Under the pieces are notes generated by a model. That model did no database searches. It worked only from the letters and a program-made list of their open reading frames with translations, and was not told the DNA's origin. This document shows, piece by piece, positions 1-64,000 of a DNA stretch of 64,000 nt. The translations under genes and the position numbers were made by a program. Position 1 is the stretch's first letter. The number at the start of each line of letters is the position of its first letter. Source of the stretch: Ectothiorhodospira haloalkaliphila ATCC 51935 (GTDB lineage: Bacteria; Pseudomonadota; Gammaproteobacteria; Ectothiorhodospirales; Ectothiorhodospiraceae); assembly GCF_000633935.1 (NCBI RefSeq), contig NZ_KK214998.1:472046-536045 (forward strand), in the 5' to 3' direction.

Positions 1-2
1 CC

Positions 3-479
3 GGCGTGGCCACAGTGGTGTGCAAGCTCTTCAATCTGGTGCAGCCGGACCTGGCCATCTTCGGAGAAAAGGATTTTCAGCAACTGATGCTGATCCGCCG
101 CATGGTGGACGATCTGGATATCCCGGTCGAAGTGCTCAGCGGCGCCACGGTGCGTGAGCCTGACGGTCTGGCCTTGAGTTCCCGCAATGCCTACCTGGAT
201 GCGGCCCAGCGGGAACGGGCTCCGGGGCTGTATCAGGTGCTCTGCGAACTGGCGGGGCAGGTGACCTCAGGGGCGAGGGATTACGACCTTCTGGAGGCCA
301 AAGCGATGAAAGGGCTTGAAATACGAGGCTTTGAGCCTGATTATGTTGCAGTGCGGCGAAGCGCCGACCTGTTGCCCCCCGGGGCACAGGATTCTCAACT
401 GGTGGTGCTGGCTGCAGCCTGGCTTGGCCGGGCCCGCCTGATCGACAACCTGACGATGGACGTGCAGACCGGGGCCTGA
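3..479 (+). CDS. panC: Pantothenate synthetase, C-terminal part (truncated by window edge)
   Basis: PanC joins pantoate and beta-alanine with ATP to make pantothenate, in the cytosol, on the way to coenzyme A. The reading frame is open from the first bases of the window, so the N-terminal nucleotide-binding HIGH region lies outside. What is visible matches the family: [15 protein letters not shown], then [16 protein letters not shown] (the KDxQQ substrate-binding segment), then [12 protein letters not shown] (the ATP-contacting SSRN loop), and the usual end [12 protein letters not shown]. The frame ends with TGA 67 bases before panD, the next step-related gene, so the two probably form an operon. 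The identification is firm; only the start is missing. Confidence 0.96.
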
Positions 480-546
480 ACACCCGGCATCACGTGGGCC
501 CCGCGGATCACCAAGGGGGCCGAAGACCTGGAGGATGTGTTTACCC

Positions 547-927
547 ATGTTTCTGACCCTGCTCAAGTGCAAGCTCCACCGCGCCGCGGTCACCCATGCG
601 GAACTGGATTATGAAGGTTCCTGCGCCATTGACTCGGATCTGCTGGAGATGTCCGGCATCCGTCCCTATGAACAGATCCAGATTTACAACGTCACCAATG
701 GTGAGCGTTTCACCACCTATGCCATCCGTGCCGAGGCCGGCAGCCGGGTGATCTCGGTGAATGGCGCTGCCGCCCACAAGGCCAGCCCCGGGGACCGGGT
801 GATCATCTGTGCCTACGCGCAGATGAGCGAGGAACAGGCAGAGTTGTTCAAGCCGACGCTGATCTACATGAACGAATCCAATCACGTGACGGGGACGGGC
901 GACGAGATCGCCACCCAGGCGGCCTGA
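547..927 (+). CDS. panD: Aspartate 1-decarboxylase precursor
   Basis: PanD decarboxylates L-aspartate to beta-alanine, the partner substrate of PanC. The protein is made as an inactive proenzyme that cuts itself between Gly24 and Ser25; the new N-terminal serine becomes the pyruvoyl cofactor. With the ATG at 547 the sequence YEGS puts the serine exactly at residue 25, which decides the start over the in-frame ATG at 535 that lies directly on the GGAGG at 530-534. Other family marks are [34 protein letters not shown] and [15 protein letters not shown]. The length of 126 residues is normal. It follows panC on the same strand and probably shares its transcript. Confidence 0.96.
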
Positions 928-950
928 GGGGTTCTCTTTCCTTTCCTGCC

Positions 951-1139
951 CCTCACCCCAACCCCTCTCCCCGGAGGGGAGAGGGGCTCATGATGATTTC
1001 TCCGGAGGGGAGAGGGGCTCATGATTGTTTCTCCGGAGGAGGAGGGCTTCCCTGGCGCTTGGCTTATGAGCAGCGGGCACGCCCTCTCCCTTCTCCCCCT
1101 GGGGGAGAAGGGCCGGGGATGAGGGGGGGCGGCGGGCAC
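951..1139. repeat. Cluster of GC-rich palindromes and three tandem 31-bp units
   Basis: This non-coding stretch after panD holds two perfect hairpins. One has 11-bp arms at 962-972 and 976-986 with loop GGA. The other has 12-bp arms at 1088-1099 and 1101-1112 around a single T. Overlapping the first hairpin, a unit that starts CCGGAGGGGAGAGGGGCTCA is repeated with a 31-bp period at 971, 1002 and (degenerate) 1033. The segment 1104-1139 recurs at 10465-10497. The structure looks like a REP-type intergenic palindrome cluster and could also act as a transcription terminator between the convergent panD and SAP-protein genes. Confidence 0.7.
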
Positions 1140-1154
1140 GATGTTCAGTGTAAC

Positions 1155-1352
1155 TCAGCGACGCCGTGACCGCCTCAGGCAGTCCTCATGCCAGTGGCAT
1201 TCCACCTCCCTGCAGAATCCTTCCTCGGCGGTCGCAAAGCAGGGCGCATTGCCCTCGTTGATCTGTATCGTCCGGATCAGCTCCTGCTTGCACAGCGAAC
1301 CCGGTGTAACCCCTTTGTTCTGGGCAATGTAACGAACGGTGGCAAGGTTCAT
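1155..1352 (-). CDS. Small SAP/Rho-N-like domain protein with conserved cysteines
   Basis: A 65-residue protein of a small family common in gammaproteobacteria. The first half, VRYIAQNKGVTPGSLCKQELIRTIQ, has the helix-turn-helix pattern of SAP or Rho N-terminal domains, which bind nucleic acid. The second half holds the family signature IQINEGNAPCFATAEEGFC and then EVECHWHEDCL, with cysteines spaced as a possible metal site. I start at the ATG at 1352 because the recognisable fold begins at once there; the longer frame to 1400 adds 16 unconserved residues. A GAGG lies 11 bases upstream. Its partner and exact role are unknown. It lies downstream of ppc on the same strand, separated by about 190 bases that include a 6-bp CGCCCC/GGGGCG hairpin (1415-1429). 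Confidence 0.7.
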   Translation of the reverse strand: MNLATVRYIAQNKGVTPGSLCKQELIRTIQINEGNAPCFATAEEGFCREVECHWHEDCLRRSRRR

Positions 1353-1543
1353 GGGTCGGGCATCCTCAATGACGGTGAGCCTGCCTCGCCGAGATGGCAC
1401 CCTGTCTCAGGATGCGCCCCACCGGGGCGGGTGGCATGGGCGAGAGTCTTGATTGCCATGGGTGAGTATGGCTTTTTCTCCCGTCGACGCCAGGATTTTC
1501 CCTCCTATCCCCATGTCATTCGTCGGTTTTTCAGGTCCGATGA

Positions 1544-4390
1544 TCAACCCGTGTTGCGCATGCCCGCGGCAATGGCGTTGATGGAGCGTAACAGCGGCGA
1601 TATCCAGGGGTCTTCGGCCTTCTCGCCCTGGGCGTGCAGGGCACGATACCGCCTGAGCAGGATGATCTGGATGTGGTTCAAGGGATCCAGATAGGGGTCA
1701 CGACGGGTCAGTGACAGGGCCAGGGTGGGATTTTCCTCCAGCAATGATCCGGCCCCCGAGACCGCCAGCACCTGAGCCACCGTGCGCTGGTACTCATCCC
1801 GGATCACCTGATAGATCCGCTGAGCCTGGTCCTGATCCTGGCACAACTCCGCGTATTCCTGGGCAATGCCCATGTCCGCCTTCGACAGGGACATCTGGCA
1901 GTTGGACAGCAGTGAATGGAAGAAAGGCCATTCCCGGTACATGGATTGCAGTTGAGCCAGTCGCTCAGGATCCTCCCCATGCCAGGTCTGCAGGGCCGTG
2001 CCGATACCGTACCAGGCGGGGACGGTGTGCCGGGACTGAGCCCAGCCGAACACCCAGGGGATGGCCCGGATGGAACTCTTGGAGCGATCCGCCTTGCGCC
2101 GGTGGGAGGGACGTGAGCCGATGTTCATGCGACCGATTTCTTCCACGGGCGTGGCCTCGTAGAAATAGTCCAGCAGGCCCGGCGTTTGATCCGTCAGCCC
2201 CCGATAGGCCTGTTCGCCATGCTCGGCCAGGGCATTCATCACGCCCAGGAAGTCGGGGTTGTCCTGGCCGCCCTGGCCGATCAGGCCCCGGCTGGCCTTG
2301 ATCAGACCGGTGGCGCCGATACTCAGCTCATAGACGGCGGTTTCCACGTTGCTGTACTTGTAGGACAGAACCTCCCCCTGCTCGGTGAACTTGATCTCCC
2401 CCTGCACGGTGCCGGGCGGCTGGGCCATGATGGATTCGTGGGTGGGGCCACCGCCGCGGCCGATGGTGCCGCCCCGGCCATGGAACAGCCGGCATTCCAC
2501 GCCATGGGCCTCGGTAATGTCGATGATCTTGCGCTGAGCATCGTAGAGGTTCCAGGCAGAGGCCAGGATGCCGCCGTCCTTGCAGGAATCGGAGTAGCCC
2601 AGCATCACCTCCTGACGATTGCCGGAGGCCTTGAGCAGACGCGCATAGACCGGGTCACCCAGCAGGGACTCCAGCACCGATTCCACGTGGTGCAGATCCT
2701 CAATGGTCTCGAACAGGGGCGAAATCCGTACATGGCAGACATCGGCCTCAAGTTCCTCCCCGGGGCCCAGCTTTGCCAGGTCCGCGAGTCGGGCCAGCAG
2801 CATCACCTCCATGACGTGGGACGCGGCATGGGTCATGGAAATCACATAGGTGCCGATGCCGTCACCGCCCACTTCCCCGCGCAGACGAGCCATGGTCTGG
2901 AAGACTGCCAGGGTCTGGCGTGTCTCCTCTGACAGCACGTCGATGTCGCAGGTGAAATCATCCCGGGTCAGCAGACGTCCCAGCAGGGTGAGTCGCGTCG
3001 GCTCATCCTGAGCGTCGTAATCGGCCTCCTCGCCCGTGCTGGCAAGGATCTCGGCCACGGCAGCCGTGTGCACCAGCGACTCCTGGCGAATATCCAGATG
3101 ATGCAGGTGAAACCCGAAGGTCTCCACGAGCCGGATCAGGTCGGTCAGGTCGGCGCCGGCGATATTGCCATCCCCATGGCTTTCCAGGGAGTCCCGGATC
3201 ACGTAGAGGTCCCCTAGCAGTTCCTCCGGGCCGTGATAGGCGGACTGGACCGGCAGCACGGCGGTCTCGCCCGCCAGGCGGCGACGCACCGTGTTCAGGG
3301 TTTCGGAAAGGCGGTGACGGATGAAATACAGCTTGCGGCGGTAGGGCTCGGTCCTCATCTCATTGAGCCCCTCCCGGAAGACCGCCGAGGAGATGCTGTC
3401 ATCCTCGGCCAGACTGTCCATCAGTGCCTGGGTGGGCTGGCACATCAGGGAAGAGTGAGTGAGCACGAAGCGCAGGTCGTGCACCCGCCGCAGATACTCC
3501 GACAGTACCTGCTCCATGGCCAGGCGGCAGGCCCTCTCGGTGACCGCAGGGGTCACGTAGGGATTGCCGTCCCGGTCCCCGCCGATCCAGGAGCCGAAAC
3601 GCAGCAGGCTCGGGATACGCACGTTGGGTCGGCCCGCCTCGTCCGTGCCGTAGGTGCGGCGAATGGCCTTTTCCAGCAGCCGGTAGGTGAGGGGCACGGC
3701 GGTGAACAGGCTCTCTTCGTAGTAGAACAGCCCGTACTTGATCTCGTCGAGCACCTCGGGCTTGGTAACCCGCACCTCATTGGTGCGCCACAGCACCTGA
3801 ATCTGGGTTTCCAGTTGGCGAATCACCTCGCGTCGTTCCTCCCGGCCGATACGACCCTTGTTGAGGGGCTCGGCGGCCAGGAAGATGCGTCGCTGCGCTT
3901 CCATGACCGTGCGGCGCCGGGCCTCCGTGGGGTGGGCGGTGAACACGGGCATGTACTTCACCTGCTCCAGCAGGAACTGCAACTGCTCGGCACTCACGTC
4001 GCTCGCCTGGAATTCCCGCACCGTGTGGTCAAAGGAACCCAGCCACAGGGGACCGCCCCGCGTGACCTGGCGCCGACGCTCCCGGTAGAGGAAGTCCTCT
4101 TCCGCCAGGTTGGCGAGACTGAAATAGATACTGAAGGCCCGAATGATGGTCTCCAGGCGCTTCGGGTCCATCTCGTCGATCAACCGCATCAGACGGGCGC
4201 GCTTGTCCGGGTCGTCCTGCTGGCGCAGGGACACGAAGCCGCGACGCAGGGTCTCCACGGCACGAAAGACCTCCGGCCCCTCCAGGCGCCGGATGATGTT
4301 GCCCAGCAGCTTGCCGAAGAGTTTCACGCGGGCCCGCAGGGGCTTGTCTCCAGTGGAGCTGTCCTGTACGCGATCGGGGTGCTGGGTCAT
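1544..4390 (-). CDS. ppc: Phosphoenolpyruvate carboxylase
   Basis: PPC adds bicarbonate to phosphoenolpyruvate to form oxaloacetate, refilling the TCA cycle. The 948-residue product carries all key sites: FTAHPTEARRR near residue 153 (catalytic histidine), FHGRGGTIGRGGGPTH near 640 (the glycine-rich loop), GYSDSCKDGG, the RKADRSKSSIRAIPWVFGW region near 770, and a C-terminal MRNTG, the family's usual NTG end. The ATG at 4390 overlaps the glgA stop as TAATG, so the two genes are translationally coupled. An upstream in-frame extension to 4486 lies inside glgA and is not conserved. Coupling with glgA ties anaplerosis to carbon storage in one transcript. Confidence 0.97.
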   Translation of the reverse strand: MTQHPDRVQDSSTGDKPLRARVKLFGKLLGNIIRRLEGPEVFRAVETLRRGFVSLRQQDDPDKRARLMRLIDEMDPKRLETIIRAFSIYFSLANLAEEDFLYRERRRQVTRGGPLWLGSFDHTVREFQASDVSAEQLQFLLEQVKYMPVFTAHPTEARRRTVMEAQRRIFLAAEPLNKGRIGREERREVIRQLETQIQVLWRTNEVRVTKPEVLDEIKYGLFYYEESLFTAVPLTYRLLEKAIRRTYGTDEAGRPNVRIPSLLRFGSWIGGDRDGNPYVTPAVTERACRLAMEQVLSEYLRRVHDLRFVLTHSSLMCQPTQALMDSLAEDDSISSAVFREGLNEMRTEPYRRKLYFIRHRLSETLNTVRRRLAGETAVLPVQSAYHGPEELLGDLYVIRDSLESHGDGNIAGADLTDLIRLVETFGFHLHHLDIRQESLVHTAAVAEILASTGEEADYDAQDEPTRLTLLGRLLTRDDFTCDIDVLSEETRQTLAVFQTMARLRGEVGGDGIGTYVISMTHAASHVMEVMLLARLADLAKLGPGEELEADVCHVRISPLFETIEDLHHVESVLESLLGDPVYARLLKASGNRQEVMLGYSDSCKDGGILASAWNLYDAQRKIIDITEAHGVECRLFHGRGGTIGRGGGPTHESIMAQPPGTVQGEIKFTEQGEVLSYKYSNVETAVYELSIGATGLIKASRGLIGQGGQDNPDFLGVMNALAEHGEQAYRGLTDQTPGLLDYFYEATPVEEIGRMNIGSRPSHRRKADRSKSSIRAIPWVFGWAQSRHTVPAWYGIGTALQTWHGEDPERLAQLQSMYREWPFFHSLLSNCQMSLSKADMGIAQEYAELCQDQDQAQRIYQVIRDEYQRTVAQVLAVSGAGSLLEENPTLALSLTRRDPYLDPLNHIQIILLRRYRALHAQGEKAEDPWISPLLRSINAIAAGMRNTG

Positions 4391-5838
4391 TAGCGGGTCA
4401 ACTCCCGGTAGAGTTCCTGATAGGCCTGGGCGCTGCGATCCCAGCTGAATTCCTGACTCATGCCCCGGCGCATGAGGTCGTTCCACTGGGCCTGATCCTG
4501 GTACAGGGAGATCCCCCGGCCGATGGCCTCGCTCAGGGCCTCAATGGTGGGGGCCTCGAAGACCAGGCCGGTGGCCGTGCCCTCGGCCAGGGTCTCGGCG
4601 TTGGTGTCCACCACCGTGTCCGCCAGACCACCGGTGCGACGCACCAGGGGCACGGTGCCATAGCGCAGGCTGTACATCTGATTGAGGCCGCAGGGCTCGA
4701 AGCGGGATGGCATCAGGAACATGTCTCCACCGGCTTCCAGTTGGTGCGCCAGGCCCTCGTCATAGCCGATCTGCAGTCCCATGCGTCCGGGATGGCGGGC
4801 AGCCATGGCCCGGGCGCGGGCCTCCAGATTCTTGTCACCACTGCCCAGGATCGCCAGCTGAATCTGACCTGCAGCCAGCAGCGGCTCGCAGGCGGCAAGG
4901 ATGAGATCCACGCCCTTCTGGGCCACCATGCGGCCCACGTGGGTCAGCAGGGGGCGGTCCGGCAGCACCTCCAGGCCCATGCGCTCCTGCAGGGCCTGTT
5001 TGCAGGTGGCCTTGCCCGACATGTCGTCAGCGTTGTAACGGGCCGGCAGCAGTTTGTCCTTGGCGGGGTCCCAGTGGCGATAGTCGGCGCCGTTGATGAT
5101 GCCCGTGAGGTCATGGGCCCGCGCGTTCAGCAGGCCGTCGAGCCCATTGCCGAACTGCGCCGTCTGGATCTCCCGGGCATAGGTGGGGCTCACCGTGGTG
5201 AGATGGTCGGCGAACACCAGTCCGCCTTTGATGAACGACAGCTGACCGTGATATTCCAGACCGAAAAGGTCCCAGAATTCCGGTGGCAGGGTGAGATCCT
5301 CCATGGCATGTCGCGGGAACAGGCCCTGGTAGGACAGATTGTGGATCGTGAACACTGTTGCTGGCCGATCGGGATGCTGGCTGAGCAAGGCCGGTGCCAG
5401 GCCCGTCTGCCAGTCGTTGCAGTGGAGGATCTGGGGTTGCCAGTCCAGCCCCGCCTGATTCATGGCCAGTTTGACCAGGGCCCGGGCGAACACCCCGAAA
5501 CGCAGGTGGTTGTCCTGCCAGTCACGACCGTCCGAGGCTCGGTAGGGGTCGCCGGCCCGGTCGAAATGCAGGGGTGAGTCCACCAGATACAGTTTGACCC
5601 GGGTCTTGGGCAGCACCCCTTCCAGGATGCGCACCGGAGCATCGCTGCCGGGCAGCTGGAGTTCGGCCACGGGGCTGGTCTTGCCGGCCGCCGCTACGGC
5701 TGCAGGATAGGCAGGCAGGACGAGCCGCACATCGTGCCGCAATCGTTTGAGGGCCGGCGGCAGGCTGCCGCACACGTCTGCCAGCCCGCCGGTCTTGATC
5801 AGCGGGTGGGCCTCGCTGGAAGCGAAGAGGATGCGCAT
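4390..5838 (-). CDS. glgA: Glycogen synthase (ADP-glucose dependent)
   Basis: GlgA, a GT5-family GT-B glycosyltransferase, adds glucose from ADP-glucose to growing alpha-1,4-glucan. The N-terminus MRILFASSEAHPLIKTGGL has the KxGGL motif with Lys15 that binds ADP-glucose. The C-terminal domain has SRFEPCGLNQMYSLRYGT followed by RRTGGLADTV, the donor-binding and catalytic region. From the ATG at 5838 the protein has 482 residues, near the usual 477. A second candidate start at 5877 has an AGGGAG directly upstream but would add 13 unconserved residues. It is the first gene of a glgA-ppc unit, divergent from pgi, which connects the storage pathway to hexose phosphates. Confidence 0.96.
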   Translation of the reverse strand: MRILFASSEAHPLIKTGGLADVCGSLPPALKRLRHDVRLVLPAYPAAVAAAGKTSPVAELQLPGSDAPVRILEGVLPKTRVKLYLVDSPLHFDRAGDPYRASDGRDWQDNHLRFGVFARALVKLAMNQAGLDWQPQILHCNDWQTGLAPALLSQHPDRPATVFTIHNLSYQGLFPRHAMEDLTLPPEFWDLFGLEYHGQLSFIKGGLVFADHLTTVSPTYAREIQTAQFGNGLDGLLNARAHDLTGIINGADYRHWDPAKDKLLPARYNADDMSGKATCKQALQERMGLEVLPDRPLLTHVGRMVAQKGVDLILAACEPLLAAGQIQLAILGSGDKNLEARARAMAARHPGRMGLQIGYDEGLAHQLEAGGDMFLMPSRFEPCGLNQMYSLRYGTVPLVRRTGGLADTVVDTNAETLAEGTATGLVFEAPTIEALSEAIGRGISLYQDQAQWNDLMRRGMSQEFSWDRSAQAYQELYRELTR

Positions 5839-5933
5839 GGTGGTATCTGCCCCGTCAATGCTGCGTGACGTGGGCATGGCTCCCTGTTGGTGGTTGATGT
5901 TGTCTCCCATCATAAAGAAATAACGATGGACGG

Positions 5934-5946
5934 GTGAACCGTTCAC
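5934..5946. promoter_or_regulatory. Perfect 13-bp dyad in the glgA/pgi divergent promoter region
   Basis: GTGAAC-C-GTTCAC lies in the 211-bp space between divergent glgA and pgi. Its short perfect symmetry is what an operator for a dimeric repressor looks like, and its position would let it act on both genes. No known regulator is assigned. It could be chance. Confidence 0.3.
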
Positions 5947-6049
5947 GTGGATGGTGTCTCGGCCCCCCCCGGATGCCACGCTGTTTTGCCGCTGTCACGG
6001 GCCTCTTGTATCTTGTTCCAGACGCTCTCAATCCATCCCGGGACACCCC

Positions 6050-7708
6050 ATGACCACGCACTCCCCCAACAAGACCCAGGCCTGGCAGGCACTGGAGAGC
6101 CATTTCCAGGCCCTCCGCGACGTGCACATGCGCACGCTGTTCGAGCGTGATCCGCAGCGCTTTCAGCGCTTCACCGTTCAGTTCGAGGACATACTGCTGG
6201 ACTACTCCAAGAACCGGGTGAACGAGGAGACCATGGAGCTGCTCATGGACCTGGCCCGCACCGCACGGGTGCCCCAGTGGCGGGACGCCATGTTCGCCGG
6301 TGAACCCATCAACGCCACCGAGGGCCGTGCCGTGCTGCATACGGCCCTGCGTAACCGCAGCGACCGCGCCACGGTCGTCGAGGGGGAGGATGTCATGCCC
6401 CGGGTGCGCGCAGTGCTTTCGCAGATGCGGGAGTTCACGGAGCAGGTGCGCTCCGGGGCCTGGACCGGCCATACCGGGCAACCCATCCGCCATGTGGTGA
6501 ACATTGGGATTGGTGGCTCGGATCTGGGGCCGTTGATGGTCTGCGAGGCCCTGCGCCCCTATGGCCATGAGCGCCTGACCATGCATTTCGTCTCCAACGT
6601 GGATGGTACCCATCTGGCCGAGACCCTGGCCCGGGTGGACCCGCAGACCACCCTGTTCGTCATCGCCTCCAAGACGTTCACCACTCAGGAGACCCTGACC
6701 AACGCCCATAGCGCCCGGGCCTGGCTGCTGGAACATCTGGGGGATGAGTCGGCCATCGCCCGGCATTTCGTGGCGGTGTCCACCAACGAGCCCCAGGTGC
6801 GTGACTTCGGCATCGACCCGCGCAACATGTTCGTATTCTGGGACTGGGTGGGGGGGCGTTATTCCCTGTGGTCGGCCATCGGCCTGCCCATTGCCCTGTA
6901 TCTGGGTATGGATCGTTTTGAGGCGCTGCTGGAGGGTGCTCACGCCATGGACGAGCATTTTCGCACCGCGCCGCTGGAGCAGAACATGCCGGTGATCATG
7001 GCATTGCTGGGCGTGTGGTACGTGAATTTCTTTGGCGCTCATACCCAGGCCATCCTGCCTTACGATCAGTATCTGCACCGTTTCCCTGCCTATATGCAAC
7101 AGGGGGACATGGAGAGCAACGGCAAGTCGGTGGATCGTCAGGGGCGCCGGGTGAGCTGGCACACGGGGCCGGTGATCTGGGGGGAGCCGGGCACCAACGG
7201 CCAGCATGCCTTCTATCAGTTGATCCATCAGGGGACGCGGCTGGTGCCCTGCGATTTCATCGCCCCCTGCCGGTCACACCACCCCCTGGGCGAGCATCAC
7301 CCCATCCTCATGTCCAACTTCTTCGCCCAGACCGAGGCGCTGATGACAGGTCGCACTCTGGATGAGGTGACTGCCGAGATGCGGGCTGCGGGCATGGAGG
7401 AGGGGAGCATCGCCGAGCTGGCGCCACATCGGGTGTTTGAGGGCAACCGGCCCAGCAACTCCCTGCTGTTCGAGTGCCTGACACCCCGCACCCTGGGTTC
7501 GCTCATCGCCCTGTACGAGCATCGGATCTTTGTCCAGGGGATTATCTGGAACGTGAATTCCTTCGACCAGTGGGGCGTGGAACTGGGCAAGCAACTGGCC
7601 CGCACGGTGCTGCGGGAATTGCGTGATCCCGACCCGGTGGAGGGGCATGATGCCTCCACCAATGGCCTGATCAACTATTACAAACGCCTGGCCGGGGGCC
7701 GGGTGTAG
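6050..7708 (+). CDS. pgi: Glucose-6-phosphate isomerase
   Basis: Pgi interconverts glucose-6-phosphate and fructose-6-phosphate in the cytosol. The 552-residue protein shows the SIS-fold substrate loop [13 protein letters not shown] near residue 152, [14 protein letters not shown], the [17 protein letters not shown] segment, the active-site [18 protein letters not shown] near 378 with the catalytic glutamate and histidine region, and the PROSITE-type C-terminal motif [11 protein letters not shown] with its catalytic lysine. The ATG at 6050 gives a normal length; the upstream open frame is unconserved. It stands alone, divergent from glgA and convergent with the DASS transporter gene, and with fbp nearby forms a small gluconeogenesis/storage neighbourhood. 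Confidence 0.97.
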
Positions 7709-7714
7709 GCCCCC
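7694..7714. terminator. GC hairpin between convergent pgi and DASS transporter genes
   Basis: GGGGGCC and GGCCCCC form a perfect 7-bp stem with a 7-base loop over the pgi stop codon, in the 24-bp gap between two convergent genes. There is no T-run, so a terminator role is only likely from position. Confidence 0.35.
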
Positions 7715-7732
7715 GAACCCGGTGGGCGGGGC

Positions 7733-9229
7733 TTATGCCCCGCTGCCCAGCAGCGGCATGGCCAGCCCGAACACCGCCAGGGTGACCAGCACGATCGAGA
7801 TGAGGCTCAGGCGCCACCCCGCGTTCACCATGTCTGGCACGGTGATGCGCTCACTGCTGAAGACGATGGCATTGGGTGGCGTGGCCACCGGCAGCATGAA
7901 CGCGCAGGAGGCCGCCAGGGCCACGGGGATGGCCAGCAGCAGCGGGTCATGCCCCAGCGAGACAGCCAGGGCGGCAGCCAGGGGCAGCACCGTGGCTGCC
8001 GTGGCCGTGTTGCTGGTCACGTGGCTGAGCAGCATGGCGCTCAGGGCGACGGTGCCCACCAGCGTCCAGGTGGGCCAGTTGCTGAGCTGGCTCAGGGCCG
8101 TGGCCACATGGTCCGACAGCCCGCTGGAGCCGATGGCTGAGCCCAGGCTCAGGCCACCCCCCACCAGCACCAGAACGCCCCAGGGGAGTTGTCGGGTGGA
8201 TTCCCAGTCCAGCAGGAACTGGTGGCGCTTGAAATTGGCCGGGATCAGGAACAGGGCCAGGGCGCCGGCAATGGCGATGCCGGAATCGGTGATGGCCATG
8301 CCGGGGAAGGCCTTCTCCAGCAAGGGGCGACAGATCCAGGCCAGGGCCACACCCAGAAAGACCAGGGCCACACGCTTCTCTGGCGTGGTCATGGTGCCCA
8401 GTTGCGAGCGCTGCTGCTGGAGCAGACTCTCGATATCCTGGACGGGCCGCGGCGAGACCGGGAAGGCCCAGCGGCACAATACCCACCAGGTGATGATCAG
8501 CAGGACGGTGGCCAGTGGCAGACCCACCATCATCCACTGCACGAAGCCGATATTGATGTCGTAATTGTCGGTCATGTAGGCCGCCAGCAGGGCGTTGGGC
8601 GGCGTACCGATGAGGGTGGCCATGCCGCCGATGTTGGCGCCAAAGGCGATCCCCAGCAGCAGCGCCAGACCCACGTTGCGGATCTGTCCGCTCTCCACGC
8701 CCTTGTCTTCCAGCAGCACCAGCACGGAAATGCCGATGGGCAGCATCAGGGCCGCGGTGGCCGTGTTGCTCACCCACATGCTCAGGCCGGCGGTGGCAGC
8801 GATGAAACCGGCCACCAGATGATCCAGACGCTTGCCCGCCAGGCCCAGGATCAGCAGGGCGATGCGCCGGTGCAGGTTCCAGCGCTGTATGGCCAGGGCG
8901 ATCATGAAGCCACCCAGGAACAGGAACACCATGGGATTGGCGTAGGGCGCCGCCGCCTCGGAGATGGTACCGGCACCCAGCAGGGGCAGCAGGGCCACCG
9001 GGAGCAGGGCGGTGGCCGGAATGGGAATGGCCTCGCTCACCCACCAGATGGCCATCAACGCCGTCAGCGCTGCCACGGCCCAGGTCTCGGGAGCCATGTC
9101 GCCGGGTGGGCCCAGCAGCAGCATGCTGGCAAAGACGATCGGACCCAGTGCCAGACCCAGCCTTGGACGCCACAGGGAGGGCTGCGGCTTGGGCGGCGCG
9201 GGCGCGGTGGTGTCCTGGGATTCGCTCAT
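7733..9229 (-). CDS. DASS (SLC13) family sodium/anion symporter
   Basis: A 498-residue inner-membrane protein with about a dozen hydrophobic segments. It carries two copies of the SNT signature of divalent-anion:sodium symporters, MWVSNTATAALML near residue 153 and HVTSNTATAATVLPL near 404, which line the sodium and carboxylate sites in the inverted-repeat fold. Members import dicarboxylates, citrate or sulfate; the substrate cannot be read from the sequence. The GGxMIALAIQRWNLHRR segment fits the dicarboxylate branch. A Pro/Ala-rich cytosolic N-terminal tail precedes the first membrane span near residue 25. It is transcribed away from fbp and ends 24 bp from pgi. Import of C4 acids would fit neighbouring gluconeogenic genes, but that is inference. 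Confidence 0.88.
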   Translation of the reverse strand: MSESQDTTAPAPPKPQPSLWRPRLGLALGPIVFASMLLLGPPGDMAPETWAVAALTALMAIWWVSEAIPIPATALLPVALLPLLGAGTISEAAAPYANPMVFLFLGGFMIALAIQRWNLHRRIALLILGLAGKRLDHLVAGFIAATAGLSMWVSNTATAALMLPIGISVLVLLEDKGVESGQIRNVGLALLLGIAFGANIGGMATLIGTPPNALLAAYMTDNYDINIGFVQWMMVGLPLATVLLIITWWVLCRWAFPVSPRPVQDIESLLQQQRSQLGTMTTPEKRVALVFLGVALAWICRPLLEKAFPGMAITDSGIAIAGALALFLIPANFKRHQFLLDWESTRQLPWGVLVLVGGGLSLGSAIGSSGLSDHVATALSQLSNWPTWTLVGTVALSAMLLSHVTSNTATAATVLPLAAALAVSLGHDPLLLAIPVALAASCAFMLPVATPPNAIVFSSERITVPDMVNAGWRLSLISIVLVTLAVFGLAMPLLGSGA

Positions 9230-9287
9230 GGTGATGTATCCGTTCGTGTGTCAGTCGGGTTGATTGTAGACCGGGTTGGGTCTTTGG

Positions 9288-9302
9288 TGTTGCATTGCAA
9301 CA
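9288..9302. promoter_or_regulatory. Perfect 15-bp palindrome between transporter and fbp
   Basis: TGTTGCA-T-TGCAACA sits in the 199-bp space between the divergent DASS transporter and fructose-bisphosphatase genes. Perfect 7-bp half-sites around one base are typical of a repressor or LysR-type operator. It lies about 90 bp upstream of the likely fbp -10. The cognate regulator is unknown. Confidence 0.4.
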
Positions 9303-9386
9303 TTTTCTGGGTGGCCATTGGGAATTGTCGGGGAGGCTGTACTGGGCTCGAGTAATTCCCTTTCACGACTTTACCGCCGGGCTGCT

Positions 9387-9395
9387 TGGTATATC
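9387..9395 (+). promoter_or_regulatory. Extended -10 promoter candidate for fbp
   Basis: TGG-TATATC is an extended -10 element about 34 bases upstream of the fbp ATG. No good -35 is present at 17 bp, as is usual for extended -10 promoters. Confidence 0.35.
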
Positions 9396-9428
9396 CTGAG
9401 TCGATTCCAAGGCATTCAGACAGGCAAA

Positions 9429-10463
9429 ATGATGACAACGGCGACAGACAGTTACAACATCACCACCCTCAACGAGTTCGTTATCCGGCGGCAGGCCGAT
9501 TTCCCCTATGCCAAGGGTGAGCTGTCCCGTCTGCTGCACCATGTGGGTGTGGCAGCCAAGGTGGTGAACAAGAAGATCAACAAGGCGGGTCTGGTGGATA
9601 TCCTGGGCCGGGCCGGGGATGTGAACGTTCAGGGCGAGGATGTGCAGAAGCTGGACCTGTTCGCCAATCACCATTTCATTGCCGCCCTGCGAGCCACCTC
9701 CGAATGCTGTGCCATTGCCTCGGAGGAGGATCAGGAGATCACCCTGTTTGACGATGGGCTCTCCCGGGATGCCAAGTATGTGTTCTGCATGGACCCGCTG
9801 GATGGTTCCTCGAATCTGGACGTGAACGTCTCGGTGGGCACCATCTTCTCCATCTATCGCCGTGTCACGGAGCGGGGCGAGCACCCGGACCTGTCGGACT
9901 TCATGCAACCGGGCACCGAGCAGGTGGCTGCAGGCTATGTGATCTACGGCTCGTCCACCATGCTGGTGTACACCACCGGCAAGGGCGTGCATGGCTTCAC
10001 CCTGGACCCCACCATCGGTGAATTCTGCCTGTCCAACCCCAATATCATGACGCCGCAGCAGGGCACCATCTACAGCATCAATGAGGGCAACTATGCCCAT
10101 TTCCCCCAGGGCGTGAAGAAATACCTCAAGTACTGCCAGGTGGTGGACCCGGACACCCATCGCCCCTACACCTCTCGCTACATCGGTTCACTGGTGTCGG
10201 ACTTCCACCGCAATCTGCTCAAGGGCGGGGTCTTCATGTATCCCTCCACCCGCAAGGCCCCCAGCGGCAAGCTGCGCCTGCTCTACGAGTGCAATCCCAT
10301 CGCCTTCATCGCCGAACAGGCCGGCGGCAAGGCCAGCGACGGGGTAGGCCGCATCCTGGAGATCCAGCCCAAGGACCTGCATCAGCGGGTGCCCTTCTAT
10401 GTGGGATCCCGGGCGATGGTGGAGGATGTGGAGGCGATGCTGGCGGAGCATCCGGGGGAGTGA
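9429..10463 (+). CDS. fbp: Fructose-1,6-bisphosphatase class I
   Basis: FBPase removes the 1-phosphate of fructose-1,6-bisphosphate, the committed step of gluconeogenesis and part of the Calvin cycle. The 344-residue product starts with a short tail, then [22 protein letters not shown]. The metal site and lithium-sensitive phosphatase motif [24 protein letters not shown] is near residue 121. The C-terminal [18 protein letters not shown] is the standard end of the fold. Two adjacent ATGs (9429, 9432) are possible; I take the first. Length is slightly above the 332-336 of enteric forms because of the N-terminal tail. It is a single gene with its own promoter region. Confidence 0.97.
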
Positions 10464-10464
10464 A

Positions 10465-10497
10465 GGAGAAGGGCCGGGGATGGGGGACGGCGGGCAC
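10465..10497. repeat. Second copy of the 1104-1139 GC-rich repeat
   Basis: The segment beginning GGAGAAGGGCCGGGGATG and ending CGGCGGGCAC matches 1104-1139 almost base for base. It fills the space between the convergent fbp and queG genes, the same context as the first copy, so it looks like one half of a dispersed intergenic palindrome family. Confidence 0.55.
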
Positions 10498-10503
10498 CAC
10501 GCC

Positions 10504-11568
10504 TCACTTCGCCTGCCGCTCCAGCCCCCACGCCACATGCTCCCGCACCAGTTCCGAGGGATGCCCCGCCCGGGCCTCCAGGGCGGCCACCACCTCCCCG
10601 GAAGGTCCGGCATTCCCCAGGGCCACGGCCAGGTTGCGCAGCCAGCGCTCATGGCCGATGCGGCGGATCGCGGAGCCTTCGGTGCGCTTGAGGAATGTGG
10701 CCTCATCCCAGGCGAATAGATCCACCAGTGAGACATCATCCAGCCCGTGGCGAGCCTCGAAGTCCGGTTCCACCCCCAGCGCGGCGCGGCGGTTCCACGG
10801 GCAGACCAGCTGGCAGTCATCGCAACCATAGATGCGGTTGCCCAGGAGTGGTCGCAGGGGCTCGGGGATCGACCCGGAGTGCTCGATGGTCAGGTAGGAG
10901 ATGCACAGCCGCGCATCCAGTTCAAAGGGCGCCACGATGGCGCCGGTGGGGCAGGCGTCCATGCAGGCGCGGCAGCGACCACAGTGCTCGGATCCCGGCG
11001 GGTCCACCGGTAGCGGCAGGTCGGTATAGAGTTCCCCCAAAAAGAACCAGGAGCCCGCCTCGCGACTGAGCAGGTTGGTGTGTTTGCCAATCCATCCCAG
11101 GCCGGCCTTCTCGGCCAGGGCCTTCTCCAGCACCGGGGCACTGTCCACGAAGGCGCGGTAACCAAAGGGGCCGATGGCCTCTTCGATGCGTGTGGCCAGG
11201 GTCTGCAGACGCCGGCGCATCAGCTTGTGATAATCCCGCCCCAGGGCATAGCGGGTGATGAAGGCCGCCTCGGGTTGTTCCAGCACCTCCCAGGCATCCC
11301 GGGCCCTGGCCGGCAGGTACTGCATCCGTACCGAGATGATTCGCAGGGTGCCCGGCACCAGTTCCGCAGGGCGCGAACGCAGGGTACCGTGGCGCTGCAT
11401 GTAGTCCATGGTGCCGTGACGACCGCGTTCGAGCCAGTTGATCAGATGCGTTTCGTGTTCACCCAGAGCCGTGTCACTGATGCCCACGGCATCGAAGCCC
11501 AGTGCCTGGCCCCAGTTCCTGATCTGATTGGCGAGGCTCTGGGGAGAAATGTGAGGGGGCAGGGGCAT
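10504..11568 (-). CDS. queG: Epoxyqueuosine reductase
   Basis: QueG reduces epoxyqueuosine to queuosine in the wobble position of tRNAs with GUN anticodons, using cobalamin and two [4Fe-4S] clusters. The 354-residue protein shows the first cluster motif CGRCRACMDACPTGAI near residue 197 and the second, CDDCQLVCPWN, near 250. The conserved N-terminal LGFDAVGISD and the ALGRDYHKLMRRRL segment support the family. The C-terminal HEAT-like tail (residues 280-350) binds tRNA. It is transcribed divergently from nnr, the same arrangement as yjeS-yjeF of E. coli. Start at 11568 gives a standard length. Confidence 0.95.
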   Translation of the reverse strand: MPLPPHISPQSLANQIRNWGQALGFDAVGISDTALGEHETHLINWLERGRHGTMDYMQRHGTLRSRPAELVPGTLRIISVRMQYLPARARDAWEVLEQPEAAFITRYALGRDYHKLMRRRLQTLATRIEEAIGPFGYRAFVDSAPVLEKALAEKAGLGWIGKHTNLLSREAGSWFFLGELYTDLPLPVDPPGSEHCGRCRACMDACPTGAIVAPFELDARLCISYLTIEHSGSIPEPLRPLLGNRIYGCDDCQLVCPWNRRAALGVEPDFEARHGLDDVSLVDLFAWDEATFLKRTEGSAIRRIGHERWLRNLAVALGNAGPSGEVVAALEARAGHPSELVREHVAWGLERQAK

Positions 11569-11693
11569 GGCGCAGGCCGGGCGAAACGACTGTACGCACA
11601 GGATACGCCATGAGAGAACCCGCGATACAGTTGGTTTGCGGCGTGGCGCTCGCCGGCCCTACCATTGAGCCCGTGCCCACGAGAGTCATCCCG

Positions 11694-13196
11694 ATGCTTC
11701 CCATAGCCTTGTACACCGCCGAACAGGTGCGCGACATGGACCGCTGCGCCATCCAGGATCATGGCATTGCCGGTTATACCCTGATGGAGCGCGCTGGTGC
11801 CGCCAGCCTGTCGGTGCTGCGTGCGCAATGGCCAGCGGCCCATGTGATCACCGTGGTCTGCGGCCCCGGCAACAACGGAGGGGATGGCTATGTGGTGGCC
11901 CGCCTGGCCCAGGAGGCGGGGCTGGGAGTGCGCGTGGTGGCGGCCACGGATCCCAAGGCCCTTAAAGGCGATGCCGCGCGGGCCTGGCAGGACTGGCAGG
12001 CCTGTGGCACTCCCCTTGCGGCAGATGCGGCGGGAGCCTTGCGGGGAACCGATGTGATTGTGGATGCCTTGCTGGGTACGGGGCTGGGGCGACCCGTGGA
12101 GGGGGGCATGGCGGAGCTGATCGAGGCCATGAATGCCTCCGCAGTCCCGGTGCTGGCCCTGGATATCCCCTCGGGCCTGAACGCGGACACCGGTGCGGTG
12201 ATGGGCTGTGCCGTCGAGGCGCAGGCCACCGTGACCTTCATCGGATTGAAGCAGGGCCTGTTCACCGGTTCAGGCCCCGAGCAATGCGGACGCATTCATT
12301 ACAGTGACCTGGATGTGCCCGCCGCCGTGCACCAGTCCCAGGTTCCCGGCGCCTGGCGCCGGGATGAGGGCACCCTGAGATGCCTGGGCCCGCGTCGCCG
12401 TGGTGCCCACAAGGGGCACTTCGGTCACGTGCTGTTGGTGGGCGGCGATGCGGGCATGCCGGGCGCGGTGCGCCTGGCGGCCGAAGCGGCGGCGCGGGTT
12501 GGGGCGGGGCTGGTGAGCGTGGCCACCCATCCGGCCCACGCGGCCCTGATTCCCATGGCGCGCCCGGAACTCATGTGCCATGGCATCGAGAATGTCCCGG
12601 ACCTGGATGCCCTCCTGGACAGGGCTTCGGTGGTGGCCGTGGGCCCGGGTCTGGGGCAGGGGGTCTGGGGGCGCGCCCTGTGGCAACGGGTATCGCAATG
12701 GGGCGGTCCCTTGGTGGTGGACGCCGATGCCCTGAACCTGCTGGCGGCCGGACCGCTGCGCAGGGATGACTGGGTGCTGACGCCCCACCCAGGGGAGGCG
12801 GGCCGACTTCTTGGCCTGGACAGCGCCCGGATACAGGGCGATCGTCCCGCCGCCGCCGCCTTGCTGGGCCAGCGCTACGGGGGCACCTGTGTAGTCAAGG
12901 GTGCCGGTACCCTGGTCCACGGGCCAGCCGGCCTGCAGATCTGTGATGCGGGCAACCCGGGCATGGCCAGTGGCGGGATGGGCGACGTGCTGACCGGGGT
13001 CATCGCCGGTCTGGTGGCCCAGGCACTCCCTGAGGCGGGCATGTCTCAAGGCGGGGCCCTGTCCCATCTGGAAGCTGCGGCCACCCTGGGCGTGTGTGTC
13101 CATGCCGCCGCAGCGGATCGGGCTGCCGTGGCGGGCGAACGGGGCCTGCTGGCGACAGATCTTCTGGATGCTCTTCGATTCACGGTGAACCCATGA
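11694..13196 (+). CDS. nnr: Bifunctional NAD(P)H-hydrate epimerase / ADP-dependent dehydratase
   Basis: This enzyme repairs damaged NAD(P)H hydrates. The N-terminal YjeF_N domain (about residues 1-210) epimerises the R form; it contains VCGPGNNGGDGYVVARL near 55-72. The C-terminal carbohydrate-kinase-like domain (about 225-495) dehydrates the S form with ADP; it contains the anion-hole motif GNPGMASGGMGDVLTG near 420. I start at the ATG at 11694 (MLPIALYTAEQVRDMDR), where the conserved domain begins; an upstream in-frame ATG at 11610 adds 28 weak residues. The last bases overlap tsaE as ATGA, so the two are translationally coupled. It heads the conserved nnr-tsaE-amiC-mutL-miaA-hfq series. 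Confidence 0.95.
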   Translation: MLPIALYTAEQVRDMDRCAIQDHGIAGYTLMERAGAASLSVLRAQWPAAHVITVVCGPGNNGGDGYVVARLAQEAGLGVRVVAATDPKALKGDAARAWQDWQACGTPLAADAAGALRGTDVIVDALLGTGLGRPVEGGMAELIEAMNASAVPVLALDIPSGLNADTGAVMGCAVEAQATVTFIGLKQGLFTGSGPEQCGRIHYSDLDVPAAVHQSQVPGAWRRDEGTLRCLGPRRRGAHKGHFGHVLLVGGDAGMPGAVRLAAEAAARVGAGLVSVATHPAHAALIPMARPELMCHGIENVPDLDALLDRASVVAVGPGLGQGVWGRALWQRVSQWGGPLVVDADALNLLAAGPLRRDDWVLTPHPGEAGRLLGLDSARIQGDRPAAAALLGQRYGGTCVVKGAGTLVHGPAGLQICDAGNPGMASGGMGDVLTGVIAGLVAQALPEAGMSQGGALSHLEAAATLGVCVHAAAADRAAVAGERGLLATDLLDALRFTVNP

Positions 13197-13675
13197 TGCA
13201 GGAACTACCCGATGAACATGCTACCCGGGCCTTCGGTGCCCGCCTGGCCGCCACCTGCCCGCTGCGGGGGCTGGTCTTTCTCCAGGGGGATCTGGGGGCC
13301 GGCAAGACCACCCTGGTGCGTGCCTTCCTGCGGGCCCTGGGGCATGTCGGCCCGGTGAAGAGCCCCACTTACACCCTGGTGGAACCTTATGAGATCGGCG
13401 GGCGTCGTATCCTGCATTTCGATCTGTATCGTCTGGCCGATCCGGAAGAACTGGAGTACCTGGGGGTGCGGGAGGACATGGACGACGCCACCCTCAATCT
13501 GGTGGAGTGGCCCAGCCAGGGAGATGGTTGGCTGCCTGTCCCGGATCTGGTGCTGAGCCTGTCGGCCAGCGGCGAGGGTCGGCGCCTTGAACTGTCGTCC
13601 GGTACCGATGCCGGCAGGGAATGGGTGGCACGCATCCTGGAGAATCCACCCGAAAATGAACGCTTATCTGGCTAA
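13193..13675 (+). CDS. tsaE: tRNA threonylcarbamoyladenosine biosynthesis ATPase TsaE
   Basis: TsaE is the small ATPase that works with TsaB and TsaD to place threonylcarbamoyl groups on A37 of ANN-decoding tRNAs. The 160-residue protein has the Walker A motif GDLGAGKTT near residues 32-40, the SPTYTLVEPY strand and the family HFDLYRLADPEELEYLG segment. The ATG at 13193 overlaps the nnr stop (ATGA). The gene is followed by amiC within 70 bp. Confidence 0.95.
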   Translation: MMQELPDEHATRAFGARLAATCPLRGLVFLQGDLGAGKTTLVRAFLRALGHVGPVKSPTYTLVEPYEIGGRRILHFDLYRLADPEELEYLGVREDMDDATLNLVEWPSQGDGWLPVPDLVLSLSASGEGRRLELSSGTDAGREWVARILENPPENERLSG

Positions 13676-13743
13676 TATTGCAGATCTTTCGGGCTTGCAA
13701 TCGGCCCTGTTTCAGCCACACTATAGTGTGGAAGTGTTTCCTC

Positions 13744-15117
13744 ATGGGGGTCAGGGTTGTGACCGGTTCGATCAATCAGGCCAGACGGCGGCGGTTCTTG
13801 CAGTGCCTTTTGTACGCCTCGGGTGCGACCATCGCCGGTGGGTGGTGGCCGGCCGCCGTGCTGGCCAGCAGCCAGACGCGTGTCCAGGCCCTGCGCACTT
13901 CCATGGATGGCGAAGTCACGCGGCTGGTGTTTGACCTCTCGGGGCCGGTGGACCATGCCCTGTTCACCTTGAGCGACCCGGATCGGGTGGTCATCGACCT
14001 GCGTCAGGCCCGTCTGACCGGGGAGTTGCGTTTGCGGGACGAGGCCAAGGGCCCCCTGGAGGGCTTGCGTCATGCCACCCGCAATGACGAGGATCTGCGT
14101 GTGGTGCTGGATCTGAGCCGCCCTGCCAACCCCCGCAGTTTTCTGCTCCGCCCCACCGATGACAGCGGTCATCGCCTGGTGATCGACCTGCAACAGGAGG
14201 GAGCGGGCACGCCCGATGCCTCTCCAGCTGTGGGCGAGGAGAGGCCACGGTCCCGGGAAGTGATCGTGGCGATCGATGCCGGTCACGGGGGCAAGGATCC
14301 CGGCGCCATCGGTCCGGGAGGCACCTACGAGAAGGACGTGGTGCTGGCCATCGCCAAGCGGCTTGAAAAGCTGGTGGAAAAAGAGCCGGGTATGAAGCCG
14401 GTGATGATCCGCACCGGTGACTATTTCCTGCCCCTGCGGGAGCGTATTCGCCGCGCCCGCCAGAATCATGCCGACGTGTTCATTTCCATCCACGCGGATG
14501 CGGCGCCGGATTCCCGGGCCCAGGGTTCCTCCGTGTACATGCTCTCCGAACGAGGCGCCACCAGTGAGGCGGCCCGCTGGCTGGCTCAGCGGGAGAACGA
14601 GGCCGACAGCCGGCTGGGTGCCGTGCCCATCAGCGACAAGGACGACGTTCTGGCTTCGGTGCTGCTGGATCTCTCCCAGACCGCCACCCTGGAGGCCAGC
14701 AATACCCTGGCGGACTCCCTCATCGGTGAGATGCATCGGGTAGGCAAGGTGCGTCGTGCCCGCGTGGAACGGGCCGGTTTTGCCGTCCTGCGCTCCCCGG
14801 ATGTGCCCTCCGTGCTGGTGGAGGCGGCCTTCATCTCCAACCCCCAGGAGGAACGCAAGCTCAAGACGGCGGCGTTCCAGCAGTCCATGGCCGAGGCCCT
14901 GCTGGGTGGCTTGAGGGATTATTTTTCCAGCCACGCGCCGCCCGGGACGATCCTGGCGGAGAACCGCCGTGGCCGCCATGTGATCCAGAGCGGCGAGACC
15001 CTGTCGGCCATTGCCAGTCGTTACCAGGTGTCGCTGACGCAGCTGCGCCGCCATAACAACCTGAACAGTGATGTGATCCGCGTCGGGCAGGTGCTGGAGA
15101 TCCCGCGAGGGGGCTGA
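13744..15117 (+). CDS. amiC: N-acetylmuramoyl-L-alanine amidase with AMIN and LysM domains, probable Tat export
   Basis: This periplasmic zinc amidase splits septal peptidoglycan during daughter-cell separation. From the ATG at 13744 (457 residues) the N-terminus has [12 protein letters not shown] followed by a hydrophobic stretch and AVLASS, a twin-arginine type signal; E. coli AmiC is also a Tat substrate. An AMIN domain (about 30-130) targets the septum. The Amidase_3 domain (about 180-405) shows zinc ligands in [23 protein letters not shown] and [13 protein letters not shown] LysM domain closes the protein ([20 protein letters not shown]). A GTG at 13759 is an alternative start. In E. coli the gene here is amiB; the LysM and AMIN layout matches the amiB/amiC family of non-enterics, so amiB is an equally usable name. 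Confidence 0.93.
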
Positions 15118-15124
15118 AGGGATC

Positions 15125-17062
15125 ATGCCCATCCATGAACTCCCCCCGCAACTGATCAATCAGATCGCCGCCGGTGAGGTGGTGGAGCGTCCGGCGTCCG
15201 TGGTCAAGGAATTGCTGGAGAACAGTCTCGATGCCGGAGCGCGGCGCATTCAGTTGGACGTGGAGCAGGGTGGGGCGCGGCGTATCCGGGTGCGGGATGA
15301 TGGCTGCGGTATCCCCCGGGACCAATTGTGCCTGGCCCTGTCACGCCACGCCACCAGCAAGATCGCCAGCCTGGATGACCTGGAACGGGTGGGCAGCCTG
15401 GGCTTCCGGGGCGAGGCGCTGCCCAGCATCGCCTCGGTATCGCGACTGACCCTCACTTCCGCCGTGGCGGGCGAGGACAGCGGCTGGGCCCTGCAGGGGG
15501 ATGGAGGCGACCGCTTCGAGGCCCCCGAGCCAGCACCCCATCCGGTGGGTACCACCATCGATGTGCGGGAGTTGTTCTTCAATGTTCCGGCCCGGCGCAA
15601 GTTCCTGCGCACCGAACGCACCGAATACGGCCACCTGGAAGAGGTGGTTCGCCGACTGGCCCTGTCCCGCTTCGACGTGGGGTTTGATCTCAACCACAAT
15701 CGCAAGTCCACCCTGCGCCTGCCTGCGGCCGAGGATGCCGCGACCCGGGATCGCCGTGTGGGGCAGATCTGCGGTGAGGCCTTCCTGGAACAGGCGGCCT
15801 TCATGGAACAGGAGGGGGCAGGGCTGCGTCTGTGGGGCTGGATGGGGTTGCCCACCTTTTCCCGCAGTCAGGCCGATCTGCAGTATTTCTACGTGAACGG
15901 CCGCATGGTGCGGGATCGGCTGGTCACCCATGCGGTGCGCCAGGCCTATCAGGATGTCCTTTACCACGGTCGGCATCCGGCCTATGTGCTGTTTCTGGAG
16001 CTGGACCCGGCCCTGGTGGATGTGAATGCCCACCCGGCCAAGCATGAGGTGCGGTTTCGCGAGTCCCGCCTGGTGCACGACTTTCTCTTTCGCAGCCTGC
16101 ATCGGGCCCTGGGGGAATTGCGACCCGGTGCATCGTCGGCACCCACCGGGTCCGCCGCGGAAGCGGAAGCAGTTTTATCCACCGGGGCATCGGGCGTCGA
16201 CCAGGCCGGACAAGCGGGCCAGGCCCAGGTGCCCGGGGCCCATGGCCTCGACGAGACACTGGCCCCTGCCGGGTCTCGGGCGGATCACGCCCGGCCCTCT
16301 GGGGCGGCGCCCGCCTGGGCGGGGCGGCAGGCTCGCCTGCCGCTGAATGTGGCCGAGTCCATGGAGGCCTACCGCCGCCTGCATCCGGATGGGCCGGTCG
16401 TCGACCCCGCCATGAACGCCGCAACCGGGGCAGAAACGGACGACACGGCCACCGGCACGGAGAAATCCCCCGCCGATGAGCCACCCATGGGCTTCGCCCT
16501 GGCCCAGCTCCACGGGGTGTACATCCTGGCCCGCAATCGTGACGGTCTGGTGTTGGTGGACATGCATGCCGCCCATGAGCGCATCACCTACGAGCGCCTG
16601 AAAAAGGCCTATTGGGGTGAGGGGGTCAGGTCCCAGCCACTTTTGATACCCGAAACCCTTCAGGTGAGTCGTGCCGAGGCGGACCTGGCCGAGGCCCATC
16701 AGGAGGCGTTTGACAGCCTGGGGCTGGAGATCGACCGCAGTGGGCCGGAGCAGTTACGTCTGCGGGCGATCCCCAGCCTGCTGGTGGGTGGGGATGCCGC
16801 CTCCCTGGTTCGGGATGTGATTGCTGATCTGCACGCCCACGGCCAGTCATCGCGGGTGGAGGAACACATCAATGCCCTGCTGGGTACCATGGCCTGTCAT
16901 GGGTCGGTGCGCGCCAACCGCACGCTCACCCTGCCGGAGATGAATGCCCTGCTGCGGGACATGGAGGCCACCGAACGCAGCGGACAGTGCAATCATGGCC
17001 GCCCCACCTGGGTGGCCCTGTCCATGGGCGAACTGGATCGTCTGTTCATGCGGGGTCGATAG
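15125..17062 (+). CDS. mutL: DNA mismatch repair protein MutL
   Basis: MutL is the ATP-driven matchmaker linking MutS-bound mismatches to the downstream nuclease and helicase. The 645-residue product has the GHKL ATPase: [20 protein letters not shown] with [17 protein letters not shown], and [13 protein letters not shown] near residue 95. A transducer domain follows to about 330, then an Ala/Gly/Pro-rich linker of about 110 residues, then the dimerisation domain from about 455 with [18 protein letters not shown] and the closing [30 protein letters not shown] do not see the DQHAxxExxxYE endonuclease motif, but [14 protein letters not shown] is at its place: DMHAAHE-type sequences are found in the MutH-dependent class and in others, so the presence of nicking activity cannot be settled here. 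Confidence 0.97.
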
Positions 17063-18019
17063 GTGACAGGGACACTGTCTCCCGCCGCACCGCCGGCGAT
17101 CTTTCTCATGGGCCCCACCGCCACCGGGAAGACGGAGCTGGCGGTGGAGTGGGCGCAACGCCTGCCCTGCGAGATCATCAGCGTGGACTCGGCCATGATC
17201 TACCGTGGCATGAGCGTGGGCACGGCCAAGCCCTCGCCGGACACCCTGCGGACAGCACCGCATCACCTGGTGGATATCCTGGACCCGTCCGAGACCTATT
17301 CCGCGGCGCGCTTTCGCGAGGATGCCCTGACGCTCATGGCGGATATCACCGCCCGTGGGCGAGTGCCCCTGCTGGTGGGGGGCACCATGCTGTATTTCCG
17401 GGCCCTGGATTTCGGCCTGGATACCCTGCCCGATGCCGATCCAGTGGTGCGTGCCCGCATTGATGCCCTGGCTGCCGACGCGGGTTGGGAGGGTGTGCAT
17501 CTGGCCCTGGCCCGGGTGGATCCGGTTTCGGCGGCACGCATCCACCCCAATGACCCGCAGCGACTGCAGCGCGCCCTGGAGGTGTTCGAACTCACCGGGC
17601 GGCCCCTGTCCTCGTTTCATGCCCAGCCGCGGGCCTCGCAGCTCCCCTATGATGTCCTGCGCCTGGCGCTCATGCCCGCGGATCGCACCCAGTTGCGGGA
17701 ACGTATCGCCCGGCGCTTTCATGCCATGCTGGAGGCCGGCTTCATGGATGAAGTGCGTGCCCTCAAGGCCCGCGGTGACCTGAACCCGCAGATGCCATCC
17801 ATACGGGCCGTGGGCTACCGCCAGGCATGGGCCTGTCTGGAGGGTGAACTGGATGACGAGGCCATGGTCTCAAAGGCGATCACTGCCACCCGTCAACTGG
17901 CCAAGCGGCAGATGACCTGGCTGCGAAGTTACCCCCAGACCCGTCAGTACGATCCTGAGACGCTGGACCATGAGGGGATCTTTCAGACAGTGGCCGCGCA
18001 TGTGAACGACCCACGATAA
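17063..18019 (+). CDS. miaA: tRNA dimethylallyltransferase
   Basis: MiaA transfers a dimethylallyl group to A37 of tRNAs reading codons that begin with U. The GTG start at 17063 follows the mutL stop without a spacer, so translation is probably coupled. Residues 17-24 are the P-loop [29 protein letters not shown] and [11 protein letters not shown] are the substrate-binding segments; the C-terminal [13 protein letters not shown] and [14 protein letters not shown] are the tRNA-binding end. The 318-residue length is normal. Confidence 0.96.
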
Positions 18020-18034
18020 CCGTGGGGAGGCGTG

Positions 18035-18065
18035 TGCTAGAATCAGGGCTCCGACGCTTCGTCGG
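18035..18065 (+). promoter_or_regulatory. hfq promoter (extended -10) and adjacent hairpin
   Basis: TGC-TAGAAT at 18035-18043 is a good extended -10 element in the 103-bp miaA-hfq gap. A 6-bp hairpin CCGACG/CGTCGG with a 3-base loop follows at 18051-18065 and would be near the start of the hfq transcript. Separate hfq promoters around miaA are known in enterics. Confidence 0.45.
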
Positions 18066-18122
18066 GCCGACGGCCCGATTGTCGGAACAACAACAAAAGA
18101 TGACCCAACCCGGGAGCAAGCC

Positions 18123-18371
18123 ATGTCAAAAGGGCAGACATTACAAGAACCCTTTCTCAACACCCTGCGCAAGGAGCGCATTCCGGTGTCCATCTACCTG
18201 GTGAATGGCATCAAGCTGCAGGGTCAGATCGATTCCTTCGATCAATTCGTGGTGCTCCTCAAGAACAGTGTGAGCCAGATGGTCTACAAGCATGCCATCT
18301 CCACCATCGTGCCATCCCGACCGGTCAAGATGGCCATGGCCGATGATGCCGAACAGGACAGCCCGTCCTGA
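18123..18371 (+). CDS. hfq: RNA-binding protein Hfq
   Basis: Hfq is the hexameric Sm-like chaperone that pairs small RNAs with mRNAs. The 82-residue product contains [28 protein letters not shown] (Sm1) and the Sm2 motif [15 protein letters not shown]; the YKH triad lines the proximal U-binding pore and the Q8-type residue is present. The C-terminal tail is very short (about 15 residues, acidic), unlike the long enteric tail. A GGGAG lies 8 bases upstream of the ATG. Confidence 0.98.
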
Positions 18372-18437
18372 TCACGTTCCGACGGTCTCCTGTGGTGGCC
18401 GTTGCCTCCTTTATTGTACTGAGGTTTCAGCGACATC

Positions 18438-19721
18438 TTGTTTGAAAGACCCCGCAGCGGCGAGCGCGCCGTACTGGTGCACCTGAATCTGCCCACCCAG
18501 GATGATGACGAGGACTGCCAGGAGTTCATGGAACTGGTGCGCTCCGCCGGCGCCGAGCCCGTCGGCCTGATCACCGGGAGTCGCAAGTCACCGGATCCGC
18601 GCTACTTTGTGGGCAGCGGCAAGGCAGAGGAGGTTCGCGACCTGGTGAAGAGCGAAGAGGCCGAGGTGGCCATCTTCGATCACCCGCTCTCCCCAAGCCA
18701 GGAACGAAACCTGGAAAAACTCCTGCAATGCCGCGTGCTGGATCGTGCCGGGCTGATCCTGGATATCTTCGCCCAGCGTGCGCGCTCCCACGAGGGCAAA
18801 CTGCAGGTGGAACTGGCACAGTTGCGCCATATGTCCACACGGCTGGTGCGGGGCTGGACTCACCTGGAACGCCAGAAAGGCGGGATCGGCCTGCGCGGTC
18901 CCGGTGAGACCCAGCTCGAGACCGACCGGCGCCTGCTGGGTGTGCGCATCAAGCAGATCACCCGTCGTCTGGAGAAAGTGGAGCAGCAGCGGGAGCAGGG
19001 CAGACGCTCGCGACTGAGGGCCGAGGTGCCCACCATCTCCCTGGTGGGGTACACCAATGCGGGCAAGTCCACCCTGTTCAACCGGCTTACCCAGGCGGGG
19101 GTCTATGCTGCGGATCAGCTCTTCGCCACCCTGGACCCAACCCTGCGGCGTGTGGAGCTTCCCTCGCAACAGGCCATGATCCTCGCCGATACGGTGGGTT
19201 TCGTGCGGCAACTTCCCCATGATCTGGTGGCGGCCTTTCGGGCCACCCTGACCGAGACCCGGGAAGCCTCGTTGCTGCTGCATGTGGTGGATGCCCACGA
19301 CGCCCAGCGGGATGTGTACATGGAACAGGTGAATCAGGTGCTCGAAGAGATTGGCGCTCGCGAAGTGCCGCAGATCCTGGTGTTCAACAAGATCGACCTC
19401 ATTCCTGGCGCAACCCCGCGCATCGAGCCGGCCGACCATGGAGAGCCCGCCCGGGTGTGGCTATCGGCCCAGACCGGCGCAGGGGTGGATGCCTTGCTGG
19501 AGATGCTGGCCGATCACTATGCCGAGTCCATCGTGGGCGGCTGGCTTGAACTGCCGCCCACGGCGGGTCGCGAACGGGCCGGGTTGTTCGAGATGGATGC
19601 GGTGGAGCAGGAAGAGGTCACCGAAAGCGGCGGCTGGCGGCTGCGGATCCGTCTGCCGCAGCGCCGCCTGGATGAACTTTTTCGGGATGCAGGGTTCACA
19701 CCGAAACTGTCACAAGACTAG
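18438..19721 (+). CDS. hflX: Ribosome-splitting GTPase HflX
   Basis: HflX binds the 50S subunit and splits stalled ribosomes under stress. The protein aligns with the E. coli enzyme from the first residues (FERPRSGERAVLVHL) only if the TTG at 18438 is used; no in-frame ATG lies upstream. The N-terminal HflX domain holds DHPLSPSQERNLEKLL and the hallmark QKGGIGLRGPGETQLETDRR. The G domain has GYTNAGKSTLFNRL near 205, DTVGFVRQLPHDLVAAF near 252 and NKID near 318. The TTG start and weak Shine-Dalgarno suggest low translation compared with hfq. Confidence 0.95.
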   Translation: MFERPRSGERAVLVHLNLPTQDDDEDCQEFMELVRSAGAEPVGLITGSRKSPDPRYFVGSGKAEEVRDLVKSEEAEVAIFDHPLSPSQERNLEKLLQCRVLDRAGLILDIFAQRARSHEGKLQVELAQLRHMSTRLVRGWTHLERQKGGIGLRGPGETQLETDRRLLGVRIKQITRRLEKVEQQREQGRRSRLRAEVPTISLVGYTNAGKSTLFNRLTQAGVYAADQLFATLDPTLRRVELPSQQAMILADTVGFVRQLPHDLVAAFRATLTETREASLLLHVVDAHDAQRDVYMEQVNQVLEEIGAREVPQILVFNKIDLIPGATPRIEPADHGEPARVWLSAQTGAGVDALLEMLADHYAESIVGGWLELPPTAGRERAGLFEMDAVEQEEVTESGGWRLRIRLPQRRLDELFRDAGFTPKLSQD

Positions 19722-19724
19722 AAT
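19695..19724 (+). promoter_or_regulatory. Candidate internal promoter for hflKC
   Basis: TTCACA, an 18-bp spacer and TAGAAT; the -10 overlaps the hflX stop codon. It would let hflK-hflC be transcribed apart from hflX. Read by eye only. Confidence 0.35.
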
Positions 19725-19811
19725 GGGCCGCTTGCGTGGCTGGCCGGGGTAGGGACGCCAGGGCCACTCAACCTTTCAGACGAATGATCGCGTTTTCGAC
19801 GGAGTCAGCAC

Positions 19812-20990
19812 ATGCCCTGGAATGAACCAGGAAACAACGGCAAGGATCCCTGGGGCGGCGGTGGTAACCGCGGCGGCGGGAATCAGGGCCCTCCGGATCT
19901 CGATGAGGTCCTCAAGAAACTCTCTTCCAAATTCAACGCCCTGTTCGGCGGTGGTAGTGGCGGGGAAGGCGGCGGCGGTGGCGGTCTGGGCAAGCATGCC
20001 TCGGCCGGGATCAGCCTTGCTGTCATCCTGGCCCTGGTCATCTGGCTGGCTTCGGGCTTTTTCATCGTGAGTGAAGGGGAGCGCGGCGTGGTGCTGCGCT
20101 TTGGTTCCTTCACCTCCGTGGCCACCCCGGGCCCCAACTGGCATCTGCCCTATCCCATCGAACGGGTGGAAATCGTGGATGTGGATAACATCCGTTCCAT
20201 CCAGCACCGCGCCCTGATGCTCACCGGCGATGAGAACATCATCGACGTGGACATCGCCGTGCAATACCGGGTGATGGATCCGGTGGACTTCCTCTTCAAC
20301 GTGCGTAACCCGGACTCCACCGCCCGCCAGGTGATGGAATCGGCCATCCGCGAGCGGATTGGCAAGAACCGCCTGGATTTCATCCTGGGTGAGGGGCGCG
20401 CGGAAGTGGCCACCTCCGCGCGAGTGGTGATCCAGGATGCCCTGGATTCCTACGGCACCGGCATTGCGGTCACGGCTGTCAGCATGCAGCAGGCTCAGCC
20501 GCCTGAGCCGGTGCAGGAGGCCTTCGCAGATGCCATCCGTGCCCGTGAGGACGAGGTGCGTTTCCGTAACGAGGCGGAGGCCTACGCCAACACCATCCTG
20601 CCTCAGGCGCGTGGTGAGGCTGCCCGACTGACCGAGCAGGCCGAGGCCTATCGGGAACAGGTGATCGCTCAGTCCGAGGGTGATGCGTCACGCTTCACCC
20701 AGTTGCTGGCCGAATACCAGAATGCCCCGGAGGTGACCCGCGAACGTCTGTTCATCGAGACCACCGAGGTGGTGCTGGGCTCCACGGGCAAGGTCTTTCT
20801 TGATGTGAGCAGCAGCAACAATCTGATGATGCTGCCCCTGGACAAGATCCTGCGGGGTGAGATGTCCGCCGGACAGGCGGAAGGGGGTTCCCGCTCGGGC
20901 GCGTCCAGCTTGTCTACCCGACCGACGACGCCGTTGCCAAGCCTTGGCCAGCGGTCTGGTCCTGATCCCCGTTCACGGGAGGTGCGTTGA
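19812..20990 (+). CDS. hflK: FtsH protease modulator HflK
   Basis: HflK and HflC form a large membrane-anchored periplasmic cage around FtsH and restrict its access to membrane substrates. The 392-residue protein begins with a cytosolic tail unusually rich in glycine and asparagine (residues 5-60), then one membrane span (about 64-85), then the SPFH/band-7 domain starting SEGERGVVLRFGSF and a long helical region. The C-terminal 50 residues are Ser/Gly/Pro-rich. Its TGA overlaps the hflC ATG. Confidence 0.96.
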   Translation: MPWNEPGNNGKDPWGGGGNRGGGNQGPPDLDEVLKKLSSKFNALFGGGSGGEGGGGGGLGKHASAGISLAVILALVIWLASGFFIVSEGERGVVLRFGSFTSVATPGPNWHLPYPIERVEIVDVDNIRSIQHRALMLTGDENIIDVDIAVQYRVMDPVDFLFNVRNPDSTARQVMESAIRERIGKNRLDFILGEGRAEVATSARVVIQDALDSYGTGIAVTAVSMQQAQPPEPVQEAFADAIRAREDEVRFRNEAEAYANTILPQARGEAARLTEQAEAYREQVIAQSEGDASRFTQLLAEYQNAPEVTRERLFIETTEVVLGSTGKVFLDVSSSNNLMMLPLDKILRGEMSAGQAEGGSRSGASSLSTRPTTPLPSLGQRSGPDPRSREVR

Positions 20991-21868
20991 TGTTTAGGAT
21001 CGCAGCGATTGTCTTAGCCGTTGCGGCCGTGATTGTGGCCCTGTCCACCTTTACCGTGGATGAACGAGAGCGGGTCATCGTCTTCAGCCTGGGTGAAATC
21101 AAGCGTGTGGACCCGGAGCCGGGGCTGCATTTGAAGTTTCCCATCGTCAACAACGTGCGCAAGTTCGATGCCCGTGTACTGACCCTGGATATCCCCCCGG
21201 ACCGTTTTCTGACCAGTGAGGCCAAGAACGTCATCGTCGACTTCTATGCCAAATGGCGCATCGATGACGTGGGTCAGTTCTTCCGGGCCACCCGGGGGGA
21301 CGAGCGCAATGCGCAGGAACGCATGACCCAGATCCTCCGGGACGGCATGCGTAACGAGTTTGCCAAGTACACACTGGAAGAAGTGGTCTCCGGTGAGCGC
21401 ATCACCATCATGGGTGCCGTGCGTCAGCAGGCGCTGGATACTGCAGCGGAGCTGGGTGTGGTGCTGGTGGATGTGCGCATCCGGCGCATGGACCTCCCTG
21501 ACGAGGTGAGCGAATCCGTGTTTGCCCGCATGCGAGCCGAGCGTGAACGTATCGCCCAGGACTTCCGTGCCCGCGGCCGTGAAGAGGGCGAGCGCATCCG
21601 GGCTCGTGCCGACCGTGATCGCACGGTGATCATCGCCAACGCCTATCGGGATGCGGAACGCATCCGGGGTGAGGGTGATGCCGGTGCCGCGGCCACCTTT
21701 GCGGAGGCCTATGAGCAGGATGAGGAGTTCTTCGCCTTCTACCGGAGCCTGCTGGCCTACCGCAACACCATGGCGGGCCCGGAGAATGTCTTCGTGCTGG
21801 AGCCGGACTCCCAGTTCTTCCGTTACTTCCGGGATCCCTTGGGGAACCAGGCGCGAGCTGGGGATTAA
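20990..21868 (+). CDS. hflC: FtsH protease modulator HflC
   Basis: Partner of HflK in the HflKC-FtsH complex. The 292-residue product has an N-terminal signal-anchor (residues 2-20) and an SPFH domain starting VDERERVIVFSLGEIKRV, with LGVVLVDVRIRRMDLPDEVS and a charged helical segment FRARGREEGERIRARADRD that packs in the cage wall. The ATG at 20990 overlaps the hflK stop as TGATG and has GGGAGG 7 bases before it; the TTG one codon earlier is less likely. Confidence 0.96.
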   Translation: MFRIAAIVLAVAAVIVALSTFTVDERERVIVFSLGEIKRVDPEPGLHLKFPIVNNVRKFDARVLTLDIPPDRFLTSEAKNVIVDFYAKWRIDDVGQFFRATRGDERNAQERMTQILRDGMRNEFAKYTLEEVVSGERITIMGAVRQQALDTAAELGVVLVDVRIRRMDLPDEVSESVFARMRAERERIAQDFRARGREEGERIRARADRDRTVIIANAYRDAERIRGEGDAGAAATFAEAYEQDEEFFAFYRSLLAYRNTMAGPENVFVLEPDSQFFRYFRDPLGNQARAGD

Positions 21869-21895
21869 TCACGACCCGATCTGACTCGACCTCCC

Positions 21896-22084
21896 ATGTG
21901 GTCTGATCTGCTGGCGGCCCTCGCATTGCTGATGGTGATCGAGGGCCTGCTTCCGTTTATCAACCCCGCCGGGCTGCGCCGCACCCTGCTTGAGGTGGCG
22001 CAGCTGCCCGATTCGGTGCTGCGCGGCGTGGGTCTCGCCAGTCTGGTACTGGGGGCCTTGTTGCTTTGGTGGGTGCGTGGCTGA
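21896..22084 (+). CDS. yjeT: DUF2065 small membrane protein (YjeT type)
   Basis: A 62-residue protein with two hydrophobic segments (about 4-20 and 42-59) around a short loop FINPAGLRRTLLEVAQLPD. This pattern, and the place between hflC and purA, match the DUF2065 family (E. coli YjeT), whose function is not known. The gene begins 27 bp after hflC and is likely cotranscribed. Confidence 0.88.
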   Translation: MWSDLLAALALLMVIEGLLPFINPAGLRRTLLEVAQLPDSVLRGVGLASLVLGALLLWWVRG

Positions 22085-22140
22085 ACGTCATCCCCAATGC
22101 CGCACGCACCCGGAATTTCAAATGACCTTGATTGAGTGAC

Positions 22141-24620
<2,480 letters not shown>

Positions 24621-24640
24621 CTCCTTCGTATAGTCCCACG

Positions 24641-24667
24641 CCTCCCGGGGTGTCATGCCCCGGGAGG
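24641..24667 (+). terminator. Strong hairpin after purA
   Basis: CCTCCCGGGG and CCCCGGGAGG form a perfect 10-bp stem with a 7-base loop 20 bp after the purA stop. The following bases have no T-run, so it may end transcription only in part or with Rho. Confidence 0.5.
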
Positions 24668-24714
24668 TCGTGTGGGTGCGGCCCTGGGCCGCCCATTCTC
24701 AAAAGAGTCCCGCC

Positions 24715-27417
24715 ATGTCCGAGGAACAGGAATCCCCCGAGCAGCGCTCCTGGCATCATCTGGAGCCGGAAGACGTCCTGAAGACACTGGAGACACCCGA
24801 AGAGGGTCTCGCTGAAGACGAGGTGGAGCGGCGACGCGAGGTCCATGGGTCCAACCGTCTCCCGTCGCCCCGCACCCGGGGTCCGCTGCGCCGTTTCCTG
24901 GCGCAGTTCCATAACCTGCTGATCTACGTGCTCATGGGTGCCGCCCTGGTCACGGCGTTGCTGGGCCACTGGGTGGACACCGGCGTGATCCTGGCGGTGG
25001 TGCTGCTCAACTCCATCATCGGGTTCGTGCAGGAGGGCAAGGCGGAAAAGGCCCTGGACGCCATCCGCGACATGCTCTCCCCCCATGCCTCGGTGCGTCG
25101 CGCAGGTCATCGTTCCACGGTGCCGGCCGAGGAGCTGGTGCCCGGCGATCTGGTGCTGATCGAGCCGGGTGACAAGGTGCCGGCGGACCTGCGCCTGATC
25201 AAGGTCAAGGGCCTTCAGGTTCAGGAGGCGGTGCTGACCGGCGAGTCCGTGCCCGTGGACAAGGGCGTCGATCCGGTGGAGTCTGAGGCAGAACTGGGTG
25301 ACCGGCTGTCCATGGCCTTTTCCGGCACCCTGGTCACGGCCGGACAAGCCACCGGTGTTGTTGTGGAGACGGGCGCTCGCACCCAGATCGGTCGCATCAG
25401 CGGCATGCTCTCTGAGGTGCAGACCCTCACCACCCCCTTGATCAAGGCCATGAACACCTTCGCCCGCTGGCTCACCCTGGCCATCGTCATGCTGGCGGCC
25501 ATGGTGTTCAGCTTCGGTCTGCTGGTGCGCGATTACAGCGCCGTGGAGATGTTCATGGCCGCCGTGGCCCTGGCGGTGGCCGCCATCCCCGAGGGGCTGC
25601 CGGCCATCCTCACCGTGACACTGGCCATTGGCGTGCAGCTCATGGCCTCACGCAATGCCATCATCCGGCGACTGCCTGCGGTGGAGACCCTGGGCTCGGT
25701 GTCCATCATCTGTTCCGACAAGACCGGCACGCTCACCCGTAACGAGATGACGGTGCGCTCCCTGGCCCTGGCGGGGGGCTTTTACGAAGTCACGGGTGTG
25801 GGTTACGACCCCCATGGGGCCTTTGAGCGAGACGGTGCAGAGGTGGACCCGGATGATGACGCTGCCCTGGGCGAGGTCATCCGCGCCATGGTCCTGTGCA
25901 ACGACTCCAGTCTGTACAAGCGCGATGACCAGTGGGTGGTGGAAGGCGATCCCATGGAGGGGGCCTTGCTCACCGCCGGCATGAAGGCCGGCCTGAACAT
26001 GGAACAGCTCAACAAGCACTGGCCGCGCACGGACGTGGTGCCCTTTGAATCCGAACACCGCTTCATGGCCACCCTGAACCATGATCATGACGGCAACGGC
26101 ATGATCTATGTGAAGGGGGCCCCGGAGCAGATTCTGGAGATGTGTTCCCGGGTGTCCGGAGAAGAGTCGCTCGACAAGGATCACTGGCTGGCCAAGGTGG
26201 ACGAACTGGCCAATCGGGGGGAACGGATCCTGGCGGTGGCGCGGCGCAAGAGTGATAACGGTCAGCGGGAAATCAAGTTCGACGAGCTGGGCTCTGAGTT
26301 CGAGTTCCTGGGACTGTTCGGCTTGATCGATCCGCCCCGCGAGGAGGCCATCACCTCGGTGGCAGAGTGCCAGCAGGCGGGTATCCGGGTGAAGATGATC
26401 ACCGGTGACCACGCCGGCACGGCCCAGGCCATCGCCCGGCAGCTGGGCCTGGCCCATGCCGACGAGGTGCTCACCGGCCGGGATATCGACAGCATGGACG
26501 ACGAGGCCCTGCGCGAGGCCGTGCCTCGGGTGGATGTGTTCGCCCGAGCGGCGCCCGAGCACAAGCTGCGCCTGGTTCGCGCCCTGCAATGGCACGGCTA
26601 TGTGGTGGCCATGACCGGGGATGGAGTCAACGATGCGCCGGCCCTCAAGCAGGCGGACGTGGGTGTGGCCATGGGGCGCAACGGCACCGAAACGGCCAAG
26701 GAGGCCTCGGAGATGGTGCTGGCGGATGACAATTTTGCCTCCATCGCCCATGCGGTGCGCGAAGGGCGGCGGGTCTACGACAATCTCAAGAAGGCCATCA
26801 CCTTCCTGCTGCCCATCAACGGCGGAGAGTCGGGTTCCATCATTGCTGCCATCATGCTGGGCATGGCCCTGCCCATCACGCCCCTGCAGGTGCTGTGGGT
26901 GAACATGGTCAGTTCGGTGGGCCTGGCCATGGCCCTGGCCTTCGAGCCGGCGGAGAAGGATGTGATGAGCCGGCCGCCGCGCAAACCCGGGGAGCCGATA
27001 CTCTCCCTGTTCCTGGTGTGGCGCATCCTGTTCGTCTCGGTCCTGTTTCTGGCCGGTATCTTCGGCATGTACCTGTGGTCCATCCAGGCCGGCTACAGCA
27101 TCGATGCGGCCCGCACCCATGCAGTGAACACTCTGGTGATCATGGAGGTGTTCTACCTGCTCAGCGTTCGCTCCCTGAAGGTGCGCTCCCTCACCCTCAA
27201 GGGGCTCATCGGTACCCGTGCCGTGGCCATCGCGATCCTGGTGGTGGTGACCCTGCAGATGATCTTCACCTACGCGCCGTTCATGCAGTTCTTCTTCGAC
27301 AGCACGGCGGTGGGTCTGTACGCCTGGGGCATCATGCTCGGCGTGGGTGTGGTGCTCTTCATCATCCTGGAACTGGAGAAGGCGGTGCGCAACCGTATCG
27401 CCCAATCCAGAAGCTAG
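24715..27417 (+). CDS. P2-type cation-transporting ATPase (Ca-ATPase-like, substrate uncertain)
   Basis: A 900-residue membrane pump. In order: N-terminal cation-ATPase domain, actuator loop LTGESVPVDKG, M4 with AAIPEGLPAILTV, phosphorylation site CSDKTGTLTRNEM with Asp335, the hinge MTGDGVNDAPALKQADVGVAMG at about 633-655, and about ten membrane spans. The layout is that of the P2A group (SERCA/PMR1). Of the calcium ligands known in SERCA, the M5 pair is kept as Asn702 and Glu705, and M6 keeps Asn730, but the Thr799/Asp800 pair reads Ser733/Ser734. Loss of the M6 aspartate argues against a standard calcium site, so sodium, potassium or protons are open options. It stands alone between purA and tRNA-Leu. 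Confidence 0.9.
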   Translation: MSEEQESPEQRSWHHLEPEDVLKTLETPEEGLAEDEVERRREVHGSNRLPSPRTRGPLRRFLAQFHNLLIYVLMGAALVTALLGHWVDTGVILAVVLLNSIIGFVQEGKAEKALDAIRDMLSPHASVRRAGHRSTVPAEELVPGDLVLIEPGDKVPADLRLIKVKGLQVQEAVLTGESVPVDKGVDPVESEAELGDRLSMAFSGTLVTAGQATGVVVETGARTQIGRISGMLSEVQTLTTPLIKAMNTFARWLTLAIVMLAAMVFSFGLLVRDYSAVEMFMAAVALAVAAIPEGLPAILTVTLAIGVQLMASRNAIIRRLPAVETLGSVSIICSDKTGTLTRNEMTVRSLALAGGFYEVTGVGYDPHGAFERDGAEVDPDDDAALGEVIRAMVLCNDSSLYKRDDQWVVEGDPMEGALLTAGMKAGLNMEQLNKHWPRTDVVPFESEHRFMATLNHDHDGNGMIYVKGAPEQILEMCSRVSGEESLDKDHWLAKVDELANRGERILAVARRKSDNGQREIKFDELGSEFEFLGLFGLIDPPREEAITSVAECQQAGIRVKMITGDHAGTAQAIARQLGLAHADEVLTGRDIDSMDDEALREAVPRVDVFARAAPEHKLRLVRALQWHGYVVAMTGDGVNDAPALKQADVGVAMGRNGTETAKEASEMVLADDNFASIAHAVREGRRVYDNLKKAITFLLPINGGESGSIIAAIMLGMALPITPLQVLWVNMVSSVGLAMALAFEPAEKDVMSRPPRKPGEPILSLFLVWRILFVSVLFLAGIFGMYLWSIQAGYSIDAARTHAVNTLVIMEVFYLLSVRSLKVRSLTLKGLIGTRAVAIAILVVVTLQMIFTYAPFMQFFFDSTAVGLYAWGIMLGVGVVLFIILELEKAVRNRIAQSRS

Positions 27418-27624
27418 GTGTTGCCTCCCGCAATGGACGATTTCCGACTGCCTCCTGGACCCCATTCCGGGTCCGGGGCGTTCGGGAACGTGGCGGATAC
27501 CCAGGGTGGCGTCTGAAGCGTATGGTTCGGACAGGAAGGGCGGGGGGGTGCGCCGGCACGGGCATGCCCCGCATGGCGCTGGGAATTACCGGACAAAAGG
27601 CGTACAATTCGCCCCTTCAAACGA

Positions 27625-27650
27625 AAACGGCCCGCTTTCGCGGGCCGTTT
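27625..27650 (-). terminator. Intrinsic terminator of tRNA-Leu
   Basis: AAACGGCCCGC and GCGGGCCGTTT form an 11-bp stem with a TTTC loop, 12 bases beyond the tRNA end on the minus strand. On that strand it is followed by a T-rich GTTTTCGTTT. On the plus strand the same hairpin may also stop read-through from the ATPase gene. Confidence 0.75.
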
Positions 27651-27661
27651 CATCACAAAGA

Positions 27662-27748
27662 TGGTGCCGAGGAGAGGACTTGAACCTCCACGGGGTCTCC
27701 CCCACTAATACCTGAAACTAGCGCGTCTACCAATTCCGCCACCTCGGC
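27662..27748 (-). tRNA. leuT: tRNA-Leu (anticodon CAG)
   Basis: The minus strand reads GCCGAGGTGGCGGAATTGGT at the 5' end, a class II tRNA with a long variable arm. The acceptor stem GCCGAGG pairs with CCTCGGC and an encoded CCA ends the gene. The anticodon stem is CTAGT/ATTAG with loop TTCAGGT, so the anticodon is CAG, which reads CTG. The T-loop GGTTCAAGTCC is normal. The 87-nt gene closely follows the E. coli tRNA-Leu(CAG) pattern. Confidence 0.97.
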
Positions 27749-27785
27749 CTGAGGCAGGTGTGTCCTGCGTTTCAGATGAGCGCGC

Positions 27786-27813
27786 ATTCTAAACGATCGG
27801 GGATGTTTGTCAA
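27786..27813 (-). promoter_or_regulatory. Consensus sigma-70 promoter of tRNA-Leu
   Basis: On the minus strand, TTGACA (27808-27813), a 16-bp spacer and TAGAAT (27786-27791), followed by a G+C-rich discriminator GCGCGC. That combination is typical of stable-RNA promoters under stringent control. The tRNA starts about 37 bases downstream. Confidence 0.7.
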
Positions 27814-27843
27814 CACCCCAGCTTAAAATTATTTGGCGACTAC

Positions 27844-30207
27844 ATGACAAGAAAGAAAAAAACGATTCCCCAGGACCCCAACTTCGACAGAGAGGCCAGG
27901 AAATACGAACGCCCCATCCCCAGCCGTGAACTGATCCTCCAGGTGATCGACGACGCCGACGGCCCCATCAACTTCGAACCCCTGGCCGAACGCCTGCAGC
28001 TCCAGGAAGACGTGGATCTCGAGGCCCTGACGCGTCGTCTGCGTGCCATGGAGCGGGATGGCCAGCTGGTGTGCAACCGGGCTGGCGGCTGGCTGCCGGT
28101 GAACCAGTGCGATCTGGTACGTGGTCGGGTCTCCGCTCACCCGGACGGCTTCGGTTTTCTGATCCCTGACGAAGGCAAGGACGATCTGTTCCTCTCTCCC
28201 CGGCAGATGCGGGCCCTGATGCATGGTGACCGGGCCGTGGCCCGGGTGATCGGCATCGACCGCCGCGGCCGCCGGGAAGGGGCTGTGATCGAAGTGCTGG
28301 AGCGCAACACCCAGCAGATCGTCGGGCGTCTCACGGTGGAGGGGGGTATCGGCTTTGTGGACCCGGACAACAAGCGACTGCCTCAGGATGTCCTGATACC
28401 GCCGGAATGCCTGGGCGGTGCCGAGCCGGGTCAGATTGTCGTGGTGCATATCCGCGAACAGCCTTCCAAGCGCACCCGTCCCATCGGCCAGATCGTTCAG
28501 GTGCTGGGCGAGCACATGGCGCCGGGAATGGAGATCGACATCGCCGTGCGCAACTACGGTCTGCCCTTTGAATGGCCGGAAGAGGTGACCGAGGCAGCCG
28601 ATGCCTTCGGCGCCCAGGTGGCGGAATCCGCCAAGAAGGCTCGTCTGGATCTGCGCGAGATGCCGTTGGTCACCATCGACGGCGAGGACTCCCGGGACTT
28701 TGACGATGCCGTGTATTGCGAATCCCTTGGGCGACGCGGCTACAAGCTGTGGGTGGCCATCGCCGATGTCTCTCACTACGTGCAGGCAGAGGATGCCCTG
28801 GACAAGGAGGCCTATAACCGGGGCACTTCCGTGTACTTCCCGGATCGGGTCATTCCCATGTTGCCGGAAGTGCTCTCCAACGGCCTGTGTTCCCTGAATC
28901 CGGATGTGGATCGTCTCTGCATGGTCTGCGAAATGACCATCAATTCCCGTGGCCGCATCACGGACTACGATTTTCACGAGGCGGTGATGCGCTCCCATGC
29001 CCGGCTCACCTATACCGACGTGGCCCGGGTGCTGGTGGATCGTGACCCCAAGGCGGTGGAGCGTCATGAGGCCGTGGTGCCGCACCTGGAAAACCTCTAC
29101 GGCCTCTACAAGCTGCTGCGCAAGGCTAGGGACAACCGGGGCACCATCGACTTCGAGAGCACCGAGACCCGCATCATCTTCGGTGAGGATCGCAAGATCG
29201 AGCGCATCGTGCCCTACGAGCGCAACGACGCCCACAAGATCATCGAGGAGTGCATGATCGCGGCCAACGTGGCCACGGCGAAGTTCCTGCGGCGGCATCG
29301 CATGCCCACACTTTTCCGGGTGCACGAAGGGCCGCGCGCCCAGAAGCTCAACGATCTGCGTGAATACCTGGGTGGCCTGGGTCTGTCCCTGGGCGGGGGT
29401 GATGAACCCAGCCCGGCAGACTTTGCCGAACTGCTGGACTCGGTGAAGGAGCGGCCCGATGCCCACCTGGTGCAGATGGCGCTGCTGCGCTCTCTGTCCC
29501 AGGCCGTGTACAGCCCGGAGCGGCTGGGTCACTTCGGTCTGGCCCACGAGGATTATCTGCACTTCACCTCGCCGATTCGCCGGTATCCGGACCTGCTGGT
29601 GCACCGGGGTATCCGCCATGTGCTTCAGGGCGGCAAGCCCAAGGAGTTCACCTATACCAAGGCGGATATGGTCGCCATGGGTGAGCACTGCTCCATGGCA
29701 GAGCGTCGTGCCGACGAAGCCTCCTGGGACGTGGAGGCCTGGCTCAAGTGCGAGTACATGCAGGACCGTGTGGGCGAGGCGTTCGATGGCGTGGTCAAGA
29801 CCGTCACCTCATTTGGTCTGTTCGTGGAGCTCAAGGACATCTACGTGGAGGGCCTGGTGCACGTGACGAGCCTCTCCAACGACTATTACCACTTCGACCC
29901 GGCCACCCACTGTCTCAAGGGTGAACGCAGCGGCCGTCGTTACCGCATGGGTGATCCCATTCGTGTGCAACTGGCCCAGGTCAATCTGGATGACCGCAAG
30001 ATCGACTTCATCCCCGCGCCGGGTGAGGAAGAGCCCGGAGATGGCAAGGGAGGCGGCAAAGGCGGCAAGAGTCGTGGCCGCAGGAAGGACAAGGCCGAAA
30101 AGGCGGCTGCCACGGCCCACGAGGAGGGTAAGTCGAAGGACAAGGATAAGGGCAAAAGCAAGAGTCGTTCCGGTCGGCGCCGCAGCCGCAAGCGCAGCGA
30201 GGCCTGA
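27844..30207 (+). CDS. rnr: Ribonuclease R
   Basis: RNase R is a 3'-5' exoribonuclease that degrades structured RNA and helps in tmRNA-linked decay. The 787-residue protein has an N-terminal winged-helix region (residues 15-85), two cold-shock domains, the RNB catalytic domain with IDGEDSRDFDDAVYCE near 280 (metal-binding aspartates) and SHARLTYTDVARVL, an S1 domain (about 650-730) and a strongly basic Lys/Arg/Gly tail (about 735-787) that helps unwind RNA. It starts with a lysine-rich MTRKKKTIPQ. It is divergent from tRNA-Leu and precedes rlmB by 4 bp. Confidence 0.96.
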   Translation: MTRKKKTIPQDPNFDREARKYERPIPSRELILQVIDDADGPINFEPLAERLQLQEDVDLEALTRRLRAMERDGQLVCNRAGGWLPVNQCDLVRGRVSAHPDGFGFLIPDEGKDDLFLSPRQMRALMHGDRAVARVIGIDRRGRREGAVIEVLERNTQQIVGRLTVEGGIGFVDPDNKRLPQDVLIPPECLGGAEPGQIVVVHIREQPSKRTRPIGQIVQVLGEHMAPGMEIDIAVRNYGLPFEWPEEVTEAADAFGAQVAESAKKARLDLREMPLVTIDGEDSRDFDDAVYCESLGRRGYKLWVAIADVSHYVQAEDALDKEAYNRGTSVYFPDRVIPMLPEVLSNGLCSLNPDVDRLCMVCEMTINSRGRITDYDFHEAVMRSHARLTYTDVARVLVDRDPKAVERHEAVVPHLENLYGLYKLLRKARDNRGTIDFESTETRIIFGEDRKIERIVPYERNDAHKIIEECMIAANVATAKFLRRHRMPTLFRVHEGPRAQKLNDLREYLGGLGLSLGGGDEPSPADFAELLDSVKERPDAHLVQMALLRSLSQAVYSPERLGHFGLAHEDYLHFTSPIRRYPDLLVHRGIRHVLQGGKPKEFTYTKADMVAMGEHCSMAERRADEASWDVEAWLKCEYMQDRVGEAFDGVVKTVTSFGLFVELKDIYVEGLVHVTSLSNDYYHFDPATHCLKGERSGRRYRMGDPIRVQLAQVNLDDRKIDFIPAPGEEEPGDGKGGGKGGKSRGRRKDKAEKAAATAHEEGKSKDKDKGKSKSRSGRRRSRKRSEA

Positions 30208-30211
30208 GGTC

Positions 30212-30958
30212 ATGGCGGCTCATGACGAGGTCTTCGGGCTTCACGCGGTGGAGGCCCTGCTGCGCCAGTCCCCCGGGCGGGTGGAATCCCTGCGGGTGCA
30301 GTCGGGGCGCGTGGATGCCCGCATGCAGGCCATCCTGGATCAGGCGGACCGGGCGGGCATCCCGGTCACGCGCCTGCCCCGTCGGGATCTGGATGCCCAG
30401 GCCGGCGGCGCCACTCACCAGGGGGTGATCGCCCGGGCGCAGCCCGTGGCCTCCCTGGGGGAGAAGGATCTGCCGGATGTGGTCATGGCCCCCGGGGAAG
30501 GGGCTCCCGTGCTCCTGCTGGTGCTGGATGGCGTGACCGATCCCCATAACCTGGGGGCCTGCCTGCGCACCGCCGATGCCGCCGGCGTGACCGCGGTCAT
30601 CGCCCCCCGGGACCGGGCCGTGGGCCTCACCCCGGTGGTGCGCAAGGTGGCCTGCGGGGCGGCCGAATCGGTGCCCTTCATCCAGGTGACCAACCTGGCG
30701 CGCACCCTGGATCTGCTCAAGGATCTGGGGGTGTGGACGGTGGGCACCACGGGCGAGGCCGACACGGGCTTGTATGACGCGGACCTGACGGGCCCCACGG
30801 CCCTGGTGCTGGGTGCCGAGGGCAAGGGCATGCGCCGCCTCACCGCCGAGCGTTGCGACGCGCTGGTGCGTCTGCCCATGCGTGGGCAGGTGGAGAGCCT
30901 GAACGTGTCGGTGGCGGCGGGGGTGTGCCTGTACGAGGCGGTCCGGCAGCGGGGGTGA
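30212..30958 (+). CDS. rlmB: 23S rRNA (guanosine(2251)-2'-O)-methyltransferase
   Basis: RlmB methylates the 2'-OH of G2251 in the ribosomal P-loop. The 248-residue SpoU-family protein has the substrate-binding N-domain DEVFGLHAVEALLRQSP and the knotted methyltransferase with LVLDGVTDPHNLGACLRTAD, ALVLGAEGKGMRRLT and LPMRGQVESLNVSVAAGV (the three SpoU motifs). The ATG at 30212 lies 4 bp after rnr, which it follows in E. coli too. Confidence 0.96.
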   Translation: MAAHDEVFGLHAVEALLRQSPGRVESLRVQSGRVDARMQAILDQADRAGIPVTRLPRRDLDAQAGGATHQGVIARAQPVASLGEKDLPDVVMAPGEGAPVLLLVLDGVTDPHNLGACLRTADAAGVTAVIAPRDRAVGLTPVVRKVACGAAESVPFIQVTNLARTLDLLKDLGVWTVGTTGEADTGLYDADLTGPTALVLGAEGKGMRRLTAERCDALVRLPMRGQVESLNVSVAAGVCLYEAVRQRG

Positions 30959-30983
30959 GGGGTGAGGGCCGCCGCGCCCCGGA

Positions 30984-31667
30984 TCATTGCAGCAGCCGGA
31001 CATCCCGCCGCTTGAACACGAACAGCAGCGCCACGCCGGCGGCAAACCCGGCCACGTGGGCCAGAAAGGCCACCCCAGGCTGATCCGGCGGTGTGAGCAG
31101 CGCCTGAAACAGCTGGATCACGAACCACAGCACCAGCACGGCCGCCGCTGGCAATCGCGCCGGATAAAGGATCAGGCCCAGTGGGATCAGCACCGTGATC
31201 CGCGATGACGGATGCAGCAGCAGATAGGCCCCCAGCACCGCCGAGATGGCGCCGCTGGCGCCGATCATGGGCACCTCCGAACCGGGGGCGAACAGGCCGT
31301 GCCCCAGGGCCGCCACCGCGCCGCCCAGCAGATAGAACACCAGAAAACGTCCGTGACCCATGGCGTCTTCCACGTTGTTGGCAAACACATACAGAAACAG
31401 CATGTTGCTGATCAGGTGCAGCCAGCCCCCATGCAGGAACTGGCTGGTGAAGACCGTCATCCAGGGGGCCACCACCTGCACGTCCTCGGGCAAGCGGGCC
31501 CCCTGCAGCAGCACCGCCGGCACGAAGCCCAGGCCGTAGACCACGTGGAGCAGGGCCTGGGAGTCCAGGGTGAGCTGCCAGAAGAACACCAGCACGCAGC
31601 CGATCAGCAGGGTCCAGGTGATCAGCGGCGGTCGTTCGGTGGGATTCTCGTCATTGATGGGGATCAT
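30984..31667 (-). CDS. Rhomboid family intramembrane serine protease
   Basis: A 227-residue membrane protein with about six hydrophobic segments. It has the rhomboid catalytic serine in [13 protein letters not shown] and the histidine in AHVAGFAAG, and the [20 protein letters not shown] segment with the HxxxN oxyanion feature. The L1 loop contains the family's [10 protein letters not shown]. Rhomboids cut transmembrane segments; the target is unknown. It resembles the YqgP/GlpG-like group without an N-terminal cytosolic domain. It lies on the minus strand between rlmB and rpsF, an insertion into the usual enteric order. Confidence 0.93.
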
Positions 31668-31702
31668 CCGTCCGTCCCTTTTGCATGCACTGCTCGCGCC
31701 GA

Positions 31703-31731
31703 TTGCTTAGAGCCGCCCAAGCGGTTAAGAT
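31703..31731 (+). promoter_or_regulatory. Promoter of the rpsF operon
   Basis: TTGCTT, a 17-bp spacer and TAAGAT, about 83 bases upstream of rpsF and pointing toward it. Confidence 0.5.
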
Positions 31732-31741
31732 TCCGCCTTTT

Positions 31742-31790
31742 GCCGGGCCTGCCCGGCGTCTCTCCTTGCCTCACCGGATCGCCGGGAGGC
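31742..31790 (+). promoter_or_regulatory. Structured rpsF leader, possible S6:S18 site
   Basis: Two hairpins sit in the predicted leader: GCCGGGC/GCCCGGC (31742-31757) and GCCTC-A-CCGG/CCGG-GAGGC (31768-31790) with an unpaired A beside CCGG. In many bacteria the S6:S18 dimer represses this operon by binding a hairpin with an unpaired CCG box near the rpsF start. The second hairpin is a possible counterpart but does not clearly expose the CCG, so this is a weak call. Confidence 0.35.
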
Positions 31791-31813
31791 TGATACCCGA
31801 AAGGAAAATCACA

Positions 31814-32218
31814 ATGCGTCATTACGAAATCGTCTTCATGGTCCACCCGGACCAGAGCGAGCAAGTGCCCGCCATGATGGAACGCTATCGGGGGATCATC
31901 GAATCCGCCGAGGGTGAGATCCACCGCCTGGAAGACTGGGGCCGTCGCCAGTTGGCCTATCCCATCCAGAAGCTGCACAAGGCCCACTATGTGCTGATGA
32001 ACGTGGAATGCCCTGAAGCGGCCCTGGAAGAACTGGTCAGCGCCTTCCGCTTCAACGATGCCGTGATCCGTCACCTGGTGATGTCCATGGATCGTGCCTT
32101 CACCGACGTCTCCCCCCTGGCCAAGAACCGGGATGACGACGACAGCGACAGCAGCGCCCGGTCCTCTGACGACGACGACAGCGACGACGACTCCAGCCGT
32201 TCCGCTTCCGCCGACTGA
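31814..32218 (+). CDS. rpsF: 30S ribosomal protein S6
   Basis: S6 pairs with S18 on the platform of the small subunit. The core (residues 1-98) is typical: [19 protein letters not shown], then [22 protein letters not shown]. The last 30 or so residues are almost only aspartate and serine in blocks of four. E. coli S6 instead gets a poly-glutamate tail added by RimK; here an acidic tail is encoded in the gene. AAGGA lies 8 bases before the ATG at 31814. Confidence 0.97.
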
Positions 32219-32254
32219 TCATCTCCCCGTTCCAACGTATTCCGAGGTAAGACC

Positions 32255-32479
32255 ATGGCCCGTTTCTTCCGCCGTCGCAAGTATTGCCGTTTCACCGCCG
32301 AGGGCGTTGAGTTCATTGACTACAAGGACCTCAACACCCTGAAGAACTATGTCACCGAAACCGGCAAGATCGTTCCCAGCCGGATCACCGGTACCAGTGC
32401 CCGTTATCAGCGTCAGCTGGCCACCGCCATCAAGCGGGCGCGCTTCCTGGCACTGCTGCCTTACTCCGACAACCACTGA
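32255..32479 (+). CDS. rpsR: 30S ribosomal protein S18
   Basis: The 74-residue product reads [20 protein letters not shown] and ends [10 protein letters not shown]; it matches S18 throughout. CGAGGT before the ATG is the ribosome-binding site. In E. coli priB lies between rpsF and rpsR; here the gap is only 36 bp and no priB is present. Confidence 0.98.
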
Positions 32480-32527
32480 GTTGGCTGGCCGTCCGGTACC
32501 CTCCCTGGGTACCAGTGGCAGGATCCC

Positions 32528-33448
32528 ATGAAGCCTTTGGCGTCATTCATCATGCAGGGCCGCTTGCGGGCCGCCACGGCCACCGCCGGATTCGGTGTGG
32601 CTGGTCTGTTGCTCCCGCCGCTGGCCCTGGTCAGCAGCTCGGCTGTCTCCCTGGTGACCTTGCGTCTGGGCGCGGCCCAGGGCGTGGCCGTGGCGGCCCT
32701 GGCCGCCCTGGTGCTTGCGCTGATCGCCTGGGTGGCGGGTCTGCACCCCGCTGTGGGGATGATCACTGCCCTGGTGCAATGGCTGCCGGCCCTGGTGCTG
32801 GCCGAGGTGCTGCGCAGGACGTTCTCCTGGGCCATCACCCTGTCGGTGGGTATCGGCATCGGTTGCGGCGTCATTCTGTTGTTGCACGCGACCGTGCCCA
32901 ACCTGCCGCAGATGTGGCTGGCGGTGCTGGAGCAGGCTGTGGGTCCGTTGTTCGAGCAGTCGGGGGTGACCGGCAGTGAACGCCAGCAGGCCTTCCTGCA
33001 GGCGGCCTCGCTGATGACCGGCATGCTGGCGGCGGTATCGCTGCTGGCCCTGAGCGCGGCACTCATCCTGGCCCGTTACTGGCAGGCGGTGTTGTACAAC
33101 CCCGGTGGTTTCAGGGAGGAGTTTCATGCCCTGAGCCTGGGCCGTGTGCCGGCCATGATGCTGGTGGGGCTCTTGCTGGTGGCGTGGCTTGCCGATTCCT
33201 ACCTGCTGTTCGAGTTGTCGCTGGTGTTCTTGATGGCCTTCTTCCTGCACGGGCTGGCGGTCATCCATGGCACCAATGCCCGGATGAATTTGAGCCGGAT
33301 CTGGCTGGTGTTCACCTACGTGTTGCTGGCGCTGGCCCTGCCGCAGATGGTGATCCTGCTGGCTACCCTGGGGGTGATGGACAGCTTCCTGAACCTGCGC
33401 GGCCGACTGACCCGGGCCCAGCCCGAAGACAAGTCCGACGATACCTGA
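32528..33448 (+). CDS. DUF2232 integral membrane protein
   Basis: A 306-residue protein with about eight hydrophobic segments, very rich in Ala/Leu/Val, starting MKPLASFIMQGRLRAATATA and ending with a charged tail. The composition and the position between rpsR and rplI match the DUF2232 family found at the same spot in Pseudomonas. The family has a distant similarity to energy-coupling transporter S components, but the substrate and role are unknown. A 7-bp hairpin (32495-32513) precedes it in the 48-bp gap after rpsR and could attenuate expression below that of the ribosomal genes. Confidence 0.85.
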   Translation: MKPLASFIMQGRLRAATATAGFGVAGLLLPPLALVSSSAVSLVTLRLGAAQGVAVAALAALVLALIAWVAGLHPAVGMITALVQWLPALVLAEVLRRTFSWAITLSVGIGIGCGVILLLHATVPNLPQMWLAVLEQAVGPLFEQSGVTGSERQQAFLQAASLMTGMLAAVSLLALSAALILARYWQAVLYNPGGFREEFHALSLGRVPAMMLVGLLLVAWLADSYLLFELSLVFLMAFFLHGLAVIHGTNARMNLSRIWLVFTYVLLALALPQMVILLATLGVMDSFLNLRGRLTRAQPEDKSDDT

Positions 33449-33501
33449 TGCCCGACCTCTCGGCGGGCAACGCATTTGATTCTTGATTGAGGTAAAAACC
33501 G

Positions 33502-33951
33502 ATGGAAGTCATTCTCCTGGAAAAGGTGGAAAACCTGGGCAACCTGGGTGACAAGGTGCGCGTGCGTGCCGGGTATGCCCGTAATTACCTGCTGCCCCAG
33601 GGCAAGGCCAAGTTTGCCACCGAAGCCAACCTGGCCGAGTTTGAGGCTCGCCGTGCCGAACTGGAAAAGGCCGCCGCCGAGTCGCTGGCTGCCGCCGAGT
33701 CCCGTCGTGACAAGCTGGAGGCCATGACGGTCACCGTGACGGCCAAGGCGGGTGGTGAAGGCAAGCTGTTCGGCTCCGTGGGTACCGCCGACATCGCCGA
33801 TGCAGTGACCGCCGCTGGCGGTGAACTGGAAAAGCGCGAAGTGCGCATGCCTGATGGCCCGCTGCGGGTGGTGGGCGAGTACGAGATTGCCCTGCAACTG
33901 CACACCGACGTGAAGGCCACTCTGAAGGTCGTGGTGGCAGGCGAAGAATAA
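33502..33951 (+). CDS. rplI: 50S ribosomal protein L9
   Basis: The 149-residue product starts [20 protein letters not shown] and contains [16 protein letters not shown] (the L9 signature), the long connecting helix (about 40-75) and the C-terminal rRNA-binding domain ending [10 protein letters not shown]. Part of the rpsF-rpsR-DUF2232-rplI set. Confidence 0.98.
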
Positions 33952-33962
33952 GCACTGCCATG

Positions 33963-33996
33963 CCACGCCCCACCGGTGTCTGAGGCAGGGGCGTGG
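33963..33996 (+). terminator. Hairpin after rplI
   Basis: CCACGCCCC and GGGGCGTGG form a perfect 9-bp stem with a 16-base loop starting 12 bp after the rplI stop. No T-run follows. Confidence 0.4.
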
Positions 33997-34013
33997 TGAC
34001 GGAAGTGTCTCGC

Positions 34014-34098
34014 GTGGGAGCGGCCCCGGGCCGCGAAGGGATGGCTTGGCCCCGACCGGGGGCCGTTTGCTGCCTTCGCGGTCCGGGGCCGCTCCCAC
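34014..34098. repeat. Inverted repeat with 26-bp arms (GTGGGAGCGGCC family)
   Basis: The arms 34014-34039 and 34073-34098 are complementary at 25 of 26 positions. Each outer end begins GTGGGAGCGGCC. The 33-bp centre holds a smaller GGCCCC/GGGGCC stem. It lies between rplI and dnaB. The same arm sequence, with small changes, bounds the element at 46610-46855, so this is a dispersed REP/MITE-like family. Confidence 0.75.
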
Positions 34099-34118
34099 AT
34101 GGGGTGGCCTCGAAATCA

Positions 34119-34127
34119 TGCTATTGT
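34119..34127 (+). promoter_or_regulatory. Extended -10 candidate for dnaB
   Basis: TGC-TATTGT about 58 bases before the dnaB ATG and just downstream of the inverted repeat. No -35 is evident. Confidence 0.3.
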
Positions 34128-34185
34128 TTCGATGAGGCACCGCCCATCCGTGCTTCGGTTGCTCGACTCCTTCCGGTAGAACTCC

Positions 34186-35583
34186 ATGTACGAAACACCC
34201 CCACCGCCCCATTACGACACCGATACCTCTTCGCTCAAGATTCCACCCCATTCCATTGAGGCAGAGCAGGCCGTTCTCGGCGGCCTCATGCTCGAGAATG
34301 AGGCCTGGGACACGGTGGCCGACGCCGTGGCCGAGGTGGACTTCTATCGACACGATCACCGGCTGATCTTCCGCGCCATCGCCGAGCTGGCGGGCCGCAA
34401 TGCCCCCTTCGACGTGGTGACCATCTCCGAACGTCTGGAATCCCGCGGCGAGCTTGAGGAGGCGGGTGGGCTGGCCTATCTGGGCCTGCTGGCCCGCGAC
34501 ACGCCCAGCGCCGCCAATATCTCCGCGTATGCGGCGATCGTGCGCGAACGGTCGGTGGTGCGCCAGCTGATCAGTGTGGGCACCGGCATTGCCGATAGCG
34601 GCTTCAAGCCCGAGGGCCGTGACAGCCAGCAGCTGCTGGATGAGGCGGAACAGAAGGTCTTCAAGATCGCTGAACAGGGCCAGCGTTCCCGTCAGGGTTT
34701 TCGCGGCATGCGCACCCTGCTCAAGTCCACCGTCGAACACATCGAGATGCTCTTCGAGCAGGACACCCCCATCACCGGTCTGCCCACCGGCTATGATGAG
34801 TTCGACGAGATGACCTCGGGGCTGCAACCCGGGGATCTGGTCATCATGGCCGGGCGTCCCTCCATGGGCAAGACCTCCTTCGCCATGAACATGGCCGAAT
34901 ATGCCGCCCTCAAGCAGCAGTATCCGGTGGCCGTTTTCAGCATGGAGATGCCCGGCGAGCAGCTGGCCATGCGGCTGCTGTCATCCCTGGGACGCATCAA
35001 TCAGCAACGCCTGCGCACCGGTCGCCTGGAGGATGATGACTGGCCCCGGTTCTCCAGCGCCGTGTCCATGCTCTCCGAGGCCCAGCTCTACATTGACGAC
35101 AGTCCGGCCCTGTCGCCCAACGACCTGCGCGCGCGCGCGCGACGACTCATGCGCGAGCACAAGAAGCTGGGGCTCATCGTTGTGGATTATCTGCAGCTCA
35201 TGCAGGTGCCGGGCAGCGCCGAGAACCGGACCAACGAGATTTCGGAAATCTCCCGCGGGCTCAAGGCTCTGGCCAAGGAAATGAACGTGCCGGTGATCGC
35301 TCTCTCCCAGCTCAACCGCAGCCTGGAGCAGCGCCCCAACAAGCGCCCGGTGATGTCGGATCTGCGCGAATCAGGCGCCATTGAGCAGGATGCGGACCTG
35401 ATCGTCTTCATTTATCGGGATGAGGTCTACAACGAGGACAGCCCCGACAAGGGCACGGCGGAGATCATCATCGCCAAGCAGCGTAACGGTCCCATCGGCG
35501 TGGTGCGGCTGACCTTCCTGGGGCAGTACACCCGTTTCGAGAACTACGTGCCGGAAATCTATTCCAACGAGGCCTTTTCGTGA
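34186..35583 (+). CDS. dnaB: Replicative DNA helicase DnaB
   Basis: DnaB is the hexameric 5'-3' helicase of the replication fork. The 465-residue protein has the N-terminal DnaB domain (KIPPHSIEAEQAVLGGLMLE) that contacts primase, and the RecA-like C-terminal domain with Walker A GRPSMGKTSFAMN near 224, the Walker B region LIVVDYLQLM and the DNA-binding loop segment. No intein is present. The stop overlaps the alr GTG. Confidence 0.97.
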   Translation: MYETPPPPHYDTDTSSLKIPPHSIEAEQAVLGGLMLENEAWDTVADAVAEVDFYRHDHRLIFRAIAELAGRNAPFDVVTISERLESRGELEEAGGLAYLGLLARDTPSAANISAYAAIVRERSVVRQLISVGTGIADSGFKPEGRDSQQLLDEAEQKVFKIAEQGQRSRQGFRGMRTLLKSTVEHIEMLFEQDTPITGLPTGYDEFDEMTSGLQPGDLVIMAGRPSMGKTSFAMNMAEYAALKQQYPVAVFSMEMPGEQLAMRLLSSLGRINQQRLRTGRLEDDDWPRFSSAVSMLSEAQLYIDDSPALSPNDLRARARRLMREHKKLGLIVVDYLQLMQVPGSAENRTNEISEISRGLKALAKEMNVPVIALSQLNRSLEQRPNKRPVMSDLRESGAIEQDADLIVFIYRDEVYNEDSPDKGTAEIIIAKQRNGPIGVVRLTFLGQYTRFENYVPEIYSNEAFS

Positions 35584-36662
35584 AGCGCGCTGCCCGGGCG
35601 CATCTGCGGCTGGGTGCCCTGGAACATAACCTGGGGCGGGTGCGGGAGGCTGCGCCGGGACGGCGTGTGATGGCCGTGATCAAGGCCGAGGCTTATGGGC
35701 ACGGTCTGCTGCGAGTGGCCCATGTGCTGGCGCCGCTGGCGGATGGGTTTGCCGTGTCCTGCATGGACGAGGCGGAGGCCTTGCGTGGCGCCGGTTTTCG
35801 TCTGCCTCTGCTGGTGATGCAGGGCTTCAAGAATGACCGGGAACTGCGCCAGGCCGCGCGTGAAGATATCACCGTGGTGGTCCACGACGAGAGCCAGCTT
35901 CGCCTCCTGGAAACCACGCCGCTTTCCAGCCCACTGCAGGTCTGGCTCAAGCTTGATACCGGCATGGGGCGCCTGGGTTTCTCTGCCACGCGCGCCGCCG
36001 CCTTGCATGGAGGGCTGCAGCGATGTGCCCAGGTGGTGCAACCACCGGTATGGATGACTCATCTGGCCTGTGCCGATGAGCCCGAACGTCCGGAGAACGC
36101 TGCCCAGTTGAACCGCTTCGAAGCGGCCACCCAGGGGCTGTCAGGTCTACGCAGTCTGGCCAACTCCGCGTCCATCCTCGCCCTGCCACGAAGTCACGGG
36201 GACTGGGTACGCCCCGGCATCATGCTCTATGGGGCGTCGCCCCTGGCCGACCGGGACCCCGCCCGGCATGGCCTTGAGCCGGTGATGCACCTGCAGGCAC
36301 CCCTGGTGGCCATACAGGATCGGTCTCTGGGGGATACCGTGGGCTATGGCGCCACCTTCCAGTGCCCGAGGCCTACCCGGGTGGGTGTGGTGGCCATTGG
36401 CTATGCCGATGGTTACCCCCGGCATGTGCCCAATGGCACCCCGGTCCTTGTGGGCGCAAGTCGTGCCCCGTTGATCGGCCGGGTTTCCATGGACATGATC
36501 ACCGTGGATCTGACCGACCATCCCCAGGCGGCGGTGGGCGATCCCGTCACCCTGTGGGGCGAGGGCCTGCCGGTGGATGAGATCGCGGCGGCCGCCGAGA
36601 CCATCAGCTACGATCTGCTTTGCGCCGTGGCCGATCGCGTGCAGGTGACCACGCAGCCCTGA
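35580..36662 (+). CDS. alr: Alanine racemase
   Basis: Alr makes D-alanine for peptidoglycan. The PLP lysine is Lys35 in VMAVIKAEAYGHG, the family signature. The opposing catalytic tyrosine lies in LGDTVGYGATF, and GRVSMDMITVDLTD is the C-terminal beta-domain mark. The GTG start at 35580 overlaps the dnaB stop (GTGA), giving 360 residues. dnaB-alr is the usual gammaproteobacterial pair. Confidence 0.96.
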   Translation: MKRAARAHLRLGALEHNLGRVREAAPGRRVMAVIKAEAYGHGLLRVAHVLAPLADGFAVSCMDEAEALRGAGFRLPLLVMQGFKNDRELRQAAREDITVVVHDESQLRLLETTPLSSPLQVWLKLDTGMGRLGFSATRAAALHGGLQRCAQVVQPPVWMTHLACADEPERPENAAQLNRFEAATQGLSGLRSLANSASILALPRSHGDWVRPGIMLYGASPLADRDPARHGLEPVMHLQAPLVAIQDRSLGDTVGYGATFQCPRPTRVGVVAIGYADGYPRHVPNGTPVLVGASRAPLIGRVSMDMITVDLTDHPQAAVGDPVTLWGEGLPVDEIAAAAETISYDLLCAVADRVQVTTQP

Positions 36663-36732
36663 ACCGGGGCCATCCGACTTTTCCGAGGACCCGCTTGCTG
36701 ATAGCCTGTAGACCACCCAGGGGAGGGCAGGC

Positions 36733-37971
36733 ATGGACCCAGCACGGCATCTTGAAACGGGCACCTACATCGCCCGGCAACCGATTTACAACCAGCAACT
36801 GGGCGTCCACGCCTACGAGTTGCTATTCCGCACGGCCACCTCCCCGGACAGTGCGACAGCCAGTGATGCCGCCACCTCCCATGTGATGCTCAGTGCCTTC
36901 GGCGAGATCGGCCTGGATGCGCTGGTCGGCAGTCGCCTGGCTGCCATCAACATGACCTGGCGCCTGATGGAGGAATTACGGGAGTTGGCCGTCCCTGCGG
37001 GTCGCATGATCCTGGACCTCCCGCCCTCGTTGCCCTGCGATGAAGACGCGGTGCAATTGCTGCGCGGGCTCTCCGGACAGGGCTATGTGCTGGCCCTGGA
37101 TGACTATGTCCCCGGTACATCCCGGGATGCCCTGCTGCCCGTGGTGCATCAGGTGAAGATCGACACGGCCAGCTCCCGGCCGGATGAACTGCGTCTCATC
37201 TTCAGGGGGCTGAAGACGACCCAGGTGGAAAAAGTGGCCAAGAAGGTGGAGACCCTGGAAGATTATGAATTCCTTCGGGACCTGGGTTTCGATTATTTCC
37301 AGGGCTACTTCCTCAGCCGGCCCCGGGTGTTTCGCGCGGTGAACCTGCCCACCGGCAAGCTCACCGTGCTTCGTCTGCTGGCGCGTTTGCAGCAGCCGGA
37401 GATGGATGTCCACGAACTGCAGCATCTGATCGCACAGGATCCGGGGCTGGCCTTCAAGCTGCTCAAGCTGATCAACTCTCCCTTCTTCGGCCTCAACCGG
37501 CAGGTGGACTCCCTGGCCCGGGCCATCCTCATCCTGGGGCATCGCAAGCTGGTCACCTGGGCCTGTATGCTGGTGCTCAGCGGCCTTGAGGACCGCCCCG
37601 CCGGACTCGTGCACCTGTGCCTGCAGCGCGCCGGCCTGTGCGAGCGCATCGCCCGCATGGCCGGTCGTCGCCCGGTGGAGCGTTATTTCACGGCCGGTCT
37701 GTTCTCGGCCCTGGACCTGGTGATGGAGCGCCCCTTGCCTCAGGTGATCGGCCCCTTGCCCCTGGACGATGAAATCAAGCGAGCCTTGCTGGAGGGGGAA
37801 GGCGAACTGGGTGAGGTGGTGGCTTGTGCCCGGGCCTGTGAAACCGACCAGGTGGAGAGCGTGGTCTTTGCCGATCTGCTCCGGGAAGACATCATGAACG
37901 CCATGCTGGAGGCCGGTCAGTGGGCGGATGAGGTTCAGTCAGTCTCCATCTCCGGCACGGTGCGGCGTTGA
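36733..37971 (+). CDS. EAL-HDOD signalling protein (YuxH type)
   Basis: A 412-residue cytosolic protein with an N-terminal EAL-like domain (about 10-205) and a C-terminal HDOD domain (about 205-400). The EAL signature is degenerate: ARQPIYNQQLGVHAYELLFR has YELLFR where active phosphodiesterases have E-A-L, and the downstream metal-binding residues are not evident (LALDDY occurs instead of the DDFG loop). It therefore probably binds rather than hydrolyses cyclic-di-GMP, or neither. The HDOD part starts LLARLQQPEMDVHELQHLIAQDP and contains FKLLKLINSPFFGL. Such proteins act in motility and surface signalling; partners are unknown. An AGGGGAGGG precedes the ATG. Confidence 0.88.
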   Translation: MDPARHLETGTYIARQPIYNQQLGVHAYELLFRTATSPDSATASDAATSHVMLSAFGEIGLDALVGSRLAAINMTWRLMEELRELAVPAGRMILDLPPSLPCDEDAVQLLRGLSGQGYVLALDDYVPGTSRDALLPVVHQVKIDTASSRPDELRLIFRGLKTTQVEKVAKKVETLEDYEFLRDLGFDYFQGYFLSRPRVFRAVNLPTGKLTVLRLLARLQQPEMDVHELQHLIAQDPGLAFKLLKLINSPFFGLNRQVDSLARAILILGHRKLVTWACMLVLSGLEDRPAGLVHLCLQRAGLCERIARMAGRRPVERYFTAGLFSALDLVMERPLPQVIGPLPLDDEIKRALLEGEGELGEVVACARACETDQVESVVFADLLREDIMNAMLEAGQWADEVQSVSISGTVRR

Positions 37972-37996
37972 CAGCAACATGTGAGCCTCTTAAATT
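37968..37996 (+). promoter_or_regulatory. Promoter of the metZ leader
   Basis: Perfect TTGACA (37968-37973), a 17-bp spacer and TAAATT (37991-37996). The -35 overlaps the stop codon of the upstream EAL-HDOD gene. Transcription would start near 38003, so the riboswitch below is inside the leader. A perfect 9-bp dyad GTCAGCGCC-A-GGCGCTGAC (38008-38026) directly follows the start site. Confidence 0.65.
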
Positions 37997-38034
37997 GATA
38001 AAGGTCAGTCAGCGCCAGGCGCTGACACTCTGAC

Positions 38035-38086
38035 GGCGCCGATTTGATCCAGCTTGCGGGCGCCTTAAAAATACGGCTAAAGCGGG
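38035..38086 (+). promoter_or_regulatory. SAM-II riboswitch aptamer
   Basis: The leader fits the SAM-II (SAM_alpha) pseudoknot. P1 is GGCGCC (38035-38040) with GGCGCC (38059-38064). Loop 1 begins with the conserved GATTTG (38041-38046) and continues into CCAGCTTGC. The 3' part holds the conserved GCTAAAGC (38076-38083) after an A-rich loop. P2 pairs CC-A-GCTT (38049-38055) with AAGC-GG (38080-38085). SAM-II aptamers bind S-adenosylmethionine and control methionine synthesis genes, mostly in Alphaproteobacteria. Position 60 bases before metZ fits that role. Confidence 0.87.
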
Positions 38087-38113
38087 TGACGACCCGTTTT
38101 GGCGGGTTTTTTT
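38079..38113 (+). terminator. Antiterminator/terminator switch of the SAM-II riboswitch
   Basis: AAAGCGGGT (38079-38087) can pair with ACCCGTTTT (38092-38100). The same ACCCG (38092-38096) can pair with CGGGT (38103-38107), followed by seven T (38107-38113), an intrinsic terminator. The first arm overlaps the aptamer's P2 strand. With SAM bound that strand is occupied, the terminator forms and metZ is off; without SAM the antiterminator wins. Confidence 0.8.
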
Positions 38114-38146
38114 GTGCCCGACGGGGCGGGTGAGGGCAATACAACC

Positions 38147-39352
38147 ATGGAACATCCCCTGAACGATCCCGGCGATCCCACCGAGGGCTTTGATACCCGG
38201 GCCGTCCGCGCCGGCCAGCGGCGTGGACCCGAGCAGGAACATTCCGACCCCATCTATGCCACGTCCAGTTTCGTGTTCTCCAGTGCCGCCGAGGCCGCGG
38301 CCCGTTTTGCCGGTGACGAGCCAGGCAATATCTACGCCCGATTCACCAACCCCACGGTGCGAACCTTTCAGGATCGCCTGGCGGCGCTGGAAGGGGGGGA
38401 GGCCTGCGTGGCGACGGCCTCTGGCATGTCGGCCATCCTGTCCACCTGTCTCTCCCTGCTCAAGGCTGGTGATCACATCGTCTCTTCGCGCTCGGTATTT
38501 GGTTCCACCACCAACCTGTTCAGCAATTACCTCACCCGCTTCGGTATCCGGGTAACCTACGTCCCGCTGGGAGACCTTAAGGCCTGGGAGGCCGCCATCC
38601 GGCCCGAGACCCGCCTGTTGTTCGCGGAAACCCCCTCCAACCCCCTCACGGAACTGGTGGATATCCGCGCCCTGGCGGACCTGGCGCACGCCCATGACTG
38701 CCTGCTGGCCATGGACAATTGCTTTTGTACCCCGGCCCTGCAACGCCCGCTGGACCTGGGGGCCGACCTGGTGATTCACTCCGCCACCAAGTACCTGGAT
38801 GGCCAGGGACGATGCGTGGGGGGTGCAGTGGTGGGCGATGCCGAGCGGGTGGGTAAGGAGGTATTCGGCTTCTTGCGCACCGCCGGCCCCACCATGAGCC
38901 CCTTCAATGCCTGGGTGTTCCTCAAGGGCCTGGAAACACTGCGGTTGCGCATGCGGGCCCACTGTGAATCCGCACTGGCCCTGGCCCAGTGGCTGGAGGC
39001 GCAGCCGGGTGTGGCGCGCGTCCATTATCCTGGCTTGGCGTCCCACCCGCAGCATGCCCTGGCCACCCGCCAGCAGGCCGCCTTTGGCGGTATCGTCGCC
39101 TTCGAGGTGAAGGGAGGGCGGGAACAGGCGTGGCAGGTGATCGACAGTACACGCCTGCTCTCCATCACCGCCAACCTGGGGGATGCCAAGACCACCATCA
39201 CCCATCCGGCCACCACCACCCACGGGCGCATCAAACCAGAGCAACGGGAGAGCCAGGGGATCAGTGAATCACTGATCCGTGTAGCGGTGGGGCTTGAGGA
39301 CATCGAGGACATCCAGCGGGATCTGGCACGCGGGCTCGATCGGTTCCCCTGA
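38147..39352 (+). CDS. metZ: O-succinylhomoserine sulfhydrylase
   Basis: MetZ, a PLP enzyme of the Cys/Met metabolism family, makes homocysteine directly from O-succinylhomoserine and sulfide. The 401-residue product shows DTRAVRAGQRRGPEQEHSDPIY, ATASGMSAILSTCLSLL, the PLP-binding HSATKYLDGQG with Lys215, and the C-terminal SITANLGDAKTTITHPATTTH that is typical of the family. The VGGAVVG segment after the PLP lysine fits MetZ rather than cystathionine gamma-synthase. The ATG at 38147 is used; the longer open frame runs into the terminator. Direct sulfhydrylation fits an organism that lives with sulfide. Confidence 0.94.
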   Translation: MEHPLNDPGDPTEGFDTRAVRAGQRRGPEQEHSDPIYATSSFVFSSAAEAAARFAGDEPGNIYARFTNPTVRTFQDRLAALEGGEACVATASGMSAILSTCLSLLKAGDHIVSSRSVFGSTTNLFSNYLTRFGIRVTYVPLGDLKAWEAAIRPETRLLFAETPSNPLTELVDIRALADLAHAHDCLLAMDNCFCTPALQRPLDLGADLVIHSATKYLDGQGRCVGGAVVGDAERVGKEVFGFLRTAGPTMSPFNAWVFLKGLETLRLRMRAHCESALALAQWLEAQPGVARVHYPGLASHPQHALATRQQAAFGGIVAFEVKGGREQAWQVIDSTRLLSITANLGDAKTTITHPATTTHGRIKPEQRESQGISESLIRVAVGLEDIEDIQRDLARGLDRFP

Positions 39353-39399
39353 GGGGGAAGGGGGGGTTGTAGCTGAACCTTGGTTCTTTCACGTCGATG

Positions 39400-39436
39400 A
39401 TAGTAATAATCTATTGAATTAATCCATACCCTCCAT
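39400..39436 (+). promoter_or_regulatory. OxyR-like binding site upstream of katG
   Basis: ATAG-N7-CTAT at 39400-39414 is a full OxyR half. After 7 bases a second, degenerate half ATCC-N7-CCAT (39422-39436) follows in register. The site directly abuts the -35 of the katG promoter, the standard activator position for OxyR. Confidence 0.55.
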
Positions 39437-39465
39437 TTGAATTTATCACGCCCATCCCCTATAAC
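39437..39465 (+). promoter_or_regulatory. katG promoter
   Basis: TTGAAT (39437-39442), a 17-bp spacer and TATAAC (39460-39465). Transcription would start near 39472, giving a leader of about 145 bases with a hairpin of GGCAG/CTGCC and CTCCC/GGGAG pairs around 39494-39526. Confidence 0.6.
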
Positions 39466-39603
39466 TGTAAGGGCCAAGCGGTTGAACGATCGGCAGGCTC
39501 TCCCCCTCCAAGGGAGTGTCTGCCAGGCACCTCGGGAGCCGGGCGTCGGATGCGATGCGGGCCAGCCGGGGTGACGGTTCAGTACACAACCATCTCGCAA
39601 TAA

Positions 39604-41802
<2,199 letters not shown>

Positions 41803-41857
41803 GTCGTTCTCCTACCTGAAAACCCTCTCCCGATGGCGGGAGGGGGCGAATCAAAGA

Positions 41858-41899
41858 GCGGATGAGGATTGCACCATGCAAGCTCATCCGCCCTTTTTT
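41858..41899 (+). terminator. Intrinsic terminator of katG
   Basis: GCGGATGAG/CTCATCCGC (9 bp) continues into TTGCA/TGCAA (5 bp) with a CCA loop, and TTTTTT follows. It starts 56 bp after the stop. Just before it, 41826-41845 is a CCCTCTCCC/GGGAGGGGG hairpin like those at 951-1112. The rest of the 315-bp gap to modA shows only a CGGTATATA (42079-42087) that resembles half of a ModE operator. Confidence 0.9.
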
Positions 41900-42117
41900 G
41901 TGCCCTGTCTTTCTGTCCGCCAGGCACGGGATTGTCGCAAAGCCTACACGCGTCGCCCGGTGGAATCCTGCCGGTTCCCCATTCGAAAACAGGTGATTAG
42001 CCGATAGAGTTCGGCCTGGCCCCGAACCTGCATGATCCATTCGCGGCGGGCAGCGGATTTTCCCGTTGGCACGTCATGCGGTATATACGGGGCAACAACA
42101 CGAGAGCCGGCAACGAC

Positions 42118-42891
42118 ATGATCACGAAAATCCGACTGACCCACTGCCTCATTACGGTGCTGTGTCTGCTTGTCCTTTCTCCTTTGGCGACCGCAAGCGA
42201 TTTGAGAATTGCCACCGCCGCCAACTTTCTGGGCACGCTTCAGGAACTCACCGCCCGCTACGAGGAACAGACCGGGCATCGCTTCAGCATCAGCAGCGGG
42301 TCATCCGGGGCGCTGTACGCGCAAATCACCAATGGAGCGCCCTTCGATCTGTTCTTCTCCGCCGATGTGCTGCGTGCCCAAACCCTGGTGAGTGACGGGT
42401 TGGCGCATGAAGACTCCCGGTTCACCTATGCTCTGGGGGTGCCGGTCCTGTGGTCCAGCCGGCAGGATTGGCTGCAGGACCCGGAAGCGGTACTGACGGA
42501 GGGAGAGTATCGTTTTCTTTCCATCCCCAATCCGCGTAATGCGCCCTATGGGGTTGCGGCTCAGCAGATCCTGGAAACCCTGGGTGTCTGGGACAGGTTG
42601 AACGCAGAGGGCCGTCTGATCCGTGCACAAAATCTCACGCAGGTCTACGCCCAGACCGGATCCGGCGCCGCTGAGCTGGGATTCCTGGCGCTTTCACAGG
42701 TCAAGGATGCCTCGGGGAACATCCCCGGTTCCTACTGGATTCCACCGGCGGAACTGTTCGATCCCATTGAACAGCAGGCCGTCATCCTGAAGCGGGCGGG
42801 CGATCTGGAGGTGGCCCGGGACTTCATGGCCTGGATGCGGGGCGAGGATGCCGCCCGGATCATCGAGGCCGCCGGTTACGCGGTCCCCTGA
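42118..42891 (+). CDS. modA: Molybdate ABC transporter, periplasmic binding protein
   Basis: ModA captures molybdate or tungstate in the periplasm. From the ATG at 42118 the 257-residue protein has a clear signal peptide (basic MITKIRLTHC, hydrophobic core, cut near LATASD). The mature part starts LRIATAANFLGTLQELTARYEEQTG, then SSGSSGALYAQITNGAPFDLFFSAD and PNPRNAPYG, the usual oxyanion-binding serines and family motifs. It begins the modABC-nifQ run. Confidence 0.93.
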   Translation: MITKIRLTHCLITVLCLLVLSPLATASDLRIATAANFLGTLQELTARYEEQTGHRFSISSGSSGALYAQITNGAPFDLFFSADVLRAQTLVSDGLAHEDSRFTYALGVPVLWSSRQDWLQDPEAVLTEGEYRFLSIPNPRNAPYGVAAQQILETLGVWDRLNAEGRLIRAQNLTQVYAQTGSGAAELGFLALSQVKDASGNIPGSYWIPPAELFDPIEQQAVILKRAGDLEVARDFMAWMRGEDAARIIEAAGYAVP

Positions 42892-42912
42892 TCCAGCGGG
42901 AACCCCGGACAC

Positions 42913-43602
42913 ATGCTTGGCATCAGCGACAGTGACCTGACCGCCCTGTGGATCACCCTCAAGCTGGCGGTGATCAGCACCAGTATCCTCATGGTGCTGA
43001 GTGCCCCGCTGGCCTGGTGGCTGGCCCACACCCGGTGGCGGGGCAAGGTGATGATCGAGGCGCTGGTGGCCATGCCGCTGGTGCTGCCGCCCACGGTGAT
43101 GGGCTTTTACCTGCTGGTTCTGCTGGGGCCGCGGGGCGCCGTGGGGGGCTTTCTGGAGGATATCGGGGTGGGGCATCTGGCCTTCACCTTCACCGGTCTG
43201 GTGATCGGCTCCATGATCTATTCACTGCCGTTCGTGGTGCAGCCCCTGCAGAATGCCTTTGCTGCCACCGGGGGGCGCGTACTGGAGACGGCGGCCACCC
43301 TCAGGGCCAGTCCCCTGGACCGTTTTCTGACGGTGGTGCTCCCCCTGGCGCGACGGGGCATCCTCACCGCAGCGGTGCTCTCGTTTGCCCATACTCTTGG
43401 GGAATTCGGCATGATCCTGATGATCGGCGGCAACATCCCTGGCCAGACGCAAGTGGCCTCCATCGCCATCTACGATCACGTGGAAGCCATGGACTATGCC
43501 TCGGCCCATGCCCTGTCCCTGCTGTTGGTGGTGCTGGCGTTCCTCCTGTTGATGAGCGTGTATGGGCTTAATCGACGCTTCAAGGTCGTGGGGGTGGCGT
43601 GA
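42913..43602 (+). CDS. modB: Molybdate ABC transporter permease
   Basis: A 229-residue inner-membrane permease with about five spans. The cytosolic coupling loop holds the EAA-like ETAATLRASPLDRFLTVVLPLARRGI, and AMPLVLPPTVMGFYLLVLLG and FAHTLGEFGMILMIGGNIPG are ModB marks. The stop overlaps the modC ATG as TGATG. Confidence 0.95.
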   Translation: MLGISDSDLTALWITLKLAVISTSILMVLSAPLAWWLAHTRWRGKVMIEALVAMPLVLPPTVMGFYLLVLLGPRGAVGGFLEDIGVGHLAFTFTGLVIGSMIYSLPFVVQPLQNAFAATGGRVLETAATLRASPLDRFLTVVLPLARRGILTAAVLSFAHTLGEFGMILMIGGNIPGQTQVASIAIYDHVEAMDYASAHALSLLLVVLAFLLLMSVYGLNRRFKVVGVA

Positions 43603-44669
43603 TGAGCATCCATGCACGATTTTTCCTGGATCGCGGCGACTTCACCCTGGATGTGGACCTGGAGATCCCCGGACGAGGCGTGACCGCCCTGTTCGGTCGC
43701 TCCGGTTCCGGCAAGACCACGGTGCTGCGCTGTCTGGCGGGTCTGGAACGTATTCGTGAGGCCCGACTCACCTTCAACGGCGAGACCTGGCAGGATGACA
43801 CTCAGTGGTTGCCCGTACACAAGCGACCCCTGGGTTATGTCTTTCAGGAGGCCAGTCTTTTCCCCCATCTCAGGGTACGGGACAACCTGCTCTACGGCTT
43901 CAAGCGCCTGGCCCCCGAGCAGCGCCGTCTGGAGCTGGACGAGGTGGCGAACCTGCTGGGTCTTGCGGATCTGCTGGCACGCTATCCGGATGAGCTTTCC
44001 GGAGGTCAGCGTCAGCGAGTTTCGATTGGCCGGGCGCTGCTCACCAGCCCGCGGTTGTTGCTCATGGATGAGCCCATGGCCTCACTGGATGTGACCAGCA
44101 AGGGGGAGATCCTGCCGTATCTGGAGCGGCTGCGGGATGAGTTGTCCATCCCGGTGGTTTATGTGAGCCACTCCATCGAGGAGGTGGCCCGCCTGGCGGA
44201 TCACATGGTGCTGATGGAGAATGGGCGCGCCCTGGCACAGGGACCGTTGCAGACCCTGCTCACCCGCACGGACCTGCCCCTGGCCCACAGCGAGCAGGCC
44301 TCGGCGGTGATCCAGGGCACGGTGGCTGCCCATCACGCGGATGATCACCTCACGGAGCTGGCCTTTTCCGGCGGCCGGCTGTTGGTCTCCCAGCAGGACC
44401 GGCCCATCGGTGCCCCCTTGAGGGTGCGCATCCTGGCAAGGGATGTGTCCGTGGCCCTGAATCGCCCGGATTCCAGTAGTGTGCTCAACCCGATTCCGGT
44501 CAGGATCACGCAGATCAGTGACGATCCCCATCCCGGACATGTCATCCTGAACCTGGTGGTGGGGGATTATCAGTTGTTGGCCCGGATCAGCGCGCGCTCT
44601 CGCAGGCAACTGGACCTGTCCCCCGGACAGTCCGTGTGGGCGATGGTCAAGGGGGTTGCTGTCGCATGA
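43602..44669 (+). CDS. modC: Molybdate ABC transporter ATP-binding protein
   Basis: The 355-residue ATPase has Walker A GRSGSGKTT near residue 33, Q-loop YVFQEASLFPHL, signature LSGGQRQRVSIGRAL near 130, Walker B LLLMDEPMASLD and the H-loop VSHS. The C-terminal third (about 285-352) is a TOBE/MOP domain that binds molybdate and gives feedback inhibition. It starts within the modB stop. Confidence 0.95.
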   Translation: MSIHARFFLDRGDFTLDVDLEIPGRGVTALFGRSGSGKTTVLRCLAGLERIREARLTFNGETWQDDTQWLPVHKRPLGYVFQEASLFPHLRVRDNLLYGFKRLAPEQRRLELDEVANLLGLADLLARYPDELSGGQRQRVSIGRALLTSPRLLLMDEPMASLDVTSKGEILPYLERLRDELSIPVVYVSHSIEEVARLADHMVLMENGRALAQGPLQTLLTRTDLPLAHSEQASAVIQGTVAAHHADDHLTELAFSGGRLLVSQQDRPIGAPLRVRILARDVSVALNRPDSSSVLNPIPVRITQISDDPHPGHVILNLVVGDYQLLARISARSRRQLDLSPGQSVWAMVKGVAVA

Positions 44670-44736
44670 GTGTCGCGATCCCATTATCCATGACCGAAGG
44701 GGCTCTGGAATCAACCAGGGCCGACGAGGTTCCGTC

Positions 44737-45336
44737 ATGACTTCAACCTCTCAAGTGCATGCCCGCCCCAACACTCAAAGACGTGACCGCTTGCTGGCAT
44801 TGCCCGGGCGGGGCGATCCGTTCGACCGTCATGTGTTGTCCTGTGCCCTGGTGGTGGCCATGGAAGACGTGGAGCAGGCACAGGCCCCTTGCCTGCACGC
44901 CAGCCTGGGGTTGCATGCCGACAGCCTGAGCCGCCTGCTGGATCAGTGTTTTCCCGGCCTGGAGCCACTGGAGCCAGGGGTTACCCGGGAAGGTGATACG
45001 GGCGAGGGCGCCATCGAGGAGGCGGACCTTCGCTGCTTGCTGCTTGAGCATGCTTCGCATCAGGGCGAGGTGACCACGTGGCTGGCGCATATCGTCGCGC
45101 GTCGCGCCCTCAAGCCAGGCCATCTGTGGCAAGGTCTGGGGCTTGACGAGCGCTCGGAGCTCTCCCGGTTGATGACACGACATTTTGCTACCCTGGCACA
45201 ACAGAATATCCACAACATGCGCTGGAAGAAGTTCTTCTATCGTCAGCTATGCGGCCGGGAAGGCATACCCATCTGCAAGTCCCCCGTGTGTGGTGATTGC
45301 CCGGATTACCGGGCGTGTTTTGTGTGCGATGAGTAG
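44737..45336 (+). CDS. nifQ: NifQ-like molybdenum protein
   Basis: A 199-residue protein whose C-terminus has the NifQ cysteine motif C-x4-C-x2-C-x5-C (CKSPVCGDCPDYRAC), preceded by the conserved MRWKKFFYRQLCGREG. In diazotrophs NifQ carries a Mo-Fe-S cluster and hands molybdenum to NifEN/NifH for FeMo-cofactor synthesis. The region before (residues 70-160) is helical, with loose similarity to the family. It lies 67 bp after modC, which brings in molybdate, so the unit is a molybdenum uptake and delivery set. No other nif gene is in the window. Start at 44737 with GAGGT before it. Confidence 0.82.
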   Translation: MTSTSQVHARPNTQRRDRLLALPGRGDPFDRHVLSCALVVAMEDVEQAQAPCLHASLGLHADSLSRLLDQCFPGLEPLEPGVTREGDTGEGAIEEADLRCLLLEHASHQGEVTTWLAHIVARRALKPGHLWQGLGLDERSELSRLMTRHFATLAQQNIHNMRWKKFFYRQLCGREGIPICKSPVCGDCPDYRACFVCDE

Positions 45337-45348
45337 TCCCAGGTTCCC

Positions 45349-46584
45349 ATGAATCCCCATCGAGACGTCCTGCTGCATTGTTTCCGCGAGGCCCTGGAGG
45401 CCGTGAACGGCGAGGAAGTCGTGCGGCGGCAGTTGGTCATCAACAAGCCGAAGGGTGCGGTGCACGCAGTGGCCATCGGCAAGGCGGCCGCCGCCATGGC
45501 TCAGGGGGCACGGGCAGGGCTGGGTGGCAAACTCAAGCGAGCACTGGTGATCACCCGTCATGGGCATGGTGATGAAGCCCTGTCTCGTGATGGGCGTTTC
45601 TTGTGCCTGGAATCAGACCACCCGCTGCCCGGTGAGGCCAGCCTGGCGGCGGGGGGGCGGTTGCTGGCGTTCATCGAGGAAACGCCGCCCGATGCATGCC
45701 TGTTGTTTCTCATCAGCGGCGGCACGTCCAGCCTGGTGGAGGCGTTGCCCGAGGGGATGACCCTGGCGGACTTGCAACGCCTCAATGGCTGGCTACTGGG
45801 ATCCGGGCTGGCCATCCAGGCCATGAACCGGGTGCGAAGCGGGTTCTCCCGCATCAAGGCCGGCCGTTTACGGGAGTATCTGGGGCCGCGTCCCGCCGAG
45901 GTCTGGTTGATCTCGGACGTGCCCGGCAATGACCCCGCGGTGATCGGCTCGGGCCTGCTCACGCCGCCCCGGGAACCCTCGCCGTTGCCCACCCTGCCCG
46001 CCGGTCTGTCGGAGATGGTGCACCGGGCGATGGCCGCCCATGCCACGCCGTCACCTTCCGCCCCCTCGGTGCCCGCCCGGGTGCTGGCCACACTGGAGGA
46101 TGCCTGTCGCGCAGCCGGGGATGCAGCACGCCAGCGGCATTGTCCTGTCACCGTTCATGGCGAGTTCCTGAAGGGTGAGGCCGCCGAGCGGGGTGCGGCC
46201 CTGGCCCACTGGTTGATGCACGAGGGCAGGGCCACTCCTGGGGTGCATGTCTGGGGCGGCGAGACCACGGTCACCCTGCCGGAGAACCCGGGGCAGGGCG
46301 GACGCAATCAGCACCTGGCCCTGGCGGCGGCAAGGGTGTTGTCCGGTTGCCCGTATGTGACCCTGTTGGCGGCGGGCACGGATGGCTCTGATGGCGTCAC
46401 GAGTGCCACCGGCGCCCTGGTGGACGGTGGCACCTGGGAGCGCATCCGCGCTCACGGCCTTGATCCGGACCAGGCCCTGTCCACCGCCAACGCCCACCCC
46501 TGCCTCCAGGCCTCAGGCGACCTCCTGGAGACCGGTCCCACCGGCACCAACGTCATGGACCTGGTGATCGCCCACATCTCCTGA
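45349..46584 (+). CDS. Glycerate 2-kinase (MOFRL family)
   Basis: A 411-residue enzyme of the GckA/TtuD glycerate kinase family, which phosphorylates D-glycerate at C2 in glyoxylate, serine-cycle or tartrate metabolism. The N-terminal domain has AVAIGKAAAAMAQGA, ESDHPLPGEASLAAGGRLL and LISGGTSSLVEALPEG. The MOFRL domain is the C-terminal part: VWGGETTVTLPENPGQGGRN and AAGTDGSDGVTSATGALVD. It starts 12 bp after nifQ on the same strand, though the link looks accidental. Recycling of photorespiratory-type glycolate/glycerate would be one role. Confidence 0.92.
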   Translation: MNPHRDVLLHCFREALEAVNGEEVVRRQLVINKPKGAVHAVAIGKAAAAMAQGARAGLGGKLKRALVITRHGHGDEALSRDGRFLCLESDHPLPGEASLAAGGRLLAFIEETPPDACLLFLISGGTSSLVEALPEGMTLADLQRLNGWLLGSGLAIQAMNRVRSGFSRIKAGRLREYLGPRPAEVWLISDVPGNDPAVIGSGLLTPPREPSPLPTLPAGLSEMVHRAMAAHATPSPSAPSVPARVLATLEDACRAAGDAARQRHCPVTVHGEFLKGEAAERGAALAHWLMHEGRATPGVHVWGGETTVTLPENPGQGGRNQHLALAAARVLSGCPYVTLLAAGTDGSDGVTSATGALVDGGTWERIRAHGLDPDQALSTANAHPCLQASGDLLETGPTGTNVMDLVIAHIS

Positions 46585-46590
46585 GCCTTT

Positions 46591-46855
46591 GTGGGAGCTT
46601 ACGCCCTTTGTGGGAGCGGCCCTCGGCCGCGAATGCCTTTCTCCACCGAAAGCCATCAAAGCGTCCGAACCTTGGCGGGGGGTGTGCCTGGGAGCGGGTG
46701 TTCGCCGCATGGATGCGGCGATCAAGCCTACAGGGAGGTATTCACGGCGTCCCGCGGACAGGCACACCCCCCGCCAAGGTTCTGCACCCCGGTGCCAAGC
46801 CCTGGGGGCGGTGGTGACCGGAGCCGCAGCATTCCCGGCCGAGGGCCGCTCCCAC
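46591..46855. repeat. Nested inverted-repeat element (265 bp)
   Basis: Outer arms 46610-46636 and 46829-46855 are complementary at 26 of 27 positions and begin GTGGGAGCGGCCCTCGGCC. Inside, 46667-46690 and 46759-46782 are a perfect 24-bp inverted repeat containing CTTGGCGGGGGGTGTGCC. At the centre, CGCCGCAT/ATGCGGCG (46703-46720) is an 8-bp hairpin. A partial GTGGGAGC copy lies at 46591. It fills the gap between convergent glycerate kinase and lpxH. The outer arm is shared with 34014-34098. No open frame of its own and no clear target duplication are visible. Confidence 0.8.
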
Positions 46856-46888
46856 GGGGGGCTGCTCTCATTGGGGGCGCGGGGGGTA

Positions 46889-47608
46889 TCAGATTTCCTG
46901 CAGTGCCATCCCCTGCGGCGTGCAGGTCAGTACGCCACCATCGCCGTACCAGTCCGGGAGCACGATGCGGCGGGCCGGGTGGCCGTCCAGTTCGAAATCG
47001 TGCACGGCGGGGCGGTGGGTGTGGCCGTGGATGAGGGTGTGTACGCCGTTGCGGCGCAGGGCATCCTCGACTGCGCCCGGATTCACGTCCGTGATCCGGT
47101 CGGACTTGCTTCGGGTGGAGGCCTGGCTCTGGGCGCGCATGGCCTCGGCCTCCGCATGGCGCTCTGCCAGTGGGCGGGCCAGAAAGGCCGACTGCCACTG
47201 ACAGGTGCGCACCATGCGACGAAATTGCATGTATTCCTCATCGTCGGTGCACAGGCTGTCGCCGTGCATCAGCAGCACGGGAGTGCCATAGAGATCCACG
47301 ACGGTCTCCGTCTCCAGCAGCGTGCAGCCGCAACGCTCGGCAAAGGCCTCGCCCACCAGGAAATCCCGGTTGCCATGGGCGAAATACACCGGCAGACCCT
47401 CACGGCTCAGCCGATGCAGGATGTCGAGAATTTTATCCAGGTGCGGCGCGGGATCATCATCGCCGATCCAGTATTCGAACAGATCACCCAGTATATAAAG
47501 CGCGTCAGACCCGGGAGCCCGCTCGGTAAGAAACCGGGCGAACTGCTCCAGGGTGCGTGGACGATCCCTGTCCAGGTGCAGATCGGAAATGAACAGCGTT
47601 TGAGGCAC
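46889..47608 (-). CDS. lpxH: UDP-2,3-diacylglucosamine diphosphatase
   Basis: LpxH removes UMP from UDP-diacylglucosamine to give lipid X in lipid A synthesis, at the inner face of the membrane. The 239-residue metallophosphoesterase has FISDLHLD, LGDLFEYWIGDD, AHGNRDFLVGE and GHTHRPAVHD, the complete metal ligand set, plus DYFEW-type LPDWYGDGG. The start is a GTG at 47608. It lies 9 bp after ppiA and is likely cotranscribed, as in many gammaproteobacteria. Confidence 0.96.
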   Translation of the reverse strand: MPQTLFISDLHLDRDRPRTLEQFARFLTERAPGSDALYILGDLFEYWIGDDDPAPHLDKILDILHRLSREGLPVYFAHGNRDFLVGEAFAERCGCTLLETETVVDLYGTPVLLMHGDSLCTDDEEYMQFRRMVRTCQWQSAFLARPLAERHAEAEAMRAQSQASTRSKSDRITDVNPGAVEDALRRNGVHTLIHGHTHRPAVHDFELDGHPARRIVLPDWYGDGGVLTCTPQGMALQEI

Positions 47609-47617
47609 CGGGCAGGC

Positions 47618-48199
47618 TTACTGCTCGGTCACGCTATTGAGCACGATGGGCTCCTTGGGCACGTCCTGATGCATACCCTGACTGCCGGTGGGCACCGCCA
47701 CGATACTTTCGACCACGTCCATGCCCTCCACCACCTTGCCGAACACGGCATAGCCCCAACCCTGGGGCGTCTCGGCGGTGAAGTCCAGGAAGCGGTTGTG
47801 CTCCACGTTGATGAAGAACTGCGCCGTGGCGGAGTGGGGGTTGGGGGTGCGGGCCATGGCCAGCGTGCCCACCTCGTTGCTCAGGCCGTTATTGGCCTCG
47901 TTGCGAATGGGATCGCGGGTGGGCTTTTGCTGCATGTCCGGGGTGAAGCCGCCACCCTGCACCATGAACCCAGGGATCACCCGGTGAAAGATGGTGCCGT
48001 CGTAGAAGCCGTCGCGCACATAGGCCAGGAAGTTCTCGACCGTTTCGGGTGCCTTGTCCGCGTAGAGTTCCAGGACCAGGGTGCCCTTGGTCGTTTCAAT
48101 CTGGACCTTGGGGTTGTCGGTTTCGGCCATCACTTGGTTTCCCATGGTTAAGGACAGCAGCGCCAGGAGCGCTACACACTGTCGGATCATTGATTTCAT
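47618..48199 (-). CDS. ppiA: Periplasmic peptidyl-prolyl cis-trans isomerase (cyclophilin)
   Basis: A 193-residue cyclophilin with a signal peptide (MKSMIRQ, hydrophobic core, cut near QVMAE). The mature domain has the bacterial active-site motif [20 protein letters not shown], then [18 protein letters not shown] and [19 protein letters not shown]. It speeds prolyl isomerisation in envelope proteins. The export signal separates it from cytosolic PpiB. It is divergent from cysS. Confidence 0.92.
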
Positions 48200-48324
48200 G
48201 CGATTTTGTCCGTCGGGGTTACCCGTTGGTGTTCGGTGATGATAGCCGTTGCAGGCGTCCCGGGAAAGTTCGCCCCGCCCTGACGGGGTGTGGAGCGGTC
48301 CTTACCGGGCTTCGCGGCCGGCCT

Positions 48325-48353
48325 TTCTGGTGTATCGTGGGGCTTGGTATGCT
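48325..48353 (+). promoter_or_regulatory. cysS promoter candidate
   Basis: TTCTGG, a 17-bp spacer and TATGCT with an upstream TGG (extended -10), 39 bases before the cysS ATG. Confidence 0.4.
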
Positions 48354-48391
48354 TTGCTGCCTGCCCCATTCTGATCTGCCAGACCTGTGAC

Positions 48392-49777
48392 ATGCTGAAC
48401 ATATACAACACCCTCACCCGCCGCAAAGAACCCTTCAAGTCCATGGAAACGGGCCGGGTGCGCATGTATGTGTGTGGCATGACCGTGTACGACTACTGCC
48501 ACCTGGGCCACGCGCGGGTCCTGGTGGTCTTCGATATCGTCTATCGCTACCTCAAGGCCCTGGGCTATGAGGTGACCTATATCCGCAACATCACGGACAT
48601 CGACGACAAGATCATTCGCCGCGCCGCGGAGAACGGGGAGGGGATCGAAGCCCTCACGGATCGGTTCATCCAGGCCATGCACGAGGACGCCGAGGCCCTG
48701 GGGGTGTTGCGGCCCACGGCCGAGCCACGAGCCACGGAGCACGTGCACGAGATCCTGCACATGATCCAGCGCCTCATGGAACGCGGCTACGCCTATCAGG
48801 GCGATAATCGGGACGTGTACTACAGCGTGTCCCGCTTCGAGGATTACGGCAAGCTCTCCGGCAAGCGCCTGGAAGACCTGCGCGCTGGCGAGCGGGTGGC
48901 TCAGGATGAGGCCAAGCGCGACCCCATGGATTTCGTTCTGTGGAAGGCGGCGAAACCCGGTGAGCCCGCCTGGGACTCGCCCTGGGGCGCGGGGCGTCCG
49001 GGCTGGCACATCGAGTGCTCGGCCATGTCCACACATTTCCTTGGCAATCACTTCGACATCCACGGCGGCGGGCAGGACCTGCAGTTCCCCCACCACGAGA
49101 ACGAGATCGCCCAGAGCGAAGCGGCCACCTGCGAGCACTTCGTCAACTACTGGATGCACAACGGCTTTGTGCGGGTGGACGAAGAGAAGATGTCCAAGTC
49201 CCTGGGTAATTTCTTCACCGTGCGCCAGGTGCTGGAGCACTACCGGCCCGAAGTGGTGCGGTATTTCATCCTGGGCAGCCATTACCGTAGTCCGCTGAAC
49301 TACAACGACGAGGCCCTGGAAAGCGCCCGCAACGGCCTGTCGCGTCTGTATACGGCCCTGAGAGGGGTCCCGGTCCAGCCGGTTGAAGATGGCGGCGCCG
49401 AATACCGTGCCCGTTTCCATGCGGCCATGGCCGACGACTTCAACACACCCGTGGCCCTGGCGGTGCTGTTCGATCTGGCCCATGAGATCAACCGGCTGCG
49501 CCAGGAGCAGTTGGATGAGGCGGCCAGTCTGGCTGGGCTGCTCAAGGAACTGGGCGCCACGCTCGGAATTCTGGAGTCGGACCCGGAGGCCTTCCTCAAG
49601 GGGGGCGGTTCCGATGAGGGTCCCGACGAGGCCGGGATTGAAGAGCGCATCCAGGCCCGCCTGGAGGCCCGCAAGCGCAAGGATTTTGCCGAGGCGGATC
49701 GCATTCGCGACGAACTCAAGGCCCAGGGAGTCATCCTGGAGGACGGCCCGGGCGGGACCACCTGGCGTCGCGAATGA
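48392..49777 (+). CDS. cysS: Cysteinyl-tRNA synthetase
   Basis: CysS charges tRNA-Cys. The 461-residue class I synthetase shows [17 protein letters not shown] (zinc cysteine and HIGH-type motif near residue 37), the [14 protein letters not shown] zinc and adenylate segment, [11 protein letters not shown] and the KMSKS loop [11 protein letters not shown] near 268. The C-terminal end carries the DALR-type helical part and [20 protein letters not shown] at 48392 is chosen, since upstream frame is unconserved. Confidence 0.97.
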
Positions 49778-49870
49778 TGGGCACGCGATGCCCGGGTCGG
49801 GATGGTTGGACTAGAGCGCCATAGAATGGGAAAATCGCAGCAACACTCCCACCCCCCAGGATGACCCCCG

Positions 49871-50743
49871 ATGCCTGCGCAGATCATCGATGGCCGCGCC
49901 ATTGCCAAAACCGTTCAAGAAGAGGTCCGCCAGGCGGTGGAGGTGCGCGTGGCAGCAGGCCGTCGCGTACCCGGCCTCGCGGTGGTGCTGGTGGGGGAGG
50001 ATCCGGCCTCACATGTCTATGTGCGCAACAAGCGCCGCACCTGCGAGGCCATTGGCATGGTCTCCCAGTACTTCGAGTTGCCGGACAATGTTTCGCTGGG
50101 CGATCTGCTGGACGTGATCGATGACCTCAATGCCGATCCCAATATTGACGGCATTCTGGTGCAGTTGCCGCTGCCCCGGCACATCGACCCCGAGCAGGTG
50201 ATCGAGCGCATCGACCCCGCCAAGGACGTGGACGGGTTTCACCCCTACAACATGGGCCGTCTGGCCCTGCGTGTGCCCCGGTTACGGCCCTGTACTCCTT
50301 ATGGTGTGAAACGACTGCTGGACGAAACCGGCGAGACCTACAAGGGGCGTCACGGCGTGATCATCGGGGCCTCCAACATCGTCGGTCGCCCCATGGCCCT
50401 GGAGCTGATGCTGGCCGGGGCCACGGTCACGGTGTGTCATCGCTTCACCCACGACATGCAGCTGCATGTGGGGCGGGCGGATATCCTGGTGGCCGCTGCG
50501 GGGCGTCCGGGCCTGATTCAGGGCGACTGGATCCGCGAGGGTGCCACGGTGATCGACGTGGGTATCAATCGCCAGGAGGATGGCAGCCTGGTGGGGGATG
50601 TGCAGTTCGAGGCGGCGGCGGAGCGTGCTGCCTGGATCACGCCCGTGCCAGGTGGGGTGGGTCCCATGACCGTGGCCATGCTCATGAAGAACACCCTGCA
50701 GGCCTGTGAGGCCTCGGAGAAGGCGGGTATCTGTTTCTCGTGA
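49871..50743 (+). CDS. folD: Methylenetetrahydrofolate dehydrogenase / methenyl-THF cyclohydrolase
   Basis: FolD interconverts 5,10-methylene-, methenyl- and 10-formyl-THF with NADP. The 290-residue protein has the catalytic [14 protein letters not shown] (lysine and tyrosine), [21 protein letters not shown] and the NADP-binding [23 protein letters not shown]. The end [18 protein letters not shown] is standard. Single gene with its own ribosome-binding site. Confidence 0.97.
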
Positions 50744-50767
50744 AATCCCGAGGTCATCACTGAGGCT

Positions 50768-50796
50768 TTGCATCGGCGCAAGGGCTTTGCTACAGT
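50768..50796 (+). promoter_or_regulatory. Promoter of the leuA leader
   Basis: TTGCAT, a 17-bp spacer and TACAGT. Transcription would begin near 50803, 18 bases before the leader peptide ATG. Confidence 0.5.
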
Positions 50797-50820
50797 CGTG
50801 ACCAAGAGGAATCGAAACAC

Positions 50821-50934
50821 ATGCGCCATCCCCAAGCACAATCCGGCCACCTCGTGAGCGTCCCGCCCCGGGACGCTTCGCTGGACCGTGCTTCCTGCCT
50901 GCCTCTGCTGACCCTGCTGCGACTGCCGCGCTAG
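50821..50934 (+). CDS. leuL: leuA leader peptide (attenuation)
   Basis: A 37-residue open frame that starts 18 bases after the predicted transcription start and has AAGAGGA before it. Its last 17 codons hold seven leucines, all CTG, ending in LPLLTLLRLPR before a TAG. This layout, a short peptide with a run of the end-product's codons just upstream of leuA, is that of classical amino acid attenuation, where scarcity of charged tRNA-Leu stalls the ribosome on the leucine codons. The coding part also holds a perfect 9-bp hairpin AGCGTCCCG/CGGGACGCT (50857-50877). Confidence 0.6.
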   Translation: MRHPQAQSGHLVSVPPRDASLDRASCLPLLTLLRLPR

Positions 50935-50935
50935 C

Positions 50936-50957
50936 GGCGACTCACTTCGCCTGGCGA
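50936..50957 (+). promoter_or_regulatory. Mutually exclusive hairpins after the leu leader peptide
   Basis: TCGCC (50947-50951) can pair upstream with GGCGA (50936-50940) or downstream with GGCGA (50953-50957). A ribosome stalled on the leucine codons would cover the first partner. A further GC-rich GGCCC/GGGCC hairpin lies at 50984-51001 before leuA, but without a T-run. The rest of the 137-bp gap to leuA has an isolated TAGAAT (51012-51017). Confidence 0.4.
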
Positions 50958-51071
50958 GGCCAAAACGCACCCCAACGCAGGAAAGACCGGCCCCAACCAG
51001 GGCCCGGGTCAGTGTAGAATTCCTACCCAAACACGCGGACGGCAGCGGCCGTTCCCTGGGAGTTCAGAGAC

Positions 51072-52622
51072 ATGGCAGGCAAAGAAAAACTCTTCATTTT
51101 CGACACCACCCTTCGCGACGGCGAACAGAGCCCCGGGGCTTCCATGACCCGGGAGGAAAAGGTCCGCATCGCCAAGGGTCTGGAAAAGATGCGCGTTGAC
51201 GTGATCGAGGCGGGCTTCCCGGCCGCCAGTATCGGCGACTTCGAATCCGTGCAGGCAGTGGCCCGGGCGGTGAAGGACAGCACGGTCTGTGGTCTGGCCC
51301 GTGCCAAGGAAGCGGACATTGATCGAGCCGGTGAGGCCCTGCGCGATGCCAACTCCGCGCGCATCCACACCTTCCTGGCCACCTCGCCCATCCACATGGA
51401 GCACAAGCTCAAGATGACCCCCGGTCAGGTGGTCGAACAGGCCGTACTGGCCGTTCAGCGTGCCCGCCAATGGACGGACAACGTGGAGTTCTCCCCCGAG
51501 GATGCCGGCCGTTCCGAGCTCGACTTCCTGTGCCGCGTGATCGAGGCGGTGATCGATGCGGGCGCCACCACCATCAATATCCCGGACACCGTGGGCTACA
51601 ACATCCCCCAGCAGTTCGGGGAATTGATCAAGAATCTGCGCGAGCGGGTGCCCAATGCCGACAAGGCCGTCTTTTCCGTGCACTGTCACAACGACCTGGG
51701 TGTGGCCGTGGCCAACTCCCTGGCCGCCGTGCTCAATGGGGCCCGCCAGGTGGAGTGCACCATCAACGGCCTGGGCGAGCGGGCCGGCAATGCGGCCCTG
51801 GAGGAGGTCGTCATGGCGGTACGTACCCGCCAGGATGTCTTCCCCTGCGATACCACCCTGGACACCACCCAGATCGTGCCTTGTTCGCGGCTCGTCTCCA
51901 CCATCACCGGTTTCCCGGTGCAGCCCAACAAGGCCATCGTGGGCGCCAATGCCTTCGCTCACGAGTCGGGCATCCATCAGGATGGGGTGCTCAAGCACCG
52001 TGACACCTACGAGATCATGCGCGCCCAGGATGTGGGCTGGTCGGACAACCGCATCGTCCTGGGCAAGCACTCGGGTCGCAACGCCTTCCGCACCCGCCTC
52101 AAGGATCTGGCCATCGATTTCGAGTCCGAGGAGGAATTGAACGAGGCCTTTGCCCGGTTCAAGGAACTGGCGGACAAGAAACACGAGATCTACGACGAGG
52201 ACCTTCAGGCCCTGGCCACCGAGGCGGCCATTGCCATGGAACATGAGCGCGCCAAACTGGTGTCGCTGCGGGTGTGCTCGGAGACCGGTGAGACGCCGGT
52301 GGCCCAGGTGACGGTGAACGTGGAGGGTAAGGAACTCCATGGCGAGTCCGAGGGCAGTGGTCCGGTGGATGCCGCCTTCAAGGCCATCGAAACGGTGATG
52401 CACAGCGGCACGCAGCTGCTCCTGTACTCGGTGAACAACATCACCAGCGGTACCGACGCCCAGGGCGAGGTCACCGTGCGTCTGGAGAAGGCCGGGCGCA
52501 TCGTCAACGGTCAGGGGGCCGATACCGACATCGTCATCGCCTCTGCCAAGTCCTATCTCAACGCCCTGAACCGTCTTGTGACCCCGGATCACCGGGCCCA
52601 TCCTCAGCGCGGAGATGTCTGA
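51072..52622 (+). CDS. leuA: 2-isopropylmalate synthase
   Basis: LeuA condenses acetyl-CoA with 2-oxoisovalerate, the first step of leucine synthesis. The 516-residue protein has the catalytic [16 protein letters not shown], the metal-binding [18 protein letters not shown], and the CNGIGERAGN-type [18 protein letters not shown]. The C-terminal regulatory domain (about 390-510) senses leucine. A leader peptide sits upstream, giving both attenuation and feedback control. Other leu genes are not next to it. Confidence 0.97.
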
Positions 52623-52635
52623 TCAAGGCCAGGCC

Positions 52636-53595
52636 ATGGACGAAGCCCGGCGACGGCAGTACCTGAAAGCCATGGGGATACAGGTCTGGGTGCCGCGCCG
52701 GGAGCCGGAGGCGGGCCTGGATCTGTCACCTCCGGAGTCCGTGGCCGTGGCACCCGGGGCAGAGGAGGTTGCCGGGGCGGTGACGGCCACAGCGGTGGAT
52801 GCGGGCGCCGCCCCTGATCCGACACCCGTGCCGGAGCAGGCGCCCGCCGTCGAGGCACCGCCCGTGGTCGTGGATGCCTCCGTGGGGCGTGAAGCGCCCC
52901 CGGAGCCGGAGATGCCGCCCTGGCTGGACGAAGCGCCCTGGCCCGACGATGGATACGAGCCGGTGATGTCCTCGGGAGAGGGATACGACGATCCCGACCT
53001 GCCTGAACCCGACGATGGGGTGTCCACCCTGGATTGGGATGGCCTGGCCGCCCGGGTGGCCCAGTGCACCCACTGCAGCGAGCTTTCACAGGCACGCACC
53101 CAGACCGTATTCGGCGTGGGCGACCGTCAGGCCGATTGGCTGTTCATCGGCGAGGCCCCCGGTGCCGAGGAGGATCGCCAGGGCGAGCCCTTCGTGGGCC
53201 GGGCCGGCAAGTTGCTGGACAGCATGCTCTCCGCTCTGGGCAGGAAACGGGGGGAGGGGGTCTACATCGCCAATATCCTCAAGTGCCGTCCCCCGCGCAA
53301 TCGGGACCCCTCCCCCGAGGAAGCCCATGCCTGCCGGCCCTATCTGGATCGCCAGATCCAGTTGATCCGCCCCAAGGTCCTGGTGGCCCTGGGGCGGGTG
53401 GCGGCCCAGAACCTGCTGGAGACCAGCGATGCCCTGGGCACCCTGCGAGGGCGGGTGCGGACCTACCGGGGCATCCCGGTGGTGGTGACCTACCACCCGG
53501 CCTATCTGCTCAGGCGGCCGCTGGAAAAGCGCAAGGCCTGGGAGGATCTGTGCCGGGCCATGGATCAGATACAAGCCGGACAGAAGGGATCATGA
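52636..53595 (+). CDS. udg: Type 4 uracil-DNA glycosylase (Fe-S)
   Basis: This glycosylase removes uracil from DNA and has a [4Fe-4S] cluster. The catalytic domain (about 135-315) has [19 protein letters not shown] with the first cysteine pair, the active-site [36 protein letters not shown] with later cysteines, and [11 protein letters not shown]. The first 20 residues ([20 protein letters not shown]) match the family. In between lies a Pro/Ala/Glu-rich low-complexity linker of about 100 residues. I start at the ATG at 52636; the ATG at 52615 overlaps leuA and adds 7 residues. Confidence 0.93.
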
Positions 53596-54062
53596 ACGCA
53601 GTCACCGCGCCCAATCTGGAATTGCGGCCCATGATGCGCAACGACGTGTCACGGGTGATGGAAGTGGAGCCCCGTGCGTATCCGTTCTCCTGGACTGAGG
53701 CCATTTTTCAGGACTGCCTGCGAGTGGGCTACTCCTGTTGGGTGCTGGAGGATGCGAAAACCAGTCATCTCATTGGTTACGGGGTGATGTCCATGGCGGT
53801 GGGGGAATGTCATGTGCTCAACCTGACCGTGCGTCCAGAGATGCAGGGACGGGGTTTTGGCCGCCATCTTCTAAGGTGCTTCCTTGAAGTGGCCCGGGAG
53901 CGACATGTGGAAACGGTATTCCTGGAGGTGCGCCCCACCAACGCCCCAGCCCTGGAACTGTATCGTACCGAGGGCTTCAATGAAGTCGGTCTGCGTCGCG
54001 GCTACTATCCCGCCATCCACGGCCGCGAGGATGCCCTGGTGATGGCCCGGCACCTGAAGTAG
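53592..54062 (+). CDS. rimI: Ribosomal protein S18 alanine N-acetyltransferase
   Basis: RimI acetylates the N-terminal alanine of S18. The 156-residue GNAT protein has LRPMMRNDVSRVMEVEPRAYPFSWTEAIF, the acetyl-CoA loop VRPEMQGRGFGRHLL and LEVRPTNAPALELYRTEGFNEVG. The ATG overlaps the udg stop (ATGA). udg-rimI is a common pair. Confidence 0.93.
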   Translation: MNAVTAPNLELRPMMRNDVSRVMEVEPRAYPFSWTEAIFQDCLRVGYSCWVLEDAKTSHLIGYGVMSMAVGECHVLNLTVRPEMQGRGFGRHLLRCFLEVARERHVETVFLEVRPTNAPALELYRTEGFNEVGLRRGYYPAIHGREDALVMARHLK

Positions 54063-54093
54063 GGCAAAAGAACTCAGGTCTGGGTCTGGGTGT

Positions 54094-54120
54094 GTCAACG
54101 CCAGTGGCGCTGGTGCGTAT
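54094..54120 (+). promoter_or_regulatory. ECF-sigma type promoter
   Basis: GTCAAC (54094-54099), and after exactly 16 bases from AAC a CGTAT (54116-54120). AAC-N16-CGT is the general form of promoters read by ECF sigma factors. It lies 43 bases before the ATG of the exported repeat protein, which is followed by an ECF-like sigma gene, so autoregulation is likely. Confidence 0.5.
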
Positions 54121-54163
54121 TACCCCGTGAACACACCGAAAACACCCCATGGGGAGACACATC

Positions 54164-54709
54164 ATGAATCGCAAGCCGACTCGCCAACCCAGCCTCATCC
54201 TGACCCGTTCCTTGCTCGCCGGGGCTGTGGCCCTTTCACTGGCCTTTGGCGGCATGGGCATCGCTTCGGCACAACCCACAGGCATGGATCATCCCCGCGC
54301 CGAACAGGGCGCCCCCTGGGGCGGGAAGGACAGGGCCGATTTCCGCCGGGACATGTCTCAGGAAGAGCGTCAGGCGCTGCGTGAAAAACGCGAGGAGCGC
54401 CGTCAGGCCTGGAACGACATGAGGGATGAGCAGCGCGAGGCACTGCGGGAAAAGCGCAGTGAACACCGCAAGGCCTGGCAGGAAATGGACAAGGATGATC
54501 GCCAGGCCATGCGCGAGAAGATGCAGGAGCGGCGTGAGGCCTGGAGGGAAATGGACGAGGATGATCGTAAGGCCCTGCGTGAACGCAAGCAGGAACGGCG
54601 CGCGGCCTGGGAAGCCATGAGCCCGGAAGAGCGCCGCGAGATGCGTGAGAAACTTCGGGGCATGGACCCACAGGAGCGCCGTGAATGGTTTCAGCAGAAA
54701 CGTGGTTGA
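54164..54709 (+). CDS. Exported Arg/Glu-rich helical protein with 22-residue repeats
   Basis: A 181-residue protein that starts with a signal peptide (NRKPTRQPSLILTRSLLAG, hydrophobic core, cut near ASAQP at about residue 36). The mature part has four 22-residue units, each starting M-x-x-[DE] and running as REALREKRSEHRKAW, plus a fifth, divergent SPEERREMREKL unit. It is charged and almost surely one long helix or a helical bundle. The pattern resembles DUF3106 proteins such as the one three genes on, and loosely Spy/CpxP-type stress chaperones, but no LTxxQ pair is seen. GGGGAG precedes the ATG. Function unknown. Confidence 0.72.
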   Translation: MNRKPTRQPSLILTRSLLAGAVALSLAFGGMGIASAQPTGMDHPRAEQGAPWGGKDRADFRRDMSQEERQALREKREERRQAWNDMRDEQREALREKRSEHRKAWQEMDKDDRQAMREKMQERREAWREMDEDDRKALRERKQERRAAWEAMSPEERREMREKLRGMDPQERREWFQQKRG

Positions 54710-54721
54710 CGCGGAGGCATG

Positions 54722-55348
54722 ATGTCCGCGCCCCTGGAAGCCTGGTCCATGGATGATGGGGCGGTGCCCACCACCGCCCCCAGACCCAAACCGGCGGATG
54801 GCAGGCAAGCCTTCCCCGTGGCCAGCACCCTGGATGAATTCCTGGAAGGGGTGCAGGGCCGTGCCGTGCGCATGGCGGCTCTGGCCCTGGGGGAGCGAGA
54901 GGCCGCCCTGGACCTGGTGCAGGATGCCATGGTGGCCTTGATCGACCGCTACCGGGACCGGCCACCGGAGGCCTGGGGGCCACTCTTCTGGCGTATTCTG
55001 CAGAGCCGTATCCGCGACACCTATCGGCGTCGCCGGGTGCGTCAACGGGTCCTGGCGGTCCTTGGCTGGTCGGCAGAAGAAGACCAGGAGGATCCGATGA
55101 ACACCCTGCCGGATTCGTTCACCCCCGGGCCGGACCAGGCCCTGACCGATGGTCGGTTCGCCCGGGATCTGGAGTCTGCCTTGCGCGCCTTGCCCCTGCG
55201 GCAACAGCAAGCCTTCCTGCTGCGCCATTGGGAGGGTCTGGACACGGCGGCCACGGCCGCAGCGCTGGGCATCAGTGAAGGGAGCGTGAAGACCCATTTG
55301 TACCGAGCCCTGCAAAGCCTGCAGGGACATCTGGAGGCCTACCGATGA
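54722..55348 (+). CDS. ECF-type RNA polymerase sigma factor
   Basis: A 208-residue sigma-70 family protein. Region 2 is AALDLVQDAMVALIDRYRD with WGPLFWRILQSRIRDTYRRRR; region 4 is ALRALPLRQQQAFLLRHWEGL and TAATAAALGISEGSVKTHLYRAL, the -35 binding helix-turn-helix. There is no region 1.1 or 3, so it is an ECF. A Pro/Ala-rich N-terminal tail of about 35 residues is unusual. Of two adjacent ATGs, that at 54722 has better spacing to GGAGG. The stop overlaps the next gene (ATGA). It probably reads the promoter at 54094. Confidence 0.9.
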   Translation: MSAPLEAWSMDDGAVPTTAPRPKPADGRQAFPVASTLDEFLEGVQGRAVRMAALALGEREAALDLVQDAMVALIDRYRDRPPEAWGPLFWRILQSRIRDTYRRRRVRQRVLAVLGWSAEEDQEDPMNTLPDSFTPGPDQALTDGRFARDLESALRALPLRQQQAFLLRHWEGLDTAATAAALGISEGSVKTHLYRALQSLQGHLEAYR

Positions 55349-55761
55349 GCCCCGAACGGCATTCCCCTGCCCATCCCGCCCCGGACAATGATTCCAGGGA
55401 AGGGGTTGATGATTCCGCCGCCCTGCTGGAGCGGGTGTGCCACACGCTGGACGCTCAGGCCACACTGACCCGCTCCGAGCAGGCTCGCCTGCGCCAGGCC
55501 CGCCGTGACGCACTGGCCGCGACCCGGTCGGCCGCACCTGCGCGCTGGTTTCCCGCAGGTGGGCTGGCCCTGGCGGCCTCGCTCATGCTTACGGTGGCTG
55601 TATGGTTTGCCCTGGCACCGGGCACCGGTCATGAGCCCATGCCGGTGGCCCTGGCCGAGATGGAAGACATGGACTGGCTCATGGAGAGTGACGACCCCTT
55701 CTGGGTGGTGGATCTGGATGATCCGGCGTTCGTGCTCTGGGCCATGGAGGAGGGGCAGTGA
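55345..55761 (+). CDS. Small single-span membrane protein, possible sigma-factor regulator
   Basis: A 138-residue protein with a polar N-terminal part (about 1-68, including DDSAALLERVCHTLDAQATL and RSEQARLRQARRDALA), one membrane span (about 70-92) and an acidic periplasmic tail rich in Asp, Met and Trp. It overlaps the sigma gene by 4 bp, so it is translationally coupled. In related clusters the protein at this place is of the DUF3619 type. The position and topology suggest an anti-sigma or a membrane sensor, but there is no visible zinc anti-sigma motif. That role is inference. Confidence 0.7.
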   Translation: MSPERHSPAHPAPDNDSREGVDDSAALLERVCHTLDAQATLTRSEQARLRQARRDALAATRSAAPARWFPAGGLALAASLMLTVAVWFALAPGTGHEPMPVALAEMEDMDWLMESDDPFWVVDLDDPAFVLWAMEEGQ

Positions 55762-56231
55762 TGAGAACCCTCCTGATCCTGCCCTGTCTTGTCCTGTGCC
55801 TGGCCTGGCCGGTCACGTCCATGGCCGAAGATGCACCGCCGGAGGCACCCGCATGGTCCGAACTCAGCCGCGACCAGCAGTCGGTGCTGGAACCCTTGTC
55901 CGAAGAGTGGAACGACCTGCCGGAAAAGCGCCGAGCCCACCTGTTGCGCATGGCCGAGCGCTGGAAGGGGATGGACGCAGACGAGCGGGCCGCCCTGAAC
56001 CACAGGCTGGAACGATGGCAGTCCATGTCGCCCGAGGAGCGGGAACGGATGAAGTCCCGCGCCCAGCACCTGCGCTCCCTGAGCCCGGAGGAGCGGCAGG
56101 AACTGCGGCAACGCTGGGAGCGTTATCGGGATCTGCCCGATGAGAAACAGGAGCGTTTGAGGGAGCGCTGGCAGGAGATGACCCCGGAGGAGCGTGAGGC
56201 GTGGCGGGAGCGGCGGGGGCGTCATCATTGA
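55761..56231 (+). CDS. DUF3106 family exported protein
   Basis: A 156-residue protein with a signal peptide (MRTLLILPCLVLCLAWPVTS, cut near SMAED) and then a helical, Arg/Glu-rich region with repeated LSPEERQELRQRW and MSPEERERMKSR units, the DUF3106 pattern. The function of DUF3106 is not known. It overlaps the previous stop as TGATG. It is a shorter relative of the 54164 gene product, so the cluster has two exported helical proteins flanking the sigma factor and its membrane partner. Confidence 0.82.
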   Translation: MRTLLILPCLVLCLAWPVTSMAEDAPPEAPAWSELSRDQQSVLEPLSEEWNDLPEKRRAHLLRMAERWKGMDADERAALNHRLERWQSMSPEERERMKSRAQHLRSLSPEERQELRQRWERYRDLPDEKQERLRERWQEMTPEEREAWRERRGRHH

Positions 56232-56270
56232 AGGGGGGAGGCGCCAGGGCCCGGGTCAACCACTCACCCA

Positions 56271-56300
56271 TTACAGTCCCCCTCCCACATCCCGTACAAT
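56271..56300 (+). promoter_or_regulatory. prfC promoter
   Basis: TTACAG, an 18-bp spacer and TACAAT, 31 bases before the prfC ATG. Confidence 0.5.
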
Positions 56301-56330
56301 GCAGGGTTTTACCCAGGTCGATCCTCACTC

Positions 56331-57926
<1,596 letters not shown>

Positions 57927-57933
57927 AACAAGG

Positions 57934-57962
57934 GTGGGGGCGGATGTTCCATCCGTCCTCCC
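57934..57962. terminator. Hairpin between convergent prfC and hydrogenase operon
   Basis: CGGATG/CATCCG with a TTC loop, extended by G-C and G-T pairs to about 10 bp, in the 53-bp gap. Its symmetry lets it act on both strands; no clear T-run is present. Confidence 0.45.
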
Positions 57963-57979
57963 GACTTACCGATCCTGCC

Positions 57980-58402
57980 TTAGCTGATCCAATCCCTGAT
58001 CTGCTGGTGAATCCGGGCCAGGGCGCTTTTTCTGATCTCATCGGGCATGGGAGTGGATCCCATCTGGATGCCGATGATGTGTACGGTCGGAGGCAGGACC
58101 CCCATGGCCTTGCCCAGGGCCAGTGCGCCCACGACGCCCAGGTTGTGACTGGAGACGGTGGTGTCCGGGTGAACCAGGTCGTCCATGGACAGGGCATGCA
58201 CCGCGCCTGGTGGTCCGCCGGCATCCATGGCGTCCACCAGGATCACGCTGTGCTGCTCCTTCATGGCCTCGATCAGACCGGCGCCGGGGCGGTCCAGTGT
58301 CAGGGTGTTCACGCCGGAAATGGGGGGCAGGGTCTCCACGGCTTCCCATCCCAGGGTGTCCTCACCAAAGGGGGAGCCGATACCGATGACGAGTACCCCC
58401 AT
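57980..58402 (-). CDS. Hydrogenase maturation protease
   Basis: A 140-residue M52-family endopeptidase that removes the C-terminal peptide of a [NiFe] hydrogenase large subunit after nickel is inserted. It starts MGVLVIGIGSPFGEDTLGW, the nucleotide-fold-like HyaD/HycI motif with the nickel-sensing glutamate region, then ILVDAMDAGGPPGAV with the second acidic ligand and SSHNLGVVGALAL with the histidine. It starts 2 bases after the hydA stop, and hydA keeps an 11-residue C-terminal extension, so hydA is its likely substrate. Confidence 0.88.
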   Translation of the reverse strand: MGVLVIGIGSPFGEDTLGWEAVETLPPISGVNTLTLDRPGAGLIEAMKEQHSVILVDAMDAGGPPGAVHALSMDDLVHPDTTVSSHNLGVVGALALGKAMGVLPPTVHIIGIQMGSTPMPDEIRKSALARIHQQIRDWIS

Positions 58403-58404
58403 CC

Positions 58405-59721
58405 TTACCCCTCTCCCCGATCCACCCGCACCTTCAGGAAATGCGTTGCACAGGAGATGCACGGATCATAATTACGGATCACCATCTCCCCCCGCAGCCG
58501 CAGGGAATCGTCGTCATGATGCAATCCAAAGGCCTCCAGCGACTGGCGCAGATCCTCCTCCATGCGGGCCTGGTTCTGTGAGGTGGGGGGCACGATGCGG
58601 GCGGTGACCACCTTGCCCTCATCGTCTACGCGGTAGTGATGCCATAGGATTCCCCGGGGCGCCTCGGTGGCGCCGAAGCCTTCTCCGGCCCGGGGTTCCA
58701 CCTGAGCATAAGGCGTGTCCGTGGGGGCATAGGCCTCCAGAAGACGGCGGGCCTCCTGCAGGGCCTCCAGCAATTCCACGGCGCGGGCCACCAGGGAGTG
58801 AAACATGTTCCGGCTGGGCCAGTTAAGGCCCGTGGCATCCAGTGCGGCCCGGGTGCGGGGGGAGAGGCGATCCAGATTCAGGTTCAGCCGGGCCAGCGGC
58901 CCCACCAGATAGGGCTGGCCATCCAGGTGAGAATACAGCGCCGTGGAATGGGGTACGTGGCTCTCCACGAAATGATCCGCATAGTCATCCGCCGATATGT
59001 CCAGACCCTGATCCGATACGATGCGCCCGGCATACATGGGATAGTCATCATCATGCCGCAGGGCCACGTTGGTGAAGCTCTGCTCATCCACCGGCAGGTC
59101 CAGGCCGGCGGTGAATCCCACCAGGGCCTCGGCATCGTCCACGGCCTGATCCAGCCGATCCCCCAGGGCCCGCGCATCCTCCAGTGAGGGAGCATGATGG
59201 AAGCCGCCCACCCGCACACCCACCGGATGCACCGAACGGCCCCCCAGGAAACGGATCAGATCATTGCCCAGTTTCTGCAGGGCCAGACCCCGGTGCACCG
59301 CCTCCGGGTGGTCCTGGGCCATGGCGATGGCGTTGTCATAGCCTAGGAAGTCGGGCAGGGCCAGCAGGTGCACATGCAGGGCATGACTCTGAATCCACTC
59401 ACCGCAGTACATCAGGCGCCGGTTGCGGATCACCCATTCGGAGGGCGTCAGGCCGAAGGCCTGTTCCAGGGCCTGCACGGCGCTCATCTGATAGGCCACC
59501 GGGCAGATGCCGCAGATGCGCGCCACGGTGTCGGGCACCTCGCGCCAGCTACGAGCTTCCAGGAATTTCTCGAAATATCGGGGTGGTTCGAAGATGCGCA
59601 GGCGCAACTCCTCGATGCGGCCCTCCCGGGCCCGAAGCTCCAGGGCGCCTTCCCCTTCCACCCGGGCCAGCACCGGAACCTCGATACGGATGTCCCGCAT
59701 GTGGGGTGCGTGCTCACTCAT
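58405..59721 (-). CDS. hydA: [NiFe] hydrogenase large subunit, group 3b type
   Basis: This is the catalytic subunit. The nickel ligands are Cys70 and Cys73 in ARICGICPV (L1) and Cys421 and Cys424 in NYDPCISCATH (L2). The residues after His427, FLKVRVDRGEG, are the peptide removed at maturation. The conserved HALHVHLLALPDFL segment carries inner-shell residues. At 438 residues it is short, like the soluble cytosolic group 3 enzymes. Together with hydD, hydG and hydB it forms the NAD(P)-linked group 3b (sulfhydrogenase) complex. The start overlaps the hydD stop (ATGA). Confidence 0.93.
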   Translation of the reverse strand: MSEHAPHMRDIRIEVPVLARVEGEGALELRAREGRIEELRLRIFEPPRYFEKFLEARSWREVPDTVARICGICPVAYQMSAVQALEQAFGLTPSEWVIRNRRLMYCGEWIQSHALHVHLLALPDFLGYDNAIAMAQDHPEAVHRGLALQKLGNDLIRFLGGRSVHPVGVRVGGFHHAPSLEDARALGDRLDQAVDDAEALVGFTAGLDLPVDEQSFTNVALRHDDDYPMYAGRIVSDQGLDISADDYADHFVESHVPHSTALYSHLDGQPYLVGPLARLNLNLDRLSPRTRAALDATGLNWPSRNMFHSLVARAVELLEALQEARRLLEAYAPTDTPYAQVEPRAGEGFGATEAPRGILWHHYRVDDEGKVVTARIVPPTSQNQARMEEDLRQSLEAFGLHHDDDSLRLRGEMVIRNYDPCISCATHFLKVRVDRGEG

Positions 59722-60500
59722 GGCGTGCCCTGATCCCAGTTGCGGCCTTCCTCGAGAAATCCGGGGGCCTGGCTGTTGATGAAGTGAAAGCGCCGGGCGA
59801 TGTCCTCGGGCATCAGCCCCAGCCCCTGAAAGCGCCGGGACAGTGGCGCCGTGTTGGGGTTTTCCGCGGGCCCGAAGCAGCCGTAGCAGTCACGGCCGAA
59901 GGCGGGGCAGATGGCGCCGCAGCCGGTGCGGGTGACCGGCCCGAGGCAGGGTGTGCCCCGGGTCACCAGGACACAGACGATGCCCTGGCGCTTGCAGGCC
60001 TGACAGACCTTCTCGTTGTCCACGAAGGGCAGGGCGCCGAACAGCAGTCGGCGGATGGCGGTGAACACCTGCTGGGCATTCACCGGGCAGCCCCAGAGTT
60101 CCAGGTCCACCTTCACCTGGTCGGAGATGGCGCTGGCCTTGTCCAGGCTCTCGATGAATTCCGGGCGGGCATAGATGGCCCGGGTCCAGTCATCCACCCC
60201 CTGGGCGTTGAAATTGCGCAGGGCCTGCAATCCCCCGGCGGTGGCACAGGCGCCGATGCTGATCAGATAACGGGCACTCTCCCGCACCCGACGGATGCGC
60301 ACCGCCTCTTCCTGGGTGGAGATGCTGCCCTCCACGAAGGCGATGTCCACGGGGGCATCCGGGTCCATGGGGCCGGCCTCGGCAAAATGCACGATGTCCA
60401 CCAGCCCGGCCAGTTCCAGCAAGGCGGGGCCGGCATTGATGAAGGCCAGCTGACAGCCGTCGCAGGAGCTGAATTTGTGGACCGATACCCTGGGTTTCAT
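59718..60500 (-). CDS. hydD: [NiFe] hydrogenase small subunit, group 3b type
   Basis: The electron-transfer small subunit, 260 residues. Iron-sulfur ligands are seen in SSCDGCQLAF, SIGACATAGG, LWGCPVN, and a cysteine-rich end (CQACKRQGIVC, then CLGPVTRTGCGAICPAFGRDC with CYGCFGP). This is enough for one proximal and additional [4Fe-4S] clusters. There is no Tat signal, so it is cytosolic. The ATG at 60500 overlaps the hydG stop (TGATG); the frame upstream belongs to another protein. Confidence 0.92.
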   Translation of the reverse strand: MKPRVSVHKFSSCDGCQLAFINAGPALLELAGLVDIVHFAEAGPMDPDAPVDIAFVEGSISTQEEAVRIRRVRESARYLISIGACATAGGLQALRNFNAQGVDDWTRAIYARPEFIESLDKASAISDQVKVDLELWGCPVNAQQVFTAIRRLLFGALPFVDNEKVCQACKRQGIVCVLVTRGTPCLGPVTRTGCGAICPAFGRDCYGCFGPAENPNTAPLSRRFQGLGLMPEDIARRFHFINSQAPGFLEEGRNWDQGTP

Positions 60501-61336
60501 CAGAAGCCCTCCCGGTCGATCCAGTCGGCGATATCCGGATAACGGAACACGGGTCCGTCCTGGCAGATGAAGTGAGGCCCCACCTGGCAATGGCCACAAT
60601 GACCGATGCCACACTGCATGTTGCGCTCGATGCTCAGCCAGATATGGAAGGGGTCCACACCCCGCTCCAGCAGTCGGGGAATGGCCGCCTTCATCATGGG
60701 CTCCGGTCCGCAGAGCACGGCCACCGTGTCCTCCGGAGGGATGTTCGCCTTCTCCAGCAGCACCGTGACATTGCCCACGCTGAAGGGCCATTGGGGGCCG
60801 CCCTGGTCCGCCGCCAGCAGCACCTGCACGTCGCGGATCTGCTCCCATTCCTGGTACTGGCGTCGCCAGATCAGGTCGTTGCTGTGCTTCACTCCCTGGA
60901 GGATGGTGATCTGGCCATGGTCATCGCGCCGGCGCAGCATGTAGCGGATCATGGAGACCACCGGTGCGCAGCCCAGTCCGCCGCTGATGACCACCACGTT
61001 GCGGCCCTGGGCCGCCTGCAGGGGCCAGCCCCGGCCATAGGGGCCGCGCAGGCCCAGGGTGTCGCCCACCCGCAGGCGCTCAAGCCCGTGCGTGACCCGA
61101 CCCACGGCACGGATGGTGTGCTCCAGCGGGCCGTTGTCCTCGGGATCGGACACGATGGAGATGGGCACCTCGCCCACCCCGAACAGATAAAGCATGTTGT
61201 ACTGCCCTGGGTAGGAGCGGTAGGCGTCACGAATCTTCGGGTCCACCAGCTCCAGCTTCACGGAGAAGATGTCCCGGGTCTCCTGCACACGGCTGGTGAT
61301 GCGGGCAGCCCAGGGCAGGTCGGTGGGCTCACGCAT
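60500..61336 (-). CDS. hydG: Hydrogenase FAD/NAD(P)-binding subunit gamma
   Basis: A 278-residue flavoprotein of the ferredoxin-NADP reductase fold that links the hydrogenase to NAD(P). The FAD part has [19 protein letters not shown], and the nucleotide part [18 protein letters not shown] and [14 protein letters not shown]. The C-terminal [17 protein letters not shown] binds a [2Fe-2S] cluster, as in PyrK. The name hydG here means the group 3b gamma subunit, not the [FeFe] radical-SAM maturase. It overlaps hydB by 8 bp. Confidence 0.92.
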
Positions 61337-62444
61337 CGGGGGCCTCCTTCAGCAGGGCATGGGCCTCGGCGGTGATGTCGATGCCCACCGGACACCAGGT
61401 GATGCAGCGGCCACAGCCCACGCAGCCGCTGCGACCATATTGCTCGTGCCAGCTGCCCAGCTTGTGGGTGAGCCATTGGCGGTAGCGCAGCCGGGTGTCG
61501 GAGCGCACCACGAAATGTCCCATGAAGCTGTGTTCGGCATTGAAGCAGGAGCTCCATTGTCGCAGATGCTCGGAACTGTCGCCGCCAAGGGCCGGTTCGT
61601 CCATTTCCATGTGACAGAAACAGGTGGGGCACACCGCCGTGCAGTTGCCGCAGGACAGGCAGCGCTCGCCCACATCTTTCCAGTGCCCGGCCTGAAGCCG
61701 TTCATACAGGCCCTGCTTGAGATGGCGACCGGGCAGGGTGCGGCGCTGGCCCATGGCGGCCTGGTGGGTTTCCTTTTCAACCGTACGCCGCTGCGCCGCC
61801 GTGGCCGCATCCAGGTCGAGACGTTCCAGCAGGGTTTTCCCCGCCTGGGTGCCGGCCCAGAGCAGATACCCCTCGTCCAGCTCGGCCATGCCCAGATCAT
61901 GACCCCGGCTGATGGCCGGACCATCACCGGTGGAGGCGCAGAAACAGGTCTGCGCCGGGTGTGCACAGGACATGCCCACCAGGAATAGCGCCTCGCGTCG
62001 CCTGCGGAACCAGGGGTCGGGAAAACGCCCGTGCATGAAATGCCGCTCCTGCAGGTCCAGCGCGGCCAGATCGCAGGCACGCAGGCCGATCAGTGCCGTG
62101 GGCTCCGGATCTTCCTGAGTGGACTGAAACGACAGTTGTCCATCGGCGGATCGCTGCGCCCGCCAGATGGGCTCCCGTGGGCGGAAGGTCAGGGGCTTGA
62201 GCGCCTGGGGGCCATTGGCCCAGGCGAAGCAGCGGGGGGTGTCCTGCTCCTGGAGGCGATAACGGCCGGGCTGCTGCACGTCGCGGACACCCGCGGGCAG
62301 ATCATCCCAGCGTCTCAGCGGCTGGAACAGCAGGGTACCCTCCCGGGCCACCGGACCCAGGATGCGACCGAAGCCGGCGCCCCGCAGGGCCTCGAGAAGG
62401 CGGTCGGCCTCGGCGCGCGGCAGGAAGACGGTTTGCTCGTCCAT
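61329..62444 (-). CDS. hydB: Hydrogenase iron-sulfur subunit beta
   Basis: A 371-residue protein of the HydB/HyhB type (related to anaerobic sulfite reductase subunit A). It has two C-terminal ferredoxin motifs, [15 protein letters not shown] (near 265) and [15 protein letters not shown] (near 345), and a central [15 protein letters not shown] segment and CFCASTG. It passes electrons between the flavin subunit and the hydrogenase dimer. It is the first gene of the operon, divergent from hcp, with a weak ribosome-binding site. Confidence 0.9.
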
Positions 62445-62533
62445 GATGAGAGGTTAGCGCAGGCCTTGCTACGCGGGGATGACAAATGCCGCAGGCACGA
62501 TCCAGGTCAATATCCATGGCCCCCGGGTACGCC

Positions 62534-62576
62534 TTGATGCCGGTCAAGGAGGGGCGGGCCTCCCGATCCGGATACT
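62534..62576 (+). promoter_or_regulatory. FNR/ANR box and -10 upstream of hcp
   Basis: TTGAT-GCCG-GTCAA (62534-62547) matches the FNR consensus TTGAT-N4-ATCAA at nine of ten bases. GATACT (62571-62576) is a -10 that would start transcription near 62582, putting the FNR site at -41.5, the class II activation position. It could also act on the divergent hydrogenase operon, whose start is 90 bp away. Confidence 0.6.
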
Positions 62577-62609
62577 GCGGCCCTCGAGCCTATTCCCTGG
62601 AGCATCACC

Positions 62610-63905
62610 ATGAACTGCAACCAATGCGAACAGACCTTCCGGCAGACTGCCTGCGTGACCTCCCCGGGCACCTGCGGCAAGGACGAGGACATGCACTCCC
62701 TGCAGGAGTTGCTGATTTACGGCCTCAAGGGCATGGCGGCCTACGCCCATCATGCCCGTCGCCTGGGGCAGTCGGATGCGGAAGTGTCCGCATTCATGGA
62801 GGAAGCCCTGTTCGCCACCATGACCAACGTGAACTTCGACATGGACTCCCTGCTGGAACTGTGTCTGCGCTGCGGTCAGATGAACCTCAAGGTGATGGAG
62901 ATGCTGGACCGGGGTCACGTGGAGACCTTCGGTCAACCGGCCCCGGCTACCGTGAAGGAAGGCACCCAGGCCGGCCCCGGCATCCTGGTCACCGGCCACG
63001 ACCTGCTGGATCTGTGGGATCTGCTCAAGCAGGTGGAGGGCACCGACATCAAGGTGTACACCCACGGTGAAATGCTGCCGGCCCACATGTACCCCAAACT
63101 GCACAACCACCCGAACCTGGCCGGTCATTTCGGCGGCGCCTGGCAGATGCAGAAGCGGGAGTTCGACCAGTTCCCGGGGCCGGTGCTGGCCACCACCAAC
63201 TGTGTGCTGATTCCGCCGGCCAGCTACCGTGACCGCCTGTTCACCACCCGCGCCACGGCCGTGCCGCAAGGTCAGCGCATCACCCACGAGGACTTCTCCG
63301 CGGTGATCGAGGCGGCGCGTCGCTGTGCGCCCTGTGTGGATCAGCCCAAGGGTGAATCCACGGTGGGCTTCCACCACAGCGTGCTGCTGTCCCATGCCGA
63401 TACCCTGGTGGAGGCGGTCAAGGCCGGCAAGATCAGTCGCTTCTTCGTCATCGGTGGGTGCGACGGCGCCGCCAAGGGCCGCAACTACTTCAGCGATTAC
63501 GCCGAAGCGACCCCCGACGACAGCTTCATCCTCACCCTGGGCTGCGGCAAGTACCGCATCCGGGATCAGGAATACGGCGAGCACCTGGGCTTCCCCCGTC
63601 TGCTGGACATGGGACAGTGCAACGACGCCTACGGTGCCATCCGTGTGGCCCTCGCCCTGGCCGAGGCCTTTGAGTGCGAGGTGAATGAACTGCCCCTGAG
63701 CCTGGTGATCAGCTGGTTCGAGCAGAAGGCCGTGGCGGTGTTCCTCACCCTGCTGAGCCTGAACGTGAAGGGCATCACCCTGGGGCCGAATCCGCCGGCC
63801 TTTGTGTCCCCGAATGTCTTCGCATTGCTCCAGGAACGTTACGACCTGAAGCTGACGGGGAGCGACCCCCAGGGTGACGCGGCCCGCGCCGTGGCGACGA
63901 CCTGA
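62610..63905 (+). CDS. hcp: Hybrid-cluster protein (hydroxylamine/NO reductase), short form
   Basis: Hcp reduces nitric oxide or hydroxylamine and helps with nitrosative stress in anaerobes. The N-terminus MNCNQCEQTFRQTACVTSPG has cysteines 3, 6, 15 and 22 (C-x2-C-x8-C-x6-C) for the simple cluster. All hybrid-cluster ligands are seen: VTGHDLLD, THGEMLPAH, TTNCVL, GGCDGAA, LGCGKY, GQCNDAY and WFEQKAV. The protein has 431 residues instead of about 550: the first helical domain runs directly into the GQMNLKVMEML segment, so one three-helix repeat of about 110 residues is missing, as in class III. GGAG precedes the ATG. No hcr reductase gene is seen before the window ends. Confidence 0.93.
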   Translation: MNCNQCEQTFRQTACVTSPGTCGKDEDMHSLQELLIYGLKGMAAYAHHARRLGQSDAEVSAFMEEALFATMTNVNFDMDSLLELCLRCGQMNLKVMEMLDRGHVETFGQPAPATVKEGTQAGPGILVTGHDLLDLWDLLKQVEGTDIKVYTHGEMLPAHMYPKLHNHPNLAGHFGGAWQMQKREFDQFPGPVLATTNCVLIPPASYRDRLFTTRATAVPQGQRITHEDFSAVIEAARRCAPCVDQPKGESTVGFHHSVLLSHADTLVEAVKAGKISRFFVIGGCDGAAKGRNYFSDYAEATPDDSFILTLGCGKYRIRDQEYGEHLGFPRLLDMGQCNDAYGAIRVALALAEAFECEVNELPLSLVISWFEQKAVAVFLTLLSLNVKGITLGPNPPAFVSPNVFALLQERYDLKLTGSDPQGDAARAVATT

Positions 63906-63907
63906 TC

Positions 63908-64000
63908 ATGCTGCGCCTCGGGGAAGGCAGCGCACCACTGGTGTTGCGCCTTTCCCGGGGCAGGATTGCAGGCCCGCAAAGGACCATGAATCCGGGATAT
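63908..64000 (+). other. End-of-window stretch after hcp
   Basis: After hcp an imperfect long hairpin (about 63916-63958, centred on CCACTGG) could end the transcript. An ATG at 63986 after AAAGGA might begin a further gene, but only 5 codons are visible. Nothing more can be claimed. Confidence 0.3.

Follow-up and report, generated by a model that had tools for sequence, protein, structure and literature searches.

The SAM-II riboswitch, or metA element (RF00521), is built from a P1 stem and a P2 pseudoknot, with a promoter a few nucleotides ahead of P1 and, in many members, putative terminators after P2 (PMC1273637). The SAM-II RNAs of alpha- and betaproteobacteria are most often associated with terminators (PMC2258182). 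A SAM-II riboswitch upstream of metZ was described in the alphaproteobacterium S. meliloti, where the riboswitch RNA of ~100 nt is more abundant in rich medium and transcription is predicted to terminate upon SAM binding (PMC9373788). SAM-V has a near-identical ligand core, but it acts on translation and is found in marine alphaproteobacteria and Bacteroidetes (PMC6061858). A betaproteobacterial RNA element, metXZ, located upstream of metX or metZ, was named as novel in 2014 in a paper whose text confines its SAM_alpha finds to the Rhizobiales and Rhodobacterales (PMC4239095). As described in that text, metXZ resembles SAM-II in forming a pseudoknot in which regions 1-4 and 2-6 are paired, followed by a terminator; this likeness of described topology leads us to suggest that the two elements may be one RNA. 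The 2005 alignment and figure of SAM-II already include Coxiella burnetii and Bordetella bronchiseptica (PMC1273637), and a 2007 paper found SAM-II in gammaproteobacteria, calling such cases sporadic (PMC2258182). Two other papers mention SAM-II merely in passing (PMC12452182, PMC13273304).

The presence of a SAM-II riboswitch ahead of metZ in the purple sulfur bacterium Ectothiorhodospira haloalkaliphila, put forward in the original prediction, is confirmed. A cmscan search of the window (the whole stretch of DNA analysed, 64,000 nucleotides) against Rfam 15 at gathering scores gave two matches, a tRNA and RF00521. The latter covers positions 38026-38101 of the + strand, the strand of all features below unless stated, and scores 41.9 bits for a gathering score of 36 (E 4.6e-6, calculated over the two strands of 64 kb and for 4227 families). 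It is the single RF00521 match across the 3.45-Mb genome; SAM-V is not the family reported by cmscan. The locus shares with S. meliloti metZ the riboswitch class, the gene and the termination predicted upon SAM binding, and with the metA element the P1 stem, the P2 pseudoknot, a near-consensus promoter before P1 and a putative terminator after P2. It differs from the metA element in having 38 nt between promoter and P1, a gap filled by a candidate stem-loop, and from S. meliloti metZ in the dyad that would form this stem-loop, which goes unmentioned in the available part of PMC9373788. Covariance-model score, homologues and constrained folding support the predicted SAM-II identity, metZ target and terminator/antiterminator logic, and the locus is a genuine but ordinary, well-formed member of a known riboswitch class.

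The elements of the aptamer are found where they were predicted. The two GGCGCC strands of P1 occupy 38035-38040 and 38059-38064, the loop GATTTG lies at 38041-38046 and the conserved strand includes the core octamer GCTAAAGC (38076-38083). P2 brings together TCC-A-GCTT (38048-38055, with A38051 bulged) and AAGCGGG (38080-38086), and all 7 of its pairs are able to form in the window. The loop and GCTTGC (38052-38057) agree with the Rfam consensus, and in the cmscan alignment the window retains the strongly conserved GAUUUGA, GCUUGC, UUAAA and GCUAAAG. GATTTG, GCTTGC and GCTAAA are nearly invariant in 38 sequences of the class, the window among them. In the 37 distinct homologues aligned, 90.6% of P1 and P2 positions hold standard pairs, and the covariation score is 0.266 versus 0.121 in shuffles (0/500 as high) and at most 0.096 when the pairing is slid. 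In P1, 99.5% of cells are paired and 4 of the 6 pairs show changes on both sides; the values for P2 are 82.9% and 2 of 7, and 20 of 36 rows lack its outermost pair. Further pair types, when counted, gave no excess over shuffles (353/500 as high).

The sigma-70-type promoter claimed for the locus is present as a match to the consensus, its hexamers TTGACA (37968-37973) and TAAATT (37991-37996) being separated by 17 nt. 

A promoter scan finds one such site where 0.1 are expected, and transcription would start near 38003. The -35 hexamer also contains the stop codon (TGA, 37969-37971) of the ORF that lies upstream. The downstream gene was correctly named: the 401-aa product of the ORF at 38147-39352, which starts with ATG at 38147, matches the equivalog model NF006003 for O-succinylhomoserine sulfhydrylase with 718 bits (cut-off 522), and metZ is a methionine/SAM gene, as suits control by this riboswitch class. 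The closest named MetZ among the best 80 of 549 is that of E. marina DSM 241, with 96% identity, in a list from which the window's own genome may be absent.

The region following the aptamer can adopt two predicted structures. The antiterminator hairpin (38076-38103, loop GACG, -18.5 kcal/mol) pairs 38076-38087 with 38092-38103; it includes the pairing of AAAGCGGGT (38079-38087) with ACCCGTTTT (38092-38100) and lies at the position proposed, its length of 12 bp having been understated. The intrinsic terminator (38091-38113) pairs 38091-38097 with 38102-38108 (-9.1 kcal/mol) and runs into the T7 tract at 38107-38113. The ACCCG/CGGGT pairing originally noted (38092-38096 and 38103-38107) is in place, within a stem of 7 pairs. 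Terminator-like sites number 2 in the scan versus 0.6 expected, which is weak taken alone. The P2 strand AAGCGGG (38080-38086) overlaps the antiterminator, as had been claimed, and lies entirely inside its 5' arm, so that the two states exclude each other. Folding agrees with this prediction: free folding of 38003-38120 yields the 12-bp antiterminator, with pairing probabilities of 0.98-1.0 for 38079-38087, and when SAM binding is imitated by enforcing P1 and barring the loop and P2 strands from other pairs, the terminator 38091-38108 forms against T7. The terminator and the alternative pairing of the P2 strand are thereby mutually exclusive both by sequence and in constrained folding. A model, R1, built from the alignment of 38 aptamers, gives 78.1 bits on the window, itself a seed member; it also gives a minus-strand match at 38079-38147 (19.2 bits), taken to reflect the complementarity of the platform to the aptamer.

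The platform is compact, as first described, and its compactness is of a common type in the class, as the statistics of homologous leaders show. Counts were made on 158 hits, left from 170 once one duplicate and 11 matches with weak model scores had been set aside; judged by their first 70 nt, 152 of them are distinct, and a few genomes appear twice (e.g. L004 and L119). Leaders with no recognised core or U-tract were dropped from later counts, for which n is given each time. Many leaders have, 3' of the aptamer, a ACCYGCTTTAGC-like stretch, the complement of GCTAAAGC; a complement in 8 of 8 positions, G-U allowed, occurs in 60 of 151 leaders versus 3.1 expected from shuffles. A strict terminator rule is satisfied by 106 of the 158 hits, and the terminator overlaps the antiterminator 3' arm in 75. 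On folding without the aptamer strand a hairpin adjoins the U-tract in 113 of 117 leaders, a count made without a shuffled control, and the unconstrained minimum-energy fold holds the antiterminator in 65 of the 117.

The dyad GTCAGCGCC-A-GGCGCTGAC (38008-38026; 9 bp), noted at the outset as present and unexplained, is indeed there. The likeliest reading is a hairpin at the 5' end of the RNA, as the arms are conserved in three species and the gap between promoter and P1 that contains them is 38 nt long. The candidate transcribed stem-loop (8 bp, loop of 3) has an energy of -14.1 kcal/mol, and 2 of 2000 base-composition shuffles fold as low. The window has 4 perfect 9-bp dyads with a 1-nt centre versus ~0.24 expected under uniform base use, so such dyads are no rarity in it and the interest of this one rests on its conservation and place. 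The arms GTCAGCG/CGCTGAC are identical in three species (the window, G007 and G009), as is the preceding TCA; the centre varies, and so does part of the flank on either side. A 9-of-12 promoter is found within 110 nt of 63 of 144 aptamers, a set with some repeats, versus 34 of 790 random windows; for these aptamers the distance from -10 to P1 has a median of 9 nt and an upper quartile of 20 nt. This distance measures 38 nt in the window and both of its sisters, where the dyad lies in it. For the second Ectothiorhodospira clade it measures 53 and 63 nt in two of three members, the third, which has its aptamer in common with the second, being unscored; there too the extra 5' RNA folds, from a different sequence. 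A few further species show long distances, partly perhaps from mispicked promoters. When only the 5' arm is removed in folding, the 3' arm invades P1, whose probability falls from 0.98 to ~0.01, and removal of the whole dyad leaves P1 unharmed. Together with the conserved arms and the long gap, this is why the dyad is read as a 5' stem-loop that, in the folding model, keeps itself clear of P1; it may also protect the 5' end.

It is very probable that the riboswitch turns metZ off through premature termination when SAM is plentiful. The model match, the elements, the exclusive pairings, the conservation and the target gene underlie this reading; SAM binding, SAM-dependent termination and the direction of the response would follow by analogy with the riboswitch class. 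Transcription from near 38003 would yield the 5' stem-loop and then P1. With SAM, 38080-38086 would pair with 38048-38055 in the P2 pseudoknot and take up the antiterminator 5' arm, 38091-38097 would then pair with 38102-38108, and RNA polymerase would stop in T7. Without SAM, 38076-38087 would pair with 38092-38103, taking up the terminator 5' arm, and metZ would be transcribed. Against this explanation stand the free-fold minima, with the antiterminator in only 65/117 leaders, the terminator rule satisfied in only 106/158 hits and the overlap of terminator and antiterminator in only 75/158, the often unformed outermost P2 pair, the lack of excess in further pair types, and the genus itself, where ten of ten genomes have an orthologous metZ, six with the riboswitch and four without. 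Control of metZ translation by the aptamer is very improbable: the S. meliloti metA SAM-II riboswitch does work on a Shine-Dalgarno sequence (PMC9373788), but most SAM-II members are described as transcriptional (PMC6061858), and here a terminator intervenes and the U-tract lies 33 nt from the metZ ATG, which leaves the start region clear of both aptamer and terminator and gives no sign of joint translation control. It is more improbable still that ligand binding was lost and the terminator works alone as a constitutive attenuator. Degenerate second copies do occur in some tandem SAM-II loci found elsewhere in the R1 search of the class, but in the cmscan alignment none of the strongly conserved stretches listed above is lost from the window.

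For the dyad, the main rival to the 5' hairpin is a DNA operator at which a regulator would act on metZ alongside the riboswitch. The palindromic form, the position at ~+5 from the presumed start and the arms identical in three species would all suit an operator, and the S. meliloti metZ promoter responds to medium too (PMC9373788). Summed over ten genomes of the genus, the motif with at most one mismatch has 22 sites versus 9 for the reversed control, and further sites may exist in some species. In the window's own genome, however, the perfect motif occurs once, and its 3 sites with at most one mismatch equal the 3 of the control, which gives a regulon operator no support there. The other Ectothiorhodospira clade has at this place a different sequence that also folds, and the dyad, which reads GTCAGCGCCAGGCGCTGAC, does not contain ATC-N10-GAT, the palindrome core of gammaproteobacterial SahR and SamR (PMC4239095). 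An operator is on balance unlikely, and the 5' hairpin is preferred.

Directly 3' of the U-tract the window has GTGCCCG (38114-38120), a conserved element whose consensus in the class is [GA]TGCC[CT]G. After the U-tract, 70 of 121 leaders start N0-3-GCC[CT], a start seen in 3.4% of shuffles and after 30 of the 416 other T-tracts of the loci; the leader counts for this element are uncorrected for relatedness. With the last stem G as the point of alignment, 91 of 112 leaders have G at +1, 89 have Y-G at -1/+1 and 65 have GCC at +1 to +3, while other GG-T5+ stretches of the loci have Y-G in this register in 17 and GCC in 4 of 146 cases. The register is not strictly fixed: G at +1 is retained by 18 of the 30 leaders in which the T-run is shorter or longer than 7, and alignment on the stem gives only moderately more information than alignment on the end of the T-run. 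As controls, 325 CCCG/CGGG-T6 terminators from 114 genomes, which include some SAM-II leaders (also that of the window) and some sites matched twice, have Y-G in register in 120 and GCC in 29 cases. The Y-G step therefore belongs largely to terminators in general, even if it is more frequent in SAM-II leaders, which speaks against the element as a pause site particular to SAM-II, and it is GCC in register that distinguishes these leaders. Pairing of the element with P1 was also considered. The mean longest helix is 6.39 versus 4.71 in shuffles, yet a rival pairing is more frequent: minimum-energy folds place the element with the terminator 3' arm in 46 of 117 leaders (shuffled 24) and with the P1 3' strand in 22 (shuffled 6), and the one covariation test was not significant (Fisher p 0.11).

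With the stem G set as -10, the consensus fits G-11 G-10 T-3 G-2 Y-1 G+1, the pause consensus of PMC6062546, and pausing shapes riboswitch terminators elsewhere, as in the NusG-dependent pauses of B. subtilis riboswitches (PMC12288461). One may tentatively ask whether SAM-II in the class is a stereotyped whole switch, composed of the ACCYGCTTTAGC complement, the GCGGGT7 terminator and a [GA]TGCCYG element with a role, and the same RNA as metXZ; taken jointly, this is doubtful. In such a switch the first G of GCC would sit 10 nt past the last stem G, and [GA]TGCCYG would set the behaviour of RNA polymerase at the decision point, the T-G step fitting the elemental-pause consensus, or would alternatively pair with GCGGG stretches and in this way seal the RNA made by read-through. 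A search with partial coverage of the literature found no mention of a conserved element after SAM-II terminators. Should the element prove to have a function, the class would lend itself to comparative study of how the terminator of a riboswitch incorporates polymerase behaviour.

With this locus SAM-II gains one more well-formed member, and the wider survey of the class matters more. Among relatives, 11 of 58 genomes match RF00521 at E <= 1e-3, 3 of them above the cut-off. The GTDB class takes in the former betaproteobacteria, and an even draw of 369 genomes from it is thus not one of classical Gammaproteobacteria alone. In this draw, searched with stricter filters by which some weak matches were possibly lost, 118 genomes match and 31 exceed the Rfam cut-off; the match list was fetched except for 17 rows that were weaker than 2.8e-4 and five second hits that were stronger. 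The view that SAM-II is unusual in a gammaproteobacterial context does not hold, given these 118 genomes and the gammaproteobacterial members listed in the 2005 and 2007 papers. Since the cut-off passes only 31 of the 118, annotation under-reports SAM-II in the class, and this keeps alive as a habit the notion that SAM-II is alphaproteobacterial. A plasmid search for a named betaproteobacterial copy returned three records, none betaproteobacterial.

R1 was applied to 80 further class loci, outside its seed but picked through RF00521 matches, and scored at least 49 bits on 79 and 19.3 on one. Among 80 named loci fetched by MetZ similarity (the best 80 of 549), two of which (L144 and L179) hold fewer than 100 bases upstream, 38 match with E <= 1.5e-8 and one additional locus with E 6e-4. 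The 38 matches lie on the coding strand ahead of metZ, and the loci concerned include those of E. marina, Nitrococcus mobilis, Sedimenticola hydrogenitrophicus, Leucothrix pacifica and tubeworm symbionts. R1 found no match in E. mobilis or in the Thioalkalivibrio loci of this set. Downstream genes, taken as the longest ORF (60 codons or more) with its start between 15 nt before and 400 nt after the hit end, were assigned to 117 hits (120 minus three repeats in tandem loci). Pfam identifies 89 of the 117 proteins as Cys/Met PLP enzymes and 3 as MTHFR, and finds SAM synthetase domains in 10, the ~15 leftover ORFs being other or wrongly picked; NCBIfam sulfhydrylase models likewise match 89 of the 117. 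Tandem SAM-II pairs, of which 44 examples are published (PMC9481103), were also met among the class loci.

The genes that follow SAM-II matches in the Gammaproteobacteria are not restricted to metZ. Among the 117 loci of this class, genes with a SAM synthetase domain lie downstream of 10 matches and genes for methylenetetrahydrofolate reductase downstream of three. The cut-off of the Rfam SAM_alpha model (RF00521) is passed in only 31 of the 118 class genomes that have matches, while a model trained on class aptamers (R1) scores at least 49 bits at 79 of 80 further fetched loci. An aptamer was also found in a small plasmid of Legionella adelaidensis (locus L199, 2491-2568, plus strand; 60.7 bits with R1), for which the annotation table, itself incomplete, lists no downstream gene up to the end of the stretch.

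Tandem SAM-II is an arrangement published previously (PMC9481103). Two or more aptamers in succession, with a degenerate second copy, are present in loci L011 (1398-1577, minus strand), L106 (741-932, plus strand) and L111 (732-904, plus strand). No terminator was detected by our terminator rule after any of the three second copies scored in tandem loci. A weaker tandem arrangement is seen in L117, L118 and L045, and contig G405:C90 is also among the tandem cases.

The motif [GA]TGCC[CT]G is conserved 3' of the riboswitch terminator in the window (38114-38120) and in class leaders, in a largely fixed register relative to the terminator stem. The window's own genome carries a second terminator that ends in CGGGTTTTTTTGTGCC like the riboswitch terminator (G000:C4:1117373-1117399), where the search of this genome with RF00521 gave no match.

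Upstream, the metZ promoter has a -35 hexamer (37968-37973) that contains the stop codon of the preceding ORF (36733-37971), whose product has weak EAL-type matches.
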